From contig JAISKJ010000003.1 in assembly GCA_031260975.1 (NCBI GenBank), positions 129,480 to 193,479 of the forward strand: a DNA stretch of 64,000 nucleotides, in the 5' to 3' direction. The position numbers and the translations under genes are program-made. Position 1 is the first letter of the stretch; every line of letters begins with the position of its first letter. Below, one piece after another: positions 1-64,000 of this stretch. Under the pieces are notes generated by a model. It did no database searches and was not told the DNA's origin. It was given only the letters and a program-made list of their open reading frames with translations. The stretch comes from Christensenellaceae bacterium (GTDB taxonomy: Bacteria > Bacillota > Clostridia > Christensenellales > UBA1242).

Positions 1-399
1 CCTGTGGCTATAAACCACATCTCGGTCACTTATTTCAATTATGCTGTTGTCGCCCCCGCTGGTTTTAATCGTGTAAGTATGCCCTGCTACTGTTATTTTT
101 TGGGAGGGCAGCGGAGACAAATTTATGTTGTTGGGTTTCAGAAGAATTTCTATGTGATTTTTAGGGTATGTTACCACCTGCACCTGAGTATTTTTGGTAA
201 CTATTTTTGGGTCAAAGTTGACTATGTAGGGCAGTGTTTTTGCACCCATAAATTGAGTTTCGGTTGGCTGATAGGTTATAAATGCGGGAGCGTCAGTTTT
301 AACACTGAAGCTGTCCTCTATTTTGCCGAGATAACAGTGTCGGTTTTCTATTGTCACAACTGCGGGCAGTTGAGATTTTATATGCAAAAAATATTCCAT
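1..399 (-). CDS. Unknown protein, partial (C-terminus beyond window edge)
   Basis: An open frame of 133 codons runs from ATG at 399 on the minus strand off the left edge with no stop. The protein begins MEYFLHIKSQLPAVV and looks beta-rich, with many alternating hydrophobic residues and no membrane segment or known catalytic motif that I recognise. The frame stays open for some codons upstream, so the start is not certain, and no strong ribosome-binding site precedes this ATG. It is divergent from the small gene starting at 490, and the 90 bp between them would have to hold both promoters. A domain from a secreted or structural protein is possible, but I assign no function. Confidence 0.6.
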   Translation of the reverse strand, partial: MEYFLHIKSQLPAVVTIENRHCYLGKIEDSFSVKTDAPAFITYQPTETQFMGAKTLPYIVNFDPKIVTKNTQVQVVTYPKNHIEILLKPNNINLSPLPSQKITVAGHTYTIKTSGGDNSIIEISDRDVVYSHR

Positions 400-489
400 G
401 CTATAATTTATGAAAACCCGCCATAAATTATGCTGCCGCTGATTTTTGGATTATTGTATAAAAGGCGCCGGGCTGTAAATACTCAGGGT

Positions 490-765
490 ATGGAAAAGAA
501 AGTTGTGAATATAAACGAATATAAACCGGAGAAAAAAGAAAATATCGCCACAGAAGAGGAGATAGCGCTGCTTTTTTGCGGACTTGTGAGGCTTATCAGA
601 AATTCTGCCGTAAGCGAGGTGGGCGATACGCTCAGGCAGGAGTGTGAATTTGCTACGCAAAATTATCATGAGGCCATAAAAGTCATAAAACAGAAGAATG
701 AAGAAATAGAAAAACTTAAAAGCATTAACGGAACACTCAACAAAAAGCTTAATAGTATTAAATAG
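490..765 (+). CDS. Small coiled-coil protein, unknown function
   Basis: The 91-residue product starts MEKKVVNINEYKPEKK. It has a central amphipathic helix around residues 20-40 and ends in a Lys/Glu-rich coiled coil (residues 55-91). I chose ATG 490 over the longer frame from 430 because the extra residues are basic and unlike the rest. There is no clear Shine-Dalgarno sequence. A possible -35 TTGTAT (454-459) and -10 TAAATA (476-481) would place the transcription start within a few bases of the ATG. It ends 53 bp before addB and points the same way. No family is recognised. The frame is short, so there is some risk that it is not a gene. Confidence 0.55.
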   Translation: MEKKVVNINEYKPEKKENIATEEEIALLFCGLVRLIRNSAVSEVGDTLRQECEFATQNYHEAIKVIKQKNEEIEKLKSINGTLNKKLNSIK

Positions 766-784
766 CATTTTGCAACTTTTTGTT

Positions 785-812
785 TTGTTTTAAGCCTAAA
801 AACTGCTACAAT
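785..812 (+). promoter_or_regulatory. Putative addB promoter, start codon at the expected TSS
   Basis: TTGTTT (785-790) and TACAAT (807-812) are 16 bp apart. The addB ATG at 819 lies only 6 nt past the -10 box and has no Shine-Dalgarno sequence, so the transcript would be leaderless or almost so. Confidence 0.45.
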
Positions 813-818
813 ATTTGT

Positions 819-3800
819 ATGCTAAATATTTTTCTCTCTCAAAACCCACAAAGCGGCAGAGTTAAACTAATGCAGCAGCTAAAGAATAATTTGAACGACG
901 GTACCCACTCCCTTATTGTGCCCGACAGATTCGCGCTCTTTCATGAAAAGGCGGTTTTTGAGGCACTTGAGGCAACAAGTTTGTTTAATGTGGAGGTGCT
1001 CAGTTTTTCACGCCTTACAAAAAAGATTTTGGGGGCAAGCGGCTCGGTTAATAAAATCTCAGGCACTATGATAATAAAAAAACTGCTTGACGAAAACCGA
1101 ATCAGGTTTAAGTGTTTTACAAAGTCCTTATTTAATTCGGGCTTTGCAGGTGAAGTTTATGCCACAATAGAACAGCTTAAAAGTTGTGATATTTTGCCTG
1201 AAACAATATTAAAAGCTGCTGGCGGGCAGGATTACTTATCTAAAAAGATGAGTGATTTAGCATTGATTTATGAAAGCTATAATAAATATCTCTTAAGCAA
1301 TAATTTGTATGACAGCGGTGACGAGTTTAACAGACTGATTGAAGTGGGCTTTGACAATGATTATTTTAAAAACAGGCATATTTATATATGTGCCTTTGAC
1401 AGCTTTACCCGTCAGACGTATAGGATTATTGAAAAGCTCATCAGGCAGTGTAAGAGTGTCAGTATCGTTTTGTATATGGACGAAAATAATAAGAATATCT
1501 ATCCTGCTGACACCTATCAAAACATAATCAATATGGCAAAAAATATAGGGGTTGAAGCAAATATTATTTCAGCTTCAAATGTGTTGAGCGGTCAGTTTAA
1601 GCATCTTGGTGACAATCTGTTTAAGTTTAAGCCGGCAGTGCAAAAGATAACAGACAGTCAGATTTTTTTGAGCGAATATAGAGATATTTTGAGTGAAATC
1701 ACCAAGGCTGCTCAAATAATAAGAAAAGGTGTTGTAAAAGACAATCTGAGATATAAAGATTTTGCCGTCGCCATAAGTAATCTCGAAGTAAACCGGCTGA
1801 TGGTGAGTAAAGTTTTTGATGAGTTTGGGATAAGCTGTTTTTTGGACACCTCAACACCTTTAAGTGATACTGTTTTAATGCAATTTGTAAACAAGTGCCT
1901 TGACACGGTGCGGTTTGGATTCGGGCGCTCGGAGCTTATGTCTTTGGTCAAAAACAATCTTAGCGGAATAAGTTTTTCTGACGCCTGTGATTTTGAGGAA
2001 ATTTTGACCAAATATAATTTTGAGCGGCAGATGTTTAAAAAAGAAATTATGACTCCTGAAAAGGAATACGCAGTATATAATCAGGTCAGAAAAAATATTT
2101 TAAAGGGATTAAAGCCCCTCAGCATAAAAAGCGGAAGTACTGCTGAGTTTTCGGAGGCTCTTAAACAGGTTATGGGCAGCTTTAAGGTTCAGCAGCAGCT
2201 GGATGAGTTGTCAGATAAATATAACGAGCAGGGACTGCTTAAACAGCAGCAGCAAAACGGGCAGCTGCTTGGCAAGCTTGGTGAAATTTTAGACAGTATG
2301 ACAAAGGTTTTGGGTGACAGTAAAATCACCCTTGATGAGTTTGCAGATATATTAAACAGCGGATGCAGCGCCTGCAATGTTTCAAGCGTGCCCATAAGCC
2401 TAGACAGTGTGTTTGTGGGGGATAGCAGCAATAGCTTTTTTGAAAATACTCACACCTTGTTTATACTTTCAGCAAACGCCGGTGACATGCCCAAAACGCT
2501 TCAGGACTGCGGTATAATTCTGGATAGAGAAATTGATATTTTGAAGGATAAATATAATATCGAGCCCAGCATAAAGACTATCAACTTAAGAGAGAGATTT
2601 AAGCTATATAACCTTTGTTTAAGCCCGCAAAAGCGCCTGTTTGTCTCATTTCACACAAAAGGAGCTAACACCAAGGAAGTTTTTTCGCCTTTTGTAGGGC
2701 AAATTCGGGATATGTTTTTGTGTGAAGTTAAAGGTGAATATCAGCCCTTGCAAATAGCCGCAGCAGGCGGGTTTAACTTTGTTGAAGAGGCCTCAAATGT
2801 GACACTTGCGGTTACTAAATTAAGCGGAGTATTACGTAAAATTTATGACGGCGGAAACGTAATAAACCAGAGGGAATATGCAACTCTTTTAAGTTGTTTG
2901 AAAGACAGAAATACATATTTTAAAAATTATCAACAGCTGCTTGATTACAAGAACTTTCATAAGCTTTCAGTCTCAGTTTTGACTGACACAGACAATATCA
3001 GCGCGTCAGGAGTTGAGACCTTTTATACCTGTCCTTTTTTATATTTTATAAAGTATGGTCTTAGAATTAGGGAAAAGCTTTCTGAGCAATTTGACGCTAT
3101 GACAATCGGTAATATTATGCATAAGTTTGCCGAAAAACTTCACAAAGAAATTACGTTGCCGGCAGATGATAAAATGGTTAAGGAAGTAAGTGAAAAGGTT
3201 ATTGGTCAGGTGCTTGGAGAATATAACCTTTTGCTTCAGTTTCCGGGTAGCAAGGTGCCTGTGCAGGGGCTTAGAAAAGAAGCGGTTCGTTTAGGCACAG
3301 CGCTTAATTTCCAAGCAAAGAACAGTGATTTTAAAACACTTCATACTGAGGTCAGGTTTGGCGTGGGCGGCACTCTCGAGGGAATAAAAATAACAGTTGG
3401 TAACAAGACGTTGGTGATTTCAGGACAGATTGACCGAATTGATGCTTTGGGCGATTTTTTCAGGGTGATAGATTATAAAACGGGCTCTGCCGAGACAAGC
3501 CTGAGTGAGCTATATTTTGGAAAGAAAATACAGCTGTATTTATATCAGGCAGTGCTTAACAAAAAATATAAACCCGCGGGCGGATATTATTTGCCCATAA
3601 AAAATAAGCCTGCTGAAAAAGGTAAGTCGCAGCAGTGGATATATCGGTTGAAGGGCTATACTCTTTTTGACCACAATATTATAATGTCGAGTGACAAGGG
3701 GCTTAAAGAAGGGGCGAGCAGTGAGATTATAGAAGTCAGACGCAATAGCGACAAAAACGGCGAAGCTACGTTTCATTCTGCTCATTCAAAACTTTTAACA

Positions 3801-4046
3801 CACGATCAGCTTGTGGCTTTTGCGGATTTAGTATTGGAGATGACCAAAAAGGCCGCTGAAAATATTTTAAGCGGAAATTTGGTGCCCAGCCCGCTGGTTT
3901 TGTCTAAAAGCCCTTGTGAATATTGTGCATATGTTGGAATTTGCCGCTTTGACCAGAGTTTTGGAAATATTAAAAGAGAGCCTAAACAAAAAATTGATGA
4001 GGACTTTGTATGCGCTTCCATAAAAGGAGGTGAGTGTAATGACTGA
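819..4046 (+). CDS. addB: ATP-dependent helicase/nuclease subunit B (AddB)
   Basis: AddB is the second subunit of the AddAB helicase-nuclease that resects double-strand DNA ends for RecA-mediated recombination. The product has 1075 aa from ATG 819 (about 1150 is usual). The C-terminal nuclease domain is clear: a first Cys in FYTCPFLYFIKYGL, the DRIDALGDFFRVIDYKTG core with the catalytic Asp and Lys, and a terminal Cys triplet SPCEYCAYVGICRF that, with the first Cys, would hold the 4Fe-4S cluster. The N-terminal nucleotide-binding loop is odd. Where B. subtilis AddB has a Walker A (GSGKT), this protein has LSQNPQSGRVKLM, so the Lys and Thr are replaced. The stop overlaps the addA start by 8 bp, so the two are one operon. 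A longer frame from 780 exists but adds 13 unconvincing residues. Confidence 0.93.
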   Translation: MLNIFLSQNPQSGRVKLMQQLKNNLNDGTHSLIVPDRFALFHEKAVFEALEATSLFNVEVLSFSRLTKKILGASGSVNKISGTMIIKKLLDENRIRFKCFTKSLFNSGFAGEVYATIEQLKSCDILPETILKAAGGQDYLSKKMSDLALIYESYNKYLLSNNLYDSGDEFNRLIEVGFDNDYFKNRHIYICAFDSFTRQTYRIIEKLIRQCKSVSIVLYMDENNKNIYPADTYQNIINMAKNIGVEANIISASNVLSGQFKHLGDNLFKFKPAVQKITDSQIFLSEYRDILSEITKAAQIIRKGVVKDNLRYKDFAVAISNLEVNRLMVSKVFDEFGISCFLDTSTPLSDTVLMQFVNKCLDTVRFGFGRSELMSLVKNNLSGISFSDACDFEEILTKYNFERQMFKKEIMTPEKEYAVYNQVRKNILKGLKPLSIKSGSTAEFSEALKQVMGSFKVQQQLDELSDKYNEQGLLKQQQQNGQLLGKLGEILDSMTKVLGDSKITLDEFADILNSGCSACNVSSVPISLDSVFVGDSSNSFFENTHTLFILSANAGDMPKTLQDCGIILDREIDILKDKYNIEPSIKTINLRERFKLYNLCLSPQKRLFVSFHTKGANTKEVFSPFVGQIRDMFLCEVKGEYQPLQIAAAGGFNFVEEASNVTLAVTKLSGVLRKIYDGGNVINQREYATLLSCLKDRNTYFKNYQQLLDYKNFHKLSVSVLTDTDNISASGVETFYTCPFLYFIKYGLRIREKLSEQFDAMTIGNIMHKFAEKLHKEITLPADDKMVKEVSEKVIGQVLGEYNLLLQFPGSKVPVQGLRKEAVRLGTALNFQAKNSDFKTLHTEVRFGVGGTLEGIKITVGNKTLVISGQIDRIDALGDFFRVIDYKTGSAETSLSELYFGKKIQLYLYQAVLNKKYKPAGGYYLPIKNKPAEKGKSQQWIYRLKGYTLFDHNIIMSSDKGLKEGASSEIIEVRRNSDKNGEATFHSAHSKLLTHDQLVAFADLVLEMTKKAAENILSGNLVPSPLVLSKSPCEYCAYVGICRFDQSFGNIKREPKQKIDEDFVCASIKGGECND

Positions 4047-7000
4047 GCTTGTTAAAAAGAAAATTGAATACACATCTCTTCAAAAAGAAGTTCTGAAGTC
4101 AAGCGACAAAAATGTGCTTGTTCCGGCCTCTGCCGGCAGCGGAAAAACCAGCGTTGTGATAGAGCGGGTTTGCCGTCAGCTTTGTGAGGGTGTGGATATA
4201 AGTGAACTTCTGGTTGTTACTTTCACCGAAGCTGCCGCTCTTGAAATGTTGAATAGACTTGGCAGTAAGCTGAATGAGCAGGCTGAAAGTAATCCGAATA
4301 TCATCTCGCAGATTGAGCGGCTGGCCATTGCCGATGTTTGTACATTGCACGCTTTTTGCAAAAAGCTTATAAAACAGTATTTTTTTGCATTGGATATTGA
4401 CCCTTCATTTAGTGTTTGTGATGAGACACAGAGCAGTTTGTATAAAGCCAAAGCACTTGATGAGGTTTTGCTTAGTGAGGCGCAGGAGTACCGCACCGAT
4501 TTTGAAGCGCTGATTGAGGCCTTTGATGCGTCACGCAGGCAGGACGGACTTAGAAAAAGTATATTGAACACACATGAATTTTTGTGTTCAATTACGAATA
4601 AACAGAAGTTTTTAAAAGAAACTGCCTATTTGTGTTATGACACCAATCTAAATAAAAATCCTGCAGCGCAGATTATTTTAAAAGATATTACGGGCAAAGT
4701 AAGCCATTATAAACAAAAATTTGAGAGTCTGTTTGACAAATGCAAAGCAAACGGCTTCATTAAAACAGGCGGACTTGTTCAGACGGTTTTGAATAGTTTG
4801 CCTGTTCTCACAAATAATTTTGAAGAGGCTTTAGGGCAGCTTGCTGTGTTTTGTGAGACACCTATGCCGCGAAAGCCCGCCCTCAAAGAAGATAATCCTG
4901 AATATGACGCTAAAGAAGAATATGGAGAAATTAAAGAAAAGCTCACAGCGGGCCTTAGAAAAATTGTTGACGATTATAGCGATATAAAAGAATTAAAAGA
5001 CAAGCTGCAAAGGTCAAAAGAAACTCTGACCAATTTTTTGGCACTGACCGATAAGTTTGAAAAAGAGTATTGCCGCATCAAGAGGCTTAATAACTGTCTG
5101 GACTTTTGTGACCTTGAAGAATATACAAGGCAGATTTTGATGGATCCTGTTTTGAGAGCGGGTATTCAAAACAAGTATAAATTTGTTTATGTTGACGAAT
5201 ATCAGGATATTAACGGCGTGCAGGAGGATATACTTCTGAAAGTTTCGTGCGGCGATAACCTCATTATGGTGGGCGACATAAAGCAAAGCATTTATGGCTT
5301 CAGAAATTCGGACCCGCAGATATTTATTGATAAATTCAACAGCTATCAAAGCGGTCTTGTCGGGCAGCTGAGACCTCTTAGTGAAAACTTCAGAAGTAAC
5401 CCAACAATCCTTAATTTTGTAAACCGAGTATTTGAAAAGGTGATGACACCTGACACATGCGGAATTGATTATAATCAAAATAGGCTTATTCCAAGAGGCG
5501 AACATCAAAAGACAATTGGTCCTGCGGTGGTTATTGATATAAAAAGCTACAAACAAAAACTGCAGGAACAGACGCAGCCCAAAGTTTATGATATCACTTC
5601 GGACTTTGGAGCAAAAACACAGACAGCGGCACAGGCGGAAGCGAAGATTGTGGCAGGTCACATAAAAGAGCTTGTGAGCACCAAAACTATAGGCTACGGA
5701 GATATTGCAATACTTTGCAGGCAGCGGAAATATCTGAAGGAATTTGCGCTTGCCCTGAAAGAGTATAAGATACCCTTGTTTTACAGCGACGAAAGCGATT
5801 TGTTTAGCAGTCATGAAATTTTGCTGATGTTGAGTTTTTTGAAGCTAATAAATAACCCTAAAGATGACATAAGCCTGACAACGGTATTAAGCTCGGGTAT
5901 AGTAGACCTGTCGTTTAGTGATTTATATGATATCAAAAGGGCATATAAAAATAAAGATGCTCCGTTTTTTGAGGCCTGCAAAGAGTATTCTAAAAAAGGT
6001 GACGCAATATCCGTCAAGATAAACGAGCTGTATGAGGTGCTTGAACAATGCCGGGATATGCTAAATTTCTGTAGTATTTTTGAGGTGCTTAATTTTATAA
6101 ATTCTCACTATCATATTACTGATTTTTATCTGCTTTTGCCGGATGGCGTAAGAAGAAGTCAGATGATTTCAGACTACATTACAGGTTTTTCGGGGCTTAG
6201 GCTTAATATTCCGGAATATTTGAATTATGCTGAAAGCCTCACTATGCCGGGTGGCGGCGATGCAGCCATGGACTGTGTAAGGATTGATACCATGCATTCA
6301 AGCAAGGGGCTGGAGTTTAATGTAGTGTTTTTGGTTGGGCTTAGCAGTGAATTTGTAAGTAAATCAGATGCCATGACATATGACCCGGAAATGGGGGCGG
6401 GCATCGGATGGTCTCATGCTGAAGAACATCTGAAAGATAATACTCTTGCCCGCAAAGGTATAGACACAAAAAACAAAATCCGCGAGACTCAGGAAGAAAT
6501 GAGGCTTTTGTATGTGGCCATGACGCGCGCCAAAAACTATTTATTTATGTCGGCTTGTAATGTTAAGGAAATTAGGCCCATGCAGACAGCGTATGAAATA
6601 AAATCCGCCAAAAGCCACTTTGATTTTATATCTTCCGCATTTGACGAAAATACCTTGGAATATATTAAAAATGGCGGAGTAATCACTCAGGGCGAAGGTG
6701 AAAACTCATTTAGCATAATTATTAATGACGAAGAAGCAAAAGTTGTGCCCTCTATAAAAAGGATTTTATTTGATGAGACCGATATAGATAAAAACCTGAA
6801 GCGGCAGATAGATGAATATTTCAGCGCAATATATAAGCATGAAAACGCTGTAAAGATAGCGCAGAAAAATTCGGTGACGGGGCTTATTAATGCTATGGGT
6901 GAGGGGTTTGAAAGCATAAACTCTACACCAAAGACTTTAACACTCAGCGAACACAAAACAGTTGACATTGACCACGCAAAACTGGGAAGCGCCTATCATC

Positions 7001-7464
7001 TGATTATGCAAAAGCTGGAGTTTGAAACAGCGTCTCCTCAAAGCATTGACAAGCTTATAGCTGATTTGGTGGGGATGGGGCAGCTTGAAGAAAAGTATGT
7101 CAAGCTTATTGACAAAAACAGTATTTTGCTGGGAGCAAAAGCAATTGTCGGTCTTGGAAGGTTTAATATCTTCAAAGAACAGCAGTTTATGGCATATGTG
7201 TCCTATAATCAGTTGGTTGAAAATATGACTATAACCGATAAGGTTTTGCTGCAGGGTGTTATTGACCTAATACTTTCGGGTGAGAAGAATATTATTATAG
7301 ACTATAAGACCACAAAAGCAGGCAGCGAGAAAGAGCTTTGTGAAAGATATAAAACACAGATGAAGCTTTATAAAAAGGCCGCAGAAGGTGCCCTAAAACA
7401 AAAAATTGATAAGGTATATATTTATTCGTTTACGCTGAAGAAGCTAATAGAAGTGTTAGTGTAG
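4039..7464 (+). CDS. addA: ATP-dependent helicase/nuclease subunit A (AddA)
   Basis: AddA is the UvrD-like 3'-5' helicase and nuclease subunit that pairs with AddB. The 1141-aa product carries the superfamily 1 motifs in order: Walker A VPASAGSGKTSV (about residues 28-40), motif II VDEYQDINGVQ, motif III GDIKQSIYGFRNSDP, motif V DTMHSSKGLEFNVVFLVGL and motif VI LLYVAMTRAKNYL. A RecB-type nuclease domain at the C-terminus has the GVIDLILSGEKNIIIDYKTT core. ATG 4039 is preceded at a spacing of 8 by AAGGAGG (4024-4030). A GTG at 4030 is in frame but lacks spacing to that site. The start overlaps the addB stop, which suggests translational coupling. The length is slightly below the usual 1200 aa. 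Confidence 0.95.
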   Translation: MTELVKKKIEYTSLQKEVLKSSDKNVLVPASAGSGKTSVVIERVCRQLCEGVDISELLVVTFTEAAALEMLNRLGSKLNEQAESNPNIISQIERLAIADVCTLHAFCKKLIKQYFFALDIDPSFSVCDETQSSLYKAKALDEVLLSEAQEYRTDFEALIEAFDASRRQDGLRKSILNTHEFLCSITNKQKFLKETAYLCYDTNLNKNPAAQIILKDITGKVSHYKQKFESLFDKCKANGFIKTGGLVQTVLNSLPVLTNNFEEALGQLAVFCETPMPRKPALKEDNPEYDAKEEYGEIKEKLTAGLRKIVDDYSDIKELKDKLQRSKETLTNFLALTDKFEKEYCRIKRLNNCLDFCDLEEYTRQILMDPVLRAGIQNKYKFVYVDEYQDINGVQEDILLKVSCGDNLIMVGDIKQSIYGFRNSDPQIFIDKFNSYQSGLVGQLRPLSENFRSNPTILNFVNRVFEKVMTPDTCGIDYNQNRLIPRGEHQKTIGPAVVIDIKSYKQKLQEQTQPKVYDITSDFGAKTQTAAQAEAKIVAGHIKELVSTKTIGYGDIAILCRQRKYLKEFALALKEYKIPLFYSDESDLFSSHEILLMLSFLKLINNPKDDISLTTVLSSGIVDLSFSDLYDIKRAYKNKDAPFFEACKEYSKKGDAISVKINELYEVLEQCRDMLNFCSIFEVLNFINSHYHITDFYLLLPDGVRRSQMISDYITGFSGLRLNIPEYLNYAESLTMPGGGDAAMDCVRIDTMHSSKGLEFNVVFLVGLSSEFVSKSDAMTYDPEMGAGIGWSHAEEHLKDNTLARKGIDTKNKIRETQEEMRLLYVAMTRAKNYLFMSACNVKEIRPMQTAYEIKSAKSHFDFISSAFDENTLEYIKNGGVITQGEGENSFSIIINDEEAKVVPSIKRILFDETDIDKNLKRQIDEYFSAIYKHENAVKIAQKNSVTGLINAMGEGFESINSTPKTLTLSEHKTVDIDHAKLGSAYHLIMQKLEFETASPQSIDKLIADLVGMGQLEEKYVKLIDKNSILLGAKAIVGLGRFNIFKEQQFMAYVSYNQLVENMTITDKVLLQGVIDLILSGEKNIIIDYKTTKAGSEKELCERYKTQMKLYKKAAEGALKQKIDKVYIYSFTLKKLIEVLV

Positions 7465-7739
7465 CCATAAAAAGACGTAAATAGAAAATATTAGATATTA
7501 AAAAACAATTAAAATCTTGATTGTAAGTATTAAATTTTGGCAAAAAATGAGTTAAAATGTTAGTAAATTTCAGTTTTTTGTGTTATAATTCAACGAAGTG
7601 AGATAAGTAGCAATGCTTATATTGATACTGTTGAACGAAGTTGAATTTTAACATAACTATACTAATAAATTATTGATAATAGTAAAAGGGTTGTGTTATA
7701 CTAACCGATGAATTATAGAACCAAAAGAGGAGAAAAATC
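7465..7739 (+). promoter_or_regulatory. Intergenic region with two promoter-like sites
   Basis: This 275-bp AT-rich gap holds no gene that I can support. The better promoter is TTGATA (7673-7678), an 18-bp spacer and TATACT (7697-7702). A second TATAAT lies at 7584-7589 with a weak -35. A short inverted repeat, AATTCAAC near 7587 and GTTGAATT near 7640, brackets about 60 bp between them and could be an operator or a stem. The RBS AGAGGAG precedes the next gene. Confidence 0.45.
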
Positions 7740-10211
7740 ATGTTTGATGCAATAACATCTGCGCTTAGCGGTATAGCAAATGCACTTGGATTTGCTTATC
7801 TTGCGGCTATATTTATAGGAGCTATTCTGGTAGCTTTGTTGATTACGATTTTAATCACACGTATGTCATATGAAACTAAGTTGCTAAAAGCCATAGACGG
7901 CTTTAATGCTTATCTTCGCAGCAAGCCCTATGTCGGTGATGACAACCTGATAGAGTTTAACAATCGCATGAAAGCGGCTCCGGGGGTATTGCGAAACCGC
8001 TGGCAAATGTTTGTGCTGAACAGAGAGGACGGCATAGCAAAATATATTAACCTTGACAGCTGTGTTGAAAAGCCGCTTCGAACCGGCACTATTGACAGAG
8101 TAATTAAAAACTTTACGGCCATAGCCGTGTTTTTGGCGTTTGTGTCGGCGGCATTAAGTGCTGCACTCGTAGCTGAACCCGGTTTGAGCCTGGCTCAGGT
8201 TTTGTTTAGAGTTCTGGCAATTCCGGCGATTATTGTTTTGGTTGCGGTAATCGGTGTTATTGTAGTGCGAAGCCTTAAGGGCGCTGTGCAGTCAGACCTT
8301 TATGAATACTTCCATATATTTGAAAATAATATCACAAGAGCGGTAACAACGCTTCCGCCTTATGTTGACTACGAAATTTTGTTTACGCGAAAGGAAATCA
8401 GAGACAGCATTCCTGTGCTTCAGCAATACCTTGAAAAGCGTGCTGTTATTGAGCAGGAAGAGCTTGAAAAAGCACGTAAAAACGCTATTGAGGTTGAGGG
8501 TTATAACTTTGACGAGCTGGGCCTGAATGGGGCGCTGGTTTTGGAACGCGCCATGAGGGAGTGTGAGGTATATCTCGGAACAAAACGACGTCTGAAGCTT
8601 GAGTGTGACCAGATTGAAACAGAGCGTGCTAACTATGAAAAGAACTATGAAATAACCTCGAAGGATTATCAGAGAAAGCTGCAAATAAGCCGTGAAAACC
8701 TTGAAAGTCTTAAAAAACAGCAGGAATCATCCACTAATCGTATTGAAAGTAACTACATAAAAAAGCAGCAGGCTGACGAAATCAAAAAGCAGCAGCAAAT
8801 AGAAAAAGATGCTGATGCCGCAGCGCTTAAGTTTAAGGAAGAGCAGGAAGCTCTTAAGACCGAAATAACAAAACGTCAGGATGAGATAGAGACACACCGT
8901 GTTCAGATTGAAGATGCGATGAAGCTTGAATTTAAAAACTACGCAAGACTTATGTTTGCTAAGCTTCAGGAGATTGCTGTCGAAAAGATGGGAAGCGATT
9001 ATAATAAGCTTATTGACGACAACAAAAAGCTGAGGGGAATAGTTAAACGCGCCAAGAGCGGCGGCGGCATTGTTGAAATGGAAACCGTTGCTGATGAACT
9101 TGAGGAAGAAGAGCGCGAAAAAGAGGCTATGGAAGGAAAGAGAATTCCTGAGTTTATATCAAAGGGCTTTGACCTTTCGGCAGAAACAAACTTTGACCCA
9201 CCGGTGGTTAAGCCTAAGCCCGAGCAGCCGAAAGCAGAGGAGTTCAGACCTGAGGTGGCGCAGGCACCGAAGCCGACTGTCTTTAGTGAGCCTGAGCGTG
9301 AAACTTTGCAGAAGTTTGACCATGACAAATCTGCTGATGATTTTAGACCAAGTATTAAGACCGACACTGATTCAAGCGAAAAATTGTCCGATGACGATTT
9401 TAAGACGCCCGAGTTTAAGTTTGAGCCTGAAGAAGACTTTAAGCCGACCATCAAGATTGTAAACGAAAGTGAGCCTAAAAAGACGACCGATGATGACATT
9501 GATGCCGGCCGCACCAAGCAAATAAGTGAGGGTAGTGAGGACTTTTCGTCTCTGTATGATCAGATTTATGACCAAATGAAGGTTGAGAGTGACACTGCCG
9601 AAGGTAAGACCTCTGAAAAGGAAGCAATTTCAAACGAGAAATTTAAGCAGGATGATGATACGCTGCTCAGCGTAAGCCAGAAGCTTCAGGAAGAAAACAA
9701 AAGACTGAGAGAGCAAAAAGCTGCGCTGGATAGTGAAATTAATGCTACAATTTCGCGCATAAGCGACAAAGCACCCAAACAATCTAAGGATGAGCCTATT
9801 GACGATGTGCAGTTTATGTTGGATTCGATGAAAGAAAACCTCAAAAAACAGCAATCGGCAGAGCCCGCAAAATCTGCTGCAAAGACTGCAACTAAGGCAG
9901 CCGGAGCAGGTGTTGTTGCTAAGCCTGTTTCAAGACCTACTGCTTCAAGAACTTCTGCGACGAGACCTGCGGCAAGAACTGCCTCAAAGCCTGCCGCATC
10001 AGCCAGACCTGCCACAAGACCCGCTTCTGCTTCGTCTAGACCTGTAGCGTCAAGACCGTTGCCGAGAAAAACTACAAGTTCGGGAACAGGAGCAAGAAAT
10101 ACCAGGCCATCTACGACCAGACGCAGAGTGTCACAGATAGATGAAGGGCATAGCGTAGACGATATTGCAGGCGAGATGGATAAACTGATAAACAGCAATA
10201 AGAAGAAATGA
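7740..10211 (+). CDS. Large membrane-anchored coiled-coil protein, unknown function
   Basis: The 823-aa product has three predicted membrane segments: about residues 15-42 (FAYLAAIFIGAILVALLITI), 125-150 and 155-180. A long Glu/Lys/Gln-rich coiled coil follows (about 225-430). Next is an acidic linker with many Lys/Pro/Glu repeats, and a basic Ala/Pro/Ser/Thr/Arg-rich stretch (about 690-790) with repeats such as RPAARTASKPAASARPATRP. No enzyme motif is visible. The architecture suggests a cell-envelope or division-associated scaffold, but this is inference. It has its own promoter region and terminator, so it is probably monocistronic. The gene at 19187 has a similar plan (N-terminal membrane helix plus coiled coil) but no obvious sequence match. 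Confidence 0.85.
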   Translation: MFDAITSALSGIANALGFAYLAAIFIGAILVALLITILITRMSYETKLLKAIDGFNAYLRSKPYVGDDNLIEFNNRMKAAPGVLRNRWQMFVLNREDGIAKYINLDSCVEKPLRTGTIDRVIKNFTAIAVFLAFVSAALSAALVAEPGLSLAQVLFRVLAIPAIIVLVAVIGVIVVRSLKGAVQSDLYEYFHIFENNITRAVTTLPPYVDYEILFTRKEIRDSIPVLQQYLEKRAVIEQEELEKARKNAIEVEGYNFDELGLNGALVLERAMRECEVYLGTKRRLKLECDQIETERANYEKNYEITSKDYQRKLQISRENLESLKKQQESSTNRIESNYIKKQQADEIKKQQQIEKDADAAALKFKEEQEALKTEITKRQDEIETHRVQIEDAMKLEFKNYARLMFAKLQEIAVEKMGSDYNKLIDDNKKLRGIVKRAKSGGGIVEMETVADELEEEEREKEAMEGKRIPEFISKGFDLSAETNFDPPVVKPKPEQPKAEEFRPEVAQAPKPTVFSEPERETLQKFDHDKSADDFRPSIKTDTDSSEKLSDDDFKTPEFKFEPEEDFKPTIKIVNESEPKKTTDDDIDAGRTKQISEGSEDFSSLYDQIYDQMKVESDTAEGKTSEKEAISNEKFKQDDDTLLSVSQKLQEENKRLREQKAALDSEINATISRISDKAPKQSKDEPIDDVQFMLDSMKENLKKQQSAEPAKSAAKTATKAAGAGVVAKPVSRPTASRTSATRPAARTASKPAASARPATRPASASSRPVASRPLPRKTTSSGTGARNTRPSTTRRRVSQIDEGHSVDDIAGEMDKLINSNKKK

Positions 10212-10213
10212 TA

Positions 10214-10237
10214 AAAAGAGGCAACGGCCTCTTTTTT
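10214..10237 (+). terminator. Rho-independent terminator
   Basis: The stem AAAGAGGC/GCCTCTTT, with a short loop and a T run, lies directly after the stop of the coiled-coil gene. Confidence 0.85.
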
Positions 10238-10345
10238 AAAGTCATGCTGTTTTTTGTGCAAAAGTTTAAAATAGTTGTAAATAATTTTTCGGTGTGGTAA
10301 TATAACAATATATTAGTGTTTTCACATAAAATTAAGGAGAATAAT

Positions 10346-11752
10346 ATGGCAAATAGCGTAACAAAGAGTGAAGCAAAAGAAAAGGATTTGGAATATAACG
10401 AAAAGTTTGTGACAGAGGTTGTGGATCAACAGTATATTGACCGCGCCATGAAATTTTGTGAAGGTTATAAGGATTTTTTAAATAATGCCAAAACAGAGCG
10501 TGAAGGCGTTAAGACAATCAGGGCTCTTGCCGATAAGGCAGGGTTTAGGGAGTGGGATAGAAAAGGCAAGCTAACGGCCGGAGAGCGGGTATATTTTGTC
10601 AACCGTAAAAAAACTATAGTGCTCATTAGTATGGGCAGTGAGGATATTGAAAAGGGTGTAAATATGACAGTGGCACATTTGGATTCGCCGCGTCTTGACC
10701 TTAAGACCAAACCGCTATATGAAGATGGCGGTATGGGATATCTTAAGACACACTATTATGGGGCCATAAAAAATTATCAATGGACGACAATTCCGTTGGC
10801 ACTTCATGGGGTTATTATCAAAAAAGACGGAAGCAGTGTGGATGTGAAAATAGGTGAGGATAAGTACGACCCTGTATTTTGCATAACAGACCTTCTGCCG
10901 CACTTGTCACGAAAACAGGACGAAAAGAAGATGAAGGAAGGTATTGAGCCTGAAGGACTTAATATTTTGATAGGTTCAATTCCTCTTAAAGGCTCTGACA
11001 AAGACAAGCCGGGCAGTGTAAAAAAGAATATCCTTGAAATCCTTAACAAAAAATACGGTGTTGTAGAGCAGGACCTTGTCACAGCAGAGCTTGAGATTGT
11101 TCCGGCCGTTGAAGCCAAGGATATAGGCTTTGACCGGAGTATGGTGGGGGCATACGGACAGGACGACAGAATATGTGTTTATCCTACGCTTCAGGCAATC
11201 TTGAATCTTAAAGGCAACCAAAAAACGTCTGTCGTAGTGCTTGCCGACAAAGAAGAAATCGGTTTTTGCGGAATAACCGCACCCACACCGCTGTTTTTGC
11301 GAGGAATTATTGAACAGTTGGCAATGGGCAAGGATTTGAGATTGACACTTGAAAATTCTGCCTGCCTCAGCAGTGACGTAAACGCTGCCTTTGACCCGCT
11401 CTATGCTGATGTTTTTGAAAGTCGAAACAGCACATATCTTGGCAAGGGGCTTGCTATTTGTAAATATACCGGTTATGCATGGAAGGCAGGAGCATCGGAT
11501 GCTTCAGCAGAATTTTTGAGCAGGTTTACAAGGCTTTTTGACAAGCATAATATTGTATGGCAGACTGGTGAAATAGGAAAAGCGGGAGCCGGCGGCGGAG
11601 GTACCTTTGCAACTGAAATTGCAGCTGCCGGCATTGAGGTTCTGGATGCGGGTGTGGCCATACTTTCGATGCATTCTCCTTTTGAAATAGCCAGTAAGCT
11701 GGATATATACAGTTTCTATCAGGGCTGCGAAGTGTTCTTGAAAGATTTTTAA
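10346..11752 (+). CDS. M18 family aminopeptidase
   Basis: This is a zinc aminopeptidase of the M18 family (aspartyl aminopeptidase/aminopeptidase I type), cytosolic and tetrahedral in known members, which removes N-terminal residues from peptides. The 468-aa product shows the family metal-site motifs: VAHLDSPRLDLK with the first metal His/Asp, DKEEIGFCG with the catalytic Glu pair, SSDVNAAFDP, and the C-terminal HSPFEIASKLD. ATG 10346 follows AAGGAG (10334-10339) at normal spacing; ten extra codons upstream lack an RBS. A promoter may lie at TTGTAA (10275-10280) with TAATAT (10298-10303). It appears to be transcribed alone and ends near a bidirectional terminator. Confidence 0.92.
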   Translation: MANSVTKSEAKEKDLEYNEKFVTEVVDQQYIDRAMKFCEGYKDFLNNAKTEREGVKTIRALADKAGFREWDRKGKLTAGERVYFVNRKKTIVLISMGSEDIEKGVNMTVAHLDSPRLDLKTKPLYEDGGMGYLKTHYYGAIKNYQWTTIPLALHGVIIKKDGSSVDVKIGEDKYDPVFCITDLLPHLSRKQDEKKMKEGIEPEGLNILIGSIPLKGSDKDKPGSVKKNILEILNKKYGVVEQDLVTAELEIVPAVEAKDIGFDRSMVGAYGQDDRICVYPTLQAILNLKGNQKTSVVVLADKEEIGFCGITAPTPLFLRGIIEQLAMGKDLRLTLENSACLSSDVNAAFDPLYADVFESRNSTYLGKGLAICKYTGYAWKAGASDASAEFLSRFTRLFDKHNIVWQTGEIGKAGAGGGGTFATEIAAAGIEVLDAGVAILSMHSPFEIASKLDIYSFYQGCEVFLKDF

Positions 11753-11841
11753 GTGGCGAGGCCCGCCGCGGACTGCTTTAAGACGAGCGAAACATTCAAG
11801 GTTGGCGGAGGCAATATATAGTTTTTAGTTGTGGATAGCTA

Positions 11842-11869
11842 AAAAAATCACCTGTTTAAGGTGATTTTT
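11842..11869. terminator. Bidirectional terminator
   Basis: AAATCACC, a short loop and GGTGATTT are flanked by A and T runs. The element sits between the converging aminopeptidase and PRC-barrel genes. The 90 bp before it (11753-11841) show no gene. Confidence 0.8.
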
Positions 11870-11887
11870 ATATGCGGTATGTTAGTG

Positions 11888-12637
11888 TCAATTTTTGTTT
11901 GCGCTGAAAACGGCGAGTTCGTTGAGTTTGCTGTGAAGGATTGCGGTTTCAATTATTTTCTGAGTTATATTGCCTTCTTTTTTGACTAATATTTCATTAT
12001 TTATGCCATATATGGTTTTGGTGGCTTTTCGTCCCACCAAAAAGCTTTGGCCTACAATTACGCGCTCGGGAGTTGGGGAAGCATCCACTATATAGGGCTT
12101 GTTATAATTTTTGGGTACTTCAATTTTTGGGGGTGCTTCTATCGGCATAATGCTGGCCTTAATATTTTCGGCTTTTGAAGCGCGTTTTAAGAGATTAGAT
12201 TTTCGCACAAGTTTTTTCCCGCTGGTATTGATAAGCACAGTATTATTGTTAATTGACAGTATTTGGGATATGTCATAAGGAGCTCCGCATACAAACACTT
12301 TTTTGGTTGAGTATTTTGGGGTTAATTCCACCTCATTGATTTTGCCAAGCAGCTCACCTTCAAGGTTGTAGGCCACTGACCCAAGCGGGTTGTTTTTGCC
12401 CAGCATAAAATTTTCAAACATGAGAGGACTTGAGTCCTTCACCATAATTGCGCTGCTACCAACACTATATATGTGTTTTGGGTTTACTGATATATCGGTT
12501 TCAGTGTCATCGCTGAAGGTTATTATTGTTTCAAGGCGCTTGAGTGTTTCGTCAAAGCACAATGCTTTGGCGGTGCCAAGCAGCTGTGCTGAATTTATAT
12601 CTATAACGGTTTTGCTTAAAAGTTCACTTGCGTTCAT
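11888..12637 (-). CDS. PRC-barrel domain protein
   Basis: The 249-aa product has two beta-rich PRC-barrel-like halves. The first begins LLSKTVIDINSAQLLGTAKALCFDETLKRLE (split here into its obvious strands). The second is around residues 90-145, with LGSVAYNLEGELLGKINEVE. Known PRC-barrel proteins act in RNA processing, photosynthetic reaction centres or sporulation-associated YlmC-like factors; the role here is unknown. A Lys-rich linker and a segment with helical character follow. The start ATG (12637) has a strong AGGAGG site. The gene is convergent with the aminopeptidase and divergent from the candidate RNA and SPFH gene. No enzyme residues are seen. Confidence 0.72.
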   Translation of the reverse strand: MNASELLSKTVIDINSAQLLGTAKALCFDETLKRLETIITFSDDTETDISVNPKHIYSVGSSAIMVKDSSPLMFENFMLGKNNPLGSVAYNLEGELLGKINEVELTPKYSTKKVFVCGAPYDISQILSINNNTVLINTSGKKLVRKSNLLKRASKAENIKASIMPIEAPPKIEVPKNYNKPYIVDASPTPERVIVGQSFLVGRKATKTIYGINNEILVKKEGNITQKIIETAILHSKLNELAVFSANKN

Positions 12638-12734
12638 ATTAATCCTCCTGATTTTTATTGTTTGCTTAATCTATGTTTATGTCCGGTTTTTCAAAATATA
12701 TCATATTGCCTTTGGTTGAATTTAAATATTTTTA

Positions 12735-12864
12735 GCAGATTTTGGGAGAGTACCTTGTGACCCTCACTATGGCTTAAACTCCAAGGGGTCTGCAGAATCG
12801 CTCGCGGTAACCTATGTCACAAGATTGTATTTGGATATTGAATGGGAATTGTGTTCCCCTTTTT
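12735..12864 (+). ncRNA. Candidate structured small RNA or riboregulatory leader
   Basis: This intergenic stretch is GC-richer than its surroundings and has no reading frame. CTTGTGAC (12754-12761) is perfectly complementary to GTCACAAG (12816-12823). An alternative GACCC/GGGTC pairing (12759-12763 with 12786-12790) competes with it, so two folds are possible. It ends in a clear terminator, GGGAA(TTGTG)TTCCC followed by a T run (12844-12864). The element lies 55 bp before the SPFH gene, so it may be an independent RNA or a terminating leader. I cannot match it to a known RNA family by eye. Confidence 0.4.
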
Positions 12865-12919
12865 AGTAGTATTTTTTTTGCATTTGTGATATTATAACAG
12901 TAAAAGGAAGAGGTGTAGG

Positions 12920-14293
12920 TTGGGGCTTTTTACGGGGATAAAAAAGTTTTTCGGAAAAACCATAGGAATCGGCGTAAAGCAGGAAGGTCAGCTTGTTTAT
13001 ATGTATCCGGTCAAAAACGGCAGACTTAAACTTAACACTGAGGTCGAAGTTAAGCCCGGATTTGTTGCTGTTGTTATGCACTATGACACCATATGCGACG
13101 TTTTGACCGAGGGCAAATATAAATGCTCGTCGGGGCAGATGCCAAAGCTTAATAAATACGTAAAACCCAGACTTACCTTCAGAGGATATATTGCCCCTAA
13201 AAAAGTAGTGGCAGATGTATATTTTATTAATCTTGGCTGGTTTGAAAAACTGCCGTATAATGTCAGTGAGCCGGTGCCCGCCGAGTATGGCGAAAAGCGA
13301 TATGACGTAAAATTTGACGGCACATTTGATATGCAGGTCACCAACGCTATACAATTTATGAAAGCACTTCTCAGAGACCGAGCAACTCTGCGGCACGGCA
13401 TGGCCGAGGTTGAGAGCGGAAATGTTGTGAGTGAAGAAATATATAAGACGCTGGTCAAGTTTGAGCAGGAGCTTGAGGCTTATATAAATCGTGACAGCAG
13501 ACTTTTGGGTACCATTGAAGAGGGTCTTAAAGACAACGCCGAGGAAAATGGATTTAGCGTAAAGAATGTCACTGTTAACAATGTAAAGCTCCCCAAACGC
13601 CTTCGAAAAAAGCTTGGCATAAAAGAGGAACCCGCTGAGGAAGCAAGCGGCGAAGGAAATCTGGAAGAGTTTAAAAAAGAGGTTTTGCAGACCAAGCAGG
13701 CAGGAGAGATTGCCCCCGAACCCCCGAAGCAAAAGGTGTTTGTCGGGGGAGGGAATTCTGAGCCGCCAAGACAGGCAAAGGCGGCAAGCGATTATTATGA
13801 AGAGATTGCCACAAAGATGAATAGCGGCGAAATAAAGCCGCAGGCAGAACCTCAAATTTTTAGAAATGATATGAGAGCAGAACCTGCACCTAATATTGAT
13901 TATGGCACAAATCCGCTTGATATGGTAAGACCTTCTGAGAGCAGCACGCTGTTTAACGCAGACGGAACGCCTTTTATAAGGCCTTCATATACTCCGCCTC
14001 CGGTATATGTTCAGCCTCAATATGAAGCTCCGCCCCAGCAGGTATTTGTGTCAGACCAGACATATTCGCCCCCGCCGCCCACCATTGTTCCTCAGTATGC
14101 TCCACCTCCTCCTCCACCTGCGCCCAAGGGACCTGAAATCAGATGCCCGCAGTGTTCGTCAGGTGTGCCTGTTGGCAAAAAGTTTTGCCCTGACTGCGGA
14201 TATAACATGCAAGGATTTGTGGTGTGCTCATCGTGCGGAGCCAAAAACAGGTTTGAAGACAAGACATGTATGGTTTGCAAGAGCCGACTTTGA
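12920..14293 (+). CDS. SPFH-domain (virion-core-like) protein with C-terminal zinc ribbons
   Basis: The 457-aa product starts with TTG at 12920 behind GGAAGAGGTG. The N-terminal half (about 1-235) resembles the SPFH/Band-7 'virion core protein-like' family (YdjI type), with the run FTGIKKFFGKTIGIGVKQ and the beta-rich segment after it. A proline-rich, disordered linker follows (about 250-400). The C-terminus carries two zinc ribbons: CPQC...CPDCG and CSSCG...CMVC. Related bacterial proteins sit at membranes and are linked to stress or to membrane-protein complexes. The zinc ribbons suggest protein or nucleic-acid binding, but this is inference. The last Leu codon and the stop are part of a 24-bp inverted repeat. 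Confidence 0.8.
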   Translation: MGLFTGIKKFFGKTIGIGVKQEGQLVYMYPVKNGRLKLNTEVEVKPGFVAVVMHYDTICDVLTEGKYKCSSGQMPKLNKYVKPRLTFRGYIAPKKVVADVYFINLGWFEKLPYNVSEPVPAEYGEKRYDVKFDGTFDMQVTNAIQFMKALLRDRATLRHGMAEVESGNVVSEEIYKTLVKFEQELEAYINRDSRLLGTIEEGLKDNAEENGFSVKNVTVNNVKLPKRLRKKLGIKEEPAEEASGEGNLEEFKKEVLQTKQAGEIAPEPPKQKVFVGGGNSEPPRQAKAASDYYEEIATKMNSGEIKPQAEPQIFRNDMRAEPAPNIDYGTNPLDMVRPSESSTLFNADGTPFIRPSYTPPPVYVQPQYEAPPQQVFVSDQTYSPPPPTIVPQYAPPPPPPAPKGPEIRCPQCSSGVPVGKKFCPDCGYNMQGFVVCSSCGAKNRFEDKTCMVCKSRL

Positions 14294-14395
14294 AAATGGT
14301 AATAAAATTATTCTCTTAAAAAATTTTACAGCGTTCGGGGAGCTGCAAAAGTGTAAAAATTTTGTGCATTCATAATTTTATTACCATTTTCAAAG
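14288..14395. repeat. 108-bp element with perfect 24-bp inverted terminal repeats
   Basis: Arms 14288-14311 and 14372-14395 are perfectly complementary over 24 bp. Inside them TTTTACA (14324-14330) pairs with TGTAAAA (14352-14358), and CAGC/GCTG close the centre, so the whole element folds into one long hairpin. The left arm begins in the last sense codon of the SPFH gene and contains its stop. It could be a MITE-like insertion, a strong processing or termination hairpin, or a small-RNA precursor. No T run follows, so a standard terminator is unlikely. Confidence 0.8.
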
Positions 14396-14455
14396 ATTTA
14401 TAGAGAGAAATAAGACAGAAAAATTTGATTTATTTTCTTGATATCTCTAAAATTA

Positions 14456-14484
14456 TTGACAATAAAGTAAAATAGGTATATAGT
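14456..14484 (+). promoter_or_regulatory. Strong sigma-A type promoter
   Basis: TTGACA (14456-14461), a 17-bp spacer and TATAGT (14479-14484) lie upstream of the DUF1858 gene and predict a 5' leader of about 40 nt. Confidence 0.8.
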
Positions 14485-14532
14485 ATATCCACGTAATAAT
14501 GAAGTCGTGCCTAAAGTAAGGGAGAGTGGAAA

Positions 14533-14814
14533 ATGATAAATAAGGATACTAGGATAGAAGAGGTTTTGATGGGCTACAGCAACGGTCAGCTTATGCTGCA
14601 GGGCTTTGGTATGCATTGCTTTGGCTGCCCCATAAGCCGTATGGAAACCTTGGAAGAAGCAGCTCAGGTTCATGGCATTGACCTGAAATTTATGCTTGCT
14701 AAACTCAATGAATATCTGGTTGAGGGCAGCCCTGAAATGGCTCCTAAAAAAGTGAGAGCGGGCGGACCTAGCCCCAGCGCGAAAGCACCTGCTAAAAGAA
14801 CGGGTAAAAAATAA
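14533..14814 (+). CDS. DUF1858 redox-disulfide domain protein
   Basis: The 93-aa product matches the DUF1858/'hybrid-cluster-associated redox disulfide' family. The family signature is the Cys pair in GMHCFGCPISRMETLEEAAQ with the downstream HGID. It normally ends at about 70 aa; here a Lys/Pro/Ala-rich basic tail (residues 73-93, ending AKRTGKK) is added. Family members are thought to take part in thiol redox or nitrosative stress in anaerobes, but no substrate is proven. The RBS GGGAGAG precedes ATG 14533. With a strong promoter upstream and two terminators downstream, it is a well-expressed single-gene unit. Confidence 0.88.
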   Translation: MINKDTRIEEVLMGYSNGQLMLQGFGMHCFGCPISRMETLEEAAQVHGIDLKFMLAKLNEYLVEGSPEMAPKKVRAGGPSPSAKAPAKRTGKK

Positions 14815-14869
14815 GGCCTTTGCCTTGTTTTAGATAAAGAAATAGCCTGCAGAAATGCAGGCTCTTTTT
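14813..14869 (+). terminator. Two tandem terminators
   Basis: The first is AAGGC/GCCTT with a TGTTTT tail (14813-14831) overlapping the DUF1858 stop. The second is the stem AGCCTGCA/TGCAGGCT with CTTTTT (14844-14869). Confidence 0.8.
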
Positions 14870-14932
14870 AGATTAAATAGTTTTTTCGCCTTATTGAAAA
14901 GACAAATTGAGTGCTTTTTGCAGCATTTATTG

Positions 14933-14960
14933 TTGACAAGCATAAATAAGTATGTAATAA
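14933..14960 (+). promoter_or_regulatory. Promoter for the 206-aa gene
   Basis: TTGACA (14933-14938), a 16-bp spacer and TAATAA (14955-14960) lie 31 bp before ATG 14992. Confidence 0.65.
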
Positions 14961-14991
14961 TGCAATTCAGTAAAAAGGGAGAAATAAAAGC

Positions 14992-15612
14992 ATGCAAAAA
15001 GTTGAAGTTGTTTGCGGAGATGGAAGTGTTGCTTCTGCTGCCTGTGTATTTAATCAGGATTTGGTTATGATTATGTCTGCTGTGGCAAGAGCTTATAACA
15101 AAAAAGATAAAGAAGACCTTAAAACAGTAAGAAACGGTATGAGTGAAGTAAAAACCTTAATCAAAATATCGGGCGCTGACATTGAAGAGGATTGTGACAT
15201 GGCTTTTGAATACATGAAACAGAGGGCTGAGGATATAGGCGCCGAGGTTGTTGTTTTTGATGGTGAAAAGGGTTTTAGTCCGCTTAGGGAACTGCTCATT
15301 ATTGACAATAAGCCTGCGATATGTTTTTTGGATATTGTGGCAGAAGCCGATGCGGAATATAAGGATGATGAGTATTTTATTACCATTGACATAGACAATC
15401 AGCAGACTGAAGCTTTGCACTGCTGGTTTTCAAACAATGTAAAAGAAATTAATACAGACAAAATTGAAAAGTCGTTTGAAGTGCTTAAGATTGCTCAGGA
15501 CTATGAAAATATGAGTGGTGAACCATATTATACTCTTGAGAGCAACAATGCAGAGGTTTATAGTGTGCTTTATAATATATTCAGAAGCGCCGATCATACT
15601 CAGGAGTTATAA
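14992..15612 (+). CDS. Conserved-looking cytosolic protein, unknown function
   Basis: The 206-aa soluble, acidic product begins MQKVEVVCGDGSVASAACVF and has alternating beta strands and helices. A central segment, ELLIIDNKPAICFLDIVAEA, suggests an alpha/beta core. I see no known active-site motif. The start is supported by AAAGGGAG 12 nt upstream and by the promoter at 14933-14960. It lies just before secG, but secG has its own promoter, so the two are not clearly linked. I do not recognise a family. Confidence 0.75.
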   Translation: MQKVEVVCGDGSVASAACVFNQDLVMIMSAVARAYNKKDKEDLKTVRNGMSEVKTLIKISGADIEEDCDMAFEYMKQRAEDIGAEVVVFDGEKGFSPLRELLIIDNKPAICFLDIVAEADAEYKDDEYFITIDIDNQQTEALHCWFSNNVKEINTDKIEKSFEVLKIAQDYENMSGEPYYTLESNNAEVYSVLYNIFRSADHTQEL

Positions 15613-15639
15613 TTTCAAATAGATAGCATTATATTTTAA

Positions 15640-15668
15640 TTGTCAAAAATAAAAGAATGTGATATAAT
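15640..15668 (+). promoter_or_regulatory. secG promoter
   Basis: TTGTCA (15640-15645), a 17-bp spacer and TATAAT (15663-15668). The secG ATG follows 28 bp later with an AAGGAG site. Confidence 0.75.
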
Positions 15669-15696
15669 CACAGATACCAATATTTAAGGAGTTTTT

Positions 15697-16014
15697 ATGT
15701 TGAATTTATTGCTGGCTGTTCCGGCGTGGGTGAGCAACAGTTTTCCTACAATCAGAATAGTTTTAATGTGTATCATAGCTGTAGGGGCTCTTGCTATGAT
15801 TGTAATTACACTTATGCAGAGCGCAAGGGGTGAAACTGGTGCCAATGTTATTACGGGTGCTACCAATGACAGTTATTATATGCAAAACAAGGGTGAGACT
15901 AAAGACGAGGTTTTGCGCCGTCTGACAATTGGTCTTGCCATCGCTATAGTTGTTTGTGTGCTTATATACCTCACGCTTTTTGCAATCTACCCAAACACTA
16001 GTGCAGGAGCATGA
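15697..16014 (+). CDS. secG: Preprotein translocase subunit SecG
   Basis: SecG is the small accessory subunit of the SecYEG channel. The 105-aa product has two membrane helices (about 18-42 and 75-98) joined by a loop carrying the family-typical LMQSARGETGAN motif. The length is slightly above the usual 75-90 aa because of an extended loop (NDSYYMQNKGETKDEV). In many Firmicutes secG lies directly upstream of rnr and smpB, exactly as here, which supports the call. RBS AAGGAG precedes ATG 15697. A hairpin with a T run separates secG from rnr. Confidence 0.92.
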   Translation: MLNLLLAVPAWVSNSFPTIRIVLMCIIAVGALAMIVITLMQSARGETGANVITGATNDSYYMQNKGETKDEVLRRLTIGLAIAIVVCVLIYLTLFAIYPNTSAGA

Positions 16015-16024
16015 GTAAAAGTGT

Positions 16025-16048
16025 AAAGGGAATGGTTATTCCCTTTTT
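16025..16048 (+). terminator. Terminator or attenuator between secG and rnr
   Basis: The stem AAAGGGAA/TTCCCTTT with a short loop and a T run lies 10 bp after the secG stop and 17 bp before the rnr ATG. No other promoter is evident in the gap, so rnr probably depends on read-through. Confidence 0.7.
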
Positions 16049-16065
16049 GTTTTTCAGGAGAGAAA

Positions 16066-18177
16066 ATGGTTTTAATTAAAAATGTTTTGGATTGTATACA
16101 GACCAAAGGATTTGCGGGCAATATCAAGGATTTGACCCAAAAGGTGTCGCAGCAGCTTGATGAGCCTGCTACCGACATAATGTCTGCAATCAATAGTTTG
16201 ATAAAGAGCGGGGATTTGTATGAATATGAGCCCGGGCTTTTTGTTTCGTCTATGGAGGCAGGACTTCTTAAGGGGAAAATTTTGATAAACAGTCGGGGCT
16301 TTGGGTTTTTGCAGGTTGACGACGGTGATGATATTTTTGTGCCCGAACGCTGTGTAAACGGCGCCTTTAACAACGATATAGTGCTGGTCAAACTTAACAG
16401 AACACGCGGAGATGACAAGTATAAGTTTGAAGGCGCGGTAATGAAGATTTTGGAGCGGGGCACCACGCAGATTGTAGGAAAGTTTCAGCAGTTTAAGGGT
16501 TTTGGATATGTTCTTTCAGATGACGCCAAGTTTTCGCAGGATGTGTATGTTGCAAAGGGCAACACCATGAACGCTAAAAGCGGAGATGTGGTAGTTGTGG
16601 ATATTATTAAGTTTACCCCCAACCGCAACCCTGAGGGTAAGGTTGTTGAGGTTATTGGCGACCGAGGCAAAAAAGGAAACGATGTTCTGGCGCTGATGAG
16701 ACAATATAAGCTTTATGAAGAATTTCCTAAAAATGTTTTGAAAGAGGCTTTGACCATCCCTGAAGTTGTGCCCGAAGCAAAAAAACAGGGTAGGCAGGAT
16801 TTTAGTAAGATTACAACCTTTACTATCGATGGTGAGGATGCAAAAGATTTTGATGATGCAGTGTCGCTTGAAATTCTGCCGGACGGAAATTATTATCTGG
16901 GCGTTCATATAGCCGATGTAGGCGAATATGTAAAATATCGTAGTATTCTTGATGAAGAAGCTATGAAGCGCGGAACCAGCGTGTATTTTTGCGATAGGGT
17001 TATTCCTATGTTGCCGGTTGAGCTTTCAAACGGTATATGCTCGTTGAAGCAGGGCGTAGACAGGCTGACGCTTTCGGTTATGCTGACCATTAACAAAAAC
17101 GGTGACGTTATAAATCACGAAATTTGCGAGAGCTTTATAAAAAGTAAATACAGGATGACATACACCAAGGTTTTTGGCATAATAAATGAAGATAAAGAGC
17201 TTTGCCGACAATACAGCGATATTGTGGATATTGTAAAAAACATGCATAAGTTGTCGCTGATACTTGAAGAAAAACGGCATGAGCGCGGTGCCATAAATTT
17301 TGACTTTGCCGAAACTCAGCTTGTTTTGGATGAAAACGGAAGGCTGGTTGACGTAAAAGCACGGGAGGTAAACGCCGCTCACAAGCTGATAGAGACTTTT
17401 ATGGTAATAGCAAACGAGGTTGTAGCAGAGCATATGTATAAGCTTAAGGTGCCGTTTGTTTATCGTGTTCACGAAAAGCCCGACACCGACAAAATGACAA
17501 TGTTCTTTAATTTTATTAATGTATTTGGCGTAAAGTATGACTGCGACATATCGAATGTAAGGCCTAAAGACATGCAGAAAATTCTGGAAAAAATTCAAGG
17601 GCAGTCATATAAAGATGTTATTGAGATGCTTATGCTGCGCTCACTTAAAAAAGCGAAGTATTTGCCTGAATGTCTTGGGCACTTTGGTCTGGCCAATGTT
17701 TATTATTGTCACTTTACGTCGCCTATAAGAAGATATCCGGACCTGACTATTCACCGCATCATAAAGCAGATGCTTAAGGGGAAGCTGTCTCAGTTTGATA
17801 AGCATGGGCTTTTGCAGTTTGTGACGGAGAGCAGTGATACCTCAAGTGAGCGTGAGAAGCTTGCCGAAGAAATGGAAAGAGCGGTTGATGACCTTAAGAA
17901 GGTGGAGTTTTTAAGCCGCCATCTTGAAGAAGAATATGAAGGCATAATATCAGGCGTAATTGCAAAGGGATATTTTGTGCTGCTCTCAAACACCTGTGAG
18001 GGTTTTGTAAGTTTTGAAAATATGCCTGAAGATTATTATGTATATGACGAAACAAAACTGTCGCTTGTCGGAAAGCAGAATTTTTTCAGGCTTGGTGAAA
18101 AGGTTAAAATAAAAGTTAAGGATGCCAATATCCGTGAGCGGCGTGTGGCATTCAGCTTTGTGGAGAAAGTCAGATAG
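16066..18177 (+). CDS. rnr: Ribonuclease R
   Basis: RNase R is a processive 3'-5' exoribonuclease that degrades structured RNA and takes part, with tmRNA-SmpB, in removing defective mRNA. The 703-aa product has an N-terminal winged-helix-like region, two cold-shock domains (about 65-215), the RNB catalytic domain with GEDAKDFDDAVSLE (metal-binding Asp cluster) and HFTSPIRRYPDLTIHRI, and a C-terminal S1 domain. The length fits the family. AGGAGAG precedes ATG 16066. It lies in the order secG-rnr-smpB-ssrA. No unusual residues are seen. Confidence 0.96.
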   Translation: MVLIKNVLDCIQTKGFAGNIKDLTQKVSQQLDEPATDIMSAINSLIKSGDLYEYEPGLFVSSMEAGLLKGKILINSRGFGFLQVDDGDDIFVPERCVNGAFNNDIVLVKLNRTRGDDKYKFEGAVMKILERGTTQIVGKFQQFKGFGYVLSDDAKFSQDVYVAKGNTMNAKSGDVVVVDIIKFTPNRNPEGKVVEVIGDRGKKGNDVLALMRQYKLYEEFPKNVLKEALTIPEVVPEAKKQGRQDFSKITTFTIDGEDAKDFDDAVSLEILPDGNYYLGVHIADVGEYVKYRSILDEEAMKRGTSVYFCDRVIPMLPVELSNGICSLKQGVDRLTLSVMLTINKNGDVINHEICESFIKSKYRMTYTKVFGIINEDKELCRQYSDIVDIVKNMHKLSLILEEKRHERGAINFDFAETQLVLDENGRLVDVKAREVNAAHKLIETFMVIANEVVAEHMYKLKVPFVYRVHEKPDTDKMTMFFNFINVFGVKYDCDISNVRPKDMQKILEKIQGQSYKDVIEMLMLRSLKKAKYLPECLGHFGLANVYYCHFTSPIRRYPDLTIHRIIKQMLKGKLSQFDKHGLLQFVTESSDTSSEREKLAEEMERAVDDLKKVEFLSRHLEEEYEGIISGVIAKGYFVLLSNTCEGFVSFENMPEDYYVYDETKLSLVGKQNFFRLGEKVKIKVKDANIRERRVAFSFVEKVR

Positions 18178-18256
18178 ACTGGCGTTTTTGCAGATGTAGC
18201 GGGCTTTATTGTCTTATAATAAAAACTATGAAAAAACAAAAAAATAAGATTGGGTA

Positions 18257-18284
18257 TTGCAATATTTTTTAATTGTGGTATAAT
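18257..18284 (+). promoter_or_regulatory. Possible internal promoter before smpB
   Basis: TTGCAA (18257-18262), a 16-bp spacer and TATAAT (18279-18284) sit so close to smpB that the RBS (GGAGG at 18285-18289) would lie upstream of the transcription start. Transcripts from it would carry only a few bases before ATG 18297. Confidence 0.5.
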
Positions 18285-18296
18285 GGAGGTGTCCGA

Positions 18297-18725
18297 ATGA
18301 GTGTTGTTTTAAACAAAAAGGCACGGTTTAACTATGAAATATTGTCAAAACTCACTTCGGGAATAGTGCTTAAGGGCTGTGAAGTAAAGAGTGTGCGTGC
18401 TGGCAACATAAACATAAACGAAAGCTTTGTGTTTATCAAAAATGACGAGGTATATCTAAGGAATTGTTATATCAAGCCATACGGTGCTGAAAACAACTTC
18501 AGCGAAAGCCCGACGCGAGACAGAAAGCTGCTGCTCAACAAAAGCGAAATAATCAGACTTAAACAAAAAGTAGGTGAAAAAGGACTGACATTGGTGGCAC
18601 TTAAGGTATTTTTTGAAAGAAATTTGGTTAAAGTAGAAATAGCACTTGCCCGGGGCAAAAAGTTGTATGACAAAAAACAAACACTGAAAGAAAGAGACAT
18701 TCAGCGGGAGACCGGCATAAAGTAA
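18297..18725 (+). CDS. smpB: SsrA-binding protein SmpB
   Basis: SmpB binds tmRNA and delivers it to stalled ribosomes for trans-translation. The 142-aa product shows the family core: KARFNYEILSKLTSGIVLKG, CEVKSVRAGNININESF, and the conserved basic tail beginning KKLYDKKQTLKERD, which enters the mRNA channel. ATG 18297 has GGAGGT (18285-18290) at good spacing; eight more residues could be added in frame from TTG 18273 but are not family-like. The tmRNA gene starts 9 bp after the stop. Confidence 0.96.
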   Translation: MSVVLNKKARFNYEILSKLTSGIVLKGCEVKSVRAGNININESFVFIKNDEVYLRNCYIKPYGAENNFSESPTRDRKLLLNKSEIIRLKQKVGEKGLTLVALKVFFERNLVKVEIALARGKKLYDKKQTLKERDIQRETGIK

Positions 18726-18734
18726 CATTGTGTC

Positions 18735-19078
18735 GGGGGCGACTTGGTTTTGACAGGGAAGTTTAATTCGGGGGAAAGCGTGTAGCAGGCTCGGCTGCTT
18801 AAAAACGGAAAAAATTTAAACGCAAACAGAAATGTTACCAGCGCGGTAGCGGCTTAATGCTATCTGTTCTACTCTAAGTTGGTCTCATAGCAAGAGTGGG
18901 GCATAAGATATATGAGAAGCCTTTTTTGAAGAAGCCCTATTCAAAAATTGTATCTTGGGCTAGGCTTTGCAAACTTTGCCGGAAGAGTTTGTAAGAGTGA
19001 CACTAAATATCGGCTACACACGTAGAACACCTTGAATTGCTTTTTTGGACATGGGTTCAATTCCCATCGCCTCCACCA
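18735..19078 (+). ncRNA. ssrA: tmRNA
   Basis: The one-piece tmRNA begins GGGGGCGACTTGG and ends TCGCCTCCACCA, so the acceptor stem GGGGGCGA/TCGCCTCC is visible and CCA is encoded. The T-arm GGTTCAATTCCC lies at 19054-19066. The resume codon is GCA at 18822; the tag reads ANRNVTSAVAA and stops at TAA 18855-18857. The length of 344 nt is normal. It directly follows smpB, so its 5' end is either made by processing or by a promoter inside smpB. A GCAAATT/AATTTGC hairpin lies just after the CCA. Confidence 0.96.
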
Positions 19079-19186
19079 AGCAAATTTCCAAAAGTGGAAT
19101 TTGCAACTAAATTTGCCTTACGGCAGACGCCGTTTCGATACACTTGACAGATAGTAACACCATTTAACACAAAAGGAGAAATGATT

Positions 19187-20461
19187 ATGGATATCTTCAT
19201 CAATATTTTGGTAATTTTAGGAATTGTAATAGTAGGTTCGGCTATTATAGTAATTATAACTGACTTGTTCCTGACCTTGCTTGACGGAAACACTAAAGGC
19301 ATTCTGTTTAGAAGCAAGACTACAGTCGTAAATAGGGAGACAACTGTTTATAATGAACGCCCGAGTATGATTAATGAGCCGGTCAGAGAAAATATCTCTT
19401 ATGACCAAAACAGAGTGTCTAACAACACTTATGTAACTGAACGTACTACTGTTATTGAAAGGGAGCGTCCTGCTGTTGCGAGCAGTTCGGCTTATTCTGA
19501 AAACAGCACCATAGATTTTGACAAGGCTGCCGAAGAGGAACGCATTGTTAAGGCAACTATGCAGGAAACTGATGAAAGATCAGACCGCATAAAACTCATT
19601 GAGGCGCGTAGAAAAGAAGCCGAAGAGCGTGAAAGACTTGCTGAGAAAGAAGCAAAGGAAGCCGAAGAGCGAGCAAGAGCCGCCGAAGAAAAGGCAAAAG
19701 TTGTTGCTGAAAAGAAAGACGAGGAAGAAGTTGACCGCATTCTTGGTGAAATATTTGATGACGAAGAAGAGACTGAAGAGGAAGTTGTTCAAGAGGCTGC
19801 TGAGGATGACAAGGATGAGGACGATGGCAGAAAGATGGTTGCTGTTGATGAGCAGTATTTGAAAGAAAACGAAGAGCTGGTTGAACGCATAAGTGAGCTT
19901 GAGAAGAGAATAACCAGCGAAAAAGAAGTTATCAGCAACTTGGAGCGCAAGATTGAAGAAAGCAGCACCGAGACTAAGACCAACACTCACACAACCACCA
20001 CTATTGTTGTTCCCGGAATGGCTACCGGAAGTAGCGAAGAAATTGAAAACCGTCTTGAAATTTTGAGAGCCAGACTGAAACAGGCCGAGCGTGAGCTTAA
20101 GATTAACAAAAAAGAATACATTCCGCTCAGACGTGTAAGCTCTACTCTTGAAAATGACAGCAAGAAGCTGAGACGTAAAGAAGCTGTTGTGGCTAAGCAG
20201 AAAGTGATTCTGTATGGTGTTAACAACTATGTTGACATAGACGAAGAGAAGGCTAAGAAGCTGGCTGAAGACCTTGACCTTTTGGAAGGTCTGAGACTGA
20301 GTGTTCAGCACTGTGAAGAGGTTATGGCTAAAAACAAAGACAGATACCCCGTGCTTGAGAGAACAAACAAGATACTTGTTAACTTGGTTGCCGAACTTAA
20401 GAGCGATATAGCATTGCTTGAAGCTCAGCTGGAACGTATTGCTAAGACAAATGAGGACTGA
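19187..20461 (+). CDS. Membrane-anchored acidic coiled-coil protein
   Basis: The 424-aa product starts at ATG 19187, which is 8-9 nt from AAAGGAG; an earlier ATG at 19181 is too close to that site. It has one N-terminal membrane helix (about residues 2-28, IFINILVILGIVIVGSAIIV). A Ser/Thr/Asn-rich segment follows, then a very acidic Glu/Lys/Ala coiled coil (about 115-240), a Thr-rich break (about 268-290), and further coiled coil to the end. No enzyme motif is seen. The plan recalls the 823-aa protein at 7740 and may mean a shared envelope-scaffold role, but I see no clear homology. A terminator follows. Confidence 0.85.
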   Translation: MDIFINILVILGIVIVGSAIIVIITDLFLTLLDGNTKGILFRSKTTVVNRETTVYNERPSMINEPVRENISYDQNRVSNNTYVTERTTVIERERPAVASSSAYSENSTIDFDKAAEEERIVKATMQETDERSDRIKLIEARRKEAEERERLAEKEAKEAEERARAAEEKAKVVAEKKDEEEVDRILGEIFDDEEETEEEVVQEAAEDDKDEDDGRKMVAVDEQYLKENEELVERISELEKRITSEKEVISNLERKIEESSTETKTNTHTTTTIVVPGMATGSSEEIENRLEILRARLKQAERELKINKKEYIPLRRVSSTLENDSKKLRRKEAVVAKQKVILYGVNNYVDIDEEKAKKLAEDLDLLEGLRLSVQHCEEVMAKNKDRYPVLERTNKILVNLVAELKSDIALLEAQLERIAKTNED

Positions 20462-20474
20462 TAATAAAAATAAG

Positions 20475-20498
20475 AACTGTGCGTATGCACAGTTTTTT
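20475..20498 (+). terminator. Rho-independent terminator
   Basis: The stem AACTGTGC/GCACAGTT with a GTAT loop and a T run. The next 160 bp (to 20660) show no gene, only AT-rich DNA. Confidence 0.85.
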
Positions 20499-20662
20499 GT
20501 TTTGTCGCAGATAAAGGCAGATTTCTTGATAAAATAAGATATTTTTGGGTACGCTATTTTATGATAAACATAACTTAATATAGTTTTTTTGTTTGTCAAG
20601 CGTTTTTTCTTATAGAAAAAGCGGAATATTTGGGTTTTTTAATAAAAACACGCACTTTTTGT

Positions 20663-20692
20663 TTTACAAATATGGATGGGATTTGATATAAT
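20663..20692 (+). promoter_or_regulatory. Promoter for the surface-protein pair
   Basis: TTTACA (20663-20668), an 18-bp spacer and TATAAT (20687-20692) lie 27 bp before ATG 20720. It probably serves both giant surface genes, which are separated by only 31 bp and no terminator. Confidence 0.6.
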
Positions 20693-20719
20693 CATTGAAA
20701 AAAGGAGAAAGGGGAGTCT

Positions 20720-23700
20720 ATGAAGAAAAAGGTTAAGGCATTGTCAGTTTCTTTTGCATCGGTGGCAGTGGCCTGTTTTGTGGCTGTTTTTTTAGGGATG
20801 GCCGGCTTTACGTTTATGCTTAACGGCAGCGGAGCTAAAGGAATAAATGATAGCAGTATAAGTGCTGCAGGCGTTGGTCCTATTGTCACATGGGCTGGCA
20901 ATGACGGTGATGGGGATGGTTCGGAGCTAGACCCATACATAATTAAGACCGCAAGCACTTTTATAAGCAGATTGAGAGGGGATACCAACCAATCGGGGGA
21001 TCATTCGGCCGGCAAGTATTATGTGCTTATGAGTGATATTGACCTGAGCGGGGAGCCCATCTGGACCCCTATCGGGAATAATCAATCGTATCCGTTTAGA
21101 GGAAGTTTTGACGGAAACGGGTTTACTATAAGCGGAGTAAAAATTAGCGGAGGAACTCCCGCCGGGCTTTTTGGTTATGTAAGGTCACACACTTTGCAGG
21201 GAGGAACTTATCCCGGCTTTGTGACCACAATCAAAAATTTTAATCTCACGAATGTGGACATTTATACCACCAACAGCAATCCGTATTCTGCCGGTGGTGT
21301 TGTTGCCAATGTTTTGGGTTACACCAGCCCGCGCAGCTCAAATGCTCAGGTTTTGCTTGAAAACATAGGTCTTAAGAAAACGACGGACTATAGGGATATA
21401 ATACCTTATGGTCTTTCTGCCAGTGCACCGTTTAATGACCTAAGCAAATATTCAGCATACAGCAGCACCGTAAACTCCAATGGCTGGTCTAACAACAGCG
21501 GTGTTACTACCACAGGCAACCGCGTAAAGGGTTATGCTGCGGGCGGTATCGTAGGCATGTCAACAAGTTATTCTGATGTTTTAATAAAAGGCTGTTATAA
21601 CGAAATTATGGTTGAAAGTGACAGCTATTTTTCGGGCGGTATTGCAGGATGGTCTCAGGGTAACGCTAAGGTTACCGTTGAGAATTGTTATAATGTAGGA
21701 ACAGTAATCGGCGGAAGCAACTCTTATACCGGAGGTATCTTTGGTCTTATTGAAGGCACAAGTGAAGCTTGGATTACCGACTGTTATAGCATGGCAAACA
21801 TATTCGGCGGTGATGACACCGGCGGTATTTTGGGTACTTGCTGGAGCGGCAGTGACAAGGCTTGGATTACAAGATGTTTTAGTGTGGGTGGAGTTTATGG
21901 TCACCCCGGAAACAATCAGGGCCCGAACTCTTCTTATAAAGGCGGTATTATAGGATATATCGGCGGCGGACAGGTTACTGTAGTAAACAGTTTCTTTGTC
22001 GGAACTGTTTCAAACGGCAACACCTCAGGTTTGGGTCAGGGCGGCACAGGCGGGGGAGTTTCGCTTAACAATGGCGGAGAACCGGCTCAGCAAACCCTTG
22101 AAAACCTATTTAGTGAAGATTTCTTAGACACCTATTTTGGTGGGGCAAGCGGTGCTTTTGTACTGCTTTATGACGAAAATGGTGACCCATATATAGCACT
22201 TAAATACTTTAACCATGTGGGAGCAATTATACTTGACGCCAACGGCGGATGGTTTACAAGCAACGGAGGAATCAATCTTTTGGCAAACGTTGCGATTGAC
22301 ACAAGCTATAATGAAGGAAATTTTGTAAACGGTATTGATGACGTAAACAGTTATATATACATAAAATTTGATTTGGGCGGCAACCTTGACTTTGATGCAA
22401 TTGATATAGACGGAGTTGTCGGTTACGACCATGTTCTTGGTGTTGCGTTTAACGTTTATATAGGCGAAATCATTACTCAGGATATTCTTAATGAGCTTAA
22501 CATCGCCGGCTGGACTTCAGGATATAGCGGACCGAATTTTGAGATTCCGGTGGGAACGGCCAATGGCGCCAACAATGACCCGACAAATAACAATATTGAA
22601 CAGGCCGGATATGTATTCCAAGGATGGTTTAAGGACCCCAATCCTATTCAGGGCGCACAGTCTTACGGAGTGTCAAGTGCTTTTGTAGGTAATGCTGTTG
22701 CTGATAGCAACGAGTTTGTATTCTATGCAAAATGGAGAAATCAAACCGTTTATACCTTAAATGTTGACAACACCGGTAATACGGTTGAGGTTGATATAAA
22801 GGTTTATTACAGCGGCGGCTCAGGAGACCCAATTCTGCCCAAGGGTGATTATGTCTCCAATGCTGACACCAGCAGAATCGGAGCCAGACCGGTTTCGATT
22901 GAGTCCGGATATAGATATGTATTTGAAGCATTCTATTTGTATGATGCAGGTGGAAGTATGGTAGTTACTCCGTTTGGAATTGCATATGAAGCTGATGCCA
23001 CAGCAAACCTTTGGATGGTTGATTTGGGCCAAGTCGGCACAACAATAGACAGTACATTTGTTTCAACCTACATTAACGGTTCAGAGATTAAGCTTACTGC
23101 AGTTTTCAACAGAGTTAAATTGGCTACTTTCACCGTTGAGGCTGAAAGCGGTCAGCAAACATGGGGAAACGCTGAAAAACAGAGAATGCCTGCAGGTGCT
23201 GTTGAAGCAATAAGCTATGGCCAAAACATAACTTATGACATTGCTGACGTAAATAACGATGCAAGCGCTGACCCTGTTTCGCAGGTAAAGATAAAGGCAG
23301 TTGCTGAACAATACTACGAATTTGTGGGATATAGAATTGGCAGCGAATTTATTGCAATCGGTGCTAATCTTACGAGTGTGGGCATTTTGGGCGACCTTAC
23401 TGCTGAAGGCTTTGTGTGGTCTGGGGACGACCTGATTGTGGGTTTGGCATATATGGACGGCAAACAGCTTGTTCTGGTATTTGCCGCGGCTCAATATAAT
23501 ATTGAATTTATTGCTGCTACCGAAAATGGCGGTGTTCCGGCTGCAATCGGTGCAGGTGCTCCGGCTATTACGGGCTCGGGCAGTCTTAGTGTGGGCCTTG
23601 GCGGCGACATAACCGGTTTTAATGCCGGCATAATCGACGGATGGCGCAGAGCAGAAAAGTTCAGCAACCTCAGAATTGAAAATCAGCAGGATTCAGGTTA

Positions 23701-25207
23701 TGATGCATTTAATACTTTGTCAAACGGTGACATATCAATCGATGAGATTAGCGCCACTTTCCTTGACAAATATCTTGACGGCAGCACAATAAGAATTTAT
23801 GTAATTTATATAAGACAATATAGCCTGACAATAAATCTTGATGCAACCGACAGTGACACCAAGAGCGGAGCTATAACCTTTAAGGATTTTGCTAAAAATA
23901 CCAACACGGTAGACATGTCCAACCTTACTCAAACTGTTTGGTTTGACGAGGGGGATGTTGTAAGGCTTGATATAATTCCTTTCAGCGGTGACTATCAGAT
24001 TTCGACTGTTACTACTCTTGACATAAGTGAGACACTGTTTAACGGCAGGGTTAATATCACTATTGGCAATACAAACAGAACTATTACCGTAGCCTTCCAG
24101 AAAAAGGCTGTTGACATTGAGGTGCGTGCAGTTTATATTGAAGAAGGAGCTCAGGTAAATATTGCAAACAGCGAGTTTGTGGGAAGTGTTCCTTATACTA
24201 CTGCAAGCACACTGACAGGCGTTCTTTCGGGCCAGACGGTTGAAGTGACCAGAGGTGTTACCAACGGCTACAGCTTTGTTGGCTGGAGAAAGCTTGTGAA
24301 TGGCAATTTGGTTTCGCTTGGCAACGCTTCGATTGAGATAGTGACATATGTTGTAAATGCAAATGATGTAAGTAACTTTACAAACGCAGTTGTGCTTGTG
24401 CAGGAATTTGCAAAACAATATCAGTTGAGCATCACTGTTGAAGGTGAATATGAAGGCGTGAGCGACAATGCTTCGCTTTATAGCCTTGAAATGTTTATTG
24501 GAGAGGTTCAAATAAGTAATTTTAACCTCAGTGAGCTTGCTCAGAACAGTACAGTTAAAATAACAATAACCAACCCGGCATACCATACTCTTAACCCGAT
24601 TGTAGGCACTGCGGCAGGCGAAACTACAGTAAATAACCCCAACGGCACACACACAGTGACTATTGTAATTAATGGTTCAAGAGATATTGTAATAAGTTTC
24701 AGTCCCATTATTTTTGGCGTAAGTCAGAACAACGACCTAAGCGGAGCCAGAGGAACTCTTAATATAAGCACGGATGAGGTCAAGATAGGTGACAGCATAG
24801 TGTTGTCGTTCATTGCCGAATCAGGCTATGACTTTGACAGCTGGAAGATTGGCGGAGCAAACATAAGAGACATAGCCGGTGCTCAAGTCAGCGGCGACGG
24901 AAAAACTGTTACGTTTGTTGTAGACAAAGCATTCCTTGATGCTTTGTTGGGGACCAACGGTCAGGTAAATCTTGACAGCACGGTTTCTACTACAATCAAC
25001 AAAGGGTATCTGGCAGGTATCCTTGTGGGCGTAATACTTGTTCCGCTGCTTGTAATAGGTGCAGTAATCCTTGCAATTCTTAACAGCAGGAAGAAGAAAG
25101 AGTATGCTATAGCTCTTCAGAAGCACAAAGAATCAAGTTCCCGTCTGGGTCAGGCCGATCTTATTAAGAACCTGCGAAATGGCGGCGACGGCAGCCAGGG
25201 TAACTAA
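20720..25207 (+). CDS. Giant surface protein with GLUG-like and InlB-like repeats (1)
   Basis: The 1495-aa product has a signal peptide (about 1-35, KKKVKALSVSFASVAVACF). A region with FDGNGFTISG and repeated GG[IV]-[FILV]-G motifs (about residues 90-420) resembles GLUG-type beta-helix repeats. Next is an InlB/Listeria-Bacteroides-type repeat (GYVFQGWFKDP...FVFYAKW, about 620-680), then several beta-rich 'YEFVGYRIG/YSFVGWRK' modules. The C-terminus has a membrane helix (about 1432-1455) and a short basic cytoplasmic tail ending GDGSQGN. There is no LPXTG motif, so anchoring is by the membrane helix. Such proteins bind polymers or surfaces in relatives; the ligand is unknown. RBS AGGAGAAAGG precedes the ATG. 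Confidence 0.9.
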   Translation: MKKKVKALSVSFASVAVACFVAVFLGMAGFTFMLNGSGAKGINDSSISAAGVGPIVTWAGNDGDGDGSELDPYIIKTASTFISRLRGDTNQSGDHSAGKYYVLMSDIDLSGEPIWTPIGNNQSYPFRGSFDGNGFTISGVKISGGTPAGLFGYVRSHTLQGGTYPGFVTTIKNFNLTNVDIYTTNSNPYSAGGVVANVLGYTSPRSSNAQVLLENIGLKKTTDYRDIIPYGLSASAPFNDLSKYSAYSSTVNSNGWSNNSGVTTTGNRVKGYAAGGIVGMSTSYSDVLIKGCYNEIMVESDSYFSGGIAGWSQGNAKVTVENCYNVGTVIGGSNSYTGGIFGLIEGTSEAWITDCYSMANIFGGDDTGGILGTCWSGSDKAWITRCFSVGGVYGHPGNNQGPNSSYKGGIIGYIGGGQVTVVNSFFVGTVSNGNTSGLGQGGTGGGVSLNNGGEPAQQTLENLFSEDFLDTYFGGASGAFVLLYDENGDPYIALKYFNHVGAIILDANGGWFTSNGGINLLANVAIDTSYNEGNFVNGIDDVNSYIYIKFDLGGNLDFDAIDIDGVVGYDHVLGVAFNVYIGEIITQDILNELNIAGWTSGYSGPNFEIPVGTANGANNDPTNNNIEQAGYVFQGWFKDPNPIQGAQSYGVSSAFVGNAVADSNEFVFYAKWRNQTVYTLNVDNTGNTVEVDIKVYYSGGSGDPILPKGDYVSNADTSRIGARPVSIESGYRYVFEAFYLYDAGGSMVVTPFGIAYEADATANLWMVDLGQVGTTIDSTFVSTYINGSEIKLTAVFNRVKLATFTVEAESGQQTWGNAEKQRMPAGAVEAISYGQNITYDIADVNNDASADPVSQVKIKAVAEQYYEFVGYRIGSEFIAIGANLTSVGILGDLTAEGFVWSGDDLIVGLAYMDGKQLVLVFAAAQYNIEFIAATENGGVPAAIGAGAPAITGSGSLSVGLGGDITGFNAGIIDGWRRAEKFSNLRIENQQDSGYDAFNTLSNGDISIDEISATFLDKYLDGSTIRIYVIYIRQYSLTINLDATDSDTKSGAITFKDFAKNTNTVDMSNLTQTVWFDEGDVVRLDIIPFSGDYQISTVTTLDISETLFNGRVNITIGNTNRTITVAFQKKAVDIEVRAVYIEEGAQVNIANSEFVGSVPYTTASTLTGVLSGQTVEVTRGVTNGYSFVGWRKLVNGNLVSLGNASIEIVTYVVNANDVSNFTNAVVLVQEFAKQYQLSITVEGEYEGVSDNASLYSLEMFIGEVQISNFNLSELAQNSTVKITITNPAYHTLNPIVGTAAGETTVNNPNGTHTVTIVINGSRDIVISFSPIIFGVSQNNDLSGARGTLNISTDEVKIGDSIVLSFIAESGYDFDSWKIGGANIRDIAGAQVSGDGKTVTFVVDKAFLDALLGTNGQVNLDSTVSTTINKGYLAGILVGVILVPLLVIGAVILAILNSRKKKEYAIALQKHKESSSRLGQADLIKNLRNGGDGSQGN

Positions 25208-25238
25208 GTTTGAGTATTAAGACAAAAGGAGAGAAGAT

Positions 25239-28200
25239 ATGATAAATATTTTAAAGAAAAGTTTATTTAGTGTCACAATGCTCATACTCACGGCGGGACT
25301 TGTATTTGGACTAGTGCTTGCTAATGGTGGTTTTCTGGGTTCGACAGGAAACAGAAACCAACAGGTGGCAGGAGCGCATGTTCCGATAACACCGCCAAGT
25401 GCCCCTGTTGTCAGCGGCACTTGGCTTGAGCAACTTAACTTTGTAAACAGCGTTGACACAAACAATGTTATCAACGCAAGCGGCCCCAACCTTAATTCAA
25501 TGGGCGCGCCGGGAACTGCAAGAGGAACTACGGGCGACTATAGTGACGGTTTTGACTTTACTAAAGGCAACACTGTCAGCGGAAATCCGGGCTTTACGGG
25601 GGGTATCGGTATAATTATTCCGGGAGACCCGTATATAATTTCAAATGCTTATCAGCTTAGTTATCTTGCCTATATGGTAAATAACGGATATAACAACTTT
25701 AGCGGCAAGGAATTTAAGCTCGGAAACAATATAGACCTTACAGGTCACCGTTGGGTTGCCATCGGTAACTACAAAAGCTTTAATAAAGACGGCGGCGGTG
25801 TTTATTCATACTGCGGCTTTGACGGAATTTTTGACGGAAACAACAAAACCATAAGCGGGCTTGCTATTTTGAGCAATTATACTGCTCAATACGGGTATGC
25901 CACAACGACCACAAACAGTTCATATAGCTTTAATATATATGAAGGTTTGTTTGGTTATGTTGGTTACAACAACTTTCAGGGCACTCAGATTAAAGATTTG
26001 ACGCTGGATGCTCCGTATATCAGTGTTAGTTCAGACATAGACTTCAGAAGCAATTACAGTAGCAACTATCTATATTTATACAACAACATTTATGCCGGAG
26101 CAATTGCAGGTTACTATTATGGTGAAGGCATTGTCAGCAACGTGAATGTTGTTGACCCTTATATCACAACCAGCTCAAACAACAAAGCAGATTCAATGTA
26201 TGCTACAAGCAGCACCATGTATGTGTATAACTATGACTATGCATATATTGGCGGCTTGTTTGGAGATTATCAGGGCGGTGACGGTATCACCGACTGTCAC
26301 GTGAGCGGAAACGCTTTGATTGAACAGGGTAGCGGTCAGCTTACTGCAAGTTCAAGCGGATATCCCACCAGAACCAAATATCCTTATTGTTATTCATATT
26401 CTTATGTAGGCGGACTTTTTGGTCAGGGATACTTTAATAGCTATTATAATAATGCTGAAGACTATTTTGCTGAGTTGACTGATTGTAGTGTAAACGCTGA
26501 AATTCATGGTGGCTATTATGTTGGCGGTATCGGCGGATATGTTTCGGGAGATTGGTATAATCACCTGAACACGCAAAATCTTACATTTAACGGATATATA
26601 GATGATCAGGTTACTTATACTACGCTTCCTACTCAGACCAACACAAGCAACAGCAGTTATCTGGGCGGTATCTTCGGATATGTAAGCGAATATGTTAACA
26701 TGATTGATGTTCACAACTATGGTGAAATTAATGCAACCAAAGGCTATTATGTTGGCGGACTTGCAGGATATTTCTATCACTATGACTATGACCAGGGACG
26801 TCCTAATGTATCAATTATTGACTCCACCAACGAGGGTGCGGTGTCAAGCATAAATGTTAACGGAAACAGCGGTTACACCGGGGGATTGGTAGGTTATATT
26901 GACTCCTATTATGCTGCGGTTCAGGTTAAAAACTGTCAAAACCTTGGCACTGTAACAGCAAGATACGGGCAGATCGGAGGTCTTATAGGTTACTTCTATG
27001 CTTGGAATGACTATATTGCAGTTGAAACTGCTTCTATTGACAACTGTGAAAACCAGGGTAACGTAGAAGCTGTCAGCGGCGGATATATTTATTACTTGGG
27101 CGGACTTGTTGGATATGCAGGCGGAATTATTATTAAGGATTCGGTAAACTCTGCATCTATAACAAACTTGAGCAGCAGTTCAAATTATATCGGCGGACTT
27201 ATTGGTCAGGTGGACAGCGTTACGCTGCTTAATTCACACAACGAAGGTAACATTGCTGCCGGAAACTCAAGTTATGTCGGCGGTGTTATGGGATATATCT
27301 ATGACAACGGCAATAACATCGTAAACAAGATTGAAAATGTTTATAATACCGGAAATATTACCGGCTCGGGTAGCATCAACTATGTGGGCGGTGTTGCAGG
27401 TTATGTATCCAATTACACTCTTGAGGGTGTAAAAAACTTTGGTAATATAACTCTTACAAGTAGCAGTAACTACGTGGGCGGTGTTGTGGGCAGACTTGAG
27501 AGAGCAACACTTTATAACAGTTTTAACACAGGCAGCGTAACTGCGGGCAACTATGTGGGCGGTGTTGCAGGCGAAATTTATGGTGACACAACAACCATAT
27601 CTGTTGTAAGAATGTGTTATAACACCGGCTTTGTAGGCGGACTTGGAACGTATACGGGCGGTATTGTAGGACGTGCTTATTACGGTGCGCTTATTGAAGA
27701 TTGTTACAACACTTATGGCGGTTATGGTAATACCGCAGGAGTAGTTAATACTCTGAACGGCGGTATTGTGGGCGGCATATACACTCACACTCACATGGAA
27801 GTGGATGTTATTGTCAGAAACTGTTATAATGACGTTAATGTAGGTCAGAGCTTGAACAACTATGTGGGTGCCATTGTCGGAACAGTTGAATATCAATATT
27901 ATTCTTCTGCAACTCAGTCTTTGAACCAACAAAAGAAAGTGCTTATTGAAAACTGTTACAGCAGAGGTATTGCATATAAGACAACTTCAAGCACCTCCAG
28001 AATCGGTGGAGCTATCGGAAGAGTTAACTATGGCAACAACGGCAAATACGCTACTGTAGAAGTTAAGAACTCTTTCTGGAACAAAGATACACCCAGCACT
28101 TTGCCGGCTCCCGGTTCAACCCTTACGGGTTTGACCGCAGCCAACAACTTTGCAAATGCAAATGTAGGGTATGTGAACTATGCAAACAGCACTTATATTA

Positions 28201-31040
28201 ACACTATTGTAACGGTTTATGGTGTGGCCGATCAAACCACAGGCGCGCCGGCTTTGGCTGCCAAAACCGAAACAGCACTAAAGGATGTAGCAACCTATCC
28301 GGTGTTTAACGGAAATAGCGGCTGGAACTTTGGTGAAGTAATAGTAGGAAACAACTTGCTCGGCGTTTGGCTGATTGACCAGACCGGAACAATTAATGAT
28401 GGATATCCCATGCTCAGGTCGTGGGCTCAGGCAGTGTTGTCGTTCTATGCAAACGGTCAGGTAGTTCACCTGTATGACAACAAGGGCGATACGATTGACA
28501 TAAGCAGTGCTAATGCCATAGCGGCCAGTGCAAAAATAGGTTACTTGTTCAGCGGCTGGAAGAGTTATGATGACTATACGGTGGGCGGATTTGAATATTA
28601 TGTTAAAAACGATTTGTATGAATTTCCCGCTGACATTTTCAAAATTGCAGACAGAAGCGCGAGATTTGATGCAACTTATACTACAAAAGCAAAATATGAG
28701 ATAGAATTTATGACTACTCCCAGCGCTTCGGTGCGAAACAGCGGAGGAACCACGGTAGATTCTTATATTGAAATCGGCACGTCTCAGGGGCAAAAGATGC
28801 TTCACACATCTGCATACAGCAATCAGCTGCAATTTGAGGCTATTGCGTATTGGGCAGTATATAACCCAACAAGCGGCAATTGGGACATTTTGGGAAGATA
28901 TCTTGACCTTGACTTGAGCTTCATTATTCCTGACAACAACAACGGCGTGAGCTTCATTAACACTTATGTTCAGTATGGCGCCGGCACAGTTGGCGGGTTT
29001 GACACAGTAGGCACAATTCAGATAAAGCTTGTTGAAATATCAGTAGGCACAACTCCTATTGGTGCAACTTTCTATTCTAACATTGCAGGAGCCGGATATA
29101 TTACTGTAAACGGAACCATAGTAACTCTGGGGGCTGCGGGTAATGACTATCCCGAGGGCTCGATTGTAACAGTGGTTGCTCATGCAAACGCACACTACAG
29201 ATTTGTAGGCTTCTTGATAGGCAGCAGTGATATGGGAGGCAACAGTGAAATGTCCCTTATTGCCGGAACTTCGTTTGCAAACGGAGATGAGATAACTGCT
29301 GTATTTGAACGTATTGAGTATTTGATTACTATTGTTGAAGAAGAAAACGGCACTGCACTCGGAGTTTCAAGCGGACTTATTGCATATAGCGCACCCGATG
29401 TGTCTATCGGAGATACCTCAACAGTATGGCTGTCTGCAACCGAGCAGAACACGAGTTACAGGTTTATATCATGGGCAATCTATAACTATAGCACAAACAG
29501 CTATGAAACGCTTTTGGGCGGAGCTCTGTTTGGGGATTATAACGCTGCTATAAATTCAAATTGGATAAACACTTATGTAAGAGAAGGCAGCGCTAAGATT
29601 GTGGCAAGAGTTGTAGCCATAAGAGAAGTTTCTATGGGCCTAAATGAAACTGACCAGAGCAAGGGTTATAGTCTTGGAAACATTGAAATTATAGACGAAG
29701 AATTTCCGGAACTGTCACTTGAAGCTAGCGGTAGCGTTAATGGGGCATTTGCTACAACCGGCTCAACACTCAGATTTACACTTGACCAGATTGACGAAAA
29801 TGCCAGATATTATGAGCTTGAAGGCGTTTATACCGCAATCGGAAACAACCCTGTGAGTTTTGTTCAGGAAGGTGACTGGTATGTTGTTACGATTGAAGGA
29901 AACACCAACATTTATGTAAGACTTACTTATAAAGCCTTTAACATCGACTTTATTGCAGCTGATACAGACGGCAACGAAATAAGACTTGGTGAAACATTCA
30001 GCCCGATTGGTATTACTGCCAAAGTGGGAACGGTGCTTTTGGGAAGTGTGGTGGGAAACACTACTGCTCCGGTTATTCAGGGATACAGATGGACTGACAG
30101 CTTCTATCTGAAAGACGGCAGCGGAAACCTTACTCCTATACCACAGAGCGGTTCAGTTGTTCTTGATCTTAACGACATAACAAACAACATTGCCTACGTA
30201 GGCGGTTCAGATGTATTCCAGATTGTTGGACAGTACATTAAGACTTATCGTTTGTCAGTGGCTGTTTCGGGAGACATTGGCAGCGGTACACACAACATTA
30301 AGGTTAACTCAACAGGAAGCTGGATTGAACCTACGTCTGATCAGCTTGCAAATGGGTTTGACCGTGGCACTCAGATTAAAATCTCTGTAGCCAGCGCAAA
30401 CTATTATGGTTTTGTCGGCTTCGGCGGTGTTGATGCAGGAGAGATTGTCAGTGGCGACGCAGTCATTACGTTGGACTCAAACAGAAACATAAGCGTAAGA
30501 TTTAGCGCAACTGAATATACTCTTGGGGGAAACATAGTTAAAAACGGTTCGGGTGAAGTGACTGTAAACAAGCAGAAAGCCAGAATCGGAGAAACTGTAA
30601 CGATTGTTGCAAGTCCCGCAGACGGACAGGATATAGTTACATTTAAGATTGGCGGCGTAGATGTGCTTGGCGGCAACTTGCCTTTAAACATGACCTATAA
30701 CAACGGTATTTTGACACTTACACTGACAACAGAGTGGGCAAATGCACACGGATTTGACCTTGACGGTGAAATCGGCTTTGCTCAGAACCCAACTGTATTA
30801 ATTATAATTGCAGCAGCGGCAGGCGGTGTGTTGATTGCAGCAGTATTGGTTTTGATATTCTTGCTTAACTACAACAAGAAGCGCAAGTTCATCAAGGCAC
30901 AGCTGATGGCAGAACAAGCAGCCAACTATAAGCTTAACACGGGTTCGTTTATACAAGACCTAAGAGAAGGCAAGAATGTTGGTCAGGTAACTGATGAAGA
31001 TATTAAGAAAGCTATGAAGGACCGTAAGGGCAAAAAGTAA
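25239..31040 (+). CDS. Giant surface protein with GLUG-like repeats (2)
   Basis: The 1933-aa product follows 31 bp after the first surface gene, with the RBS AAAGGAGAG. It has a signal peptide (about 1-32), a very long Tyr/Asn/Gly-rich region (about 120-970) with some twenty copies of the pattern YVGG[LIV]-[FIVM]-G-Y, which would form a beta-helix, then InlB-like 'YLFSGWKSYDDY' and 'YRFVGFLIG' modules, and a C-terminal membrane helix (about 1848-1875, TVLIIIAAAAGGVLIAAVLV). The cytoplasmic tail of about 60 residues is rich in Lys/Asp/Glu and contains a segment (SFIQDLREGKN) that matches the style of its partner's tail (DLIKNLRNGGD). The two are probably co-made and may work together at the surface. 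Confidence 0.9.
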   Translation: MINILKKSLFSVTMLILTAGLVFGLVLANGGFLGSTGNRNQQVAGAHVPITPPSAPVVSGTWLEQLNFVNSVDTNNVINASGPNLNSMGAPGTARGTTGDYSDGFDFTKGNTVSGNPGFTGGIGIIIPGDPYIISNAYQLSYLAYMVNNGYNNFSGKEFKLGNNIDLTGHRWVAIGNYKSFNKDGGGVYSYCGFDGIFDGNNKTISGLAILSNYTAQYGYATTTTNSSYSFNIYEGLFGYVGYNNFQGTQIKDLTLDAPYISVSSDIDFRSNYSSNYLYLYNNIYAGAIAGYYYGEGIVSNVNVVDPYITTSSNNKADSMYATSSTMYVYNYDYAYIGGLFGDYQGGDGITDCHVSGNALIEQGSGQLTASSSGYPTRTKYPYCYSYSYVGGLFGQGYFNSYYNNAEDYFAELTDCSVNAEIHGGYYVGGIGGYVSGDWYNHLNTQNLTFNGYIDDQVTYTTLPTQTNTSNSSYLGGIFGYVSEYVNMIDVHNYGEINATKGYYVGGLAGYFYHYDYDQGRPNVSIIDSTNEGAVSSINVNGNSGYTGGLVGYIDSYYAAVQVKNCQNLGTVTARYGQIGGLIGYFYAWNDYIAVETASIDNCENQGNVEAVSGGYIYYLGGLVGYAGGIIIKDSVNSASITNLSSSSNYIGGLIGQVDSVTLLNSHNEGNIAAGNSSYVGGVMGYIYDNGNNIVNKIENVYNTGNITGSGSINYVGGVAGYVSNYTLEGVKNFGNITLTSSSNYVGGVVGRLERATLYNSFNTGSVTAGNYVGGVAGEIYGDTTTISVVRMCYNTGFVGGLGTYTGGIVGRAYYGALIEDCYNTYGGYGNTAGVVNTLNGGIVGGIYTHTHMEVDVIVRNCYNDVNVGQSLNNYVGAIVGTVEYQYYSSATQSLNQQKKVLIENCYSRGIAYKTTSSTSRIGGAIGRVNYGNNGKYATVEVKNSFWNKDTPSTLPAPGSTLTGLTAANNFANANVGYVNYANSTYINTIVTVYGVADQTTGAPALAAKTETALKDVATYPVFNGNSGWNFGEVIVGNNLLGVWLIDQTGTINDGYPMLRSWAQAVLSFYANGQVVHLYDNKGDTIDISSANAIAASAKIGYLFSGWKSYDDYTVGGFEYYVKNDLYEFPADIFKIADRSARFDATYTTKAKYEIEFMTTPSASVRNSGGTTVDSYIEIGTSQGQKMLHTSAYSNQLQFEAIAYWAVYNPTSGNWDILGRYLDLDLSFIIPDNNNGVSFINTYVQYGAGTVGGFDTVGTIQIKLVEISVGTTPIGATFYSNIAGAGYITVNGTIVTLGAAGNDYPEGSIVTVVAHANAHYRFVGFLIGSSDMGGNSEMSLIAGTSFANGDEITAVFERIEYLITIVEEENGTALGVSSGLIAYSAPDVSIGDTSTVWLSATEQNTSYRFISWAIYNYSTNSYETLLGGALFGDYNAAINSNWINTYVREGSAKIVARVVAIREVSMGLNETDQSKGYSLGNIEIIDEEFPELSLEASGSVNGAFATTGSTLRFTLDQIDENARYYELEGVYTAIGNNPVSFVQEGDWYVVTIEGNTNIYVRLTYKAFNIDFIAADTDGNEIRLGETFSPIGITAKVGTVLLGSVVGNTTAPVIQGYRWTDSFYLKDGSGNLTPIPQSGSVVLDLNDITNNIAYVGGSDVFQIVGQYIKTYRLSVAVSGDIGSGTHNIKVNSTGSWIEPTSDQLANGFDRGTQIKISVASANYYGFVGFGGVDAGEIVSGDAVITLDSNRNISVRFSATEYTLGGNIVKNGSGEVTVNKQKARIGETVTIVASPADGQDIVTFKIGGVDVLGGNLPLNMTYNNGILTLTLTTEWANAHGFDLDGEIGFAQNPTVLIIIAAAAGGVLIAAVLVLIFLLNYNKKRKFIKAQLMAEQAANYKLNTGSFIQDLREGKNVGQVTDEDIKKAMKDRKGKK

Positions 31041-31082
31041 TAATAAACAAAAAATCTAATAAAACTTTCTTGTGTAAACTAA

Positions 31083-31109
31083 AAAAAGATGCTTAGGCAT
31101 CTTTTTTTT
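31083..31109 (+). terminator. Rho-independent terminator
   Basis: The stem AAAGATGC/GCATCTTT with a TTAG loop and eight T. The remaining 185 bp before the lipase gene is AT-rich and holds no gene; a -10-like TATTAT lies near 31247. Confidence 0.88.
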
Positions 31110-31294
31110 GCCGAGTACGTGTTCTAATATTGTGTTTCGCTGGTGGTTATCATACAGTAATAAGACTGATTGGATTTGTGCAGGTGTGAGATTTGCTTGA
31201 TTTTGAGGTGCTTAAATTACTATGCAAAAATGCGATTTTATGATAATATTATAGTAATAGGTCAATTTTATTGACGATAGTTTGAGGTAGAAGT

Positions 31295-32197
31295 ATGGGT
31301 TTTTTCAGTTTTTTTAAGCTTAGAGCAAAGAAGCAGGCAGTGGATGACGCAGCTATTCACAAGCACCAAAAAGCCAAGCTTGGACTTGTTTTGGGAGGAG
31401 GTGCTACCAGAGGGTTTGCTCATATTGGCGTAATAAAGGCATTTGAAGAATGGGGAATAGATGTGGACTTTATTGCCGCTACGAGTGCCGGCAGCATTGT
31501 TGGGGCACTTTATGCTGCAGGGCTTGGATATGAGGAAATATACGCCAGAGCCAAAACTCTTAGGAAGAAGGACATAGTATCCAAAAAATTATTTTTGCTG
31601 CCTTCAAAAACTACGGGACTTGAAAATGTTATGAAAGATACCATAGGAGACCTGTCGTTTAGTGAGCTTAAAAAACCGCTTGCTGTGGTAGCAGTGGACC
31701 TTGTCAGTGGCGAAGAAGTTGTTATAACGAAAGGAAAGGTGTGCAAAGCTGTTGCGGGCAGCTGTTCGGTTCCGGGCTTTTTTGTGCCTACTGAGTTTGA
31801 AGAAATGCACCTTGCTGACGGAAGCCTGCAAAACAATATTCCCGCAGATGTGGCCAGAAGTTTTGGTTGCAATTATGTTATTGCGGTTGACGTGAACTCA
31901 ACAAGAGGCTCCGGCACCGAATCGCTTAAAATGACCGATGTGCTCAGCAGTGCGCTGGGGATTTTGATGAAGAGTAACTCTGTGAAAGGTTATATGCACA
32001 GCGACATAATGCTGCAGCCCAACATGAAGCGGTTCAGTTCGCAGAAGATAGAAGGGCTGGAAGACATGATAGAAGAAGGTTATAGTGCCGCAATAGAGCG
32101 TATGGACGAAATTGAAGCGCTTATTTCAGGCAAGCCCAAAGCCAAAAATCAGAAGGAAAAAAGTTTCAGTAGCATATATAAGGCGCGCATAATTTAA
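31295..32197 (+). CDS. Patatin-like phospholipase (RssA type)
   Basis: This is a predicted serine lipid acyl hydrolase, 300 aa. The oxyanion-hole motif LVLGGGATRGFAHIG (about residues 32-46), the nucleophile elbow ATSAGS (Ser about residue 66) and the catalytic Asp in DGSLQNNIP are in the usual order and spacing. The first Gly of the GXSXG elbow is Ala here. The N-terminal Phe/Lys-rich stretch (about 1-30) may touch the membrane. GAGGTAG precedes ATG 31295. The gene lies 23 bp before the ComEC-like gene and probably shares its transcript. The substrate is unknown. Confidence 0.9.
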   Translation: MGFFSFFKLRAKKQAVDDAAIHKHQKAKLGLVLGGGATRGFAHIGVIKAFEEWGIDVDFIAATSAGSIVGALYAAGLGYEEIYARAKTLRKKDIVSKKLFLLPSKTTGLENVMKDTIGDLSFSELKKPLAVVAVDLVSGEEVVITKGKVCKAVAGSCSVPGFFVPTEFEEMHLADGSLQNNIPADVARSFGCNYVIAVDVNSTRGSGTESLKMTDVLSSALGILMKSNSVKGYMHSDIMLQPNMKRFSSQKIEGLEDMIEEGYSAAIERMDEIEALISGKPKAKNQKEKSFSSIYKARII

Positions 32198-32220
32198 AAA
32201 CTCAAACTAAGGAGAAAATT

Positions 32221-33564
32221 ATGGCAAACAACAGCAATAATAATAAAAAAAATGCTCCAAAGAAAAGCATTAATATAAAAACAACGAAAGGGGGCATTAA
32301 AATAACAACGGGCAGCAGTTCTAAAACAACAAAGAGTGCCAATACAAAAGCAAATACAAAGACAACAACCAAATCGTCCGCCGGCAGTTCCTCTAGTGCC
32401 GCTAAGCTTTCGGGCATTAAGTTCAGCGTGCCAAGAATAATTGTATTTTGTGTGATTGCGGTGCTTTGCGGAGTAAGCTTTGTATTCAGCGCACCCCTTG
32501 AGCGTCTGATAAATTTTAATTTAAACAACATAAATTATGACATGGCAGCAGCTAGTGATGCTTCTTTACGTGTGCATTATATCGATATAGGGCAAGGTGA
32601 TTGTACGGTTATAGAACTGCCGGATGATAAGGTTATGATGATAGACTGCGGACTTGAGCTTAGCAACCGCAGTAAAAACGCTACCAAAACAATGAATTAT
32701 CTTGATGAAATTGTCTTTGCAAACAGAGCGGTTGCCAGAATTGATTATTTTATTATTACTCATCCTGATTTTGACCATATTGCTGCAGCCGAACAGGTGC
32801 TTGACAAGTATGATATAGGCATAGTTTATAGGCCGCATGTTTATTATTATAAGGCCGGTGACGCGGGGAGCGAAATTTTTGACAGCTCTTTGTATGGAAG
32901 CGATGACACATTGACATGGAAAGGCACCGTAAGAGCAATAAATGATAATGCAGAAAGTGTAGAATTTAACAGCAAGGATTTAGGCACAGCTATATCGTAT
33001 GATGACTCCAATGATGCAAAGGATTATACTTTCACTTTTTATGGTCCTGTTTCTCAAAAATACAGTGACAAAAATGATTATTCTCCTGTGATGGTTCTAA
33101 ACAACAACGGCAAAACTTTTATGTTTACGGGAGACGCTTCAAAGGCTATTGAACAAGCGGCTGTAAATTATGTAAACGAACTCGGAGGGCCGCAGATAAG
33201 TGAACTTGATATTGACGTTTTACATTTAGGTCACCACGGCAGCGACACTTCATCTTCAGCGGAGTTTTTGAGCGTGACCACACCTATATATGCCATTATT
33301 AGTGTAGGTGCCAACAACACTTATGGACATCCAAACAATAAGGTAATAAATAGAGTGAACGATATTGGTGCCACAATTTTACGCACCGATATCAGCGGCA
33401 GTATTGTCGGTTTTGTGTCAGCTTCAGGTACAATAGAATTTGTCTTGGGCTCCTTTGACCCAAACCTGTATCACATTAAGTGGAGCTATATTGCGATAAG
33501 TATAATAGTGGTTTCAGCGGTGGTGTGCTTCATTCCTAAAAAGAGCATAAGCAAAAAACAATAA
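32221..33564 (+). CDS. Membrane-anchored ComEC-like metallo-beta-lactamase hydrolase
   Basis: The 447-aa product has a long cytoplasmic Lys/Ser/Thr-rich N-terminus (about 1-72), a membrane helix (about 75-94, IIVFCVIAVLCGVSFVFSA), an extracellular MBL domain and a second C-terminal helix (about 420-438). The MBL motifs are clear: HYIDIGQGDCTVIELPD, THPDFDHIA (the HxDxDH metal site in the variant form), FTGDAS and LGHHGSD. This domain matches the C-terminal part of ComEC/Rec2 and related competence-type hydrolases, which degrade nucleic acid outside the cell. No ComEC channel is present, so DNA uptake is not implied. RBS AAGGAG precedes the ATG. Confidence 0.88.
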   Translation: MANNSNNNKKNAPKKSINIKTTKGGIKITTGSSSKTTKSANTKANTKTTTKSSAGSSSSAAKLSGIKFSVPRIIVFCVIAVLCGVSFVFSAPLERLINFNLNNINYDMAAASDASLRVHYIDIGQGDCTVIELPDDKVMMIDCGLELSNRSKNATKTMNYLDEIVFANRAVARIDYFIITHPDFDHIAAAEQVLDKYDIGIVYRPHVYYYKAGDAGSEIFDSSLYGSDDTLTWKGTVRAINDNAESVEFNSKDLGTAISYDDSNDAKDYTFTFYGPVSQKYSDKNDYSPVMVLNNNGKTFMFTGDASKAIEQAAVNYVNELGGPQISELDIDVLHLGHHGSDTSSSAEFLSVTTPIYAIISVGANNTYGHPNNKVINRVNDIGATILRTDISGSIVGFVSASGTIEFVLGSFDPNLYHIKWSYIAISIIVVSAVVCFIPKKSISKKQ

Positions 33565-33577
33565 ATAATTCTAATTT

Positions 33578-33606
33578 ACGGATACCTATCAGGTTATCCG
33601 TTTTTT
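33578..33606 (+). terminator. Rho-independent terminator
   Basis: The stem ACGGATA.CT/AG.TATCCGT with one mismatch and a T6 tail. A further TTTTTTGC...GCAAAAAA inverted repeat lies at about 33654-33688, with no gene between it and the NrdR boxes. Confidence 0.82.
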
Positions 33607-33725
33607 ATGTTCTGATAAGATGAGGTGAGGTGAACCTCGCCGGCTATAAGTACGTTTTTTGCAACCCGCCGAGCGCCGCAAAAAAAGTAAAGTATTTTTT
33701 AAGGTAACTTTATTTTTGTGCAAAA

Positions 33726-33774
33726 GCACAATATGTAGTAGATATATTAAATATGTTGACACAATATATTGTGT
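33726..33774 (+). promoter_or_regulatory. Two NrdR boxes upstream of nrdD
   Basis: Box 2 is ACACAATATATTGTGT (33759-33774), a perfect palindrome matching the NrdR consensus. Box 1 is GCACAATATGTAGTAG (33726-33741), a weaker copy. Their starts are 33 bp apart, close to three helical turns and typical of NrdR pairs. TTGACA (33756-33761) overlaps box 2, so bound NrdR would block RNA polymerase when dATP is high. nrdR itself is not in the window. Confidence 0.85.
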
Positions 33775-33817
33775 TATGTTAGGATTTTAGGAATATCAAA
33801 AATCGTGGAGGATTCGT

Positions 33818-35908
33818 ATGATAAAACAAGTTTTGAAAAGAGACGGCACAACACAAGAGTACAACAAAAAGAAAATCGCGGACGCTATATTTAAAGCGGC
33901 GGTTGCATGTGACGGGCAGGATAGGGATAAAGCTGAGGATTTGGCTGCTCAGGTTGAGCAGATTTTAAACTCTACATATTCGGGCAAGACACCAACCGTT
34001 GAACAGGTTCAGGACGTTGTAGAAAAGGTGCTCATTGAAAACAGACATGCAAGGGTTGCAAAGGCCTATATTCTATACCGTGAAAAGCGCACCATGGCAC
34101 GTGAGTCAAACGCTTTGATAGGTGCTACTATAGGGCTGTTTTCAAATTACCTTAACAACGACGATTGGGTCATCAAAGAAAACGCCAATCAGGGATATAG
34201 CATAGGGGGTCTCAACAACTACGTCAGAGAAGCTTTCACCAAAAACTATTGGCTCAATGAGGTCTATCCCGTTGAGGTGCGCGAAGCGCATACAAGCGGT
34301 ATTATACACCTTCATGACCTCGGGTTTTTCGGACCTTATTGTGCGGGCTGGGATTTACGGCAGCTTTTGACCGACGGCTTTGGAGGAGTTCCCAGAAAGG
34401 TAACCAGCAAGCCAGCCAAGCACCTGCGCTCGTTTTTGGGTCAGATAGTTAATGCAACCTTTACTTTGCAGGGCGAGGCTGCTGGAGCACAGGCATGGAG
34501 TAACTTTGACACATATTGTGCACCCTTTATAAGATTTGATAACATGACATATAAGCAGGTTAAGCAGTGCTTGCAGGAGTTTATTTTTAACATTAATGTG
34601 CCTACCAGAGTAGGCTTTCAGTGTCCGTTCAGCAATGTTACGCTCAACATTACTTGCCCCAAAACCTTGAAAGACCAGCCGGTTGTTATCGGCGGCAATA
34701 TGATGGATACCAACTACGGTGATTATCAAGTTGAAATGGATATATTCAACAAGGCCTTTTGTGAGGTTATTTTAGAAGGCGATAGTAGCGGCAGGGTATT
34801 TACTTTCCCCATTCCTACAATCAATGTTACGAAAGACTTTGATTGGAACAGTGAGGTAGTGAACTCTATTATGGATATTACCTGTAAGTATGGTATTCCG
34901 TATTTTGCAAACTACGTAAACTCTGACCTGAGCCCCGACGATGCGGTTTCAATGTGCTGCAGGCTGCGTCTTGATGTAAGCGAACTGCGAAAACGCGGCG
35001 GAGGATTGTTTGGTTCAAACCCGCTTACAGGCTCAATAGGAGTTGTTACGCTCAACCTTCCCAGAATCGGTTATCTTGCCGACAGTGAAGAAGAATATTT
35101 TGCGCTTGTTGACAAATATTGTGATGTTGCAAAAAGCTCGCTTGAAATTAAGCGAAAAATTGTTGAAAAGCAGACCCGCAACGGGCTGTATCCTTACTCT
35201 AAGTTCTATTTGAGGGGAGTAAAGGAGAGAACCGGCAACTATTGGAGCAACCACTTTAACACTATAGGTATTGTTGGTATGAACGAAAGTCTGCTTAACT
35301 TTATGGGCAAAGACATAACCACTGAAGAAGGACAGGCGTTTGCGGTAAAGGTTATGGAGCACATGAGAGACAAAATGAAGGAATATCAGAAGCAGACGGG
35401 TAACCAGTATAACTTGGAAGCAACACCTGCCGAAGGCGTAGCTCCGAGATTTGCTAAGATTGACAAAAAGAGATTCCCTGAAATAATTACCGCAGGCAAG
35501 GAAGAGGTGTGCTATACCAACTCCACTCAAGTGCCGGTAGGGTTCAGCAACGATATATTCAAGGTTATAAAGCTTCAGGATACCCTTCAGTCGCTGTATA
35601 CCGGAGGAACGGTTTTGCACCTTTATCTTGGAGAAAAGATAGAGGACAAAGAGACCGCCAAAAAGCTTTTGCAAAAGATTTTTTTACAGACCAAAATGCC
35701 ATATATATCAATTACGCCTACATTCAGTGTGTGCGAAGAGCACGGGTATATTGCGGGCGAGCACTTTGAATGTCCTAAGTGTGGCAGAGAGGCTGAGGTC
35801 TGGAGCAGGGTTGTAGGGTATCTTCGCCCTGTTCAGGATTATAACGAAAGCAAATTTGACGAATATATGACAAGGCAGAAGTTTAGAATCAATGAGGATG
35901 ACGCTTAG
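33818..35908 (+). CDS. nrdD: Anaerobic ribonucleoside-triphosphate reductase
   Basis: NrdD reduces ribonucleoside triphosphates to deoxy forms without oxygen, using a glycyl radical made by NrdG. The 696-aa product has an N-terminal ATP-cone (about 1-95, starting IKQVLKRDGTTQEYNKKKI), the large catalytic barrel, a zinc site with CEEHG and CPKCG near the C-terminus, and the glycyl-radical loop RVVGYLRPV about 25 residues from the end. GGAGG lies 8 nt before ATG 33818. It is followed after 8 bp by nrdG. Two NrdR boxes upstream predict repression by dATP-bound NrdR. Confidence 0.97.
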   Translation: MIKQVLKRDGTTQEYNKKKIADAIFKAAVACDGQDRDKAEDLAAQVEQILNSTYSGKTPTVEQVQDVVEKVLIENRHARVAKAYILYREKRTMARESNALIGATIGLFSNYLNNDDWVIKENANQGYSIGGLNNYVREAFTKNYWLNEVYPVEVREAHTSGIIHLHDLGFFGPYCAGWDLRQLLTDGFGGVPRKVTSKPAKHLRSFLGQIVNATFTLQGEAAGAQAWSNFDTYCAPFIRFDNMTYKQVKQCLQEFIFNINVPTRVGFQCPFSNVTLNITCPKTLKDQPVVIGGNMMDTNYGDYQVEMDIFNKAFCEVILEGDSSGRVFTFPIPTINVTKDFDWNSEVVNSIMDITCKYGIPYFANYVNSDLSPDDAVSMCCRLRLDVSELRKRGGGLFGSNPLTGSIGVVTLNLPRIGYLADSEEEYFALVDKYCDVAKSSLEIKRKIVEKQTRNGLYPYSKFYLRGVKERTGNYWSNHFNTIGIVGMNESLLNFMGKDITTEEGQAFAVKVMEHMRDKMKEYQKQTGNQYNLEATPAEGVAPRFAKIDKKRFPEIITAGKEEVCYTNSTQVPVGFSNDIFKVIKLQDTLQSLYTGGTVLHLYLGEKIEDKETAKKLLQKIFLQTKMPYISITPTFSVCEEHGYIAGEHFECPKCGREAEVWSRVVGYLRPVQDYNESKFDEYMTRQKFRINEDDA

Positions 35909-35916
35909 GAGAAAAA

Positions 35917-36582
35917 ATGAGGATAGCGGGTTTTGTTAGAAATTCACTGATAGACTATCCGCACCATATTGCGTGCGTTGTGTTTACACCGGGATGTAAT
36001 ATGGGCTGTCAGTATTGCCATAATAAGCATTTAAATGTTCAGAACATAAATATAGCCGAGCAGGAGGTCTTTGACTATCTGACGCAAAACAGAGGGTTTT
36101 TAGAGGGTATTGTAATAAGCGGCGGTGAGCCTACGCTTCAAAAAGACCTAGGTGAGTTTATAAAAAAAGTTAAGGCTCTGGGGTTTAAGGTTAAGCTAGA
36201 CACCAACGGCACCAATATTAAAGCGGTAAAAAAACTTATGGACCAAAACCTGCTGGATTTTGTGGCAATGGATATCAAGGCTCCGTTTGAAAAATATAAA
36301 GAGGTTACTTATACAGACGACGATATGCAATCTATTGTTGCGCTTAAAGACTTTCTTTTAAATGGCTCGGTTGACTATGAATTTAGAACGACATTTATAA
36401 ATACGCTGACGATAGAAGATATAATTACAATAGCAAAAAGTATATCAGGCGCCAAAACCTTTGCTATTCAAAAATACAGGCCCAATCTTGCCGGCGAAAC
36501 TACACACGATGATAGTGAGCAGAACGAGGCGGCAAGGGCAGCCGGACAGTTTGTCGGGACTGTTATAAACCGCGGACTGTAG
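35917..36582 (+). CDS. nrdG: Anaerobic ribonucleotide reductase activating protein
   Basis: NrdG is a radical-SAM enzyme that makes the glycyl radical on NrdD. The 221-aa product has CNMGCQYC (residues about 28-35), the CX3CX2C cluster motif, then the SAM-binding GGEPT motif and a partial TIM barrel. The length is longer than the 155-175 aa of enterobacterial NrdG and fits the pflA-like 'anaerobic RNR activating' class. The AGGAG RBS sits at the nrdD stop; spacing of 8 bp implies one operon. Confidence 0.95.
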   Translation: MRIAGFVRNSLIDYPHHIACVVFTPGCNMGCQYCHNKHLNVQNINIAEQEVFDYLTQNRGFLEGIVISGGEPTLQKDLGEFIKKVKALGFKVKLDTNGTNIKAVKKLMDQNLLDFVAMDIKAPFEKYKEVTYTDDDMQSIVALKDFLLNGSVDYEFRTTFINTLTIEDIITIAKSISGAKTFAIQKYRPNLAGETTHDDSEQNEAARAAGQFVGTVINRGL

Positions 36583-36583
36583 C

Positions 36584-36611
36584 AAAAAAGGGGTAAAGCT
36601 TCCCCTTTTTT
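36584..36611 (+). terminator. Rho-independent terminator
   Basis: AAAAAAGGGG/CCCCTTTTTT with a short loop directly follows nrdG and would work in both directions. Confidence 0.88.
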
Positions 36612-36738
36612 AGTTGGCAGAACGCTTAAAAAGTGTTATTATTAATACGTTTACAAACTGATTATTGAGGTTGTGGAATATATAAATAATTAATGTATAT
36701 AGTATTGTCAGGATTGTGTGTTTAAAAGGAGATTTAGG

Positions 36739-37254
36739 TTGAAGGCGAATATTGCACTTGTGTGTGCTTTAGAGGATTTTAATAAGGAAGTGGGCGGCAA
36801 GCTTGCCGGAAAATTGGATTTTTATTTTATGGATGTGGAGGATTATCTGCAATTTAATATGATTGACCCTGAAGAAGTTATTGAAAAGTGTGGAGTTGAT
36901 TATTTAAATGAGCTGCGGGCCAAGACTATAACTGAGGTTGCAGCTTATTATGATACGGTTATTTCGGTGAACCTGGACCTTGCTATGCAGGATGAGCATC
37001 TTAAATGTCTTAAAAACAGGTGTTTTATGGTTTATCTGGCGGTGGGGGAAGCGGCTCTTAGAAAACTTGCTACAAAAGAAAAGGATGAAAAAAAGAAGCT
37101 GGAAATAGAGACGGGACTACTTGCATTTGGAGCGAGAGATTTGCGTGCAAAAAAGGACTGTGATGTGGTTATTGATGCCGGTAAAATGGATATAAAAAGT
37201 ATGCTTAAAAAGATTGAAAAAGAAGTGGGAAAAAAGCTAATTGCTGCAAACTGA
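36739..37254 (+). CDS. Shikimate-kinase-like protein without a P-loop
   Basis: The 172-aa product is read from TTG 36739, 8 nt after AAAAGGAG; the longer GTG frame from 36718 would put that site inside the gene. The layout resembles shikimate kinase: LDFYFMDVEDYLQFN, then GVDYLNELRAKTITEV, YYDTVISVNL, and CFMVYLAVGEAALRKL match the FIDTD, EEYFRELE, VISTGGG-like and VVYLDV regions in order. The place of the GxxGxGKST P-loop reads CALEDFNKEVGG, and no catalytic Asp-Arg pair is clear. It is most likely a kinase-fold pseudoenzyme. The gene lies 24 bp before a membrane GIY-YIG gene. The homology is by eye only. Confidence 0.6.
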   Translation: MKANIALVCALEDFNKEVGGKLAGKLDFYFMDVEDYLQFNMIDPEEVIEKCGVDYLNELRAKTITEVAAYYDTVISVNLDLAMQDEHLKCLKNRCFMVYLAVGEAALRKLATKEKDEKKKLEIETGLLAFGARDLRAKKDCDVVIDAGKMDIKSMLKKIEKEVGKKLIAAN

Positions 37255-37278
37255 CAAACAAAAACAAAGGAGTAATAA

Positions 37279-37875
37279 ATGGAATTTATTATTATAGGCA
37301 TTGTTGCAGGTTTGGCGCTTTTAGCATTGGCAATTTTTCTGTTTTTAAGAAATAAAAAGAAGGATGAAAAAAAGCCAAAGGAAGTAGAGGTTAAGGAACA
37401 GAATATTGCAGCTCTGGCGGCTTTCGTTCAGGCTCAAAAAGAGCAGCAGGAAGAAGAGCTAAGGTTGAAGGACTTAAAAAAAGCTGAGATGAAAACTAAG
37501 CTTGAAACCTTTAAGCAAACCAAGGAACAGCTGAAAGGCAAACTAAGAAATCAGATTGACCAGAAAGAATGGAAACCCCTTGAAGCTATTTTAAAGAGTG
37601 CCGACAAGGGCGGAGTGGGAATATACATAATTTATAACGAAACAAAAAACAAATATTATGTAGGTCAAGCCAAACAGCTGCTTAAAAGAGTAAGAGACCA
37701 CTTTGCGGTTGAAGAGATAGCCAAGGACTTTATGTCGGGTGATAAAATGCAGGTTAAGTTTTTGACAGCAAACGAGCTTGACTCTGATTATAGACTCGAC
37801 CATATAGAAAAAACGGGTATAGAAATTTTTGATGCAGAAACGAGCGGATATAATAAAACAGCGGGCAACTTATAA
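37279..37875 (+). CDS. Membrane-anchored GIY-YIG domain protein
   Basis: The 198-aa product has an N-terminal membrane helix (about 2-24, EFIIIGIVAGLALLALAIFL), a charged coiled-coil linker (about 30-90), and a C-terminal GIY-YIG domain. The domain shows GVGIYIIYNETKNKYYVGQA (about 113-132) with the GIY and YVG triads, the Arg in LLKRVRDHF, and GYNKTAGN at the end. GIY-YIG domains cut DNA, but here the membrane anchor and lack of a helicase partner make a nuclease role uncertain. RBS AAAGGAG. It lies between the shikimate-kinase-like gene and tkt. Confidence 0.85.
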   Translation: MEFIIIGIVAGLALLALAIFLFLRNKKKDEKKPKEVEVKEQNIAALAAFVQAQKEQQEEELRLKDLKKAEMKTKLETFKQTKEQLKGKLRNQIDQKEWKPLEAILKSADKGGVGIYIIYNETKNKYYVGQAKQLLKRVRDHFAVEEIAKDFMSGDKMQVKFLTANELDSDYRLDHIEKTGIEIFDAETSGYNKTAGNL

Positions 37876-37908
37876 TGTTTTTAAGTTTTGAAATCAATAG
37901 GAGGATAT

Positions 37909-39831
37909 ATGGAGAAAAAGTGTGCCGATTTTTTGAGGGTAAACTCGCTTAATATGATTTTAAATGCCCGGTCAGGTCACCCCGGAGTGTGTCTTGGGGC
38001 AGCGGATATTATTTTCTCAATTTTTAAAAACGCGCAATTTAATCCCAAAGACCCTTATGACGGCAGAGATCGTATTGTATTTTCGGCGGGACACGCCAGC
38101 GCAATTATATATTCAGTGCTTAAGCTTTTTGGATATAACTATAGCTTTGACGACCTGAAAAATTTCAGACAGCTTGGCAGCAAGACCACGGGGCACCCTG
38201 AGCGTGATATAAAAGACGGCATTGAAATCACCACCGGCCCACTCGGGCAGGGGGTTGCTAACGCTGTGGGCTTGGCTCTAACCGAGCGGCATTTGGCTTC
38301 AAAATATAACAAAGCAGGTCTGGATATATTTAATAACTACACCTATTGTTTTTTAGGTGACGGCTGTCTTATGGAGGGCGTAGCACTTGAAGCGATTTCG
38401 CTTGCCGGAAACCTTAGACTTAACAAACTTATTATGTTGTATGACCAAAACAACAAAACTATTGACGGCAAGCTTAACATAACCAACACCGAGGACACTA
38501 AAAAGAAGTTTGAAGCATGCGGCTTTTCTGTTTTTGAGTTGCCTCACTTAAGCAAGGTGTCAGATATAGACCGAATGATTTTAGAAGCCAAAAAGAGTGA
38601 CAAGCCAAGTGTTATTATAATAGAAACATATATCGGTTTTGGTAGTGAACTTGAAGACAATGAAAAATCTCACGGCACGCCGTTTACGGCGGGGCAGGTA
38701 GATTTTGTAAAGAGTAGACTTGGTTATAACGAGCCAGATTTTACGTTGCCTAAAGATGTTGAAAAATATGTTGAAAACCTGATGAGACCCAAACTGAAAG
38801 AGTATGAGGTCTGGCAGAAAAAACTTGAAAGGTATAAAAAAGAGTATCCCGATGAGTATAAAGCCCTTAACACAAAGGAAGTTGATTTAAGCGGACTTAT
38901 TGATAAGGAAATAACATCAAAGGCTTATTCGACAAGGGACTTTAGCGGAATTGCGCTTGACAGAATTGACAAAGTTGTGCCCAACTTAATCGGAGGCTGT
39001 GCCGATCTTGTGGCCTCTACCAAAGCGCAGATTAAAGCAGGAGGGTTTATTGCGCCCGAAGCTTATGGTAGACAAAACATACATTTTGGCATAAGAGAAC
39101 ACGCCATGGGGGCAGTTTGCAACGGCATATGCGCATATGGCCATATGAATGTGTTTTGTTCTACCTTTTTTGTGTTTGAAAATTATATGACCCCGGCCAT
39201 TCGTATGGCAGCACTGATGAAACTTCCGGTGATTTATTTGTTTTCTCACGATAGCATAGCAGTGGGTGAGGACGGCCCTACGCATCAGCCAATTGAGCAG
39301 ATTGCAACGCTTCGTGCTATGCCCAATATGTTTTTGTTTAGGCCATGTAATTTTGAGGAGCTGCTATACGCTTTTGAATTTGCATTGAATGAAAAAAGCC
39401 CCGCTGCGATTTTGACCTCCCGTCAGATATTGGAGCTTATAAACAGCAATTATGCTGATGTCAAAAAGGGTGGGTATATAATTTCGCAGGCCCAGAACCC
39501 TAAAGTAACCTTGGCTGCCACGGGCAGTGAGGTGGGTCTTGCGCTTAAAATACAAGAAAAATTGAAAGAGATAAAAGTATCCGCTCAAGTTGTAAGTTTG
39601 CCTTGCCTTGAAATTTTTGATATGCAAACCGAAGAGTATAAGAAAAAGATACTTTGCGGCAAGGTATTTACACTTGAAGCCGGCAGCGACAACATATGGT
39701 ATAAATATACTTCGCCGGCTAGAGTGATAAAGCTCAGCGATTTTGGCAAAAGCGGCAGTGCCGAAGATGTGGCACGTGTTATGGGATTTAGTTTAGATGA
39801 AGTTTTTGCCAAAATTAAAAATAATCTTTAA
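37909..39831 (+). CDS. tkt: Transketolase
   Basis: Transketolase moves two-carbon units between sugar phosphates in the non-oxidative pentose phosphate pathway, using thiamine diphosphate. The 640-aa product has the N-terminal TPP motif GDGCLMEGVALEAISLAG (about 154-171, with NK...DQN), the HPERD and GPLGQG loops, and the C-terminal signature GEDGPTHQPIEQIATLRAMP. A strong TAGGAGG site precedes ATG 37909; the frame is open to 37888 but lacks an RBS there. The length fits a single-chain enzyme (some relatives split it into two genes). Confidence 0.96.
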   Translation: MEKKCADFLRVNSLNMILNARSGHPGVCLGAADIIFSIFKNAQFNPKDPYDGRDRIVFSAGHASAIIYSVLKLFGYNYSFDDLKNFRQLGSKTTGHPERDIKDGIEITTGPLGQGVANAVGLALTERHLASKYNKAGLDIFNNYTYCFLGDGCLMEGVALEAISLAGNLRLNKLIMLYDQNNKTIDGKLNITNTEDTKKKFEACGFSVFELPHLSKVSDIDRMILEAKKSDKPSVIIIETYIGFGSELEDNEKSHGTPFTAGQVDFVKSRLGYNEPDFTLPKDVEKYVENLMRPKLKEYEVWQKKLERYKKEYPDEYKALNTKEVDLSGLIDKEITSKAYSTRDFSGIALDRIDKVVPNLIGGCADLVASTKAQIKAGGFIAPEAYGRQNIHFGIREHAMGAVCNGICAYGHMNVFCSTFFVFENYMTPAIRMAALMKLPVIYLFSHDSIAVGEDGPTHQPIEQIATLRAMPNMFLFRPCNFEELLYAFEFALNEKSPAAILTSRQILELINSNYADVKKGGYIISQAQNPKVTLAATGSEVGLALKIQEKLKEIKVSAQVVSLPCLEIFDMQTEEYKKKILCGKVFTLEAGSDNIWYKYTSPARVIKLSDFGKSGSAEDVARVMGFSLDEVFAKIKNNL

Positions 39832-39907
39832 ATTATAGTTTTTGGTTTATTTTTCTTAGGTTTTATGATATACTATTAAAGTATTCTTTATAAATTGGGA
39901 GGATTTT

Positions 39908-40459
39908 ATGAGTAAGAAACTTAGCGGAACGCTGCTTGGTATTTTGACAGGACTTGCGGGCATAGCTCTTTATGTAGTGCTTTATGCTTTTGTGGGGCTT
40001 ATTCCGGGTATTGCTATGATTTTGGTTGCTTTTGGTTTTTATGGAGTTTATATGAAACTCAATCCGACAGACAATTCGTGGTATCCTGTAATTATAGCAA
40101 GTATACTTACAATTGTAGGTGCAGTGTCAGGCATGTTTTTGGGCCTAGTTATAATTGCTGCTCAATATGATGTTATACTTGGCGAGGTTCTCCATGTGCC
40201 GGAGGTTCAGAGCGCACTTACCTCCGACTTGATATTCACATTAGTATTTGCGTTTGTGGCTGTGGGGCTGGTGATATTAACAAAAGTTAAAGCCTCAAAA
40301 ACCGCACAAGGTTCAGCAACGTTTCAGCAGGGGGCGGCTCAGCCTGAAATCGCACAGCCCGAAGTTGCTAAGACTGAGACAAGGTCGCAGCCCGAAGAAG
40401 GCGAGGCGTACAGTGCAAGTGCTGAAGCTGCCAAAGAAAAACCGACAAACCAAGATTAA
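39908..40459 (+). CDS. Small multi-pass membrane protein, unknown function
   Basis: The 183-aa product has four membrane helices (about 8-27, 29-49, 59-86 and 108-128) and a cytoplasmic Ala/Glu/Gln-rich tail (about 135-183). The RBS GGGAGG precedes ATG 39908 and a TATACT -10 lies at about 39871-39876. No catalytic or transporter motif is recognised. It follows tkt after 76 bp and has its own terminator, so it probably forms a separate unit. Confidence 0.72.
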   Translation: MSKKLSGTLLGILTGLAGIALYVVLYAFVGLIPGIAMILVAFGFYGVYMKLNPTDNSWYPVIIASILTIVGAVSGMFLGLVIIAAQYDVILGEVLHVPEVQSALTSDLIFTLVFAFVAVGLVILTKVKASKTAQGSATFQQGAAQPEIAQPEVAKTETRSQPEEGEAYSASAEAAKEKPTNQD

Positions 40460-40500
40460 AAAACTTAAATATAAAATAAACTTCCGAGTCTTTTTGTGGA

Positions 40501-40586
40501 TAACCCGACTTGAAAAAGTTGGGTTATTTTTTGTGTGATACCTCCGCAATAAAATCAAAAACCACAGGCACGAAGCCTGTGGTTTT
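40501..40586 (+). terminator. Two strong hairpins; first is a terminator
   Basis: The first stem AACCCGACTT/AAGTTGGGTT (40502-40525) is followed by a T run. The second, AAAACCACAGGC/GCCTGTGGTTTT (40558-40586), is a perfect 12-bp stem with a 5-nt loop. Confidence 0.8.
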
Positions 40587-40610
40587 GAGAAGTAAGGAAT
40601 TATATTTGCC

Positions 40611-40627
40611 TTACTGAGGTTATTATG
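40611..40627. repeat. Left short direct repeat of the surface cassette
   Basis: TTACTGAGGTTA is followed by TTATGT. The same 12-mer occurs at 44759-44770, just after the cassette terminator. Confidence 0.4.
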
Positions 40628-40785
40628 TGCTGCATCAAAAATATTATGCAAAAAAATTTTTCCAAAATTTGGGATTATTTTTCCATCCCAAATAGTTTGC
40701 AATAAAAAATGTCAGTATTGGGTATTTGGAACGGGGGTTAATCCTGATATTAATTTAGATTTTTAATTAAATTATGGTTAAATAC

Positions 40786-40815
40786 TTGATTGTTTTTAGA
40801 TTTTTATGTTATACT
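40786..40815 (+). promoter_or_regulatory. Promoter for the camelysin-like gene
   Basis: TTGATT (40786-40791), an 18-bp spacer and TATACT (40810-40815). The region 40590-40785 before it is AT-rich and without genes. Confidence 0.65.
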
Positions 40816-40840
40816 AAACAACATAGGAGAAAAAATTATC

Positions 40841-41458
40841 ATGGAAAAAACAAAAAATTTAAAAGTAAAATTAGTGGCTTCAATTGTAAGTATAATGGCA
40901 TGCTTATTAATCGTTGTAGTTTCGGTGTTTGCCGCCGCAACACAAAATGTTACAGTTTCGGACTCAATTACCATAACAACTGCGGGTCAGGCAAGGGTAG
41001 ATGTAACAGTCTCGGCAAAACATGGGCAGGCTGATGGAGTTTTGCTAGGTGACACAGGTGCAGATTATACCAAAATAGAAGCTGCAGGTTATACCGAATT
41101 AGCTCATCTTGCGTATGACAACACTACCGGTAGTGCAACGGGAAGTGGGCTTACTCCGGTATTTTCGCTAGCACATCAGTACACATATTATGCTTATAAA
41201 ATAGACTTAGTGAATCATGGAACAACAAGTGCGGATTATGCAATTGCTATTAACAATCTTGCATTAGGTAGCCAGCTTGAGTATGTTTATGCAGATGACA
41301 CTGCAATAGGAACTTCCTCTCTACTTGGAGGAACACTTGCTGCAACAAACGGTACGGCACAAGTATATGTGGTTATAAGACTTAATACTGCGCTTGCTAG
41401 TTTGGTAGATGTGGCAACGGACCCATTTACATTGACAGTAAATATATCGTTAGCTTAA
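40841..41458 (+). CDS. Camelysin/TasA-like secreted protein
   Basis: The 205-aa product begins EKTKNLKVKLVASIVSIMAC, a signal peptide with the SipW-type cleavage region VSVFAAATQNVTVSDSITIT. The mature part is Thr/Ala-rich and beta-stranded, as in TasA and camelysin proteins that form fibres or inhibit host proteins. ATG 40841 follows TAGGAG. It is followed by a terminator and then the SipW-type peptidase, the usual partner that processes such precursors. Its N-terminal region matches that of the RCC1-repeat protein downstream. Confidence 0.75.
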   Translation: MEKTKNLKVKLVASIVSIMACLLIVVVSVFAAATQNVTVSDSITITTAGQARVDVTVSAKHGQADGVLLGDTGADYTKIEAAGYTELAHLAYDNTTGSATGSGLTPVFSLAHQYTYYAYKIDLVNHGTTSADYAIAINNLALGSQLEYVYADDTAIGTSSLLGGTLAATNGTAQVYVVIRLNTALASLVDVATDPFTLTVNISLA

Positions 41459-41478
41459 AAAGTATAAACCTATAAATC

Positions 41479-41506
41479 ATAAACCACAAATAGGTTTGTG
41501 GTTTAT
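41479..41506 (+). terminator. Rho-independent terminator
   Basis: ATAAACCACAAA/TTTGTGGTTTAT with a short loop and T-rich tail between the camelysin and sipW-like genes. The peptidase gene then needs read-through or another promoter. Confidence 0.8.
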
Positions 41507-41586
41507 TTGTTTAAGAGGTATACAGAGTTAAATTTAGTTGATAAAATGTTGTTGCGTTTAAATTTGTGAGCAACAAAAGGAAGGAG

Positions 41587-42342
41587 ATGGAGACAAAGGT
41601 TCCCAATAAAAAAGTGCGGAAAGAACCGATAATTGTTGAAAATAAAGAGGCTATTGAACAAGGAATTACTATAGATTTAAAGGCTAGAAAAAATAAAATT
41701 TGGCAATGGCTTTATTTTGCTATCAATATTCTTACTTGGATTATAATTGTATTTATTTTATCTGCGGCGCTATCAATGTATATTTCTAACAAAAAGACGG
41801 GTCTGCCTGCTGTTTTTGGTCTCGTTATTGTGCAAATTGCATCAGGAAGTATGGTTGATGCTGGTTTTGAAGTGGGTTCTCATGCGCTTATTCGGCAGGT
41901 TTCTTTTGATAGTTTAGAAGTTGGCGATTATATTGCATTCAGATATTTTGTAACAGCAGGTGCATCTGCGCCGGGGGATGTTTCGCCTACACATAAACCT
42001 CTTCAGGAGGCCCCAAGGGGTACAAAAATTATTTTTCACGAGATTAAGGAGATTATAACAGATGTTAATGGGCAGCGTTGGTTTATAACTAAGGGCACAA
42101 ACAACGCGGCAGAGGACCCCTTTCCGATATACGAGAATTATGTTATTGGCCGCCATGTAGACATAAGCAGAACAGCCGAGAATTTCCTTAGTTTTATCTT
42201 CTCTCCTATTGGCACAATGGTGGTGGTAACCCTTCCGGCTACATTGATTATGGGATTTGATATTTACACAGTTATAATTGTTGGTGTAGAGTTAAGAGAA
42301 AATAAGCGTAAGAAGAAATCTGATGAACGTGAAAAAATCTAG
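41587..42342 (+). CDS. sipW: SipW-type signal peptidase I
   Basis: This is an ER-type signal peptidase with a Ser-His dyad, the kind that processes TasA/camelysin precursors. The 251-aa product has an N-terminal membrane helix (about 37-62), QIASGSMVDAG with the catalytic Ser (about residue 88), the IFHEIKEI segment where the His replaces the Lys of ordinary SPase I, FITKGTNN, and a C-terminal helix (about 206-232). ATG 41587 has AAAGG upstream, but the GTG at 41566 is in frame and cannot be excluded. It sits between two secreted proteins that share a cleavage-site module. Confidence 0.85.
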   Translation: METKVPNKKVRKEPIIVENKEAIEQGITIDLKARKNKIWQWLYFAINILTWIIIVFILSAALSMYISNKKTGLPAVFGLVIVQIASGSMVDAGFEVGSHALIRQVSFDSLEVGDYIAFRYFVTAGASAPGDVSPTHKPLQEAPRGTKIIFHEIKEIITDVNGQRWFITKGTNNAAEDPFPIYENYVIGRHVDISRTAENFLSFIFSPIGTMVVVTLPATLIMGFDIYTVIIVGVELRENKRKKKSDEREKI

Positions 42343-42407
42343 CCGATTTAATATGGTTGGTTTGGATATTTGGTAGTAAAAATTATAAAATCTGTAGGGA
42401 GATTATT

Positions 42408-44627
42408 GTGAAACACTTATTTAAACTATCAATACTTGTTTTAATAGTTGCTTTTGGAATGGCTTGTTATGCCTCTGTTTCTGTTTTTGCTGCCGGAAGT
42501 CAAAATGTACAAATTTCAGATACAATAACCATAGAGGAAACTCGTGTAGATTATAATATAGACTATTATACTGAGAGTCTTAATGGTACTTATGAGGTCA
42601 CTTCAACCGTTACAGGTTCTGGGCGAGTGGGAGAGACCATTACTGCTTCTACAAATTTAATGCAGGGTTTTACATTAAATTTATCGCATTCAAGCAGCCT
42701 TATTTCAAAAACATTAGTTTTTAATGATAATAATGAATTAAGAGTGTATTATAATCGTAATTCATATATCGCTACATATCAGGATCCTCATGGTATTGGC
42801 AATAATACTGTAACCTACAAGTATGACGAAGATGTAGATTTACCGGACTTGCTGCATTCAGGATATACCTTTGATGCTTGGTTTTATAATGGTAATGCTG
42901 TTTCGTCTCTTAGCATGCCGGCGGAGAATATTATATTAGATTCCAGTTGGATAGTTAATCAATATACAATAACGTATGAAGGTTTGAATGGTGTAAGTAA
43001 TACCAACCCAACCAAATACACCGTATTAAGTAGCACTATAACATTTGTTGATCCCGGCGATAGAAACGGCTACCTTTTTGACGGATGGTTTGATGCGGCA
43101 ATCGGTGGAAATTTAATAACGGTTTTAACTACGGGGAGTTTTGGAGATTTGATTCTGTATGCTCAATGGCAAGAAGATGTGCCGGTTATTAATATATCAG
43201 GCACCAAATTTAACAGATATTTTGTGCAAGAAGATTATTATACGGGTTTAAATGCAGCCTTAGCTAATAACATGGCGGGGATTCTGGTGGGGGTAGATAG
43301 CACTAGAAATATATTTAGCGGTGTTACAGCAGCTGATAATAAAGGCAATAATCTGACAGGCAGTATTACTTACACCTCTTCACCCGCCTTCGACCCAACT
43401 GTTGCGGGCACCTATGAGATTACTTTCAATGTAAGCAATTACGGCATTCTGGCCGAGCCCGTTACTTTCAAAATAATAGTCTGGAATTTTGTGAAAATGA
43501 TGAGCGGCAGATATCACACTTTAGCATTAACCAGTGACGGAACTGTTTATTCTTGGGGATATAATATTGATGGTCAACAGGGGGACGGAACAACAACTCG
43601 TGTTTTAACACCTAAAGTTGTAGGCGGAGCGCTTAGTGGCAAGAAAATTGTTGACATTGCTACGAGCTATTCGGATGGTTCATATGCACTGACCGATGAA
43701 GGTTTAATATATGTATGGGGTCTTGGCGGCAATTATCAACTTGGCAATGGTTCAACTTCAAGACAAACTTCACCGGTGCTGGCTACTATGCCAACCTTGG
43801 AAGCAAATGAAAAGTTTATTACTATATCTGCAGGTTATTATAGTGCAGGTGCTGTAACCAACCAAGGAAGGGTTTATGTTTGGGGTGACAAATCTAATCA
43901 TAGACTGGGGTTGGGTTCAAATAGTGGAACTCAAAATACACCTACTCTTTTAACCGGACTTAATGGCATTAATATTAAACAATTAAATTTGGGTCGCTTT
44001 AGCGGTGCCGCTGTAACTAATGATGGTGCTGTTTATGTGTGGGGAGATGGTAGTTATGGTGGTTTAGGATTGGGTAATACTACAAACCAATCAACACCGG
44101 TGCTTTTAGATAGTTTATCAAACATAAAACAGATAGCCGTAGGCTACTATTATATGGTGGCAATAGATAATAGCGGTCAGGTTTATACTTGGGGAAATGG
44201 TGACGCTGGCAGACTGGGAACTATTGGCGGCAGTACATCAAATAAAACAACACCGCAAGCAATAGGTATTACAAATGGTGCATATGTAGAGACTATTTAC
44301 CATTCTACAACCGTGCTAACCACAGATGGTAAAGTGTATATGTTTGGTAATAATGACTATGGTAAACATGGTTCGGGCAATTCTACTAATCATACTGAAC
44401 CTTATCAAGTACGATTACCGCCAATAAATTCTCCTACATATATAACTGATGCAACGTATACATCAATTGCCCTAGATACTGCGTTTGTACTAGTTAGAGG
44501 GACACTAGTTTATGGTTCAGGATGGAACGGTGACGGTCAGATAGGTTCAGGTAATACTACTACAACAAATTTATTTACCTCATGGGCATTCACTCCGCCC
44601 GTTTCGAGTAGGGTAGTTGTAGTCTAA
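42408..44627 (+). CDS. Surface protein with InlB-like and RCC1-like repeats
   Basis: The 739-aa product starts with GTG 42408 behind AGGGAG. Its export region (KHLFKLSILVLIVAFGMACY...VSVFAAGSQNVQISDTITIE) matches the camelysin-like protein. Two InlB/Listeria-Bacteroides repeats follow (GYTFDAWFYNGNAV and GYLFDGWFDAAIGG...LYAQW), then a linker (about 265-360), then about seven RCC1-type repeats of the pattern DG.VY.WG...GQLG.G (about 365-735). RCC1 repeats form a seven-bladed propeller, here likely outside the cell. There is no membrane anchor at the C-terminus, so the protein may be secreted or held by the fibre. Secreted RCC1-repeat proteins are uncommon outside some surface systems. Confidence 0.85.
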   Translation: MKHLFKLSILVLIVAFGMACYASVSVFAAGSQNVQISDTITIEETRVDYNIDYYTESLNGTYEVTSTVTGSGRVGETITASTNLMQGFTLNLSHSSSLISKTLVFNDNNELRVYYNRNSYIATYQDPHGIGNNTVTYKYDEDVDLPDLLHSGYTFDAWFYNGNAVSSLSMPAENIILDSSWIVNQYTITYEGLNGVSNTNPTKYTVLSSTITFVDPGDRNGYLFDGWFDAAIGGNLITVLTTGSFGDLILYAQWQEDVPVINISGTKFNRYFVQEDYYTGLNAALANNMAGILVGVDSTRNIFSGVTAADNKGNNLTGSITYTSSPAFDPTVAGTYEITFNVSNYGILAEPVTFKIIVWNFVKMMSGRYHTLALTSDGTVYSWGYNIDGQQGDGTTTRVLTPKVVGGALSGKKIVDIATSYSDGSYALTDEGLIYVWGLGGNYQLGNGSTSRQTSPVLATMPTLEANEKFITISAGYYSAGAVTNQGRVYVWGDKSNHRLGLGSNSGTQNTPTLLTGLNGINIKQLNLGRFSGAAVTNDGAVYVWGDGSYGGLGLGNTTNQSTPVLLDSLSNIKQIAVGYYYMVAIDNSGQVYTWGNGDAGRLGTIGGSTSNKTTPQAIGITNGAYVETIYHSTTVLTTDGKVYMFGNNDYGKHGSGNSTNHTEPYQVRLPPINSPTYITDATYTSIALDTAFVLVRGTLVYGSGWNGDGQIGSGNTTTTNLFTSWAFTPPVSSRVVVV

Positions 44628-44666
44628 TATGTAATTAAAATATAACTAGATATAAGTAAAGATAAG

Positions 44667-44707
44667 TAAAACCCAGCATATGACTTATGGTCATATGCTG
44701 GGTTTTA
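44667..44707 (+). terminator. Very strong terminator-like hairpin
   Basis: AAAACCCAGCATATGA (44668-44683) and its exact complement (44691-44706) form a 16-bp stem ended by TTTT. The rest of the gap to 45031 holds the direct-repeat copy (44759-44770), the recombinase remnant (44840-44908) and AT-rich DNA. Confidence 0.85.
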
Positions 44708-44758
44708 GTATCAATAAAGGATAATAAGCTGTGTTATTCTTCACTTACTGAACGCTTA

Positions 44759-44770
44759 TTACTGAGGTTA
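44759..44770. repeat. Right short direct repeat of the surface cassette
   Basis: TTACTGAGGTTA, identical to 40611-40622; the 4.1 kb between them hold exactly the camelysin, SipW and RCC1 genes. Confidence 0.4.
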
Positions 44771-44839
44771 TATGTAATAATTTTAGACAATTGATATTTT
44801 GATTATTTTCATTTGAAATTGCGGCACACTTCTTGATTT

Positions 44840-44908
44840 TGCAAGATTGTGTTAAATATAGAAGGCAGAGATAACAAAAAAACTCACTACCCAAAAAATA
44901 GTGAGTGA
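44840..44908 (+). pseudogene. 3' remnant of a serine recombinase gene (island left end)
   Basis: In frame this reads KIVLNIEGRDNKKTHYPKNSE-stop. The intact-looking recombinase fragment at the other side of the island ends IIVFNIKGRDNKKTHY-stop. The DNA copies (44862-44950 and 53139-53227) stay similar past the stop: each has the CTCACTA/TAGTGAG stem and then TTTTGAAC...ATGGAGC. This is the broken end of a large serine recombinase gene or of the element that carried it. Confidence 0.75.
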
Positions 44909-45031
44909 ATTTGAAGAACTTTCACAGTTCTATTTTGAACCTAATGGAGCACCAAATGGGTTAATATCCGCACCCCTAGTTAGAAAACATTATATAGCAA
45001 TAGCCATAAAATTGCAAACAAAAGCCGAGAG

Positions 45032-45796
45032 TTAATGATTTTTGAACCATTCCAACATATACTTTTTTGTTAATTCCGTAACTTCTTCTTCGGAAAGATA
45101 ATCTAATACCGTAACCGCACCATAACGGTTAAAGTATTTATTGAAGTCTCTGAAACAATCCGAGATACTTTTCTCACCGATTTTTTCTTTTACTCCCTTT
45201 ACGGCACGCAATACACCTCTGGCAATAGTTTTGTTCATACTGTAAGCTGTATCCGTAAAATCTTTGCAAAACTCTTGTGCGGTAAACAAAACTTCGGTTA
45301 AGTGAAACGGATTTGTATTTTTACATTCTTCATCGTAACTTATATACCCGCACCACCATAAGCGTGAAATTGCATTATAATAAATTAAAGATTGTCTTCC
45401 TCTTGTCGCAAAAAACCTTTCTTCAAAATTTATCTCTCCGTAATCCTTTTGCCATCTTGCTAAAATATAGGCGGGATAAACCATATGTGCAACTGCGGTC
45501 CACATTAAATAATTACTTGCTTGCTGGGGCGAAATCTTGTCTTTTAAGGCACTGTACAGAATTTTTACATTTGTCAAATCCTGTGAGCACTTATCGGCAT
45601 CGGATAATTTTCCGTTTTCCGTAAGAAGTGTAGGGAAATTTACATAAACCGATGAAGTTTTATAAAATTCCTGTATATCGACTTCCATAAAATATTTTTT
45701 TAACCAGTCATCGTTTTTAATATACCTATCTTTATTTTCCTTTATGTTTTCTTTTAAGTTAGAATATGCACTGTTGGTAAAGTACGGTATGTTCAT
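45032..45796 (-). CDS. DUF6339-like protein of the defence operon
   Basis: The 254-aa product is helical, with SNYLMWTAVAHMVYPAYILA, then RGRQSLIYYNAISRLWWCGY, segments I associate with the DUF6339 family often found next to methylase/ATPase genes; the assignment is from memory and needs a search. No nuclease motif is visible. Its ATG shares one base with the stop of the 313-aa gene (TAATG), and a TAGGAGG site lies inside that gene. It is the last gene of the minus-strand operon 76 aa - GHKL ATPase - 313 aa - this gene. The role is probably in the same system, but the activity is unknown. Confidence 0.7.
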   Translation of the reverse strand: MNIPYFTNSAYSNLKENIKENKDRYIKNDDWLKKYFMEVDIQEFYKTSSVYVNFPTLLTENGKLSDADKCSQDLTNVKILYSALKDKISPQQASNYLMWTAVAHMVYPAYILARWQKDYGEINFEERFFATRGRQSLIYYNAISRLWWCGYISYDEECKNTNPFHLTEVLFTAQEFCKDFTDTAYSMNKTIARGVLRAVKGVKEKIGEKSISDCFRDFNKYFNRYGAVTVLDYLSEEEVTELTKKYMLEWFKNH

Positions 45797-46737
45797 TAGT
45801 CAATACCTCCTATTCTTGATTCTTCCGTTACATTTGACCATTCTTTCATTTTTAAAGATAAGTCTTGTATAGAATCCTTTATAACATTTCCAAGAAGTTC
45901 GTTCGCCAACTTGACAGACGAGGGGATATTATTATCTTCCAAGTCAATCTCAAGTTTTTTTAAATTGGCAAGAATGGAATCTGCCCAAACTGTTCCCTTA
46001 TAAGAGGTTCTATCGGTATCTTCATCGGTTACCGTTAATTCATACTTTAATAAATCTATAGCTTCAATTATTGCGGGAAGCATTAAAGCATTTTGTAAAA
46101 ATCGCTTGATACCGAGCTTAGCAAATCTGCTGCGAATAGTATGATATTCGGTGTATTCGGCTTCGGGTAAACGAATATGTATCAATCCGTCCGAATCATC
46201 GTCTGTACTATTTGAAAATTTTATTTCAGTCTTAGAGATTTCTTTTACTAAGTCAATTATTATAATTGATGATATCTGCTTTTCCAGCTCTGATTCCAAC
46301 GGAATGAAAATTCCAGGAACATCTGCCAGAATATCGCTCTTTTTAATCTTAAAAGCTTTTTCGTGGAAATAGGCGTTGTTATGTTCTTTTAAAAGAAAAT
46401 TATCAATATTTGTTTTAGCAACAATATAAGCCGAAACTTCAATATTCCCAGACAATTCTTTTTTGTTTATGCTTACGATTATTTCTTGCTTTTGTCCGAA
46501 AATATATGCTTTTCTAAATAATGTTGCTCCGCTGATTACTCTCAAAACCACTTCGGCTTTACCGTCTTTAATCAATTCCTCTAAACCTACACACGACAAT
46601 TCATATTTTACACCGATTTCAATATTTCCAGTGTTGTCTGTACAATCTGTTATTGCGATAGAAAAACCGCAATCAACATAATCTTTTAAATATTCGTTTA
46701 ACACAGGATGCGGAAATTCAATAGCATTTCTAGCCAT
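45796..46737 (-). CDS. Unknown protein of the defence operon
   Basis: The 313-aa product has a beta-rich N-terminal half (about 1-150) and a helical C-terminal half (about 190-313, RFAKLGIKRFLQNALMLPA and onward). I recognise no domain. ATG 46737 is preceded by AAGGAGG, while a TTG at 46743 is less well placed. It overlaps the GHKL ATPase stop by 8 bp and the next gene's start by 1 bp, so it is tightly coupled in the operon. It may be a target-recognition or adaptor subunit, but that is inference from context only. Confidence 0.8.
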   Translation of the reverse strand: MARNAIEFPHPVLNEYLKDYVDCGFSIAITDCTDNTGNIEIGVKYELSCVGLEELIKDGKAEVVLRVISGATLFRKAYIFGQKQEIIVSINKKELSGNIEVSAYIVAKTNIDNFLLKEHNNAYFHEKAFKIKKSDILADVPGIFIPLESELEKQISSIIIIDLVKEISKTEIKFSNSTDDDSDGLIHIRLPEAEYTEYHTIRSRFAKLGIKRFLQNALMLPAIIEAIDLLKYELTVTDEDTDRTSYKGTVWADSILANLKKLEIDLEDNNIPSSVKLANELLGNVIKDSIQDLSLKMKEWSNVTEESRIGGID

Positions 46738-48670
46738 TTTCAACCTCCTTTGTAATTATTGTTTCAATTGCCAACGATTCCTTTGTGTCAAACTCAATAA
46801 ACACTTCGTTAAGTGTGTTGGCTTTCAAAGTTATAGGACCTATTTTATTAGCTTTGACAATTGTCTTATTCTTGTTGTATGTATAGGCAAGAATAACAAG
46901 AGGCTCTTGTCGTAAATCATCTCGTGCAGCTTGGCAACGAATATAAATATTTTCATAATCCGTAGATGAGCTTATAATAGCTTTGTAAAGATTCTCTCTA
47001 ATTTGATAAATTCGATGGTCGGTCAAATCGGGCGTCGTAATTTTCAATTTACTATCCCCAAGTGTTACGCCCTTTGTTGTACCTGTTCCCGGAGTTACCA
47101 CTTTCAAACGCTTTTTTCGGTGTCTATGTCGCTTCTTGCCGTCTTTTACTGCCGACTCATTATTCTTTACGCCCTGAGCACTGTTTGATTTTTGCAATGA
47201 GCTGCATATAAAAATTCGTCCGTTTTTATCTCTCGGGTGGTCTTTAATTTTTAAATCAGAGTTAAATTCGTCATCGCCGTTTATCCTATTGGTAGATACA
47301 TCGGCGGCGTTTGGTAAATATTCACCTATATCTCCGTCCAGACTCTCGGATATTGTTATCCTATTGTATTCATCAATAATAGTTTGAATTTCTTTCTTTA
47401 TATTATCAAGAGCTTTCTTGCACTGCAAGCTTCGCTCCTTATCTTTGATTCGTTTATAATCCCATTGATTATGTCTTTGCGGTTCCGAATCCCTTAATAA
47501 TTTACTGAGTCCGTTGTTCTTTGATTTATTTACTTCAACAACAATAAAACAACGCAATAAACTCCTTATTAATATTGCGTCTATCCTCATTCCCGTTTCA
47601 CGATAATGAACTTTATAATTTGAAAACTTATCATCAAATTTAATGTATACGGTTACATCATTTTCTTCTAAAATTTTTATTGTTCTTTTTTCGGTTGGAG
47701 CAGTCAGTGTCATATACGCTTCACGGGCAAAGACAACTTCGGCATCTGTTTTATATTTTTCCGTTAACATATTTTCTATCGTATTATTTGAAATCTCAGA
47801 TACTGGTTTTCCGTTATCAATAATACGAACTTTCAGTTTATTTTTAATAAAAGCCAAAGTAAAATTGTTTAGAAGTGCTTTTACAAATTTATCTTTCCAA
47901 TCATTCTCTTCGTCTATCTTAAAACCGACTACAATTATATCCGTTCCTATTTTTTCACGCGGAAACAAATCACGAAAATCACACTTATCGTCTGGGAAAA
48001 TCGGATGCCACTCTTTCTTGTCATCACTGATATATAAGTATTTTCCTATCCCTTGCGTTGGATTTCTTTGTTCATCATATAATGTCGCAGCCCGTGCAAC
48101 ACCTTGAAATGCTTTTCCTCCGTCTTCCGCATATGTATTGTAAAAAACCATACTGAGAGATGAATAGGCGAAAGGTGCGTTTTTCCCGATACCGAAACTT
48201 CCTCCGCCGTTGTCTCCTTTATCAACCGAAATTCCGTCCATATTAGCAAGACCTTCCCAAACAGACTTTTCATCCTGTGATTTTACACCGATTAAGCCTT
48301 TTGTATTAAAATCACGCATTATCATAAAAGGGATAGTAGTCTGACTTAGTGAAACTTTAACTCTTGCTAAAAAATCTCTGAGATTTTTGTCATCGGTACG
48401 GTCTTTCCAAAATTCTTCACATCCTTTTATCCTGTCCTCAAACTCTTTAAACAAAGCATATTTACTTTTTTCCACATTCAATAATTCAAATTCAACGATT
48501 ACCGGCTCATCGGTATGTTCGTTTTTGGCATCCAAAGAGTTTTGACATATTTCTCTAACCAAATTATCTGTAAGTTCCCTTCCTTCAAACACAGTTATTC
48601 CAGCATTTGTATATCCTTGCTTGTTTCCCGTTCCCAGCAAAGGGAAATTCCAACAAATTTTTCCTCCCAT
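46730..48670 (-). CDS. GHKL (HSP90-like) ATPase of the defence operon
   Basis: The 646-aa product opens with a GHKL nucleotide-binding domain: REICQNSLDAKNEH (the N box with Glu and Asn, about 37-50) and DNGGGSFGIGKNAPFAYSS (the glycine-rich lid, about 155-175). A transducer-like domain follows and then a long Lys/Arg-rich linker (about 500-540, KKRHRHRKKRLK), which could touch DNA. MORC/MutL/HSP90-like ATPases occur in several restriction and anti-phage systems, where they act as ATP-dependent clamps. RBS AAAGGAG precedes ATG 48670. It lies 10 bp after the 76-aa gene and overlaps the 313-aa gene. The length and domains suit a motor or clamp subunit, not a nuclease. Confidence 0.85.
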   Translation of the reverse strand: MGGKICWNFPLLGTGNKQGYTNAGITVFEGRELTDNLVREICQNSLDAKNEHTDEPVIVEFELLNVEKSKYALFKEFEDRIKGCEEFWKDRTDDKNLRDFLARVKVSLSQTTIPFMIMRDFNTKGLIGVKSQDEKSVWEGLANMDGISVDKGDNGGGSFGIGKNAPFAYSSLSMVFYNTYAEDGGKAFQGVARAATLYDEQRNPTQGIGKYLYISDDKKEWHPIFPDDKCDFRDLFPREKIGTDIIVVGFKIDEENDWKDKFVKALLNNFTLAFIKNKLKVRIIDNGKPVSEISNNTIENMLTEKYKTDAEVVFAREAYMTLTAPTEKRTIKILEENDVTVYIKFDDKFSNYKVHYRETGMRIDAILIRSLLRCFIVVEVNKSKNNGLSKLLRDSEPQRHNQWDYKRIKDKERSLQCKKALDNIKKEIQTIIDEYNRITISESLDGDIGEYLPNAADVSTNRINGDDEFNSDLKIKDHPRDKNGRIFICSSLQKSNSAQGVKNNESAVKDGKKRHRHRKKRLKVVTPGTGTTKGVTLGDSKLKITTPDLTDHRIYQIRENLYKAIISSSTDYENIYIRCQAARDDLRQEPLVILAYTYNKNKTIVKANKIGPITLKANTLNEVFIEFDTKESLAIETIITKEVENG

Positions 48671-48680
48671 ATTGTCTCCT

Positions 48681-48911
48681 TTATCTTAAACTAAATTTTT
48701 CTTCTCCCGTTTCCGAGCCCAAAAATCTGTTTTTTGTATTTCGTAATTCTCTTTCAAGAACAATAAATATTTTCTTAACATCTTCATCGGTATAATCGTA
48801 GTTTGTTTTTACCGAACAATTACCTAACAGTCTAAGCATTTCCAAAATTTTATTTGTTCTTCCTTCGGCTATTCGTATGAAACGGTCTTTTTTTGTTTCT
48901 TTTTCTTTCAT
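48681..48911 (-). CDS. 76-aa helical protein of the defence operon
   Basis: The product starts MKEKETKKDRFIRIAEGRTN and continues with two more helices (ILEMLRLLGNCSVKT and DEDVKKIFIVLERELRNT). Small proteins with RFIR.AE.RT...ALL.LGN.S motifs are often found next to methylase and ATPase genes, in my recollection; the function is unknown. The start has AAAGGAG at good spacing, and 11 further codons in frame lack an RBS. It is the first gene downstream of a strong promoter (48935-48963) and precedes the GHKL ATPase by 10 bp. An antitoxin-like or regulatory role is possible. Confidence 0.75.
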   Translation of the reverse strand: MKEKETKKDRFIRIAEGRTNKILEMLRLLGNCSVKTNYDYTDEDVKKIFIVLERELRNTKNRFLGSETGEEKFSLR

Positions 48912-48934
48912 AGTATCACTCCTTTTATATTGGG

Positions 48935-48963
48935 AGTATATCATATAATTTATATATTGTCAA
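48935..48963 (-). promoter_or_regulatory. Strong promoter for the ATPase operon
   Basis: On the minus strand TTGACA (48958-48963), a 17-bp AT-only-rich spacer and TATACT (48935-48940). It separates the transcription of the ATPase-DUF6339 unit from vsr-dcm upstream. Confidence 0.8.
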
Positions 48964-49025
48964 TATATTTTTAATATGTATAAGATATACATCATCATAT
49001 TATAAAAATAAAAGCACAGACAATT

Positions 49026-50135
49026 TTACTCTGTGCAATATATATCTAAAATACTTTTCATATATTTAGCCAATGTTTCAATAACAGGTATTGTAACGGC
49101 ATTTCCGAAAACTTTATATTTGGCTGCATCTTTTATTCCATCCGGAAAGGCGAACATATCCTTATCGTTTGTTATAAATGCATAATTGATAAATCCTTGA
49201 AGTTTTCCCCATTCTTCCGGAGTCATTACTCGGATATGTTTACTGTTCAAAGGTGTGTGTTTACCTTGAATTATTTTCCCCGCAACTCCTTTTTTTTCAT
49301 CGTATATTAAGTTTCTTTCTTTTCCGGAGCCACCTGTGGCGAGAAGGGTATTTGCAATCGGTCTCTCAATTTCTTTTGAATTTACAATTCTATAACCATA
49401 TCCGTTTCCGTTTAATTTTTGTCTTGCTTTATGTTTTTCCAATGTTTCTAAATAGCCGGAAGACATAAAATACCTATCCTTAACATCGGTATACAAAACA
49501 TCTGTTAGGCTGTTATAAACAGTGAACTCGGATTTTAACGGTAATTCAAAGTTTGAATTACCGAAGTTTTTGGCTATATCGTTTCTAAAACCCATAAGAT
49601 AAATTCGTGGACGGTTTTGAGGAACACCAAAGTTTTTAGAATTCCGCACAAGTGTTTTCGCAGAGTATACCATTTTTTTATTCTCGGTTTCCGATACTCC
49701 TATAATTTTGTATTTTAAATCTTTTGTAAGAGTATTTAATATATGTGCAATGGTATTACCGTCATCGTGTGTAAGTAAATGGTCAACATTTTCCAAGAGA
49801 AAAGCTTTTGGCTTGGTATCTCTAATGATTTCTTCAATATGATGAAAAATAATGCCTCTTTCTTCATCTTCAAACCCTTTTTGTTTACCGGCACGACTAA
49901 ATGCCTGACAAGGGAACCCAGCTAACAGAATGTCATAATCAATTTTTTTAACTTTATCTTTAAACTCGGTTTTCGTTATATCGTTGTAAGGGTCATCCCC
50001 AAATAAGTGCTTATAAATTTTGCAAGCCGTTAAATCATTTTCGGCAGACAGAACATTTACAAAATTTCCGGCTAATTCATATCCTCGCCTCATACCGCCG
50101 ATTCCGGCACACAAATCAATGGTTTTATAAGTCAT
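49026..50135 (-). CDS. dcm: DNA (cytosine-5) methyltransferase
   Basis: This enzyme methylates cytosine C5 in a specific DNA sequence. The 369-aa product has the SAM-binding DLCAGIGGMRRGYE (about 7-20), the catalytic GFPCQAFSRAG (Cys about residue 76), ENVDHL, the QNRPRIYLMGF motif and the final VFGNAVTIPVI motif, in normal order. The target-recognition part (about 190-280) gives no site by eye. ATG 50135 has AAGGAGG at a spacing of 6. It overlaps vsr by 11 bp. Together with vsr it forms a methylation and repair pair, and a restriction partner may be the ATPase operon downstream. Confidence 0.95.
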   Translation of the reverse strand: MTYKTIDLCAGIGGMRRGYELAGNFVNVLSAENDLTACKIYKHLFGDDPYNDITKTEFKDKVKKIDYDILLAGFPCQAFSRAGKQKGFEDEERGIIFHHIEEIIRDTKPKAFLLENVDHLLTHDDGNTIAHILNTLTKDLKYKIIGVSETENKKMVYSAKTLVRNSKNFGVPQNRPRIYLMGFRNDIAKNFGNSNFELPLKSEFTVYNSLTDVLYTDVKDRYFMSSGYLETLEKHKARQKLNGNGYGYRIVNSKEIERPIANTLLATGGSGKERNLIYDEKKGVAGKIIQGKHTPLNSKHIRVMTPEEWGKLQGFINYAFITNDKDMFAFPDGIKDAAKYKVFGNAVTIPVIETLAKYMKSILDIYCTE

Positions 50136-50547
50136 TCTCAACCTCCTTAAAGGCAGCTTCTATTTTATCTACGCAACTTGCCACATTTTTCTTTATCTCG
50201 TATCCCCAAAATCTTATTACCGTCCAGCCGTCTTTCTTCAATAAATCATTTACTTCTTGGTCTCTTTGAATTGTTCTCTCTATTTTCGGAATCCAAAAAT
50301 CTTGATTTGACTTGATTTCAAGTTTTTTGTTCTCCCAATCATACCCGTGCCAAAATTCACTATCGCAAAACACCGCAATTTTCTTCCCTTTAAAAACAAT
50401 ATCCGGCTTACCTGTAACATCCGTCGCATTCTTTCTGTATCTTATATTTCTTTTTCTCAGTTCCGTACGCAGAAGCAGTTCTATTTCGGAATCTTTATTT
50501 TTAACCATTCGCATATTTTTACTGATTTGTTCGGGTGTTTTTTTCAT
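50125..50547 (-). CDS. vsr: Very-short-patch repair endonuclease (Vsr)
   Basis: Vsr nicks at T:G mismatches that arise when 5-methylcytosine is deaminated. The 140-aa product starts TPEQISKNMRMVKNKDSEIE, then has TGKPDIVFKGKKIAVFCDSEFWHG, the core with the catalytic Asp and metal ligands, and ends in a helical part. The 'DSEFWHG' form differs from the E. coli 'HGCFWH' form and is common in related clostridial copies. It is encoded directly before dcm and overlaps it. Because Vsr-like folds also occur as restriction nucleases, a restriction role in this island cannot be ruled out. Confidence 0.88.
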   Translation of the reverse strand: MKKTPEQISKNMRMVKNKDSEIELLLRTELRKRNIRYRKNATDVTGKPDIVFKGKKIAVFCDSEFWHGYDWENKKLEIKSNQDFWIPKIERTIQRDQEVNDLLKKDGWTVIRFWGYEIKKNVASCVDKIEAAFKEVENDL

Positions 50548-50566
50548 CTGTCTGTTTCCTTTTTAA

Positions 50567-51892
50567 TTACCTAATACACCAAACAGCATAAAGCGGAACG
50601 CTCTTAATGTTGTTTTCAAAGCCGAAGTTTTTTGTTGAAACCCTTATTGAATATACAGGTTTAAACTGTTCTACAAACTTTGTAAGACTTCGTGAGCGAG
50701 TATTCTCCGCAGATTTGCATTCAAGTGGAATAAAATCACTTTTTAATTGTAAAATGAAATCAACTTCTGCAATGCCGGAAGATTCCCAATAATAAAGGTT
50801 ATGTTCATTTGCCGTTAACTCTTGTGCTAAGTAATTTTCTGTTATAGCACCCTTAACTTCGCCTGCCAAGTTGATGTCTGTTAATATCATTTCCGGTGTG
50901 GCGGTTAATTTTGAAGACAAAAGCCCAACATCACTTAAAAATACTTTAAAACTAAAATTATCTTTATATGCTTCCAATGGGAGTTTCATTGCATTTTTTA
51001 CAGGAACTAAATAACTAAACAACGCAATACCGGCTTTTTGCAGCCAAAGAACAGAATCTTCGTAATCTTTTGCTCTTGCTCCGCTTTTAACAATTGCGTA
51101 TTGAAATTTTTGATTTTCTTTTAAAAGTTGTGAAGGCAAACTGTTATAAACCGCTTGGTGGCGGTTCGCTTCAATTCTACTTGAATACTTAACCATATCC
51201 GTTGTGTAGTCGCTATATATTTTAATTTGTTTGCTTTTAACTAAATCAAAATCTTTTCTGTCTATATATTCCAAAACACTTGCTGGCATACCGCCGACAA
51301 CTAAGTAGGTTTTAAATAATTCTAATGCCTTACTGTGTAAGGCTTCATTCATCGGGGTGAAATTAGTGTAATGATTTTTTATTTCATCGGCAAGTTTATC
51401 AAAACCTATTGCCCATAAAAACTCTTGAAAGTTCATAGGAAACATTTTCAAATGGTCAACTTTCCCGACGGGATATGAAAAAGTCTTTCCGCTCTTATTA
51501 TCTTGTCTGTTTAGTGCTACGCCAAGTAAACTTCCAGCACAAATGATATGATATTCTGGTTCGTTTTCGCAAAAATATTTTAAACTTGTAATTGCTCTTG
51601 GACAATCTTGAATTTCATCAAAAATAATTAGAGTTGAATCCTTACTTATAGTTTTGCCCGAAGTAGCAATCAACTCCCTTAATATTCTTAAAGCGTCCAA
51701 ATCGCCTTCAAATATATTTTGTAATTTATCGTTTCCTTCAAAATTGAAATAAACATAATTGGTATAGTGCTCTCTGCCAAATTCTATCATAGAATGTGTT
51801 TTACCGATTTGTCTTGCACCGTCCAATATAAGCGGCTTTCTGTTCTTCTCATTTTTCCAATTTTGTAGTTTTGTTTCAATTAAGCGTTTCAT
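50567..51892 (-). CDS. AAA ATPase with DUF4143 domain
   Basis: The 441-aa product has an N-terminal P-loop ATPase domain: LILDGARQIGKTHSMIEFG with Walker A (about 22-40), and LIIFDEIQDCPRAITSLKY with Walker B and a DEIQD motif (about 103-120). A C-terminal DUF4143 domain follows (about 190-400). This family is common in bacteria and archaea; its function is unknown. The start ATG 51892 follows GAGGAG; the upstream 26 codons have no RBS. It lies 20 bp before vsr in the same direction and has its own regulated-looking promoter. It may or may not belong to the same system. Confidence 0.88.
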   Translation of the reverse strand: MKRLIETKLQNWKNEKNRKPLILDGARQIGKTHSMIEFGREHYTNYVYFNFEGNDKLQNIFEGDLDALRILRELIATSGKTISKDSTLIIFDEIQDCPRAITSLKYFCENEPEYHIICAGSLLGVALNRQDNKSGKTFSYPVGKVDHLKMFPMNFQEFLWAIGFDKLADEIKNHYTNFTPMNEALHSKALELFKTYLVVGGMPASVLEYIDRKDFDLVKSKQIKIYSDYTTDMVKYSSRIEANRHQAVYNSLPSQLLKENQKFQYAIVKSGARAKDYEDSVLWLQKAGIALFSYLVPVKNAMKLPLEAYKDNFSFKVFLSDVGLLSSKLTATPEMILTDINLAGEVKGAITENYLAQELTANEHNLYYWESSGIAEVDFILQLKSDFIPLECKSAENTRSRSLTKFVEQFKPVYSIRVSTKNFGFENNIKSVPLYAVWCIR

Positions 51893-51917
51893 TTTAATAC
51901 TCCTCTTTGATAGAAAC

Positions 51918-51988
51918 ATTATATCACATAAATAATTAAAGTCAAACATAAAATACACTTTTGTCAACATAAAAATGTAATTTTATGT
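51918..51988 (-). promoter_or_regulatory. Promoter with repeated operator-like motifs
   Basis: On the minus strand TTGACT (51940-51945), a 16-bp spacer and TATAAT (51918-51923). GTCAAACATAAAA (51941-51953) and GTCAACATAAAA (51963-51974) are direct repeats 22 bp apart, and ACATAAAA...TTTTATGT (51967-51988) is an inverted repeat. One copy overlaps the -35 box, so a repressor could act here. Confidence 0.6.
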
Positions 51989-51994
51989 CGTTTG

Positions 51995-52620
51995 TCAAAA
52001 AGGCATATCATCATCAAGTTCTTTTGGGTCGGTTATGGGAATTAATTTAGGAGGCAAGGGTTTTTGTTGCGTTGGTTTTGGCTGTTCGTGCTTTTGTGGC
52101 TTTAATTGATTGCCTATATCAAAATATCGTCTGCCATAGGTTTCGTAAAATAGTAGGTCATATGCTCGGCTTATGTTAGAAATCATATGTATTCGTTTTG
52201 GCTTTTTCTTAATTAAATCGTGCCAAGTTATTTGCCCATTAAGTAAGTCCATAAGGTCAATATAAAGTTCGGCGTTCTCGTCAATTTTTTCCTCGCTTGT
52301 TAAATCATCAATAGTGCTTATTCGCTCGCTTATAGGGTATAGATATTTATCCTGTTTTTTGGCATTTGGTGTATCGTGTATCAAATAATCAAATGCGGCT
52401 TGTGGGTCATAACTGGGTTTAGGGAATATAATGCCCATATCGTCCGTTGAAAATCTCTTAAACCAAGAGCCCCTTTGCGTTCTTTGAAATTGAATTAAAA
52501 AGTGATAATGAGGTTTTTTAAGTTCCTCACTATTTTCTTGTTTGTCTTTATCGTGTAAGATGTAGGCATATGCTTTAATCTCACTTGAAGATATTATTTC
52601 ATCAAGTTGTTCCCTATGAT
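51995..52620 (-). pseudogene. Plasmid-type Rep protein, 5' end lost
   Basis: The frame reads from about 52620 to the stop at 51995. It contains IKAYAYILHDKDKQ and KKPHYHFLIQFQR, the HUH-type motif of rolling-circle replication initiators (pMV158/pE194 RepB-like), and AFDYLIHDTPNAKKQDKYLY, which matches the family's 'YLTHESKDAIAKKKHVY' region. The first part of the gene is missing: the frame runs into the serine-recombinase fragment on the other strand near 52610-52620. About 207 residues remain, close to full length, but no proper start codon or RBS is visible. An ATG at 52438 would give only the last 147 residues, without the catalytic motif. Confidence 0.7.
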
Positions 52621-53169
52621 AACAAACGCCTGTGGTATAAATGTGGCAAGAAGAAAGACGGCAAAGGTGAATGTGAGAAAACCCAAATCACAAAACAGGT
52701 CCTTGAAGATTTAGTAATTAAAATAATTGTTGAAAAAGTTTTAATACCCAAAACAATAAATCAAATTGCGAAAGACATAGTGGCGAAGAACAACGAATTA
52801 AACGATCATACCAAACTTGATAATTTAGAACGAGAATTAAAAGCGGTTGCGAGTAAACTTGATAATCTAATTGAAATGGTTGCAAGCGGAATTAAAAGCG
52901 ACACCACGAAAGATAAGATTTTAGAATACGAAAGCAGAAAAGCAGAACTACAATTTGAAATTGCCGAAGAAAAGTTAAATATCCCAATAACCCTAACCGA
53001 AGATATGATTTTATTTTGGCTTGAAAGTTTTGTCAGTGGCGACATAAACGACCCCGATTTTAGAGAACGACTTATAGATTGCTTTGTTTGTAAAATTATT
53101 CTCTACAACGACAAAATCATAATCGTATTTAACATTAAAGGCAGAGATAACAAAAAAACTCACTATTGA
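52612..53169 (+). pseudogene. C-terminal fragment of a large serine recombinase
   Basis: The fragment starts at about YDNKRLWYKCGKKKDGKGEC (part of the recombinase zinc-ribbon domain), continues through the long coiled coil with KLDNLERELKAVASKLDN, and ends with FNIKGRDNKKTHY-stop. The catalytic serine domain and the DNA-binding domain before it are absent. The 5' break coincides with the loss of the Rep gene's 5' end on the other strand, so a rearrangement joined them. The 3' part lies 50 bp from tRNA-Gly and has a second homologous remnant at 44840-44908. Confidence 0.8.
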
Positions 53170-53220
53170 AGAGATAGTGAGCGAATTTGATGGAATTGAC
53201 CATTCCGATTTTGAACAACA

Positions 53221-53294
53221 TGGAGCGGGTGAAGGGAATCGGACCCTCGCAACCAGCTTGGAAGGCTGGGGCTCTACCACTGAGCTACACCCGC
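53221..53294 (-). tRNA. tRNA-Gly (anticodon TCC)
   Basis: The 74-nt minus-strand gene begins GCGGGTGTAGCTCAGTGG and ends ACCCGCTCCA with CCA encoded. The acceptor stem, D-arm, anticodon loop (CTTCCAA) and T-arm (GGTCCGATTCC) are visible. Its 3' end touches the recombinase-linked repeat, whose last bases include ATGGAGC, also present at 44944-44950. Confidence 0.93.
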
Positions 53295-53332
53295 AGAATT
53301 ATAAGGTTTAAATAAAAATTAAGCGTGTCAAT

Positions 53333-53361
53333 ACTATACCATAAGTTTGCTGAACTGTCAA
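53333..53361 (-). promoter_or_regulatory. tRNA-Gly promoter
   Basis: On the minus strand TTGACA (53356-53361), a 17-bp spacer and TATAGT (53333-53338), divergent from the tRNA-Gln promoter. Confidence 0.8.
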
Positions 53362-53381
53362 CAAAAAACGGTCTAAAGTTA

Positions 53382-53410
53382 TTGACAATGGGCCAATGTT
53401 GTGTTACAGT
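53382..53410 (+). promoter_or_regulatory. tRNA-Gln promoter
   Basis: TTGACA (53382-53387), a 17-bp spacer and TACAGT (53405-53410), 15 bp before the tRNA. Confidence 0.8.
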
Positions 53411-53424
53411 ATTATCACACACAA

Positions 53425-53499
53425 TGGGGTATAGCCAAGTGGTAAGGCACAAGACTTTGACTCTTGCATTCGTAGGTTCAAATCCTGCTACCCCAGCCA
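53425..53499 (+). tRNA. tRNA-Gln (anticodon TTG)
   Basis: The 75-nt gene begins TGGGGTATAGCCAAGTGG and ends TACCCCAGCCA with CCA encoded. The acceptor stem, the anticodon loop with TTG (ACTTTGACT) and the T-arm GGTTCAAATCC are visible. Confidence 0.95.
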
Positions 53500-53587
53500 T
53501 TGAAAATTTGTCCGATAAAGAATTTGGGTAGCATTAATAAGGCATATATACTTTCTTCTCTTTATTTAGAATTGTAAATACAAACAA

Positions 53588-53616
53588 AATGAAAAAATCG
53601 GCATATGCCGTTTTTT
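53588..53616. terminator. Bidirectional terminator
   Basis: The palindrome CGGCATATGCCG is flanked by A6 and T6. It ends the ABC exporter gene on the minus strand and would also stop tRNA-Gln read-through. Confidence 0.85.
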
Positions 53617-55265
53617 CATTTGATTTTACCGTCTTTAAGGGTAAAGATATTGTCAAAAACCTCATAGGAGTTAAGCTTGTGAGCGATGACGAGAATAGTT
53701 TTTGATTTTTTTAGCTTGGCAAGTACTTGAAAGAAAAGGGTTTGGTTTTCTTTATCTAGCGCTGAGGTTGGTTCGTCAAAAAGAATGACAGGGGTATCCT
53801 TTAAAATAGTTCTTGCGATTGCAATACGCTGCTTTTGTCCGCCGCTTAAATTGGCTCCGTTTTCACAAAGTTGGGTGTTATAGCCTTCAGAAAAGCCTAA
53901 AATCTCATCATGAATGTTTGCGCTATTACAAGCTTTAACAACTTCATCACGGCTGGCCGAAGGTTTAACAATTCTTATATTTTCTTCAACTGTTGCATTA
54001 AAGATAAACGGTTCCTGATTTATGATGCAGAGGGCTGAGCGGAAGCTTTGTTCGTCAAATGAGTTTATATCAAGGCCATTAAAAAAGATTTTTCCATCCT
54101 TGGTATCTAAAAGTTTTGAGAGCAAACCAAAAAGTGTGCTTTTGCCACTTCCGCTTGAACCTACAAATACCGAGCAGGAATTGGGAGCAATTTTAAACGA
54201 GATATTATTCAGAACCAATTGGTCGCCATAACCGAATGAAAGGTTTTTAACTGTTATGCCCGCAGGAAGAAGGGATATGGCTTCAGAACCAAATTGTTCG
54301 GCGTCTTTAGTGTTTATTACCTCTAAAATTCTTCCGGCTTGATAGTCGCCCTGCACATAATATGATTTAATTTTTGAAAAGAAACCTACAGTGTCATACA
54401 TGAGGCTTTTGTAGTTTAGAATAATAAGCAAAACAACAACGGTGATTTGTCCGGTAGGGAACAGCCAAAAAGCGCAGAGAAGAACAAGGCAGGCGTCAAT
54501 AGTCCACTGCAAAAAGGTCTTGACGCGGCTTAAGAACTCAAAGGTGTGAACACGGGCAACATTTTGCTTAGCCAAACGAGAGTGGATTGTATTATTGACA
54601 CTAATTACTTCACTTTTTAGACCCAGGCCTTTTACATCTTTGATTCCGCGAATAAGTTCGTTAAATTTGGAATTTGACTGTTCGGTGGTTTTTTTGACGC
54701 CTTGCAGGTGCTTAAGGTCCTTTTTGACTTTTATGGCATCAACGACAAAGAGCAGAGAAGCACCAACAGTGAAAAACAGGCCACACTGCCAATTGAGAAA
54801 ATAGATAAGCAACAGAAAGCTGCAATTTGTGAGAACATCCACCATGGTGCTGGCAACATTGGTTAGAAACGAGCTCACCTCGTTGGTGTCGTCGTTCAGG
54901 CGCTCAATATAGTATCCGCTCGGATTTTCTTTTATGGTTTGAAACTTTGTGCCTAGTGTTTTGGATATGAGATTTCGGCGTATATCGTTGGCTACATAGT
55001 TTGATAGCACCGCTCCAAAGCGGCTCCACAAAAACCAGCAAATGTGGTGAATAAGCACAGCGGCCATAATCAAAATGGTAAACTTAACCATTTGGTTTAT
55101 ATTTTGATTTGTTATGCCGACCAGCTGCTCACTCATAAAATAAGCTATCACCATGCCGAGCGAGCTTGCAATCACGGCAACAATAAGCAGTGAGATGGTA
55201 AGAGGCATATATTTTTTGAAATACGGCTTCATTTGCCGTAAATTTTTGTAACGTTTAAAAAACAT
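53616..55265 (-). CDS. ABC exporter (membrane and ATPase domains fused)
   Basis: The 549-aa product is a half-transporter of the exporter type: six membrane helices (about 15-290), then an ATPase domain with Walker A GSSGSGKSTLFG, the Q-loop NQEPFIF, the signature LSGGQKQRIAIAR, Walker B VILFDEPTSALD and the switch His IAHKL. ATG 55265 follows AAAGGAG at a spacing of 7; sixteen extra codons upstream lack support. A 16-codon leader ORF, a terminator and an anti-RBS stem lie upstream, so expression is probably conditional. It may export a peptide, lipid or drug. The protein has no peptidase domain, so it is not a bacteriocin-processing transporter. Confidence 0.93.
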   Translation of the reverse strand: MFFKRYKNLRQMKPYFKKYMPLTISLLIVAVIASSLGMVIAYFMSEQLVGITNQNINQMVKFTILIMAAVLIHHICWFLWSRFGAVLSNYVANDIRRNLISKTLGTKFQTIKENPSGYYIERLNDDTNEVSSFLTNVASTMVDVLTNCSFLLLIYFLNWQCGLFFTVGASLLFVVDAIKVKKDLKHLQGVKKTTEQSNSKFNELIRGIKDVKGLGLKSEVISVNNTIHSRLAKQNVARVHTFEFLSRVKTFLQWTIDACLVLLCAFWLFPTGQITVVVLLIILNYKSLMYDTVGFFSKIKSYYVQGDYQAGRILEVINTKDAEQFGSEAISLLPAGITVKNLSFGYGDQLVLNNISFKIAPNSCSVFVGSSGSGKSTLFGLLSKLLDTKDGKIFFNGLDINSFDEQSFRSALCIINQEPFIFNATVEENIRIVKPSASRDEVVKACNSANIHDEILGFSEGYNTQLCENGANLSGGQKQRIAIARTILKDTPVILFDEPTSALDKENQTLFFQVLAKLKKSKTILVIAHKLNSYEVFDNIFTLKDGKIK

Positions 55266-55270
55266 AAAAA

Positions 55271-55362
55271 TTCTCCTTTGATTTGTATTTTGCCTTTTAA
55301 AAAATGGCAACAAAAAACACGGAAGAAGCCCTCCGTGTTTAAATACAAAAACAAAAGGAGAA
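55271..55362 (-). promoter_or_regulatory. Leader with terminator and RBS-sequestering stem
   Basis: On the minus-strand transcript, 55341-55362 is almost fully complementary to 55271-55290, which contains the exporter's AAAGGAG. Between them lie a terminator (arms 55332-55340 and 55315-55323, AAACACGGA/TCCGTGTTT, then a U run) and a small stem (55306-55309 with 55291-55294). Pairing would hide the RBS and stop transcription early. Ribosome movement or stalling on the upstream ORF could change the fold. Confidence 0.75.
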
Positions 55363-55369
55363 CATTCTT

Positions 55370-55420
55370 CTATTCAGCGGCAGTTGCCTTTATCTTGTTT
55401 GCTAAAATATTTGGACACAT
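55370..55420 (-). CDS. 16-aa leader peptide upstream of the ABC exporter
   Basis: The ORF reads MCPNILANKIKATAAE and then stops at TAG. It has its own strong AAAGGAG site 9 nt before the ATG and a strong promoter (55446-55474), so it is almost certainly translated. It lies 8 bp before the anti-RBS strand of the exporter leader. The simplest reading is a regulatory leader peptide, as in attenuation systems that sense ribosome-targeting drugs. A small Cys-containing signal peptide exported by the transporter is the alternative. No known leader sequence is recognised. Confidence 0.65.
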   Translation of the reverse strand: MCPNILANKIKATAAE

Positions 55421-55445
55421 AGTAATACACTCCTTTAATGATAAC

Positions 55446-55474
55446 AGTATAATATAAAGTTCTGACAAAGTCAA
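55446..55474 (-). promoter_or_regulatory. Promoter of the leader peptide and ABC exporter
   Basis: On the minus strand TTGACT (55469-55474), a 17-bp spacer and TATACT (55446-55451), giving a transcription start near 55439. Confidence 0.8.
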
Positions 55475-55490
55475 GAGGGGGAAAAGGCTT

Positions 55491-56036
55491 TTAAGTACCA
55501 TGCAATTGAGAAGGTGCAAAGGTGTTTGTCGGGGCGGGGGTGTCGTTTTGAACAAGTTCAGTTATATATTCATTACGGGAGATATTAAAGTCTTCTATTT
55601 GGGTTTTTAACGGAAGTGAGTTGTATGTGGATGTAAAGTATTCTCTGTAGCTTGGAGCAGGGTGGCCCATCATTTGTTCAACAATTTCAGGGGTAGGAGA
55701 TAACGGGTTGCTTGAAATAATCTGTCCAAAACGGATACCTTCAAAAAGCAGTCCTTTTATGTCTTGTGGCACATCTTGCATGGCATCAAGGATGGTTCTG
55801 ATATTTGCAGAGATATTATTTGGTGCGGGTGCAGTTTCTTTGTTGTTTTTTTGTGTTGTGTCGCTGATTGTGTATAAACTTTTATATAAATTGTTATATG
55901 CATAGGGGGCATCCGATTCGTTAATAAAACCGCTAAGTCTTTTTGCGGCATCTTTTATTTCAAGGGTTTTTATGATTACAGGTAATATGTATGTATGATT
56001 GTTGTCATAGGCTTCTATTTTAATTTTGTATATCAC
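55491..56036 (-). CDS. Unknown 181-aa protein
   Basis: The product starts MIYKIKIEAYDNNHTYILPV and is mostly polar. A short beta-rich start (about 1-30) leads into helical regions and a Pro/Thr/Asn-rich tail. I recognise no domain. AAGGAG precedes ATG 56036 by 11 nt, and TTTACA (56091-56096), 17 bp and TATAAT (56068-56073) form a promoter on the minus strand. It is divergent from the amidase-like gene and ends 17 bp before the exporter leader promoter. Confidence 0.78.
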   Translation of the reverse strand: MIYKIKIEAYDNNHTYILPVIIKTLEIKDAAKRLSGFINESDAPYAYNNLYKSLYTISDTTQKNNKETAPAPNNISANIRTILDAMQDVPQDIKGLLFEGIRFGQIISSNPLSPTPEIVEQMMGHPAPSYREYFTSTYNSLPLKTQIEDFNISRNEYITELVQNDTPAPTNTFAPSQLHGT

Positions 56037-56067
56037 AGTCTTTCTCCTTACAGATTTTTATATCCGT

Positions 56068-56152
56068 ATTATATCACATATCACAAGCATTGTAAATGGG
56101 GGACTCAAATCTGCGCTTTCAGGTTGCAAACGTGGAAACACTTGCATATATG
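56068..56152. promoter_or_regulatory. Divergent promoters
   Basis: Minus strand: TTTACA (56091-56096)/TATAAT (56068-56073), 17 bp. Plus strand: TTGCAA (56124-56129), 17 bp, TATATG (56147-56152), which ends 5 nt before the amidase ATG. Confidence 0.65.
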
Positions 56153-56157
56153 ATAAT

Positions 56158-56625
56158 ATGTATAACCGAACGAAAGCCATAGAATATGCTCTTAAATGGG
56201 CAGATGGCCGTAACAGCATATATTCTGATTTCACCAAAATGGGCGGAGACTGCACCAATTTTGTGAGTCAGGCACTTCATGCCGGAGGTATTGAGATGGA
56301 TTTTACTCCTCTGGGTTGGTATTATGTAAACCTGAACTCAAGGGCTCCGGCATGGTCGGGAGTAAATGAGTTTTATAATTTTGCCACAGAAAACACTTCG
56401 CTTAGGGGTGTAAGGGCAAAAGAGGTTGATATAAACCAAATTGAAGAGGGTGACGTTGTGCAGCTGGGTGACGGCACAAGGTTTTATCATTCACTGTTTG
56501 TGACTAATATTGCTGATAATACCTTTGACGGCATCTTTATAACCGCCCATGATTTTGACAGTAAAAACAGGCGACTTAGCACCTATGTTTTTGAAACTGC
56601 CAGATTTTTGCATATTCTCAATTGA
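56158..56625 (+). CDS. Amidase-like (amidase_6) protein
   Basis: The 155-aa product begins MYNRTKAIEYALKWADGRNS, exactly where the family domain starts, and continues with GGDCTNFVSQALHAGG (Cys about residue 31, the likely nucleophile), GWYYVNLNSRAPAWSGV, then EEGDVVQL and HSLFVTNI with the His. The family is a papain/NlpC-like fold often found in Firmicutes wall or spore proteins. No signal peptide is present, so it would act inside the cell or on cytosolic material. A longer frame from 56026 includes non-domain residues. There is no Shine-Dalgarno site, and the ATG lies 5 nt after a -10 box. Confidence 0.8.
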   Translation: MYNRTKAIEYALKWADGRNSIYSDFTKMGGDCTNFVSQALHAGGIEMDFTPLGWYYVNLNSRAPAWSGVNEFYNFATENTSLRGVRAKEVDINQIEEGDVVQLGDGTRFYHSLFVTNIADNTFDGIFITAHDFDSKNRRLSTYVFETARFLHILN

Positions 56626-56693
56626 TTATTTCTGCTTTTTATGTGCTCAAAAATTAAATTGCTTTCATTGTCGCCTTATTATAAAACTCAATA

Positions 56694-56729
56694 AAAAAAC
56701 CAACACTTAAGTTTATGTGTCGGCTTTTA
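56694..56729. terminator. Weak terminator between convergent genes
   Basis: ACCAACAC...GTGTCGGC with an AAAA start and TTTT end, between the amidase-like and HD genes. Confidence 0.45.
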
Positions 56730-56780
56730 ATTGAGTTTAATATAAAAATTTTTTGATGAAGAGCAAGCGGCGGAGATTTT

Positions 56781-57377
56781 TTAGTCGGCGGTTTCGTCGA
56801 GGTAGGTTGCCTGAATGTCGGCTATGTGAAAGAGTGCGGCAATTGGAAATTTATAAAACGCTGTGCTCATGGCGTAACTGCCGCCTACAACTCTGGTGTC
56901 AAAGCCTCCCATGTGCCAATTTATGGCCATGGCTTCTTCACGTGAGAGTTTAATAAAGGCAGAGGCGATATACACCGATTTTTCGCCATGCCCATAAGGA
57001 AGGCCGTCGTCAACGGTATAGTAGGGCTGCTGCTCCCACACGCCGTCGATTTTGACGTTTCTCATTTCTTCTTTATAAAAATCGATTTTGCAAATATCAT
57101 GCAAAAGCGCAATCACGGCAACGCTTTCGTCGCTGACATTTTTTTGATGTTTTTCACCATATTCATCAACAATGAGTTTTTTAAACCGTTTGTACGCATT
57201 GAGAGTATGAAAGAGAAGTCCGCCTCTGAAAGCTGAGTGAAATTTTGTGGAGGCGGGTGCCACAAAGAAGTCTGAGTTTTTTATCCACTCCAAAAGTTTG
57301 TCGCCGCCTTCGCGTTTTATGTTTTGCTGATAAATCTGCATAAATTCTGCTTCAAGCTTTTCTAAGTCCGGTTTCAT
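56781..57377 (-). CDS. HD-domain phosphohydrolase-like protein
   Basis: The 198-aa product has FHSAFRGGLLFHTLNAYKRF (first His), LLHDICKIDFY (the HD pair, about residues 92-102) and later NWHMGG (His about 151), matching a metal-dependent HD fold. Related clostridial proteins of this length are annotated as hydrolases; the substrate is unknown, with nucleotides or cyclic dinucleotides possible. RBS GGGGGA precedes the ATG. A near-perfect 24-bp palindrome (57389-57412) lies between promoter and start. Confidence 0.82.
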   Translation of the reverse strand: MKPDLEKLEAEFMQIYQQNIKREGGDKLLEWIKNSDFFVAPASTKFHSAFRGGLLFHTLNAYKRFKKLIVDEYGEKHQKNVSDESVAVIALLHDICKIDFYKEEMRNVKIDGVWEQQPYYTVDDGLPYGHGEKSVYIASAFIKLSREEAMAINWHMGGFDTRVVGGSYAMSTAFYKFPIAALFHIADIQATYLDETAD

Positions 57378-57388
57378 TTTATCCCCCT

Positions 57389-57412
57389 ACAAGTGCGCAT
57401 ATGTGCACTTGT
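57389..57412. promoter_or_regulatory. Palindrome in the 5' leader of the HD gene
   Basis: Arms ACAAGTGC and GCACTTGT surround GCATATGT, matching in 11 of 12 base pairs. The element sits 12 bp before the HD start codon and 16 bp after the -10 box, so it would be an operator or a leader stem. Confidence 0.6.
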
Positions 57413-57427
57413 TGCATTGCTATAATA

Positions 57428-57457
57428 ATTATACTTTAAAATATGGACAAAAGTCAA
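57428..57457 (-). promoter_or_regulatory. HD gene promoter
   Basis: On the minus strand TTGACT (57452-57457), an 18-bp spacer and TATAAT (57428-57433). Confidence 0.75.
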
Positions 57458-57497
57458 ACTATTGTGCGCTTTAGGGTTTTAGCCTGTTTTTATCAAT

Positions 57498-57527
57498 TTG
57501 ACCCCGGATAGCTTTTTGTGATATACT
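57498..57527 (+). promoter_or_regulatory. Promoter of the 40-codon remnant
   Basis: TTGACC (57498-57503), an 18-bp spacer and TATACT (57522-57527). Confidence 0.6.
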
Positions 57528-57544
57528 AAAAATTAAGGGAGCTT

Positions 57545-57667
57545 ATGAATATTGTATACATACACCACGCGCACCGCGACAACAGCAAAGGATTTGGCGG
57601 AATGCAGGCTGTTGGCATTTGTCCTATAATATTTAAGTTTGACAAGGTGGGTTTTGAGGCGAATTAA
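57545..57667 (+). pseudogene. Truncated histidine-phosphatase-like gene
   Basis: The 40-aa product starts MNIVYIHHAHRDNSKGFGGM, which resembles the start of clostridial histidine phosphatases (IYIHHAERD with the catalytic His-Arg region), then loses similarity and stops. The promoter at 57498-57527 and AAGGGAG site are intact. Either the gene body was deleted or it is a small ORF with chance likeness. The phosphatase link is by eye and from memory. Confidence 0.45.
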
Positions 57668-57719
57668 TTGTATGCGGGTAGTTTAATTTAGAATGTGATT
57701 TTTGCAGAAAAGAATAATA

Positions 57720-57746
57720 AAAACGACTGAATTCAGCCGTTTTTTG
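57720..57746. terminator. Terminator between converging units
   Basis: AAAACGACTGAATTCAGCCGTTTT is nearly palindromic and ends with T-rich sequence; it lies just past the thyX stop. Confidence 0.8.
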
Positions 57747-57752
57747 TTTTTA

Positions 57753-58982
57753 TTAGACCATTCTTGTCATATTTATGCCTTCTTGAAATCCACATGGGGT
57801 GGTGCATTCGCGAATACCGCTGCGGCATCCGGCGCCTTTAAGCACAGGTTTAAGCTCATATGCCCGCGGGTGGCCGGTTTCAACAAGGGTGTCATAATAG
57901 CGTTGTGCAGTGTCAAAGGTCTGCATGCTTATTTCCTGCTGCGCCTGTGAACAAAGCCGTTCTCTGCATTTGCTGTTTATAAAATCATCCAGAACGCCGC
58001 TTTCGTTAATGCTAAGGAGTGTACCTTGAGGTATGTCTCCCTCCTTAAACTGCCCGAGAAGATCTTCGTTCCATTCCATTGTCAAAGATTTGTCTCCTCG
58101 AAGAACGGGAGGTACAAAGAAGCGCGGGTTATGTGTTTTTACGTCACCGTCAAAGTAGCCGGTGTAGGTGCCGAATTGATTTGTGCGGTGTCGGTGTGCC
58201 TGCGCAAGTTGGGCGATGCTGCCATAGTAGTTGGTTTGGTATACATCACTGAACATAGGTTCATATTTGTGCGGGCTGAAAAACTTTAGTCTTCGGCCGT
58301 GTGTAGCCTCAGCAAGGGCGGGTTTGTATAGCCCCAAATTTTGTATTTGACCAACAAATTCTTGCATTTCACTCTTAAGATTGTCATAAACGATGCCTTT
58401 TACGGGAGGCTGAGCAATAAACTTTTCCATAAGTCCGCAAAGGATGTTGAGCTGACGATAAGAAAAAGTGTGTATCATTGTGGTGCTGGGATTGAAATAA
58501 GATGAAGTGTACCTTGCGTTTTCCTGAGAAAGCTTCTGAATTTTGTTTTGAACAAACGGTGCATCAGAATAAGCTCCATTTATCTCTTTTTTCAGTATTT
58601 TATCCCATTTATCAAACAGTTTCTGCTGTTCACTCGGCAGTTCCATTTTTGTAAACCTTGCTGATTTTTCGCTGGTGGCATAATCTTGCTCATCATTAAG
58701 TATCATTGCAAGTTGCTTTGAAATGCCGTCAAGCTCCAAAGAGATATGTGCATGGTCAAACGGGCTGTGGTGGTAGCTTGTTTCTATTTGCTTTAGTCTG
58801 TCACGAGTTTTTTGCAGGTCTTCTGCCAGAATTGTTTCAACATTTCCTCTCATATAGCAAACATGTGCTGAGGTGGCAGCAAGCTGTTCCGGCACCGAGA
58901 TTTCGAAGATGCCATCTTTTTTGTTTAAAATATCTTTGACCCAATCTTCAAACTGAGTTTGGGCAATTATTTTTACTTCCAT
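57753..58982 (-). CDS. thyX: FAD-dependent thymidylate synthase-like protein (ThyX)
   Basis: ThyX makes dTMP from dUMP with FAD, NADPH and methylene-tetrahydrofolate. The 409-aa product is longer than usual (about 220-260) and seems to contain two ThyX-like halves. The first has SYHHSPFDHAHISLELDGIS and TSEKSARFTKM, as in the helix-strand start and SQRY region. The second has AQAHRHRTNQFGTYTGY, near the RHRxxSxxxxS signature but without its first Ser, and RLCSQAQQEIS, like the terminal RxxxAQWEIR motif. No ThyA is in the window. Spacer-tract promoter 59006-59035 lies upstream. The ATG at 58982 follows AGGGGGA. Confidence 0.78.
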   Translation of the reverse strand: MEVKIIAQTQFEDWVKDILNKKDGIFEISVPEQLAATSAHVCYMRGNVETILAEDLQKTRDRLKQIETSYHHSPFDHAHISLELDGISKQLAMILNDEQDYATSEKSARFTKMELPSEQQKLFDKWDKILKKEINGAYSDAPFVQNKIQKLSQENARYTSSYFNPSTTMIHTFSYRQLNILCGLMEKFIAQPPVKGIVYDNLKSEMQEFVGQIQNLGLYKPALAEATHGRRLKFFSPHKYEPMFSDVYQTNYYGSIAQLAQAHRHRTNQFGTYTGYFDGDVKTHNPRFFVPPVLRGDKSLTMEWNEDLLGQFKEGDIPQGTLLSINESGVLDDFINSKCRERLCSQAQQEISMQTFDTAQRYYDTLVETGHPRAYELKPVLKGAGCRSGIRECTTPCGFQEGINMTRMV

Positions 58983-59005
58983 TTTATTTCCCCCTAAGTC
59001 TCATC

Positions 59006-59035
59006 ATTGTAACACGAAGGGGGGGGGGGTGTCAA
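59006..59035 (-). promoter_or_regulatory. thyX promoter with an 11-C tract in its spacer
   Basis: On the minus strand TTGACA (59030-59035), then C11 (59019-59029) and TTCGTGT, then TACAAT (59006-59011). The spacer is 18 bp and the homopolymer makes up most of it. Loss of one C would give the ideal 17 bp. Confidence 0.75.
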
Positions 59036-59081
59036 TACCCACTTTGCGGATGAAGGCGGACGCATATTTTATCTGAAGCGT

Positions 59082-59112
59082 AAAAAAAACCGACGGGACG
59101 CGTCGGTTTTTT
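59082..59112. terminator. Bidirectional terminator
   Basis: AACCGACG/CGTCGGTT with A and T runs on the two sides. It lies between nifJ (ends at 59203) and the thyX promoter, so it limits nifJ read-through. Confidence 0.85.
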
Positions 59113-59202
59113 ATTGCGAAGCAACAAGGTTTTTTGACAGGCAGGTTCTTGTTGTACGGCAACAGGACTTATGGGTCTACAGTGATGCGAAACAGGAACT
59201 TA

Positions 59203-62200
59203 TCAAAATTTCTTGTTTGCCAACTCTAAATATCTTTTATATCGCTGCTCGGCAGACTCTTTGCTAAGCAGGTGAAGCTCTGTTGCTAGTTTTGGGTCAA
59301 TCTTTTTAAGAGCAGCATATCGGCTTTCACCTTCCAAGAATTCGAGATAATCTCTTGTTGGTGGGTTACTATCAAGAGTAAACGGATTTTTATTCTGTTC
59401 TAAAAGCGATGGGTTATAGCGATATAGGTGCCAATAACCACACTCGACAGCTTTTTTGATTTCGTTTTGTGCTTCGTTCATATTTATGCCGTGGTTAATG
59501 CAGGGTGAGTAGGCGATAATGATACTTGGCCCGTCGTGCTGCTCAGCCTCCCACATAGCCTTTACTGTCTGGTTCATATCAGCGCCCATTCCTATTTGAG
59601 CAACATATACATTGTTATATGTCATAGCAATCAGCCCCAGGTCTTTTTTTGGAGTTCGCTTTCCGCCCATGCTAAACTTTGCAGTGGCACTGAGCGGAGT
59701 AGATTTTGAGGTTTGACCGCCGGTGTTGCTATAAACCTCGGTGTCAAGCACCAGAATGTTTACGTTTTCGCCGCTTGCCAGAACATGGTCGAGGCCGCCA
59801 AAGCCTATATCATATGCCCAGCCGTCGCCTCCGATAAGCCAGGTGCTTTCTTTTGTGAAACTGTTTTGATACAAACTAAACTCGGCGATATCCTTTGTTA
59901 TAGGCGTCAACTTTTGTGCGAGCTCATAAGACTTTTCACCGTCATCAAAGCTTTGCAGCCATTCATTTAAAAGAGTTGTTGCTTTGTGTTCGGGGTTGGT
60001 TTTAACAAATTCGGTCACACGGGTTTTTAGTGCCTCACGGTCTTTCTTTTTGGCTAGGTATATACCAAGCCCGAACTCTGCGTTGTCTTCAAACAGACTG
60101 CTTGCCCAAGCGGGGCCGTGACCCATTGAGTTCTGTGCATATGGACAGCTGGGGGCCGAGCCTCCGTATATGCTGCTGCAGCCTGTGGCGTTGGCGATAA
60201 GCATACGCTTTCCAAACAACTGTGTTGCAAGTTTGATATACGGCGTTTCGCCGCAGCCGGCACATGCACCGCTAAATTCAAACAGAGGCTTGATAAACTG
60301 ACTGCCCTTGAGTGTGTTTGATTTGAATATGGTCTGTGGGTTTTCAGGCAGTGTTTGAGAGAAGTTATAATTTGTCTCTTCGGCTTTGTTGAGCTTTACG
60401 CTGTTTGTCATCTTGAGTGCCTTTTCTTTGGCGGGGCACACTTTGACACAGTTTTCACATCCCGTGCAGTCAGCGACGTTGATTTGTATTCTAAACTGAT
60501 GCTCCGGCACGCCCATGGCATGGAGGGTGTCAAAAGTTGATGGGGCATCTTTTATATCGCTGTTTTTTACAAGAACAGGCCGTATTGCTGCGTGAGGGCA
60601 AACGAAGGAACACATGTTGCATTGAATACAATTTTGTTTTATCCAGCAAGGGCTTTCGATTGAAATTCCTCGCTTTTCAAACTTGGAGGTATTTGTGGGA
60701 ACTCTTCCGCGCGGGTCAAACTGTGACACAGGCAGAGTGTCTCCAAGCTTACGCTCAATTGGCAGTATAAATGAATTGTAGTATTCATCATTGCTTTTTT
60801 GTTTTAACTTGCTGCTTGCCGTAAATTTACTTAGGTCAACCCTGACAAGGCCTGCGGTAGTTGCTTTTATCGCTGCTGTATTGGCCCGAAGTATGGCTTC
60901 GCCTTTCTTCTTATATGTTTTTTGCGCGGCGTCAATCAGAAGTTCTTCAACTTTTGAATAGGGCATGATTTTTGTAAGGTAAAAAAAGCTCGCCTGCATA
61001 ATTACGTTAATGCGTCCGCCCAGACGATTTTCTTGGGCAATCCGGTTGGCGTCTATTATATAAAAGTTGATTTTCTTTTGTTTGAGCTGCGTCAAAAAGT
61101 TGTCGGGTAGAATTGTGCCTAACATATCTGCTGAATAAGGGGAGTTAAGCAGGAAGGTGCCGCCGCTTTTGAGGTCGTTTAGCATATCATATTTGCCTAT
61201 ATAATTTATGTTGTGACAGGCCGCAAAATCGGCATTGTCTATGAGATAGGGTGCATCTATGTCAAGCTTTCCAAACCGCAGATGCGAAATGGTGAGACTT
61301 CCTGATTTTTTGGAGTCAAACTCAAAGTATCCCTGACAATTGAGGTCAGTGTTTTCACCTATTATTTTAATGGAGTTTTTGTTAGCACTGACTGTTCCGT
61401 CGCTGCCAAGCCCATAGAACTTGCAGGAAGTGCCGCCGCTGTTTAGGTTAAATTTTTCAACCGGCAGAGAGGTGTGTGATACGTCATCGGTTATGCCGAC
61501 AGTAAACTTTTGTTTGGGTGTTTTGCTTGCCATGTTGTCAAAGACAGCTTTGACCATAGCCGGAGTAAATTCCTTTCCGCCAAGGCCATATATACCGCCG
61601 AAGACATTTATTTCACGAAGAAAATTGGATTTTGATGCAAAACAGGCACTGCCAGCGGATGCCCCACCGTCAAGCATAGCTGTGCATATGTCCTTATATA
61701 GCGGTTCACCTCCGGCGCCGCATTCCTTTGTGCGGTCAAGCACCGAAAGGTTTTTTACAGTTTTGGGCAGGGCCTTTATAAAACTGTCGGCTGGAAAGGG
61801 CCTGTAAAGCCTGATAAGCACTACACCTGTTTTTTTGCCGAGCTTGTTAAGTTCAGCTGCCGTCTGTTTAGCGGTGTGATATCCGCTTGCCATAATTACG
61901 ATAATGTCTATGGCGTCAGGGGCACCGAAATATTCAACGCTGCTATATTTCCGCCCTGTTAGATTAGCAAACTCCTCAAAGGTATTTTTAAGATGCTTTT
62001 CTACGCTTGAATAATAGGTGTTTGAAGCTTCTCTGTTTTGAAAGAATATATCAGGATTTTGAGCGGTGCCCTGCTGGTGTGGCTTTGTTGAACTTAGACC
62101 CCGTGCTTTGAAAGCAATCACTGCGTCCATAGGCAGAAGTTTTTTTAGTGTGCCTTGTTCAAGGTTGTCAATTTTGTTGATTTCGTGGCTTGTTCTGAAC

Positions 62201-62709
62201 CCATCAAAAAAGTGTATAAACGGCACGCTGCTTTTAAGGGCGGTTATATGAGCAATCGCCGCCATATCCATGGCCTCCTGCACCGAGGTGCTGTTTAGCA
62301 TTGCAAACCCTGTGGCCCTGCACGCCATAACATCGCTGTGATCGCCAAAGATGGATAGGGCATGGGTTGAGAGTGTACGCGCTGAAACATGGAATACCGC
62401 GGGCAAAAGCTCACCTGCGATTTTATACATATTGGGTATCATAAGCAGCAACCCCTGCGAGCATGTGAAAGTTGTGGCAAGAGAGCCGGCACTAAGTGCC
62501 CCGTGAACAGCGCCCGCTGCACCCCCTTCGCTTTGAAACTGAGTGACACTTACCGTTTCATTAAAAAGATTTTTTATCTGACGGCTCTGCATTTCATCAG
62601 CAAGCTCTGACATTGCCGAGCTTGGAGTAATGGGATAAATCGCTGCCATATCACTGAAGGCATATGCGGCCGTTGCCGCTGCCTGATTTCCATCTACTGT
62701 AATTTTCAT
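59203..62709 (-). CDS. nifJ: Pyruvate:ferredoxin (flavodoxin) oxidoreductase
   Basis: This single-chain enzyme converts pyruvate to acetyl-CoA and reduces ferredoxin, the key step of anaerobic energy metabolism. The 1168-aa product has the N-terminal domain starting TVDGNQAAATAAYAFSD with YPITPSS, two 4Fe-4S clusters in CIQCNMCSFVCPHAAIR and CTGCENCVKVCPA (about 690-770), a further CAGCGETPYIKL, and the TPP-binding GGDGWAYDIGFGG...TEVYSNTGGQ. The length fits the family. ATG 62709 follows GGAGG (TTTGGAGGAATT); a longer frame with nine extra codons lacks support. Its promoter is TTGCTA/TATAAT at 62798-62826, divergent from truA. Confidence 0.96.
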   Translation of the reverse strand: MKITVDGNQAAATAAYAFSDMAAIYPITPSSAMSELADEMQSRQIKNLFNETVSVTQFQSEGGAAGAVHGALSAGSLATTFTCSQGLLLMIPNMYKIAGELLPAVFHVSARTLSTHALSIFGDHSDVMACRATGFAMLNSTSVQEAMDMAAIAHITALKSSVPFIHFFDGFRTSHEINKIDNLEQGTLKKLLPMDAVIAFKARGLSSTKPHQQGTAQNPDIFFQNREASNTYYSSVEKHLKNTFEEFANLTGRKYSSVEYFGAPDAIDIIVIMASGYHTAKQTAAELNKLGKKTGVVLIRLYRPFPADSFIKALPKTVKNLSVLDRTKECGAGGEPLYKDICTAMLDGGASAGSACFASKSNFLREINVFGGIYGLGGKEFTPAMVKAVFDNMASKTPKQKFTVGITDDVSHTSLPVEKFNLNSGGTSCKFYGLGSDGTVSANKNSIKIIGENTDLNCQGYFEFDSKKSGSLTISHLRFGKLDIDAPYLIDNADFAACHNINYIGKYDMLNDLKSGGTFLLNSPYSADMLGTILPDNFLTQLKQKKINFYIIDANRIAQENRLGGRINVIMQASFFYLTKIMPYSKVEELLIDAAQKTYKKKGEAILRANTAAIKATTAGLVRVDLSKFTASSKLKQKSNDEYYNSFILPIERKLGDTLPVSQFDPRGRVPTNTSKFEKRGISIESPCWIKQNCIQCNMCSFVCPHAAIRPVLVKNSDIKDAPSTFDTLHAMGVPEHQFRIQINVADCTGCENCVKVCPAKEKALKMTNSVKLNKAEETNYNFSQTLPENPQTIFKSNTLKGSQFIKPLFEFSGACAGCGETPYIKLATQLFGKRMLIANATGCSSIYGGSAPSCPYAQNSMGHGPAWASSLFEDNAEFGLGIYLAKKKDREALKTRVTEFVKTNPEHKATTLLNEWLQSFDDGEKSYELAQKLTPITKDIAEFSLYQNSFTKESTWLIGGDGWAYDIGFGGLDHVLASGENVNILVLDTEVYSNTGGQTSKSTPLSATAKFSMGGKRTPKKDLGLIAMTYNNVYVAQIGMGADMNQTVKAMWEAEQHDGPSIIIAYSPCINHGINMNEAQNEIKKAVECGYWHLYRYNPSLLEQNKNPFTLDSNPPTRDYLEFLEGESRYAALKKIDPKLATELHLLSKESAEQRYKRYLELANKKF

Positions 62710-62797
62710 AATTCCTCCAAATATTGTGTGTTGCAAACAAAGACGATACTTTGTTTTGGCAAAACGGCAAAATTTAAAATTTTGCTAACACATCATA

Positions 62798-62826
62798 ATT
62801 ATAAACAATAGCTGACAAAATAGCAA
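62798..62826 (-). promoter_or_regulatory. nifJ promoter
   Basis: On the minus strand TTGCTA (62821-62826), a 17-bp spacer and TATAAT (62798-62803), about 90 nt before the nifJ start. Confidence 0.6.
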
Positions 62827-62857
62827 ATAACTTTTAGAGTTTTGAATTTTTTTGATG

Positions 62858-62886
62858 TTGTAAAATTTGAGCAGATATGATATAAT
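62858..62886 (+). promoter_or_regulatory. truA promoter with start codon at the TSS
   Basis: TTGTAA (62858-62863), a 17-bp spacer and TATAAT (62881-62886). ATG 62896 is 9 nt past the -10 box and has no Shine-Dalgarno site, so the mRNA would be leaderless or carry 1-3 nt. Confidence 0.7.
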
Positions 62887-62895
62887 TAAATCGTT

Positions 62896-64000
62896 ATGAA
62901 GAATATTCAATTGATTTTAGAATATTTAGGCACCAATTATAACGGATATCAAAAGCAGAAAAACGGAAAAAGCGTTCAAAGTGAACTCGAGCGGGCAATA
63001 AAGGAGGCCTTGGACGAGACGCCTGTGATTTATGCCAGCGGCCGGACGGATGCCGGCGTTCACGCCAAGGGGCAAGTAGTAAATTTTGTGACAGATACAA
63101 CTATTCCGTCTGACAAGATAGCTGTCAAGCTTAATATGTATTTGCCAAAGGATATCAGTATAATTGAAAGCAGAGAAGTGAGCAAGGATTTTAATGCCCG
63201 CTTTTGGGCTGTTGCCAAGGAATATCAATATAGAATATGCAAGAGTGAGCATATGAGCATATTTGAAAAAGACAGGGCTATGCATTACCCCTATAAGCTT
63301 GATATGGACAAGCTGAAAGAAGCTGCCGGCAAGCTTGTCGGCGAGCACGACTTCGGCGGATTTCAGGCAAGCAAAAGCGACCTTAAGGGGGATAGCATAC
63401 GCAAGATTATACGCGCCGACTTTGAAGAAAAAGACCACGGTATTTTGATTTTTAAGATAAGAGGTACGGGATTTTTGTATAATATGGTGCGCATAATTGT
63501 GGGCACTCTTCTTGATATTGGCAGCGGCAAAAAAGATATGGGTATAATCGACAAAATTTTTGAAACTAAAGATCGTACTCTGGCCGGAAAAACCGTTCCT
63601 GCTTGCGGACTATATTTGAAGAGAGTATATTATAACAACGGCGAAGCAAAAACGCTGGATGAAAACTCATATTCGTATCAGCGGGCAAAGTTGTATTATA
63701 AGCATACTGTTGAAGGCACGGTATTTAAAAAAGCCAGAGGTATTATTGTTGATGGTAATGAGATTGTAGCTATTTGTGAGATAAAGCCCAAAGGCAAGGT
63801 ATATTTTGTGACAGGCGGCGGCGTTGAAGAAGGTGAGGCTCCCGAAGCTGCGATGGTGCGCGAAGCCAAAGAAGAGATGAACGCCGACGTAAAAGTAATA
63901 AAACTGCTGTATATTTTAAAAGAACGTTTCGTTAAGCAGATGTTTGAGTTTAAGATAGATTGTGAGAGGCATACATACTATTATCTTTGCTGTCTTGTTG
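62896..64000 (+). CDS. truA: TruA pseudouridine synthase fused to a Nudix domain (partial)
   Basis: The frame is open from ATG 62896 to the window edge (368 codons seen). Residues 1-250 are TruA, which makes pseudouridine at tRNA positions 38-40: the catalytic ASGRTDAGVHAKGQVV (Asp about residue 55), FNARFWAV, and RIIVGTLLDIG. TruA normally ends here, but the same frame goes on with a Nudix domain (about 258 onward). Its box reads GGVEEGEAPEAAMVREAKEEMNA, split as G-x5-E-x7-RE-x2-EE, with Asn in place of the usual Gly. I traced the reading frame codon by codon through the junction and found no stop. Nudix domains hydrolyse nucleoside-diphosphate links. The C-terminus is missing. Confidence 0.88.
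   Translation, partial: MKNIQLILEYLGTNYNGYQKQKNGKSVQSELERAIKEALDETPVIYASGRTDAGVHAKGQVVNFVTDTTIPSDKIAVKLNMYLPKDISIIESREVSKDFNARFWAVAKEYQYRICKSEHMSIFEKDRAMHYPYKLDMDKLKEAAGKLVGEHDFGGFQASKSDLKGDSIRKIIRADFEEKDHGILIFKIRGTGFLYNMVRIIVGTLLDIGSGKKDMGIIDKIFETKDRTLAGKTVPACGLYLKRVYYNNGEAKTLDENSYSYQRAKLYYKHTVEGTVFKKARGIIVDGNEIVAICEIKPKGKVYFVTGGGVEEGEAPEAAMVREAKEEMNADVKVIKLLYILKERFVKQMFEFKIDCERHTYYYLCCLV

Follow-up and report, generated by a model that had tools for sequence, protein, structure and literature searches.

In a 64,000-nucleotide stretch of DNA from a Christensenellaceae bacterium (hereafter the window; position 1 is its first letter), a very short open reading frame (ORF) and a terminator separate a promoter-like sequence from the gene of an ABC exporter. 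Does this leader control the exporter, and which signal would it sense? The original prediction, made from the letters alone, saw inducible attenuation here, with a ribosome held on the leader freeing the exporter's ribosome binding site (RBS), and named an exported peptide signal as another option. From orthologous loci, and from folding the RNA with ribosomes placed on the leader, we conclude that a macrolide- or ketolide-type arrest at a Lys-Ile-Lys motif of the leader probably induces a predicted drug exporter by antitermination. We infer both the inducer class and the substrate of the exporter.

Organization of the locus

The features are listed in the order in which they are transcribed, with the basis of each in brackets (SD, Shine-Dalgarno sequence; +X+, Lys/Arg-X-Lys/Arg).

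55474-55446, minus: promoter-like TTGACT-17-TATACT (pattern scan, recurrence in relatives)
55436-55430, minus: leader SD, AAAGGAG (sequence)
55420-55370, minus: leader ORF MCPNILANKIKATAAE, 16 codons, stop included (sequence; orthologous loci have leaders likewise placed)
55396-55388, minus: leader codons 9-11, Lys-Ile-Lys, predicted macrolide/ketolide arrest motif (sequence; +X+ in 18/18 leaders)
55370-55357, minus: predicted antiterminator 5' strand GAAGAAUGUUCUCC, overlapping the anti-SD strand (folding)
55361-55341, minus: anti-SD strand, pairing with 55290-55272 (minimum-energy fold, shuffle test)
55340-55315, minus: intrinsic terminator stem-loop AAACACGGAGGGCTTCTTCCGTGTTT, then a T-run (pattern scan; -14.5 kcal/mol)
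55334-55322, minus: predicted antiterminator 3' strand GGAGGGCUUCUUC, within the terminator (folding)
55311-55306, minus: GUUGCC, possible partner of leader GGCAAC at 55388-55383 (duplex shuffle test)
55290-55272, minus: SD region of the exporter, sequestered by the anti-SD strand (folding)
55265-53616, minus: ABC exporter, 549 aa, ATG at 55265-55263 (Pfam, conserved ATPase motifs)

The promoter, the 16-codon leader, the terminator and the strand complementary to the exporter RBS described in the original prediction were all found. The duplex of the spacer with the SD region had -18.5 kcal/mol, reached by 25/2000 dinucleotide shuffles of the spacer. The Lys-Ile-Lys motif, the antiterminator GAAGAAUGUUCUCC:GGAGGGCUUCUUC and the possible GGCAAC:GUUGCC pairing are new to the description. 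The spacer between the leader ORF and the terminator had 29 bases. Promoter-like patterns (10 in the region, 8.8 +- 3.3 in shuffles) and terminator-like patterns (4, against 2.8 +- 1.5) were about as frequent as in shuffled sequence, so that it is position and recurrence in relatives that lend them weight. A TTGAC[AT] -35 box accompanied by a -10-like one was present 5' of the leader in 17/18 loci, the exception being L049. No Rfam family reached the curated cut-off in window positions 55200-55600, and in 14/16 loci (L054 left out) tRNAs alone reached it.

A charged motif shared by the leaders

Comparison across homologous loci, suggested with the original prediction, gave a short SD-bearing leader with a +X+ motif in all 18 orthologous loci, the window included. 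The leaders were MCTIMKLRTK (two loci), MCIIMKLRTK, MFTILKLRTK (two loci), MCIILKLRTK, MIILKLRIK, MIVILKLRNK, MFTIFKLRIM, MIILKLKIN, MICCILKLRNK (two loci), MCTILKLRTE, MCTILKLRKITLNANMLYLY, MCTILKLKKYSLNANVFYLD, MFCLERFRINK, MYTIQERFKLI and the window's MCPNILANKIKATAAE. The letters of the motif varied (KLR, KLK, RFR, RFK, KIK) under a constant charge pattern, with synonymous and conservative changes inside it (AAA/AAG, TTA/TTG/CTA, AGA/AAA). It stood at codons 6-8 in 12 of the 18 leaders, and at codons 9-11 in the window, where the N-terminus was also different. In the exporter tree the motif was present on six branches (the window, L041, L040, L049, L053/L054 and a ten-row KLR clade), whose order is unresolved. 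The leaders of L053 and L054 were longer, with 20 codons. By eye, the later leader codons of L053, GCAAATATGTT, are complementary to a post-terminator stretch, AACATATTTGC, and L054 is alike.

In each locus the ORF taken as leader was chosen for having both the motif and an SD-like stretch, and the search could therefore favor the motif. Listed without the motif requirement, the same ORF was the obvious ATG leader in 7/8 loci besides the window. Among other SD-bearing ORFs of 9-20 codons, 5/33 (~15%) carried the motif.

+X+ is known from the leader peptide ErmDL. Telithromycin arrests translation there with Leu7 of Arg6-Leu7-Arg8 in the P site, and replacement of either Arg abolishes the arrest; erythromycin arrest depends less on +X+ and does not strictly need it (accessible text of PMC8298421). 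The same text reports +X+ sequences that do not arrest, the motif alone being insufficient. The Arg6-Leu7-Arg8 register of ErmDL and Erm(K)L is that of 12/18 leaders here, and erm(K) is stated to be transcriptionally attenuated (PMC8298421, PMC4335068, both accessible in part). As described there, these leaders differ from ours in controlling an rRNA methyltransferase and in their N-terminal residues, and the window's motif lies at 9-11.

The motif codons could also have been kept for RNA pairing, the switch then sensing a broad slowdown of translation, as in Lys/Arg shortage, rather than a drug. The +X+ codons did pair with a pre-terminator strand in 11/16 loci (<=30/300 shuffles), and the partners changed in step between KLR and RFK leaders. 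However, the charge pattern stayed constant despite changed letters, also in the five loci in which this pairing was not seen (L001, L012, L050, L053, L054), and the leaders carry few Lys/Arg codons and no runs of them, which makes this explanation quite unlikely.

Competing folds and ribosome position in the window

The minimum-energy fold of the leader region (-46.1 kcal/mol, z -2.38) was equalled by 2/200 shuffles and included the stem 55361-55341:55290-55272. The antiterminator GAAGAAUGUUCUCC:GGAGGGCUUCUUC was computed at -18.8 kcal/mol, against -14.5 kcal/mol for the terminator, with 1/2000 shuffles as good; in a separate duplex test the antiterminator strand was unexceptional (61/500 shuffles). 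For the leader region and the post-terminator region (GGCAAC:GUUGCC), 7/300 shuffles gave a duplex as good.

We then masked the bases covered by a ribosome. With codons 14-16 in the P site, the ribosome covered GAAGAA and the terminator formed (P 0.96-1.00). Codon 12 gave the strongest computed switch, the antiterminator prevailing with P(terminator) 0.03. With codon 10 in the P site, the probability of GAAGAA:UUCUUC in the nascent RNA was 0.98 until the last six bases of the terminator and 0.85 until the last three. Once the terminator was complete, it was favored at equilibrium with the usual ribosome edge (P 0.84); P(terminator) was 0.02-0.34 with 3-7 extra shielded bases and 0.60 with 8. 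In these models, an arrest at codon 10 yields the antiterminator only through kinetics or through 3-7 extra shielded bases. Codons 2-9 behaved about as codon 10, so that selectivity for Lys-Ile-Lys would come from the drug and not from the RNA. In RNA free of ribosomes the finished terminator was favored (0.94), the strand pairing with the leader SD region in the minimum-energy fold; the antiterminator was the best fold with 20-23 terminator bases out.

Phenicols and oxazolidinones favor Ala/Ser/Thr. The window's leader ends in KATAAE, with Ala at codons 12, 14 and 15, and codon 12 is the position of the strongest switch. Another peptidyl-transferase drug (phenicol, oxazolidinone or lincosamide) might thus arrest the ribosome at these Ala/Thr codons, with the same antiterminator logic. 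For BmrB, also the leader of an exporter, the drugs that elicit a response include lincomycin, erythromycin and chloramphenicol (accessible part of PMC4191407). The Ala-rich end is, however, missing in the other 17 leaders, to which +X+ is common, and we regard a drug of this kind as an unlikely inducer.

The step in which a held ribosome would free the RBS was not supported for the window copy: the exporter SD was unpaired with a probability of 0.00 when codons 2-15 were in the P site and of 0.09 at codon 16 (stop in the A site). It reached 0.52 only with the ribosome set one codon past codon 16. This bears on purely translational attenuation, in which the held ribosome opens the RBS stem and the terminator is incidental. 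The stem itself is strong (25/2000 shuffles), but it stays closed at codons 2-15 and the spacer doubles as the antiterminator strand (1/2000), leaving such a mode of control very unlikely. The more general part of the original prediction, that a ribosome held up on the leader brings about inducible attenuation, is supported by the leader motif and by the attenuator parts in relatives.

With the antiterminator locked, the bases GGAG of the exporter SD were unpaired with probabilities of 0.93, 0.29, 0.32 and 0.72. In the full RNA the antiterminator state lay 5.6 kcal/mol above the closed state, so release of the exporter SD would be transient.

In the mechanism that we propose, drug-dependent antitermination, a ribosome in the absence of drug would reach the end of the leader and cover GAAGAAUGUUC, and the terminator would form. 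In the presence of drug, the ribosome would stall with Ile10 in the P site and leave the antiterminator strand free; as the 5' side of the terminator emerges, GAAGAAUGUUCUCC would capture GGAGGGCUUCUUC first and the exporter would be transcribed. Where no ribosome is present, the strand can pair with the leader SD region, and the terminator is again favored (computed; we infer its use in the cell). In read-through RNA the exporter SD is predicted to be closed in a long stem. Because the antiterminator strand overlaps the anti-SD strand, the antiterminator would, for as long as it persists, leave the exporter SD partly open. A single strand would have three possible partners, namely the leader SD, the terminator arm and the exporter SD. 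The RNAs of relatives may offer the same choices with other sequences.

RNA of relatives

Strands 1 CACATAAAACT, 2 AGTTTTATGTG, 3 CATATAAAACTAG and 4 GTGAGTTTTATCT are common to ten to twelve KLR loci, in which they precede the terminator and then, usually, a strand complementary to the exporter SD. The strands can pair as 1:2 and 3:4, or as 2:3 and 1:4. Strand 4 is complementary to an extended 5' arm of the terminator and is the predicted antiterminator. A strand complementary to the terminator 5' arm beat 94% of shuffles (<=28/500) in 13/16 distinct loci, L046 and L054 using another strand; the complementarity was unexceptional in the window (61/500, as above), L049 (365/500) and L053 (417/500). 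The anti-SD duplex was found at <=31/500 shuffles in 8/16 loci. Strand 4 paired with the post-terminator region at <=10/300 shuffles in 7/13 loci tested, a hint only.

The refuting test given with the original prediction, covariation of both pairing strands among relatives, has no direct counterpart there, because the stem of the window is arranged differently. In the relatives' own helices, covariation of 1:2 and 3:4 was not above shuffles (212/500). For helix 2:3 there were three two-sided cells in two pairs, from about two events, two of the cells coming from the near-identical L050 and L051. Covariation support is thus modest for helix 2:3 and nil for 1:2 and 3:4.

Ribosome-masked folding gave a clear equilibrium switch in 2/16 loci, the window (codons 11-12 against 14-16) and L054, and a partial one in L042. 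In L040 and L052 the hairpin that it scored adjoins the stop codon of the leader, and a ribosome close to this codon simply covers it. Most other loci had no equilibrium switch, so that for most relatives the model can apply only in a kinetic form.

The exporter and its distribution

The exporter has one membrane domain (PF00664) and one ATPase domain (PF00005) in Pfam, with conserved ATPase motifs and, in the window, an open reading frame. A peptidase domain was absent from its Pfam hits. All of the best 25 of 188 matching NCBIfam models scored below cut-off. The best-scoring solved sequences (best 60 of 273) were ABCB-type exporters, mostly P-glycoproteins, then Sav1866 and MsbA. To our knowledge, the macrolide efflux proteins Mef and Mel are not ABCB-type exporters.

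Orthologs were found in 18/309 genomes of the family, the window's included (E <= 1e-120), with 45-61% identity to the window's exporter. An order-wide sample had the exporter in 2/396 genomes (the window's and one family member) and a class-wide sample in 1/391 (the window's own). The viral contigs searched contained none, and the plasmid search gave one match of 28.7%. The genome collection held ten relatives of at least 45% identity, titled uncultured Clostridia; the remaining 11 of its 21 matches were short or weak and from other organisms. The closest protein relatives had up to 76% identity (among the best 120 of 269 matches).

In the exporter tree the orthologs formed a single supported clade against five outgroup exporters. 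Within genus g26, the exporter of L041 was placed outside the main KLR clade, and those of L042 and L052 inside it, which suggests that the exporter moved horizontally between lineages. The exporters of L040 and L053 had in-frame stops (one and two TAA), yet the leader and attenuator parts were kept.

Three other ABC genes in the window's genome (L004, L075 and L003/L010) had no comparable leader, save a possible ORF, MVVFLVSKY. The latter lies 5' of L003/L010 (contig C1), a second ABC exporter frame of 660 open aa. More distant ABC exporters of the family, in L016 and L014, had short SD-bearing ORFs upstream, MIIYVHVEVLVK and MIFLSKKQ (by eye).

The attenuator before other genes

A covariance model, R1, was built from 12 loci of relatives. 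At E <= 0.01 it matched 16/309 family genomes, of which 14 belong to the 18 with the exporter and two do not. The unmatched exporter genomes were G317, G487, G559 and that of the window, where the RNA is shorter and arranged differently from that of the relatives (no match to this KLR attenuator at E <= 0.01). An order-wide sample gave 0/396 genomes at E <= 0.001, under stricter filters and with no positive control in the draw.

The missing R1 match, the deviating motif register and the +X+ frequency in unrelated short ORFs (5/33) are what one would expect if the window copy had lost its regulation, the motif match being chance and the RNA pairings relics. But the strong promoter, SD, terminator, antiterminator and anti-SD strand are intact and the exporter frame is open, so that we give this reading little credence.

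One of the two other genomes, G527 (L058), carries the leader MYSVMKLRTK and an R1 element (116 bits) with an antiterminator complementarity of -13.8 kcal/mol. After it lie genes for a kinase-like protein of the P-loop type (Pfam AAA_18 at E 2e-5, a score below cut-off), for which no solved relative was found at E <= 0.01, and for a GNAT protein (PF12746, above cut-off). The pair are candidate drug-inducible modifying enzymes. In the other genome, G021 (L069), the match of 45.9 bits is weak for 309 genomes searched and the antiterminator complementarity is low. Its leader, MKKIVNKQI, is without +X+, and the element lies 5' of an ABC-F gene, whose product, truncated at the end of the locus, matched ribo_prot_ABC_F best among NCBIfam models, with a score below cut-off.

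The leader and attenuator before non-transporter genes in G527 argue for a sensor cassette made up of leader and RNA, rather than for a substrate of the exporter. The second option of the original prediction, an exported signal, which we read as a signal peptide or pheromone leaving through the adjoining transporter, is disfavored by this arrangement. The short peptide gene does sit next to an exporter, but its sequence varies except for the charge motif and the Pfam hits of the exporter lack a peptidase domain, and an exported signal seems extremely improbable. We retain drug-dependent antitermination as the preferred reading.

Known systems and implications

Several systems, compared here through the accessible parts of their reports, resemble the locus. 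In mef(E)/mel of Streptococcus pneumoniae, a short MRLR leader (Mef(E)L, MTASMRLR) and a terminator place macrolide efflux under transcriptional attenuation, and the msr(C) leader begins MTASMKLR (PMC4335068); the RNA sequence is unlike the window's. The tlrB (yxjB) leader of Bacillus subtilis differs in preceding a methyltransferase gene and in needing a NusG pause, and no antiterminator is identified for it (PMC6851288). In bmrB-bmrCD of B. subtilis, a leader peptide controls ABC exporter genes by transcription attenuation, with ribosome-targeting drugs as inducers (PMC4191407). There, the leader has 53 residues, the terminator is inside the ORF and two exporter genes follow; the window has a 16-codon leader, a terminator 3' of the leader ORF and one exporter gene. 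As far as these sources go, erm(D/K), mef(E)/mel, tlrB and bmrBCD already embody the attenuation principle, and the downstream gene family is new. Among the papers listed by a literature search, with most subscription papers outside its reach, none dealt with a +X+ leader preceding a single-gene ABC exporter, which leaves absence unproven.

The attenuator predicts an inducer class, and with it a candidate substrate class, for an exporter family that the best 25 of 188 NCBIfam models leave unnamed at cut-off. If the prediction is true, bacteria of a group with no cultured members encounter tunnel-binding antibiotics so frequently that the arrest motif is retained despite large sequence change, and the attenuator could flag drug-defense genes of unknown function, maybe including the kinase-like/GNAT pair of G527. 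More tentatively, and as a possibility rather than an expectation, the loci may represent an undescribed defense module of uncultured Clostridia. In it, a single-gene ABC exporter for macrolide/ketolide-like tunnel-binding compounds would move between genera with its own +X+ attenuator, one strand would be both antiterminator and RBS switch, and the sensor cassette would be re-used before other defense-like genes.

Elsewhere in the window, at 49026-50547 on the minus strand, are adjacent ORFs whose products look, by eye, like a cytosine-5 DNA methyltransferase and an endonuclease of the Vsr type.
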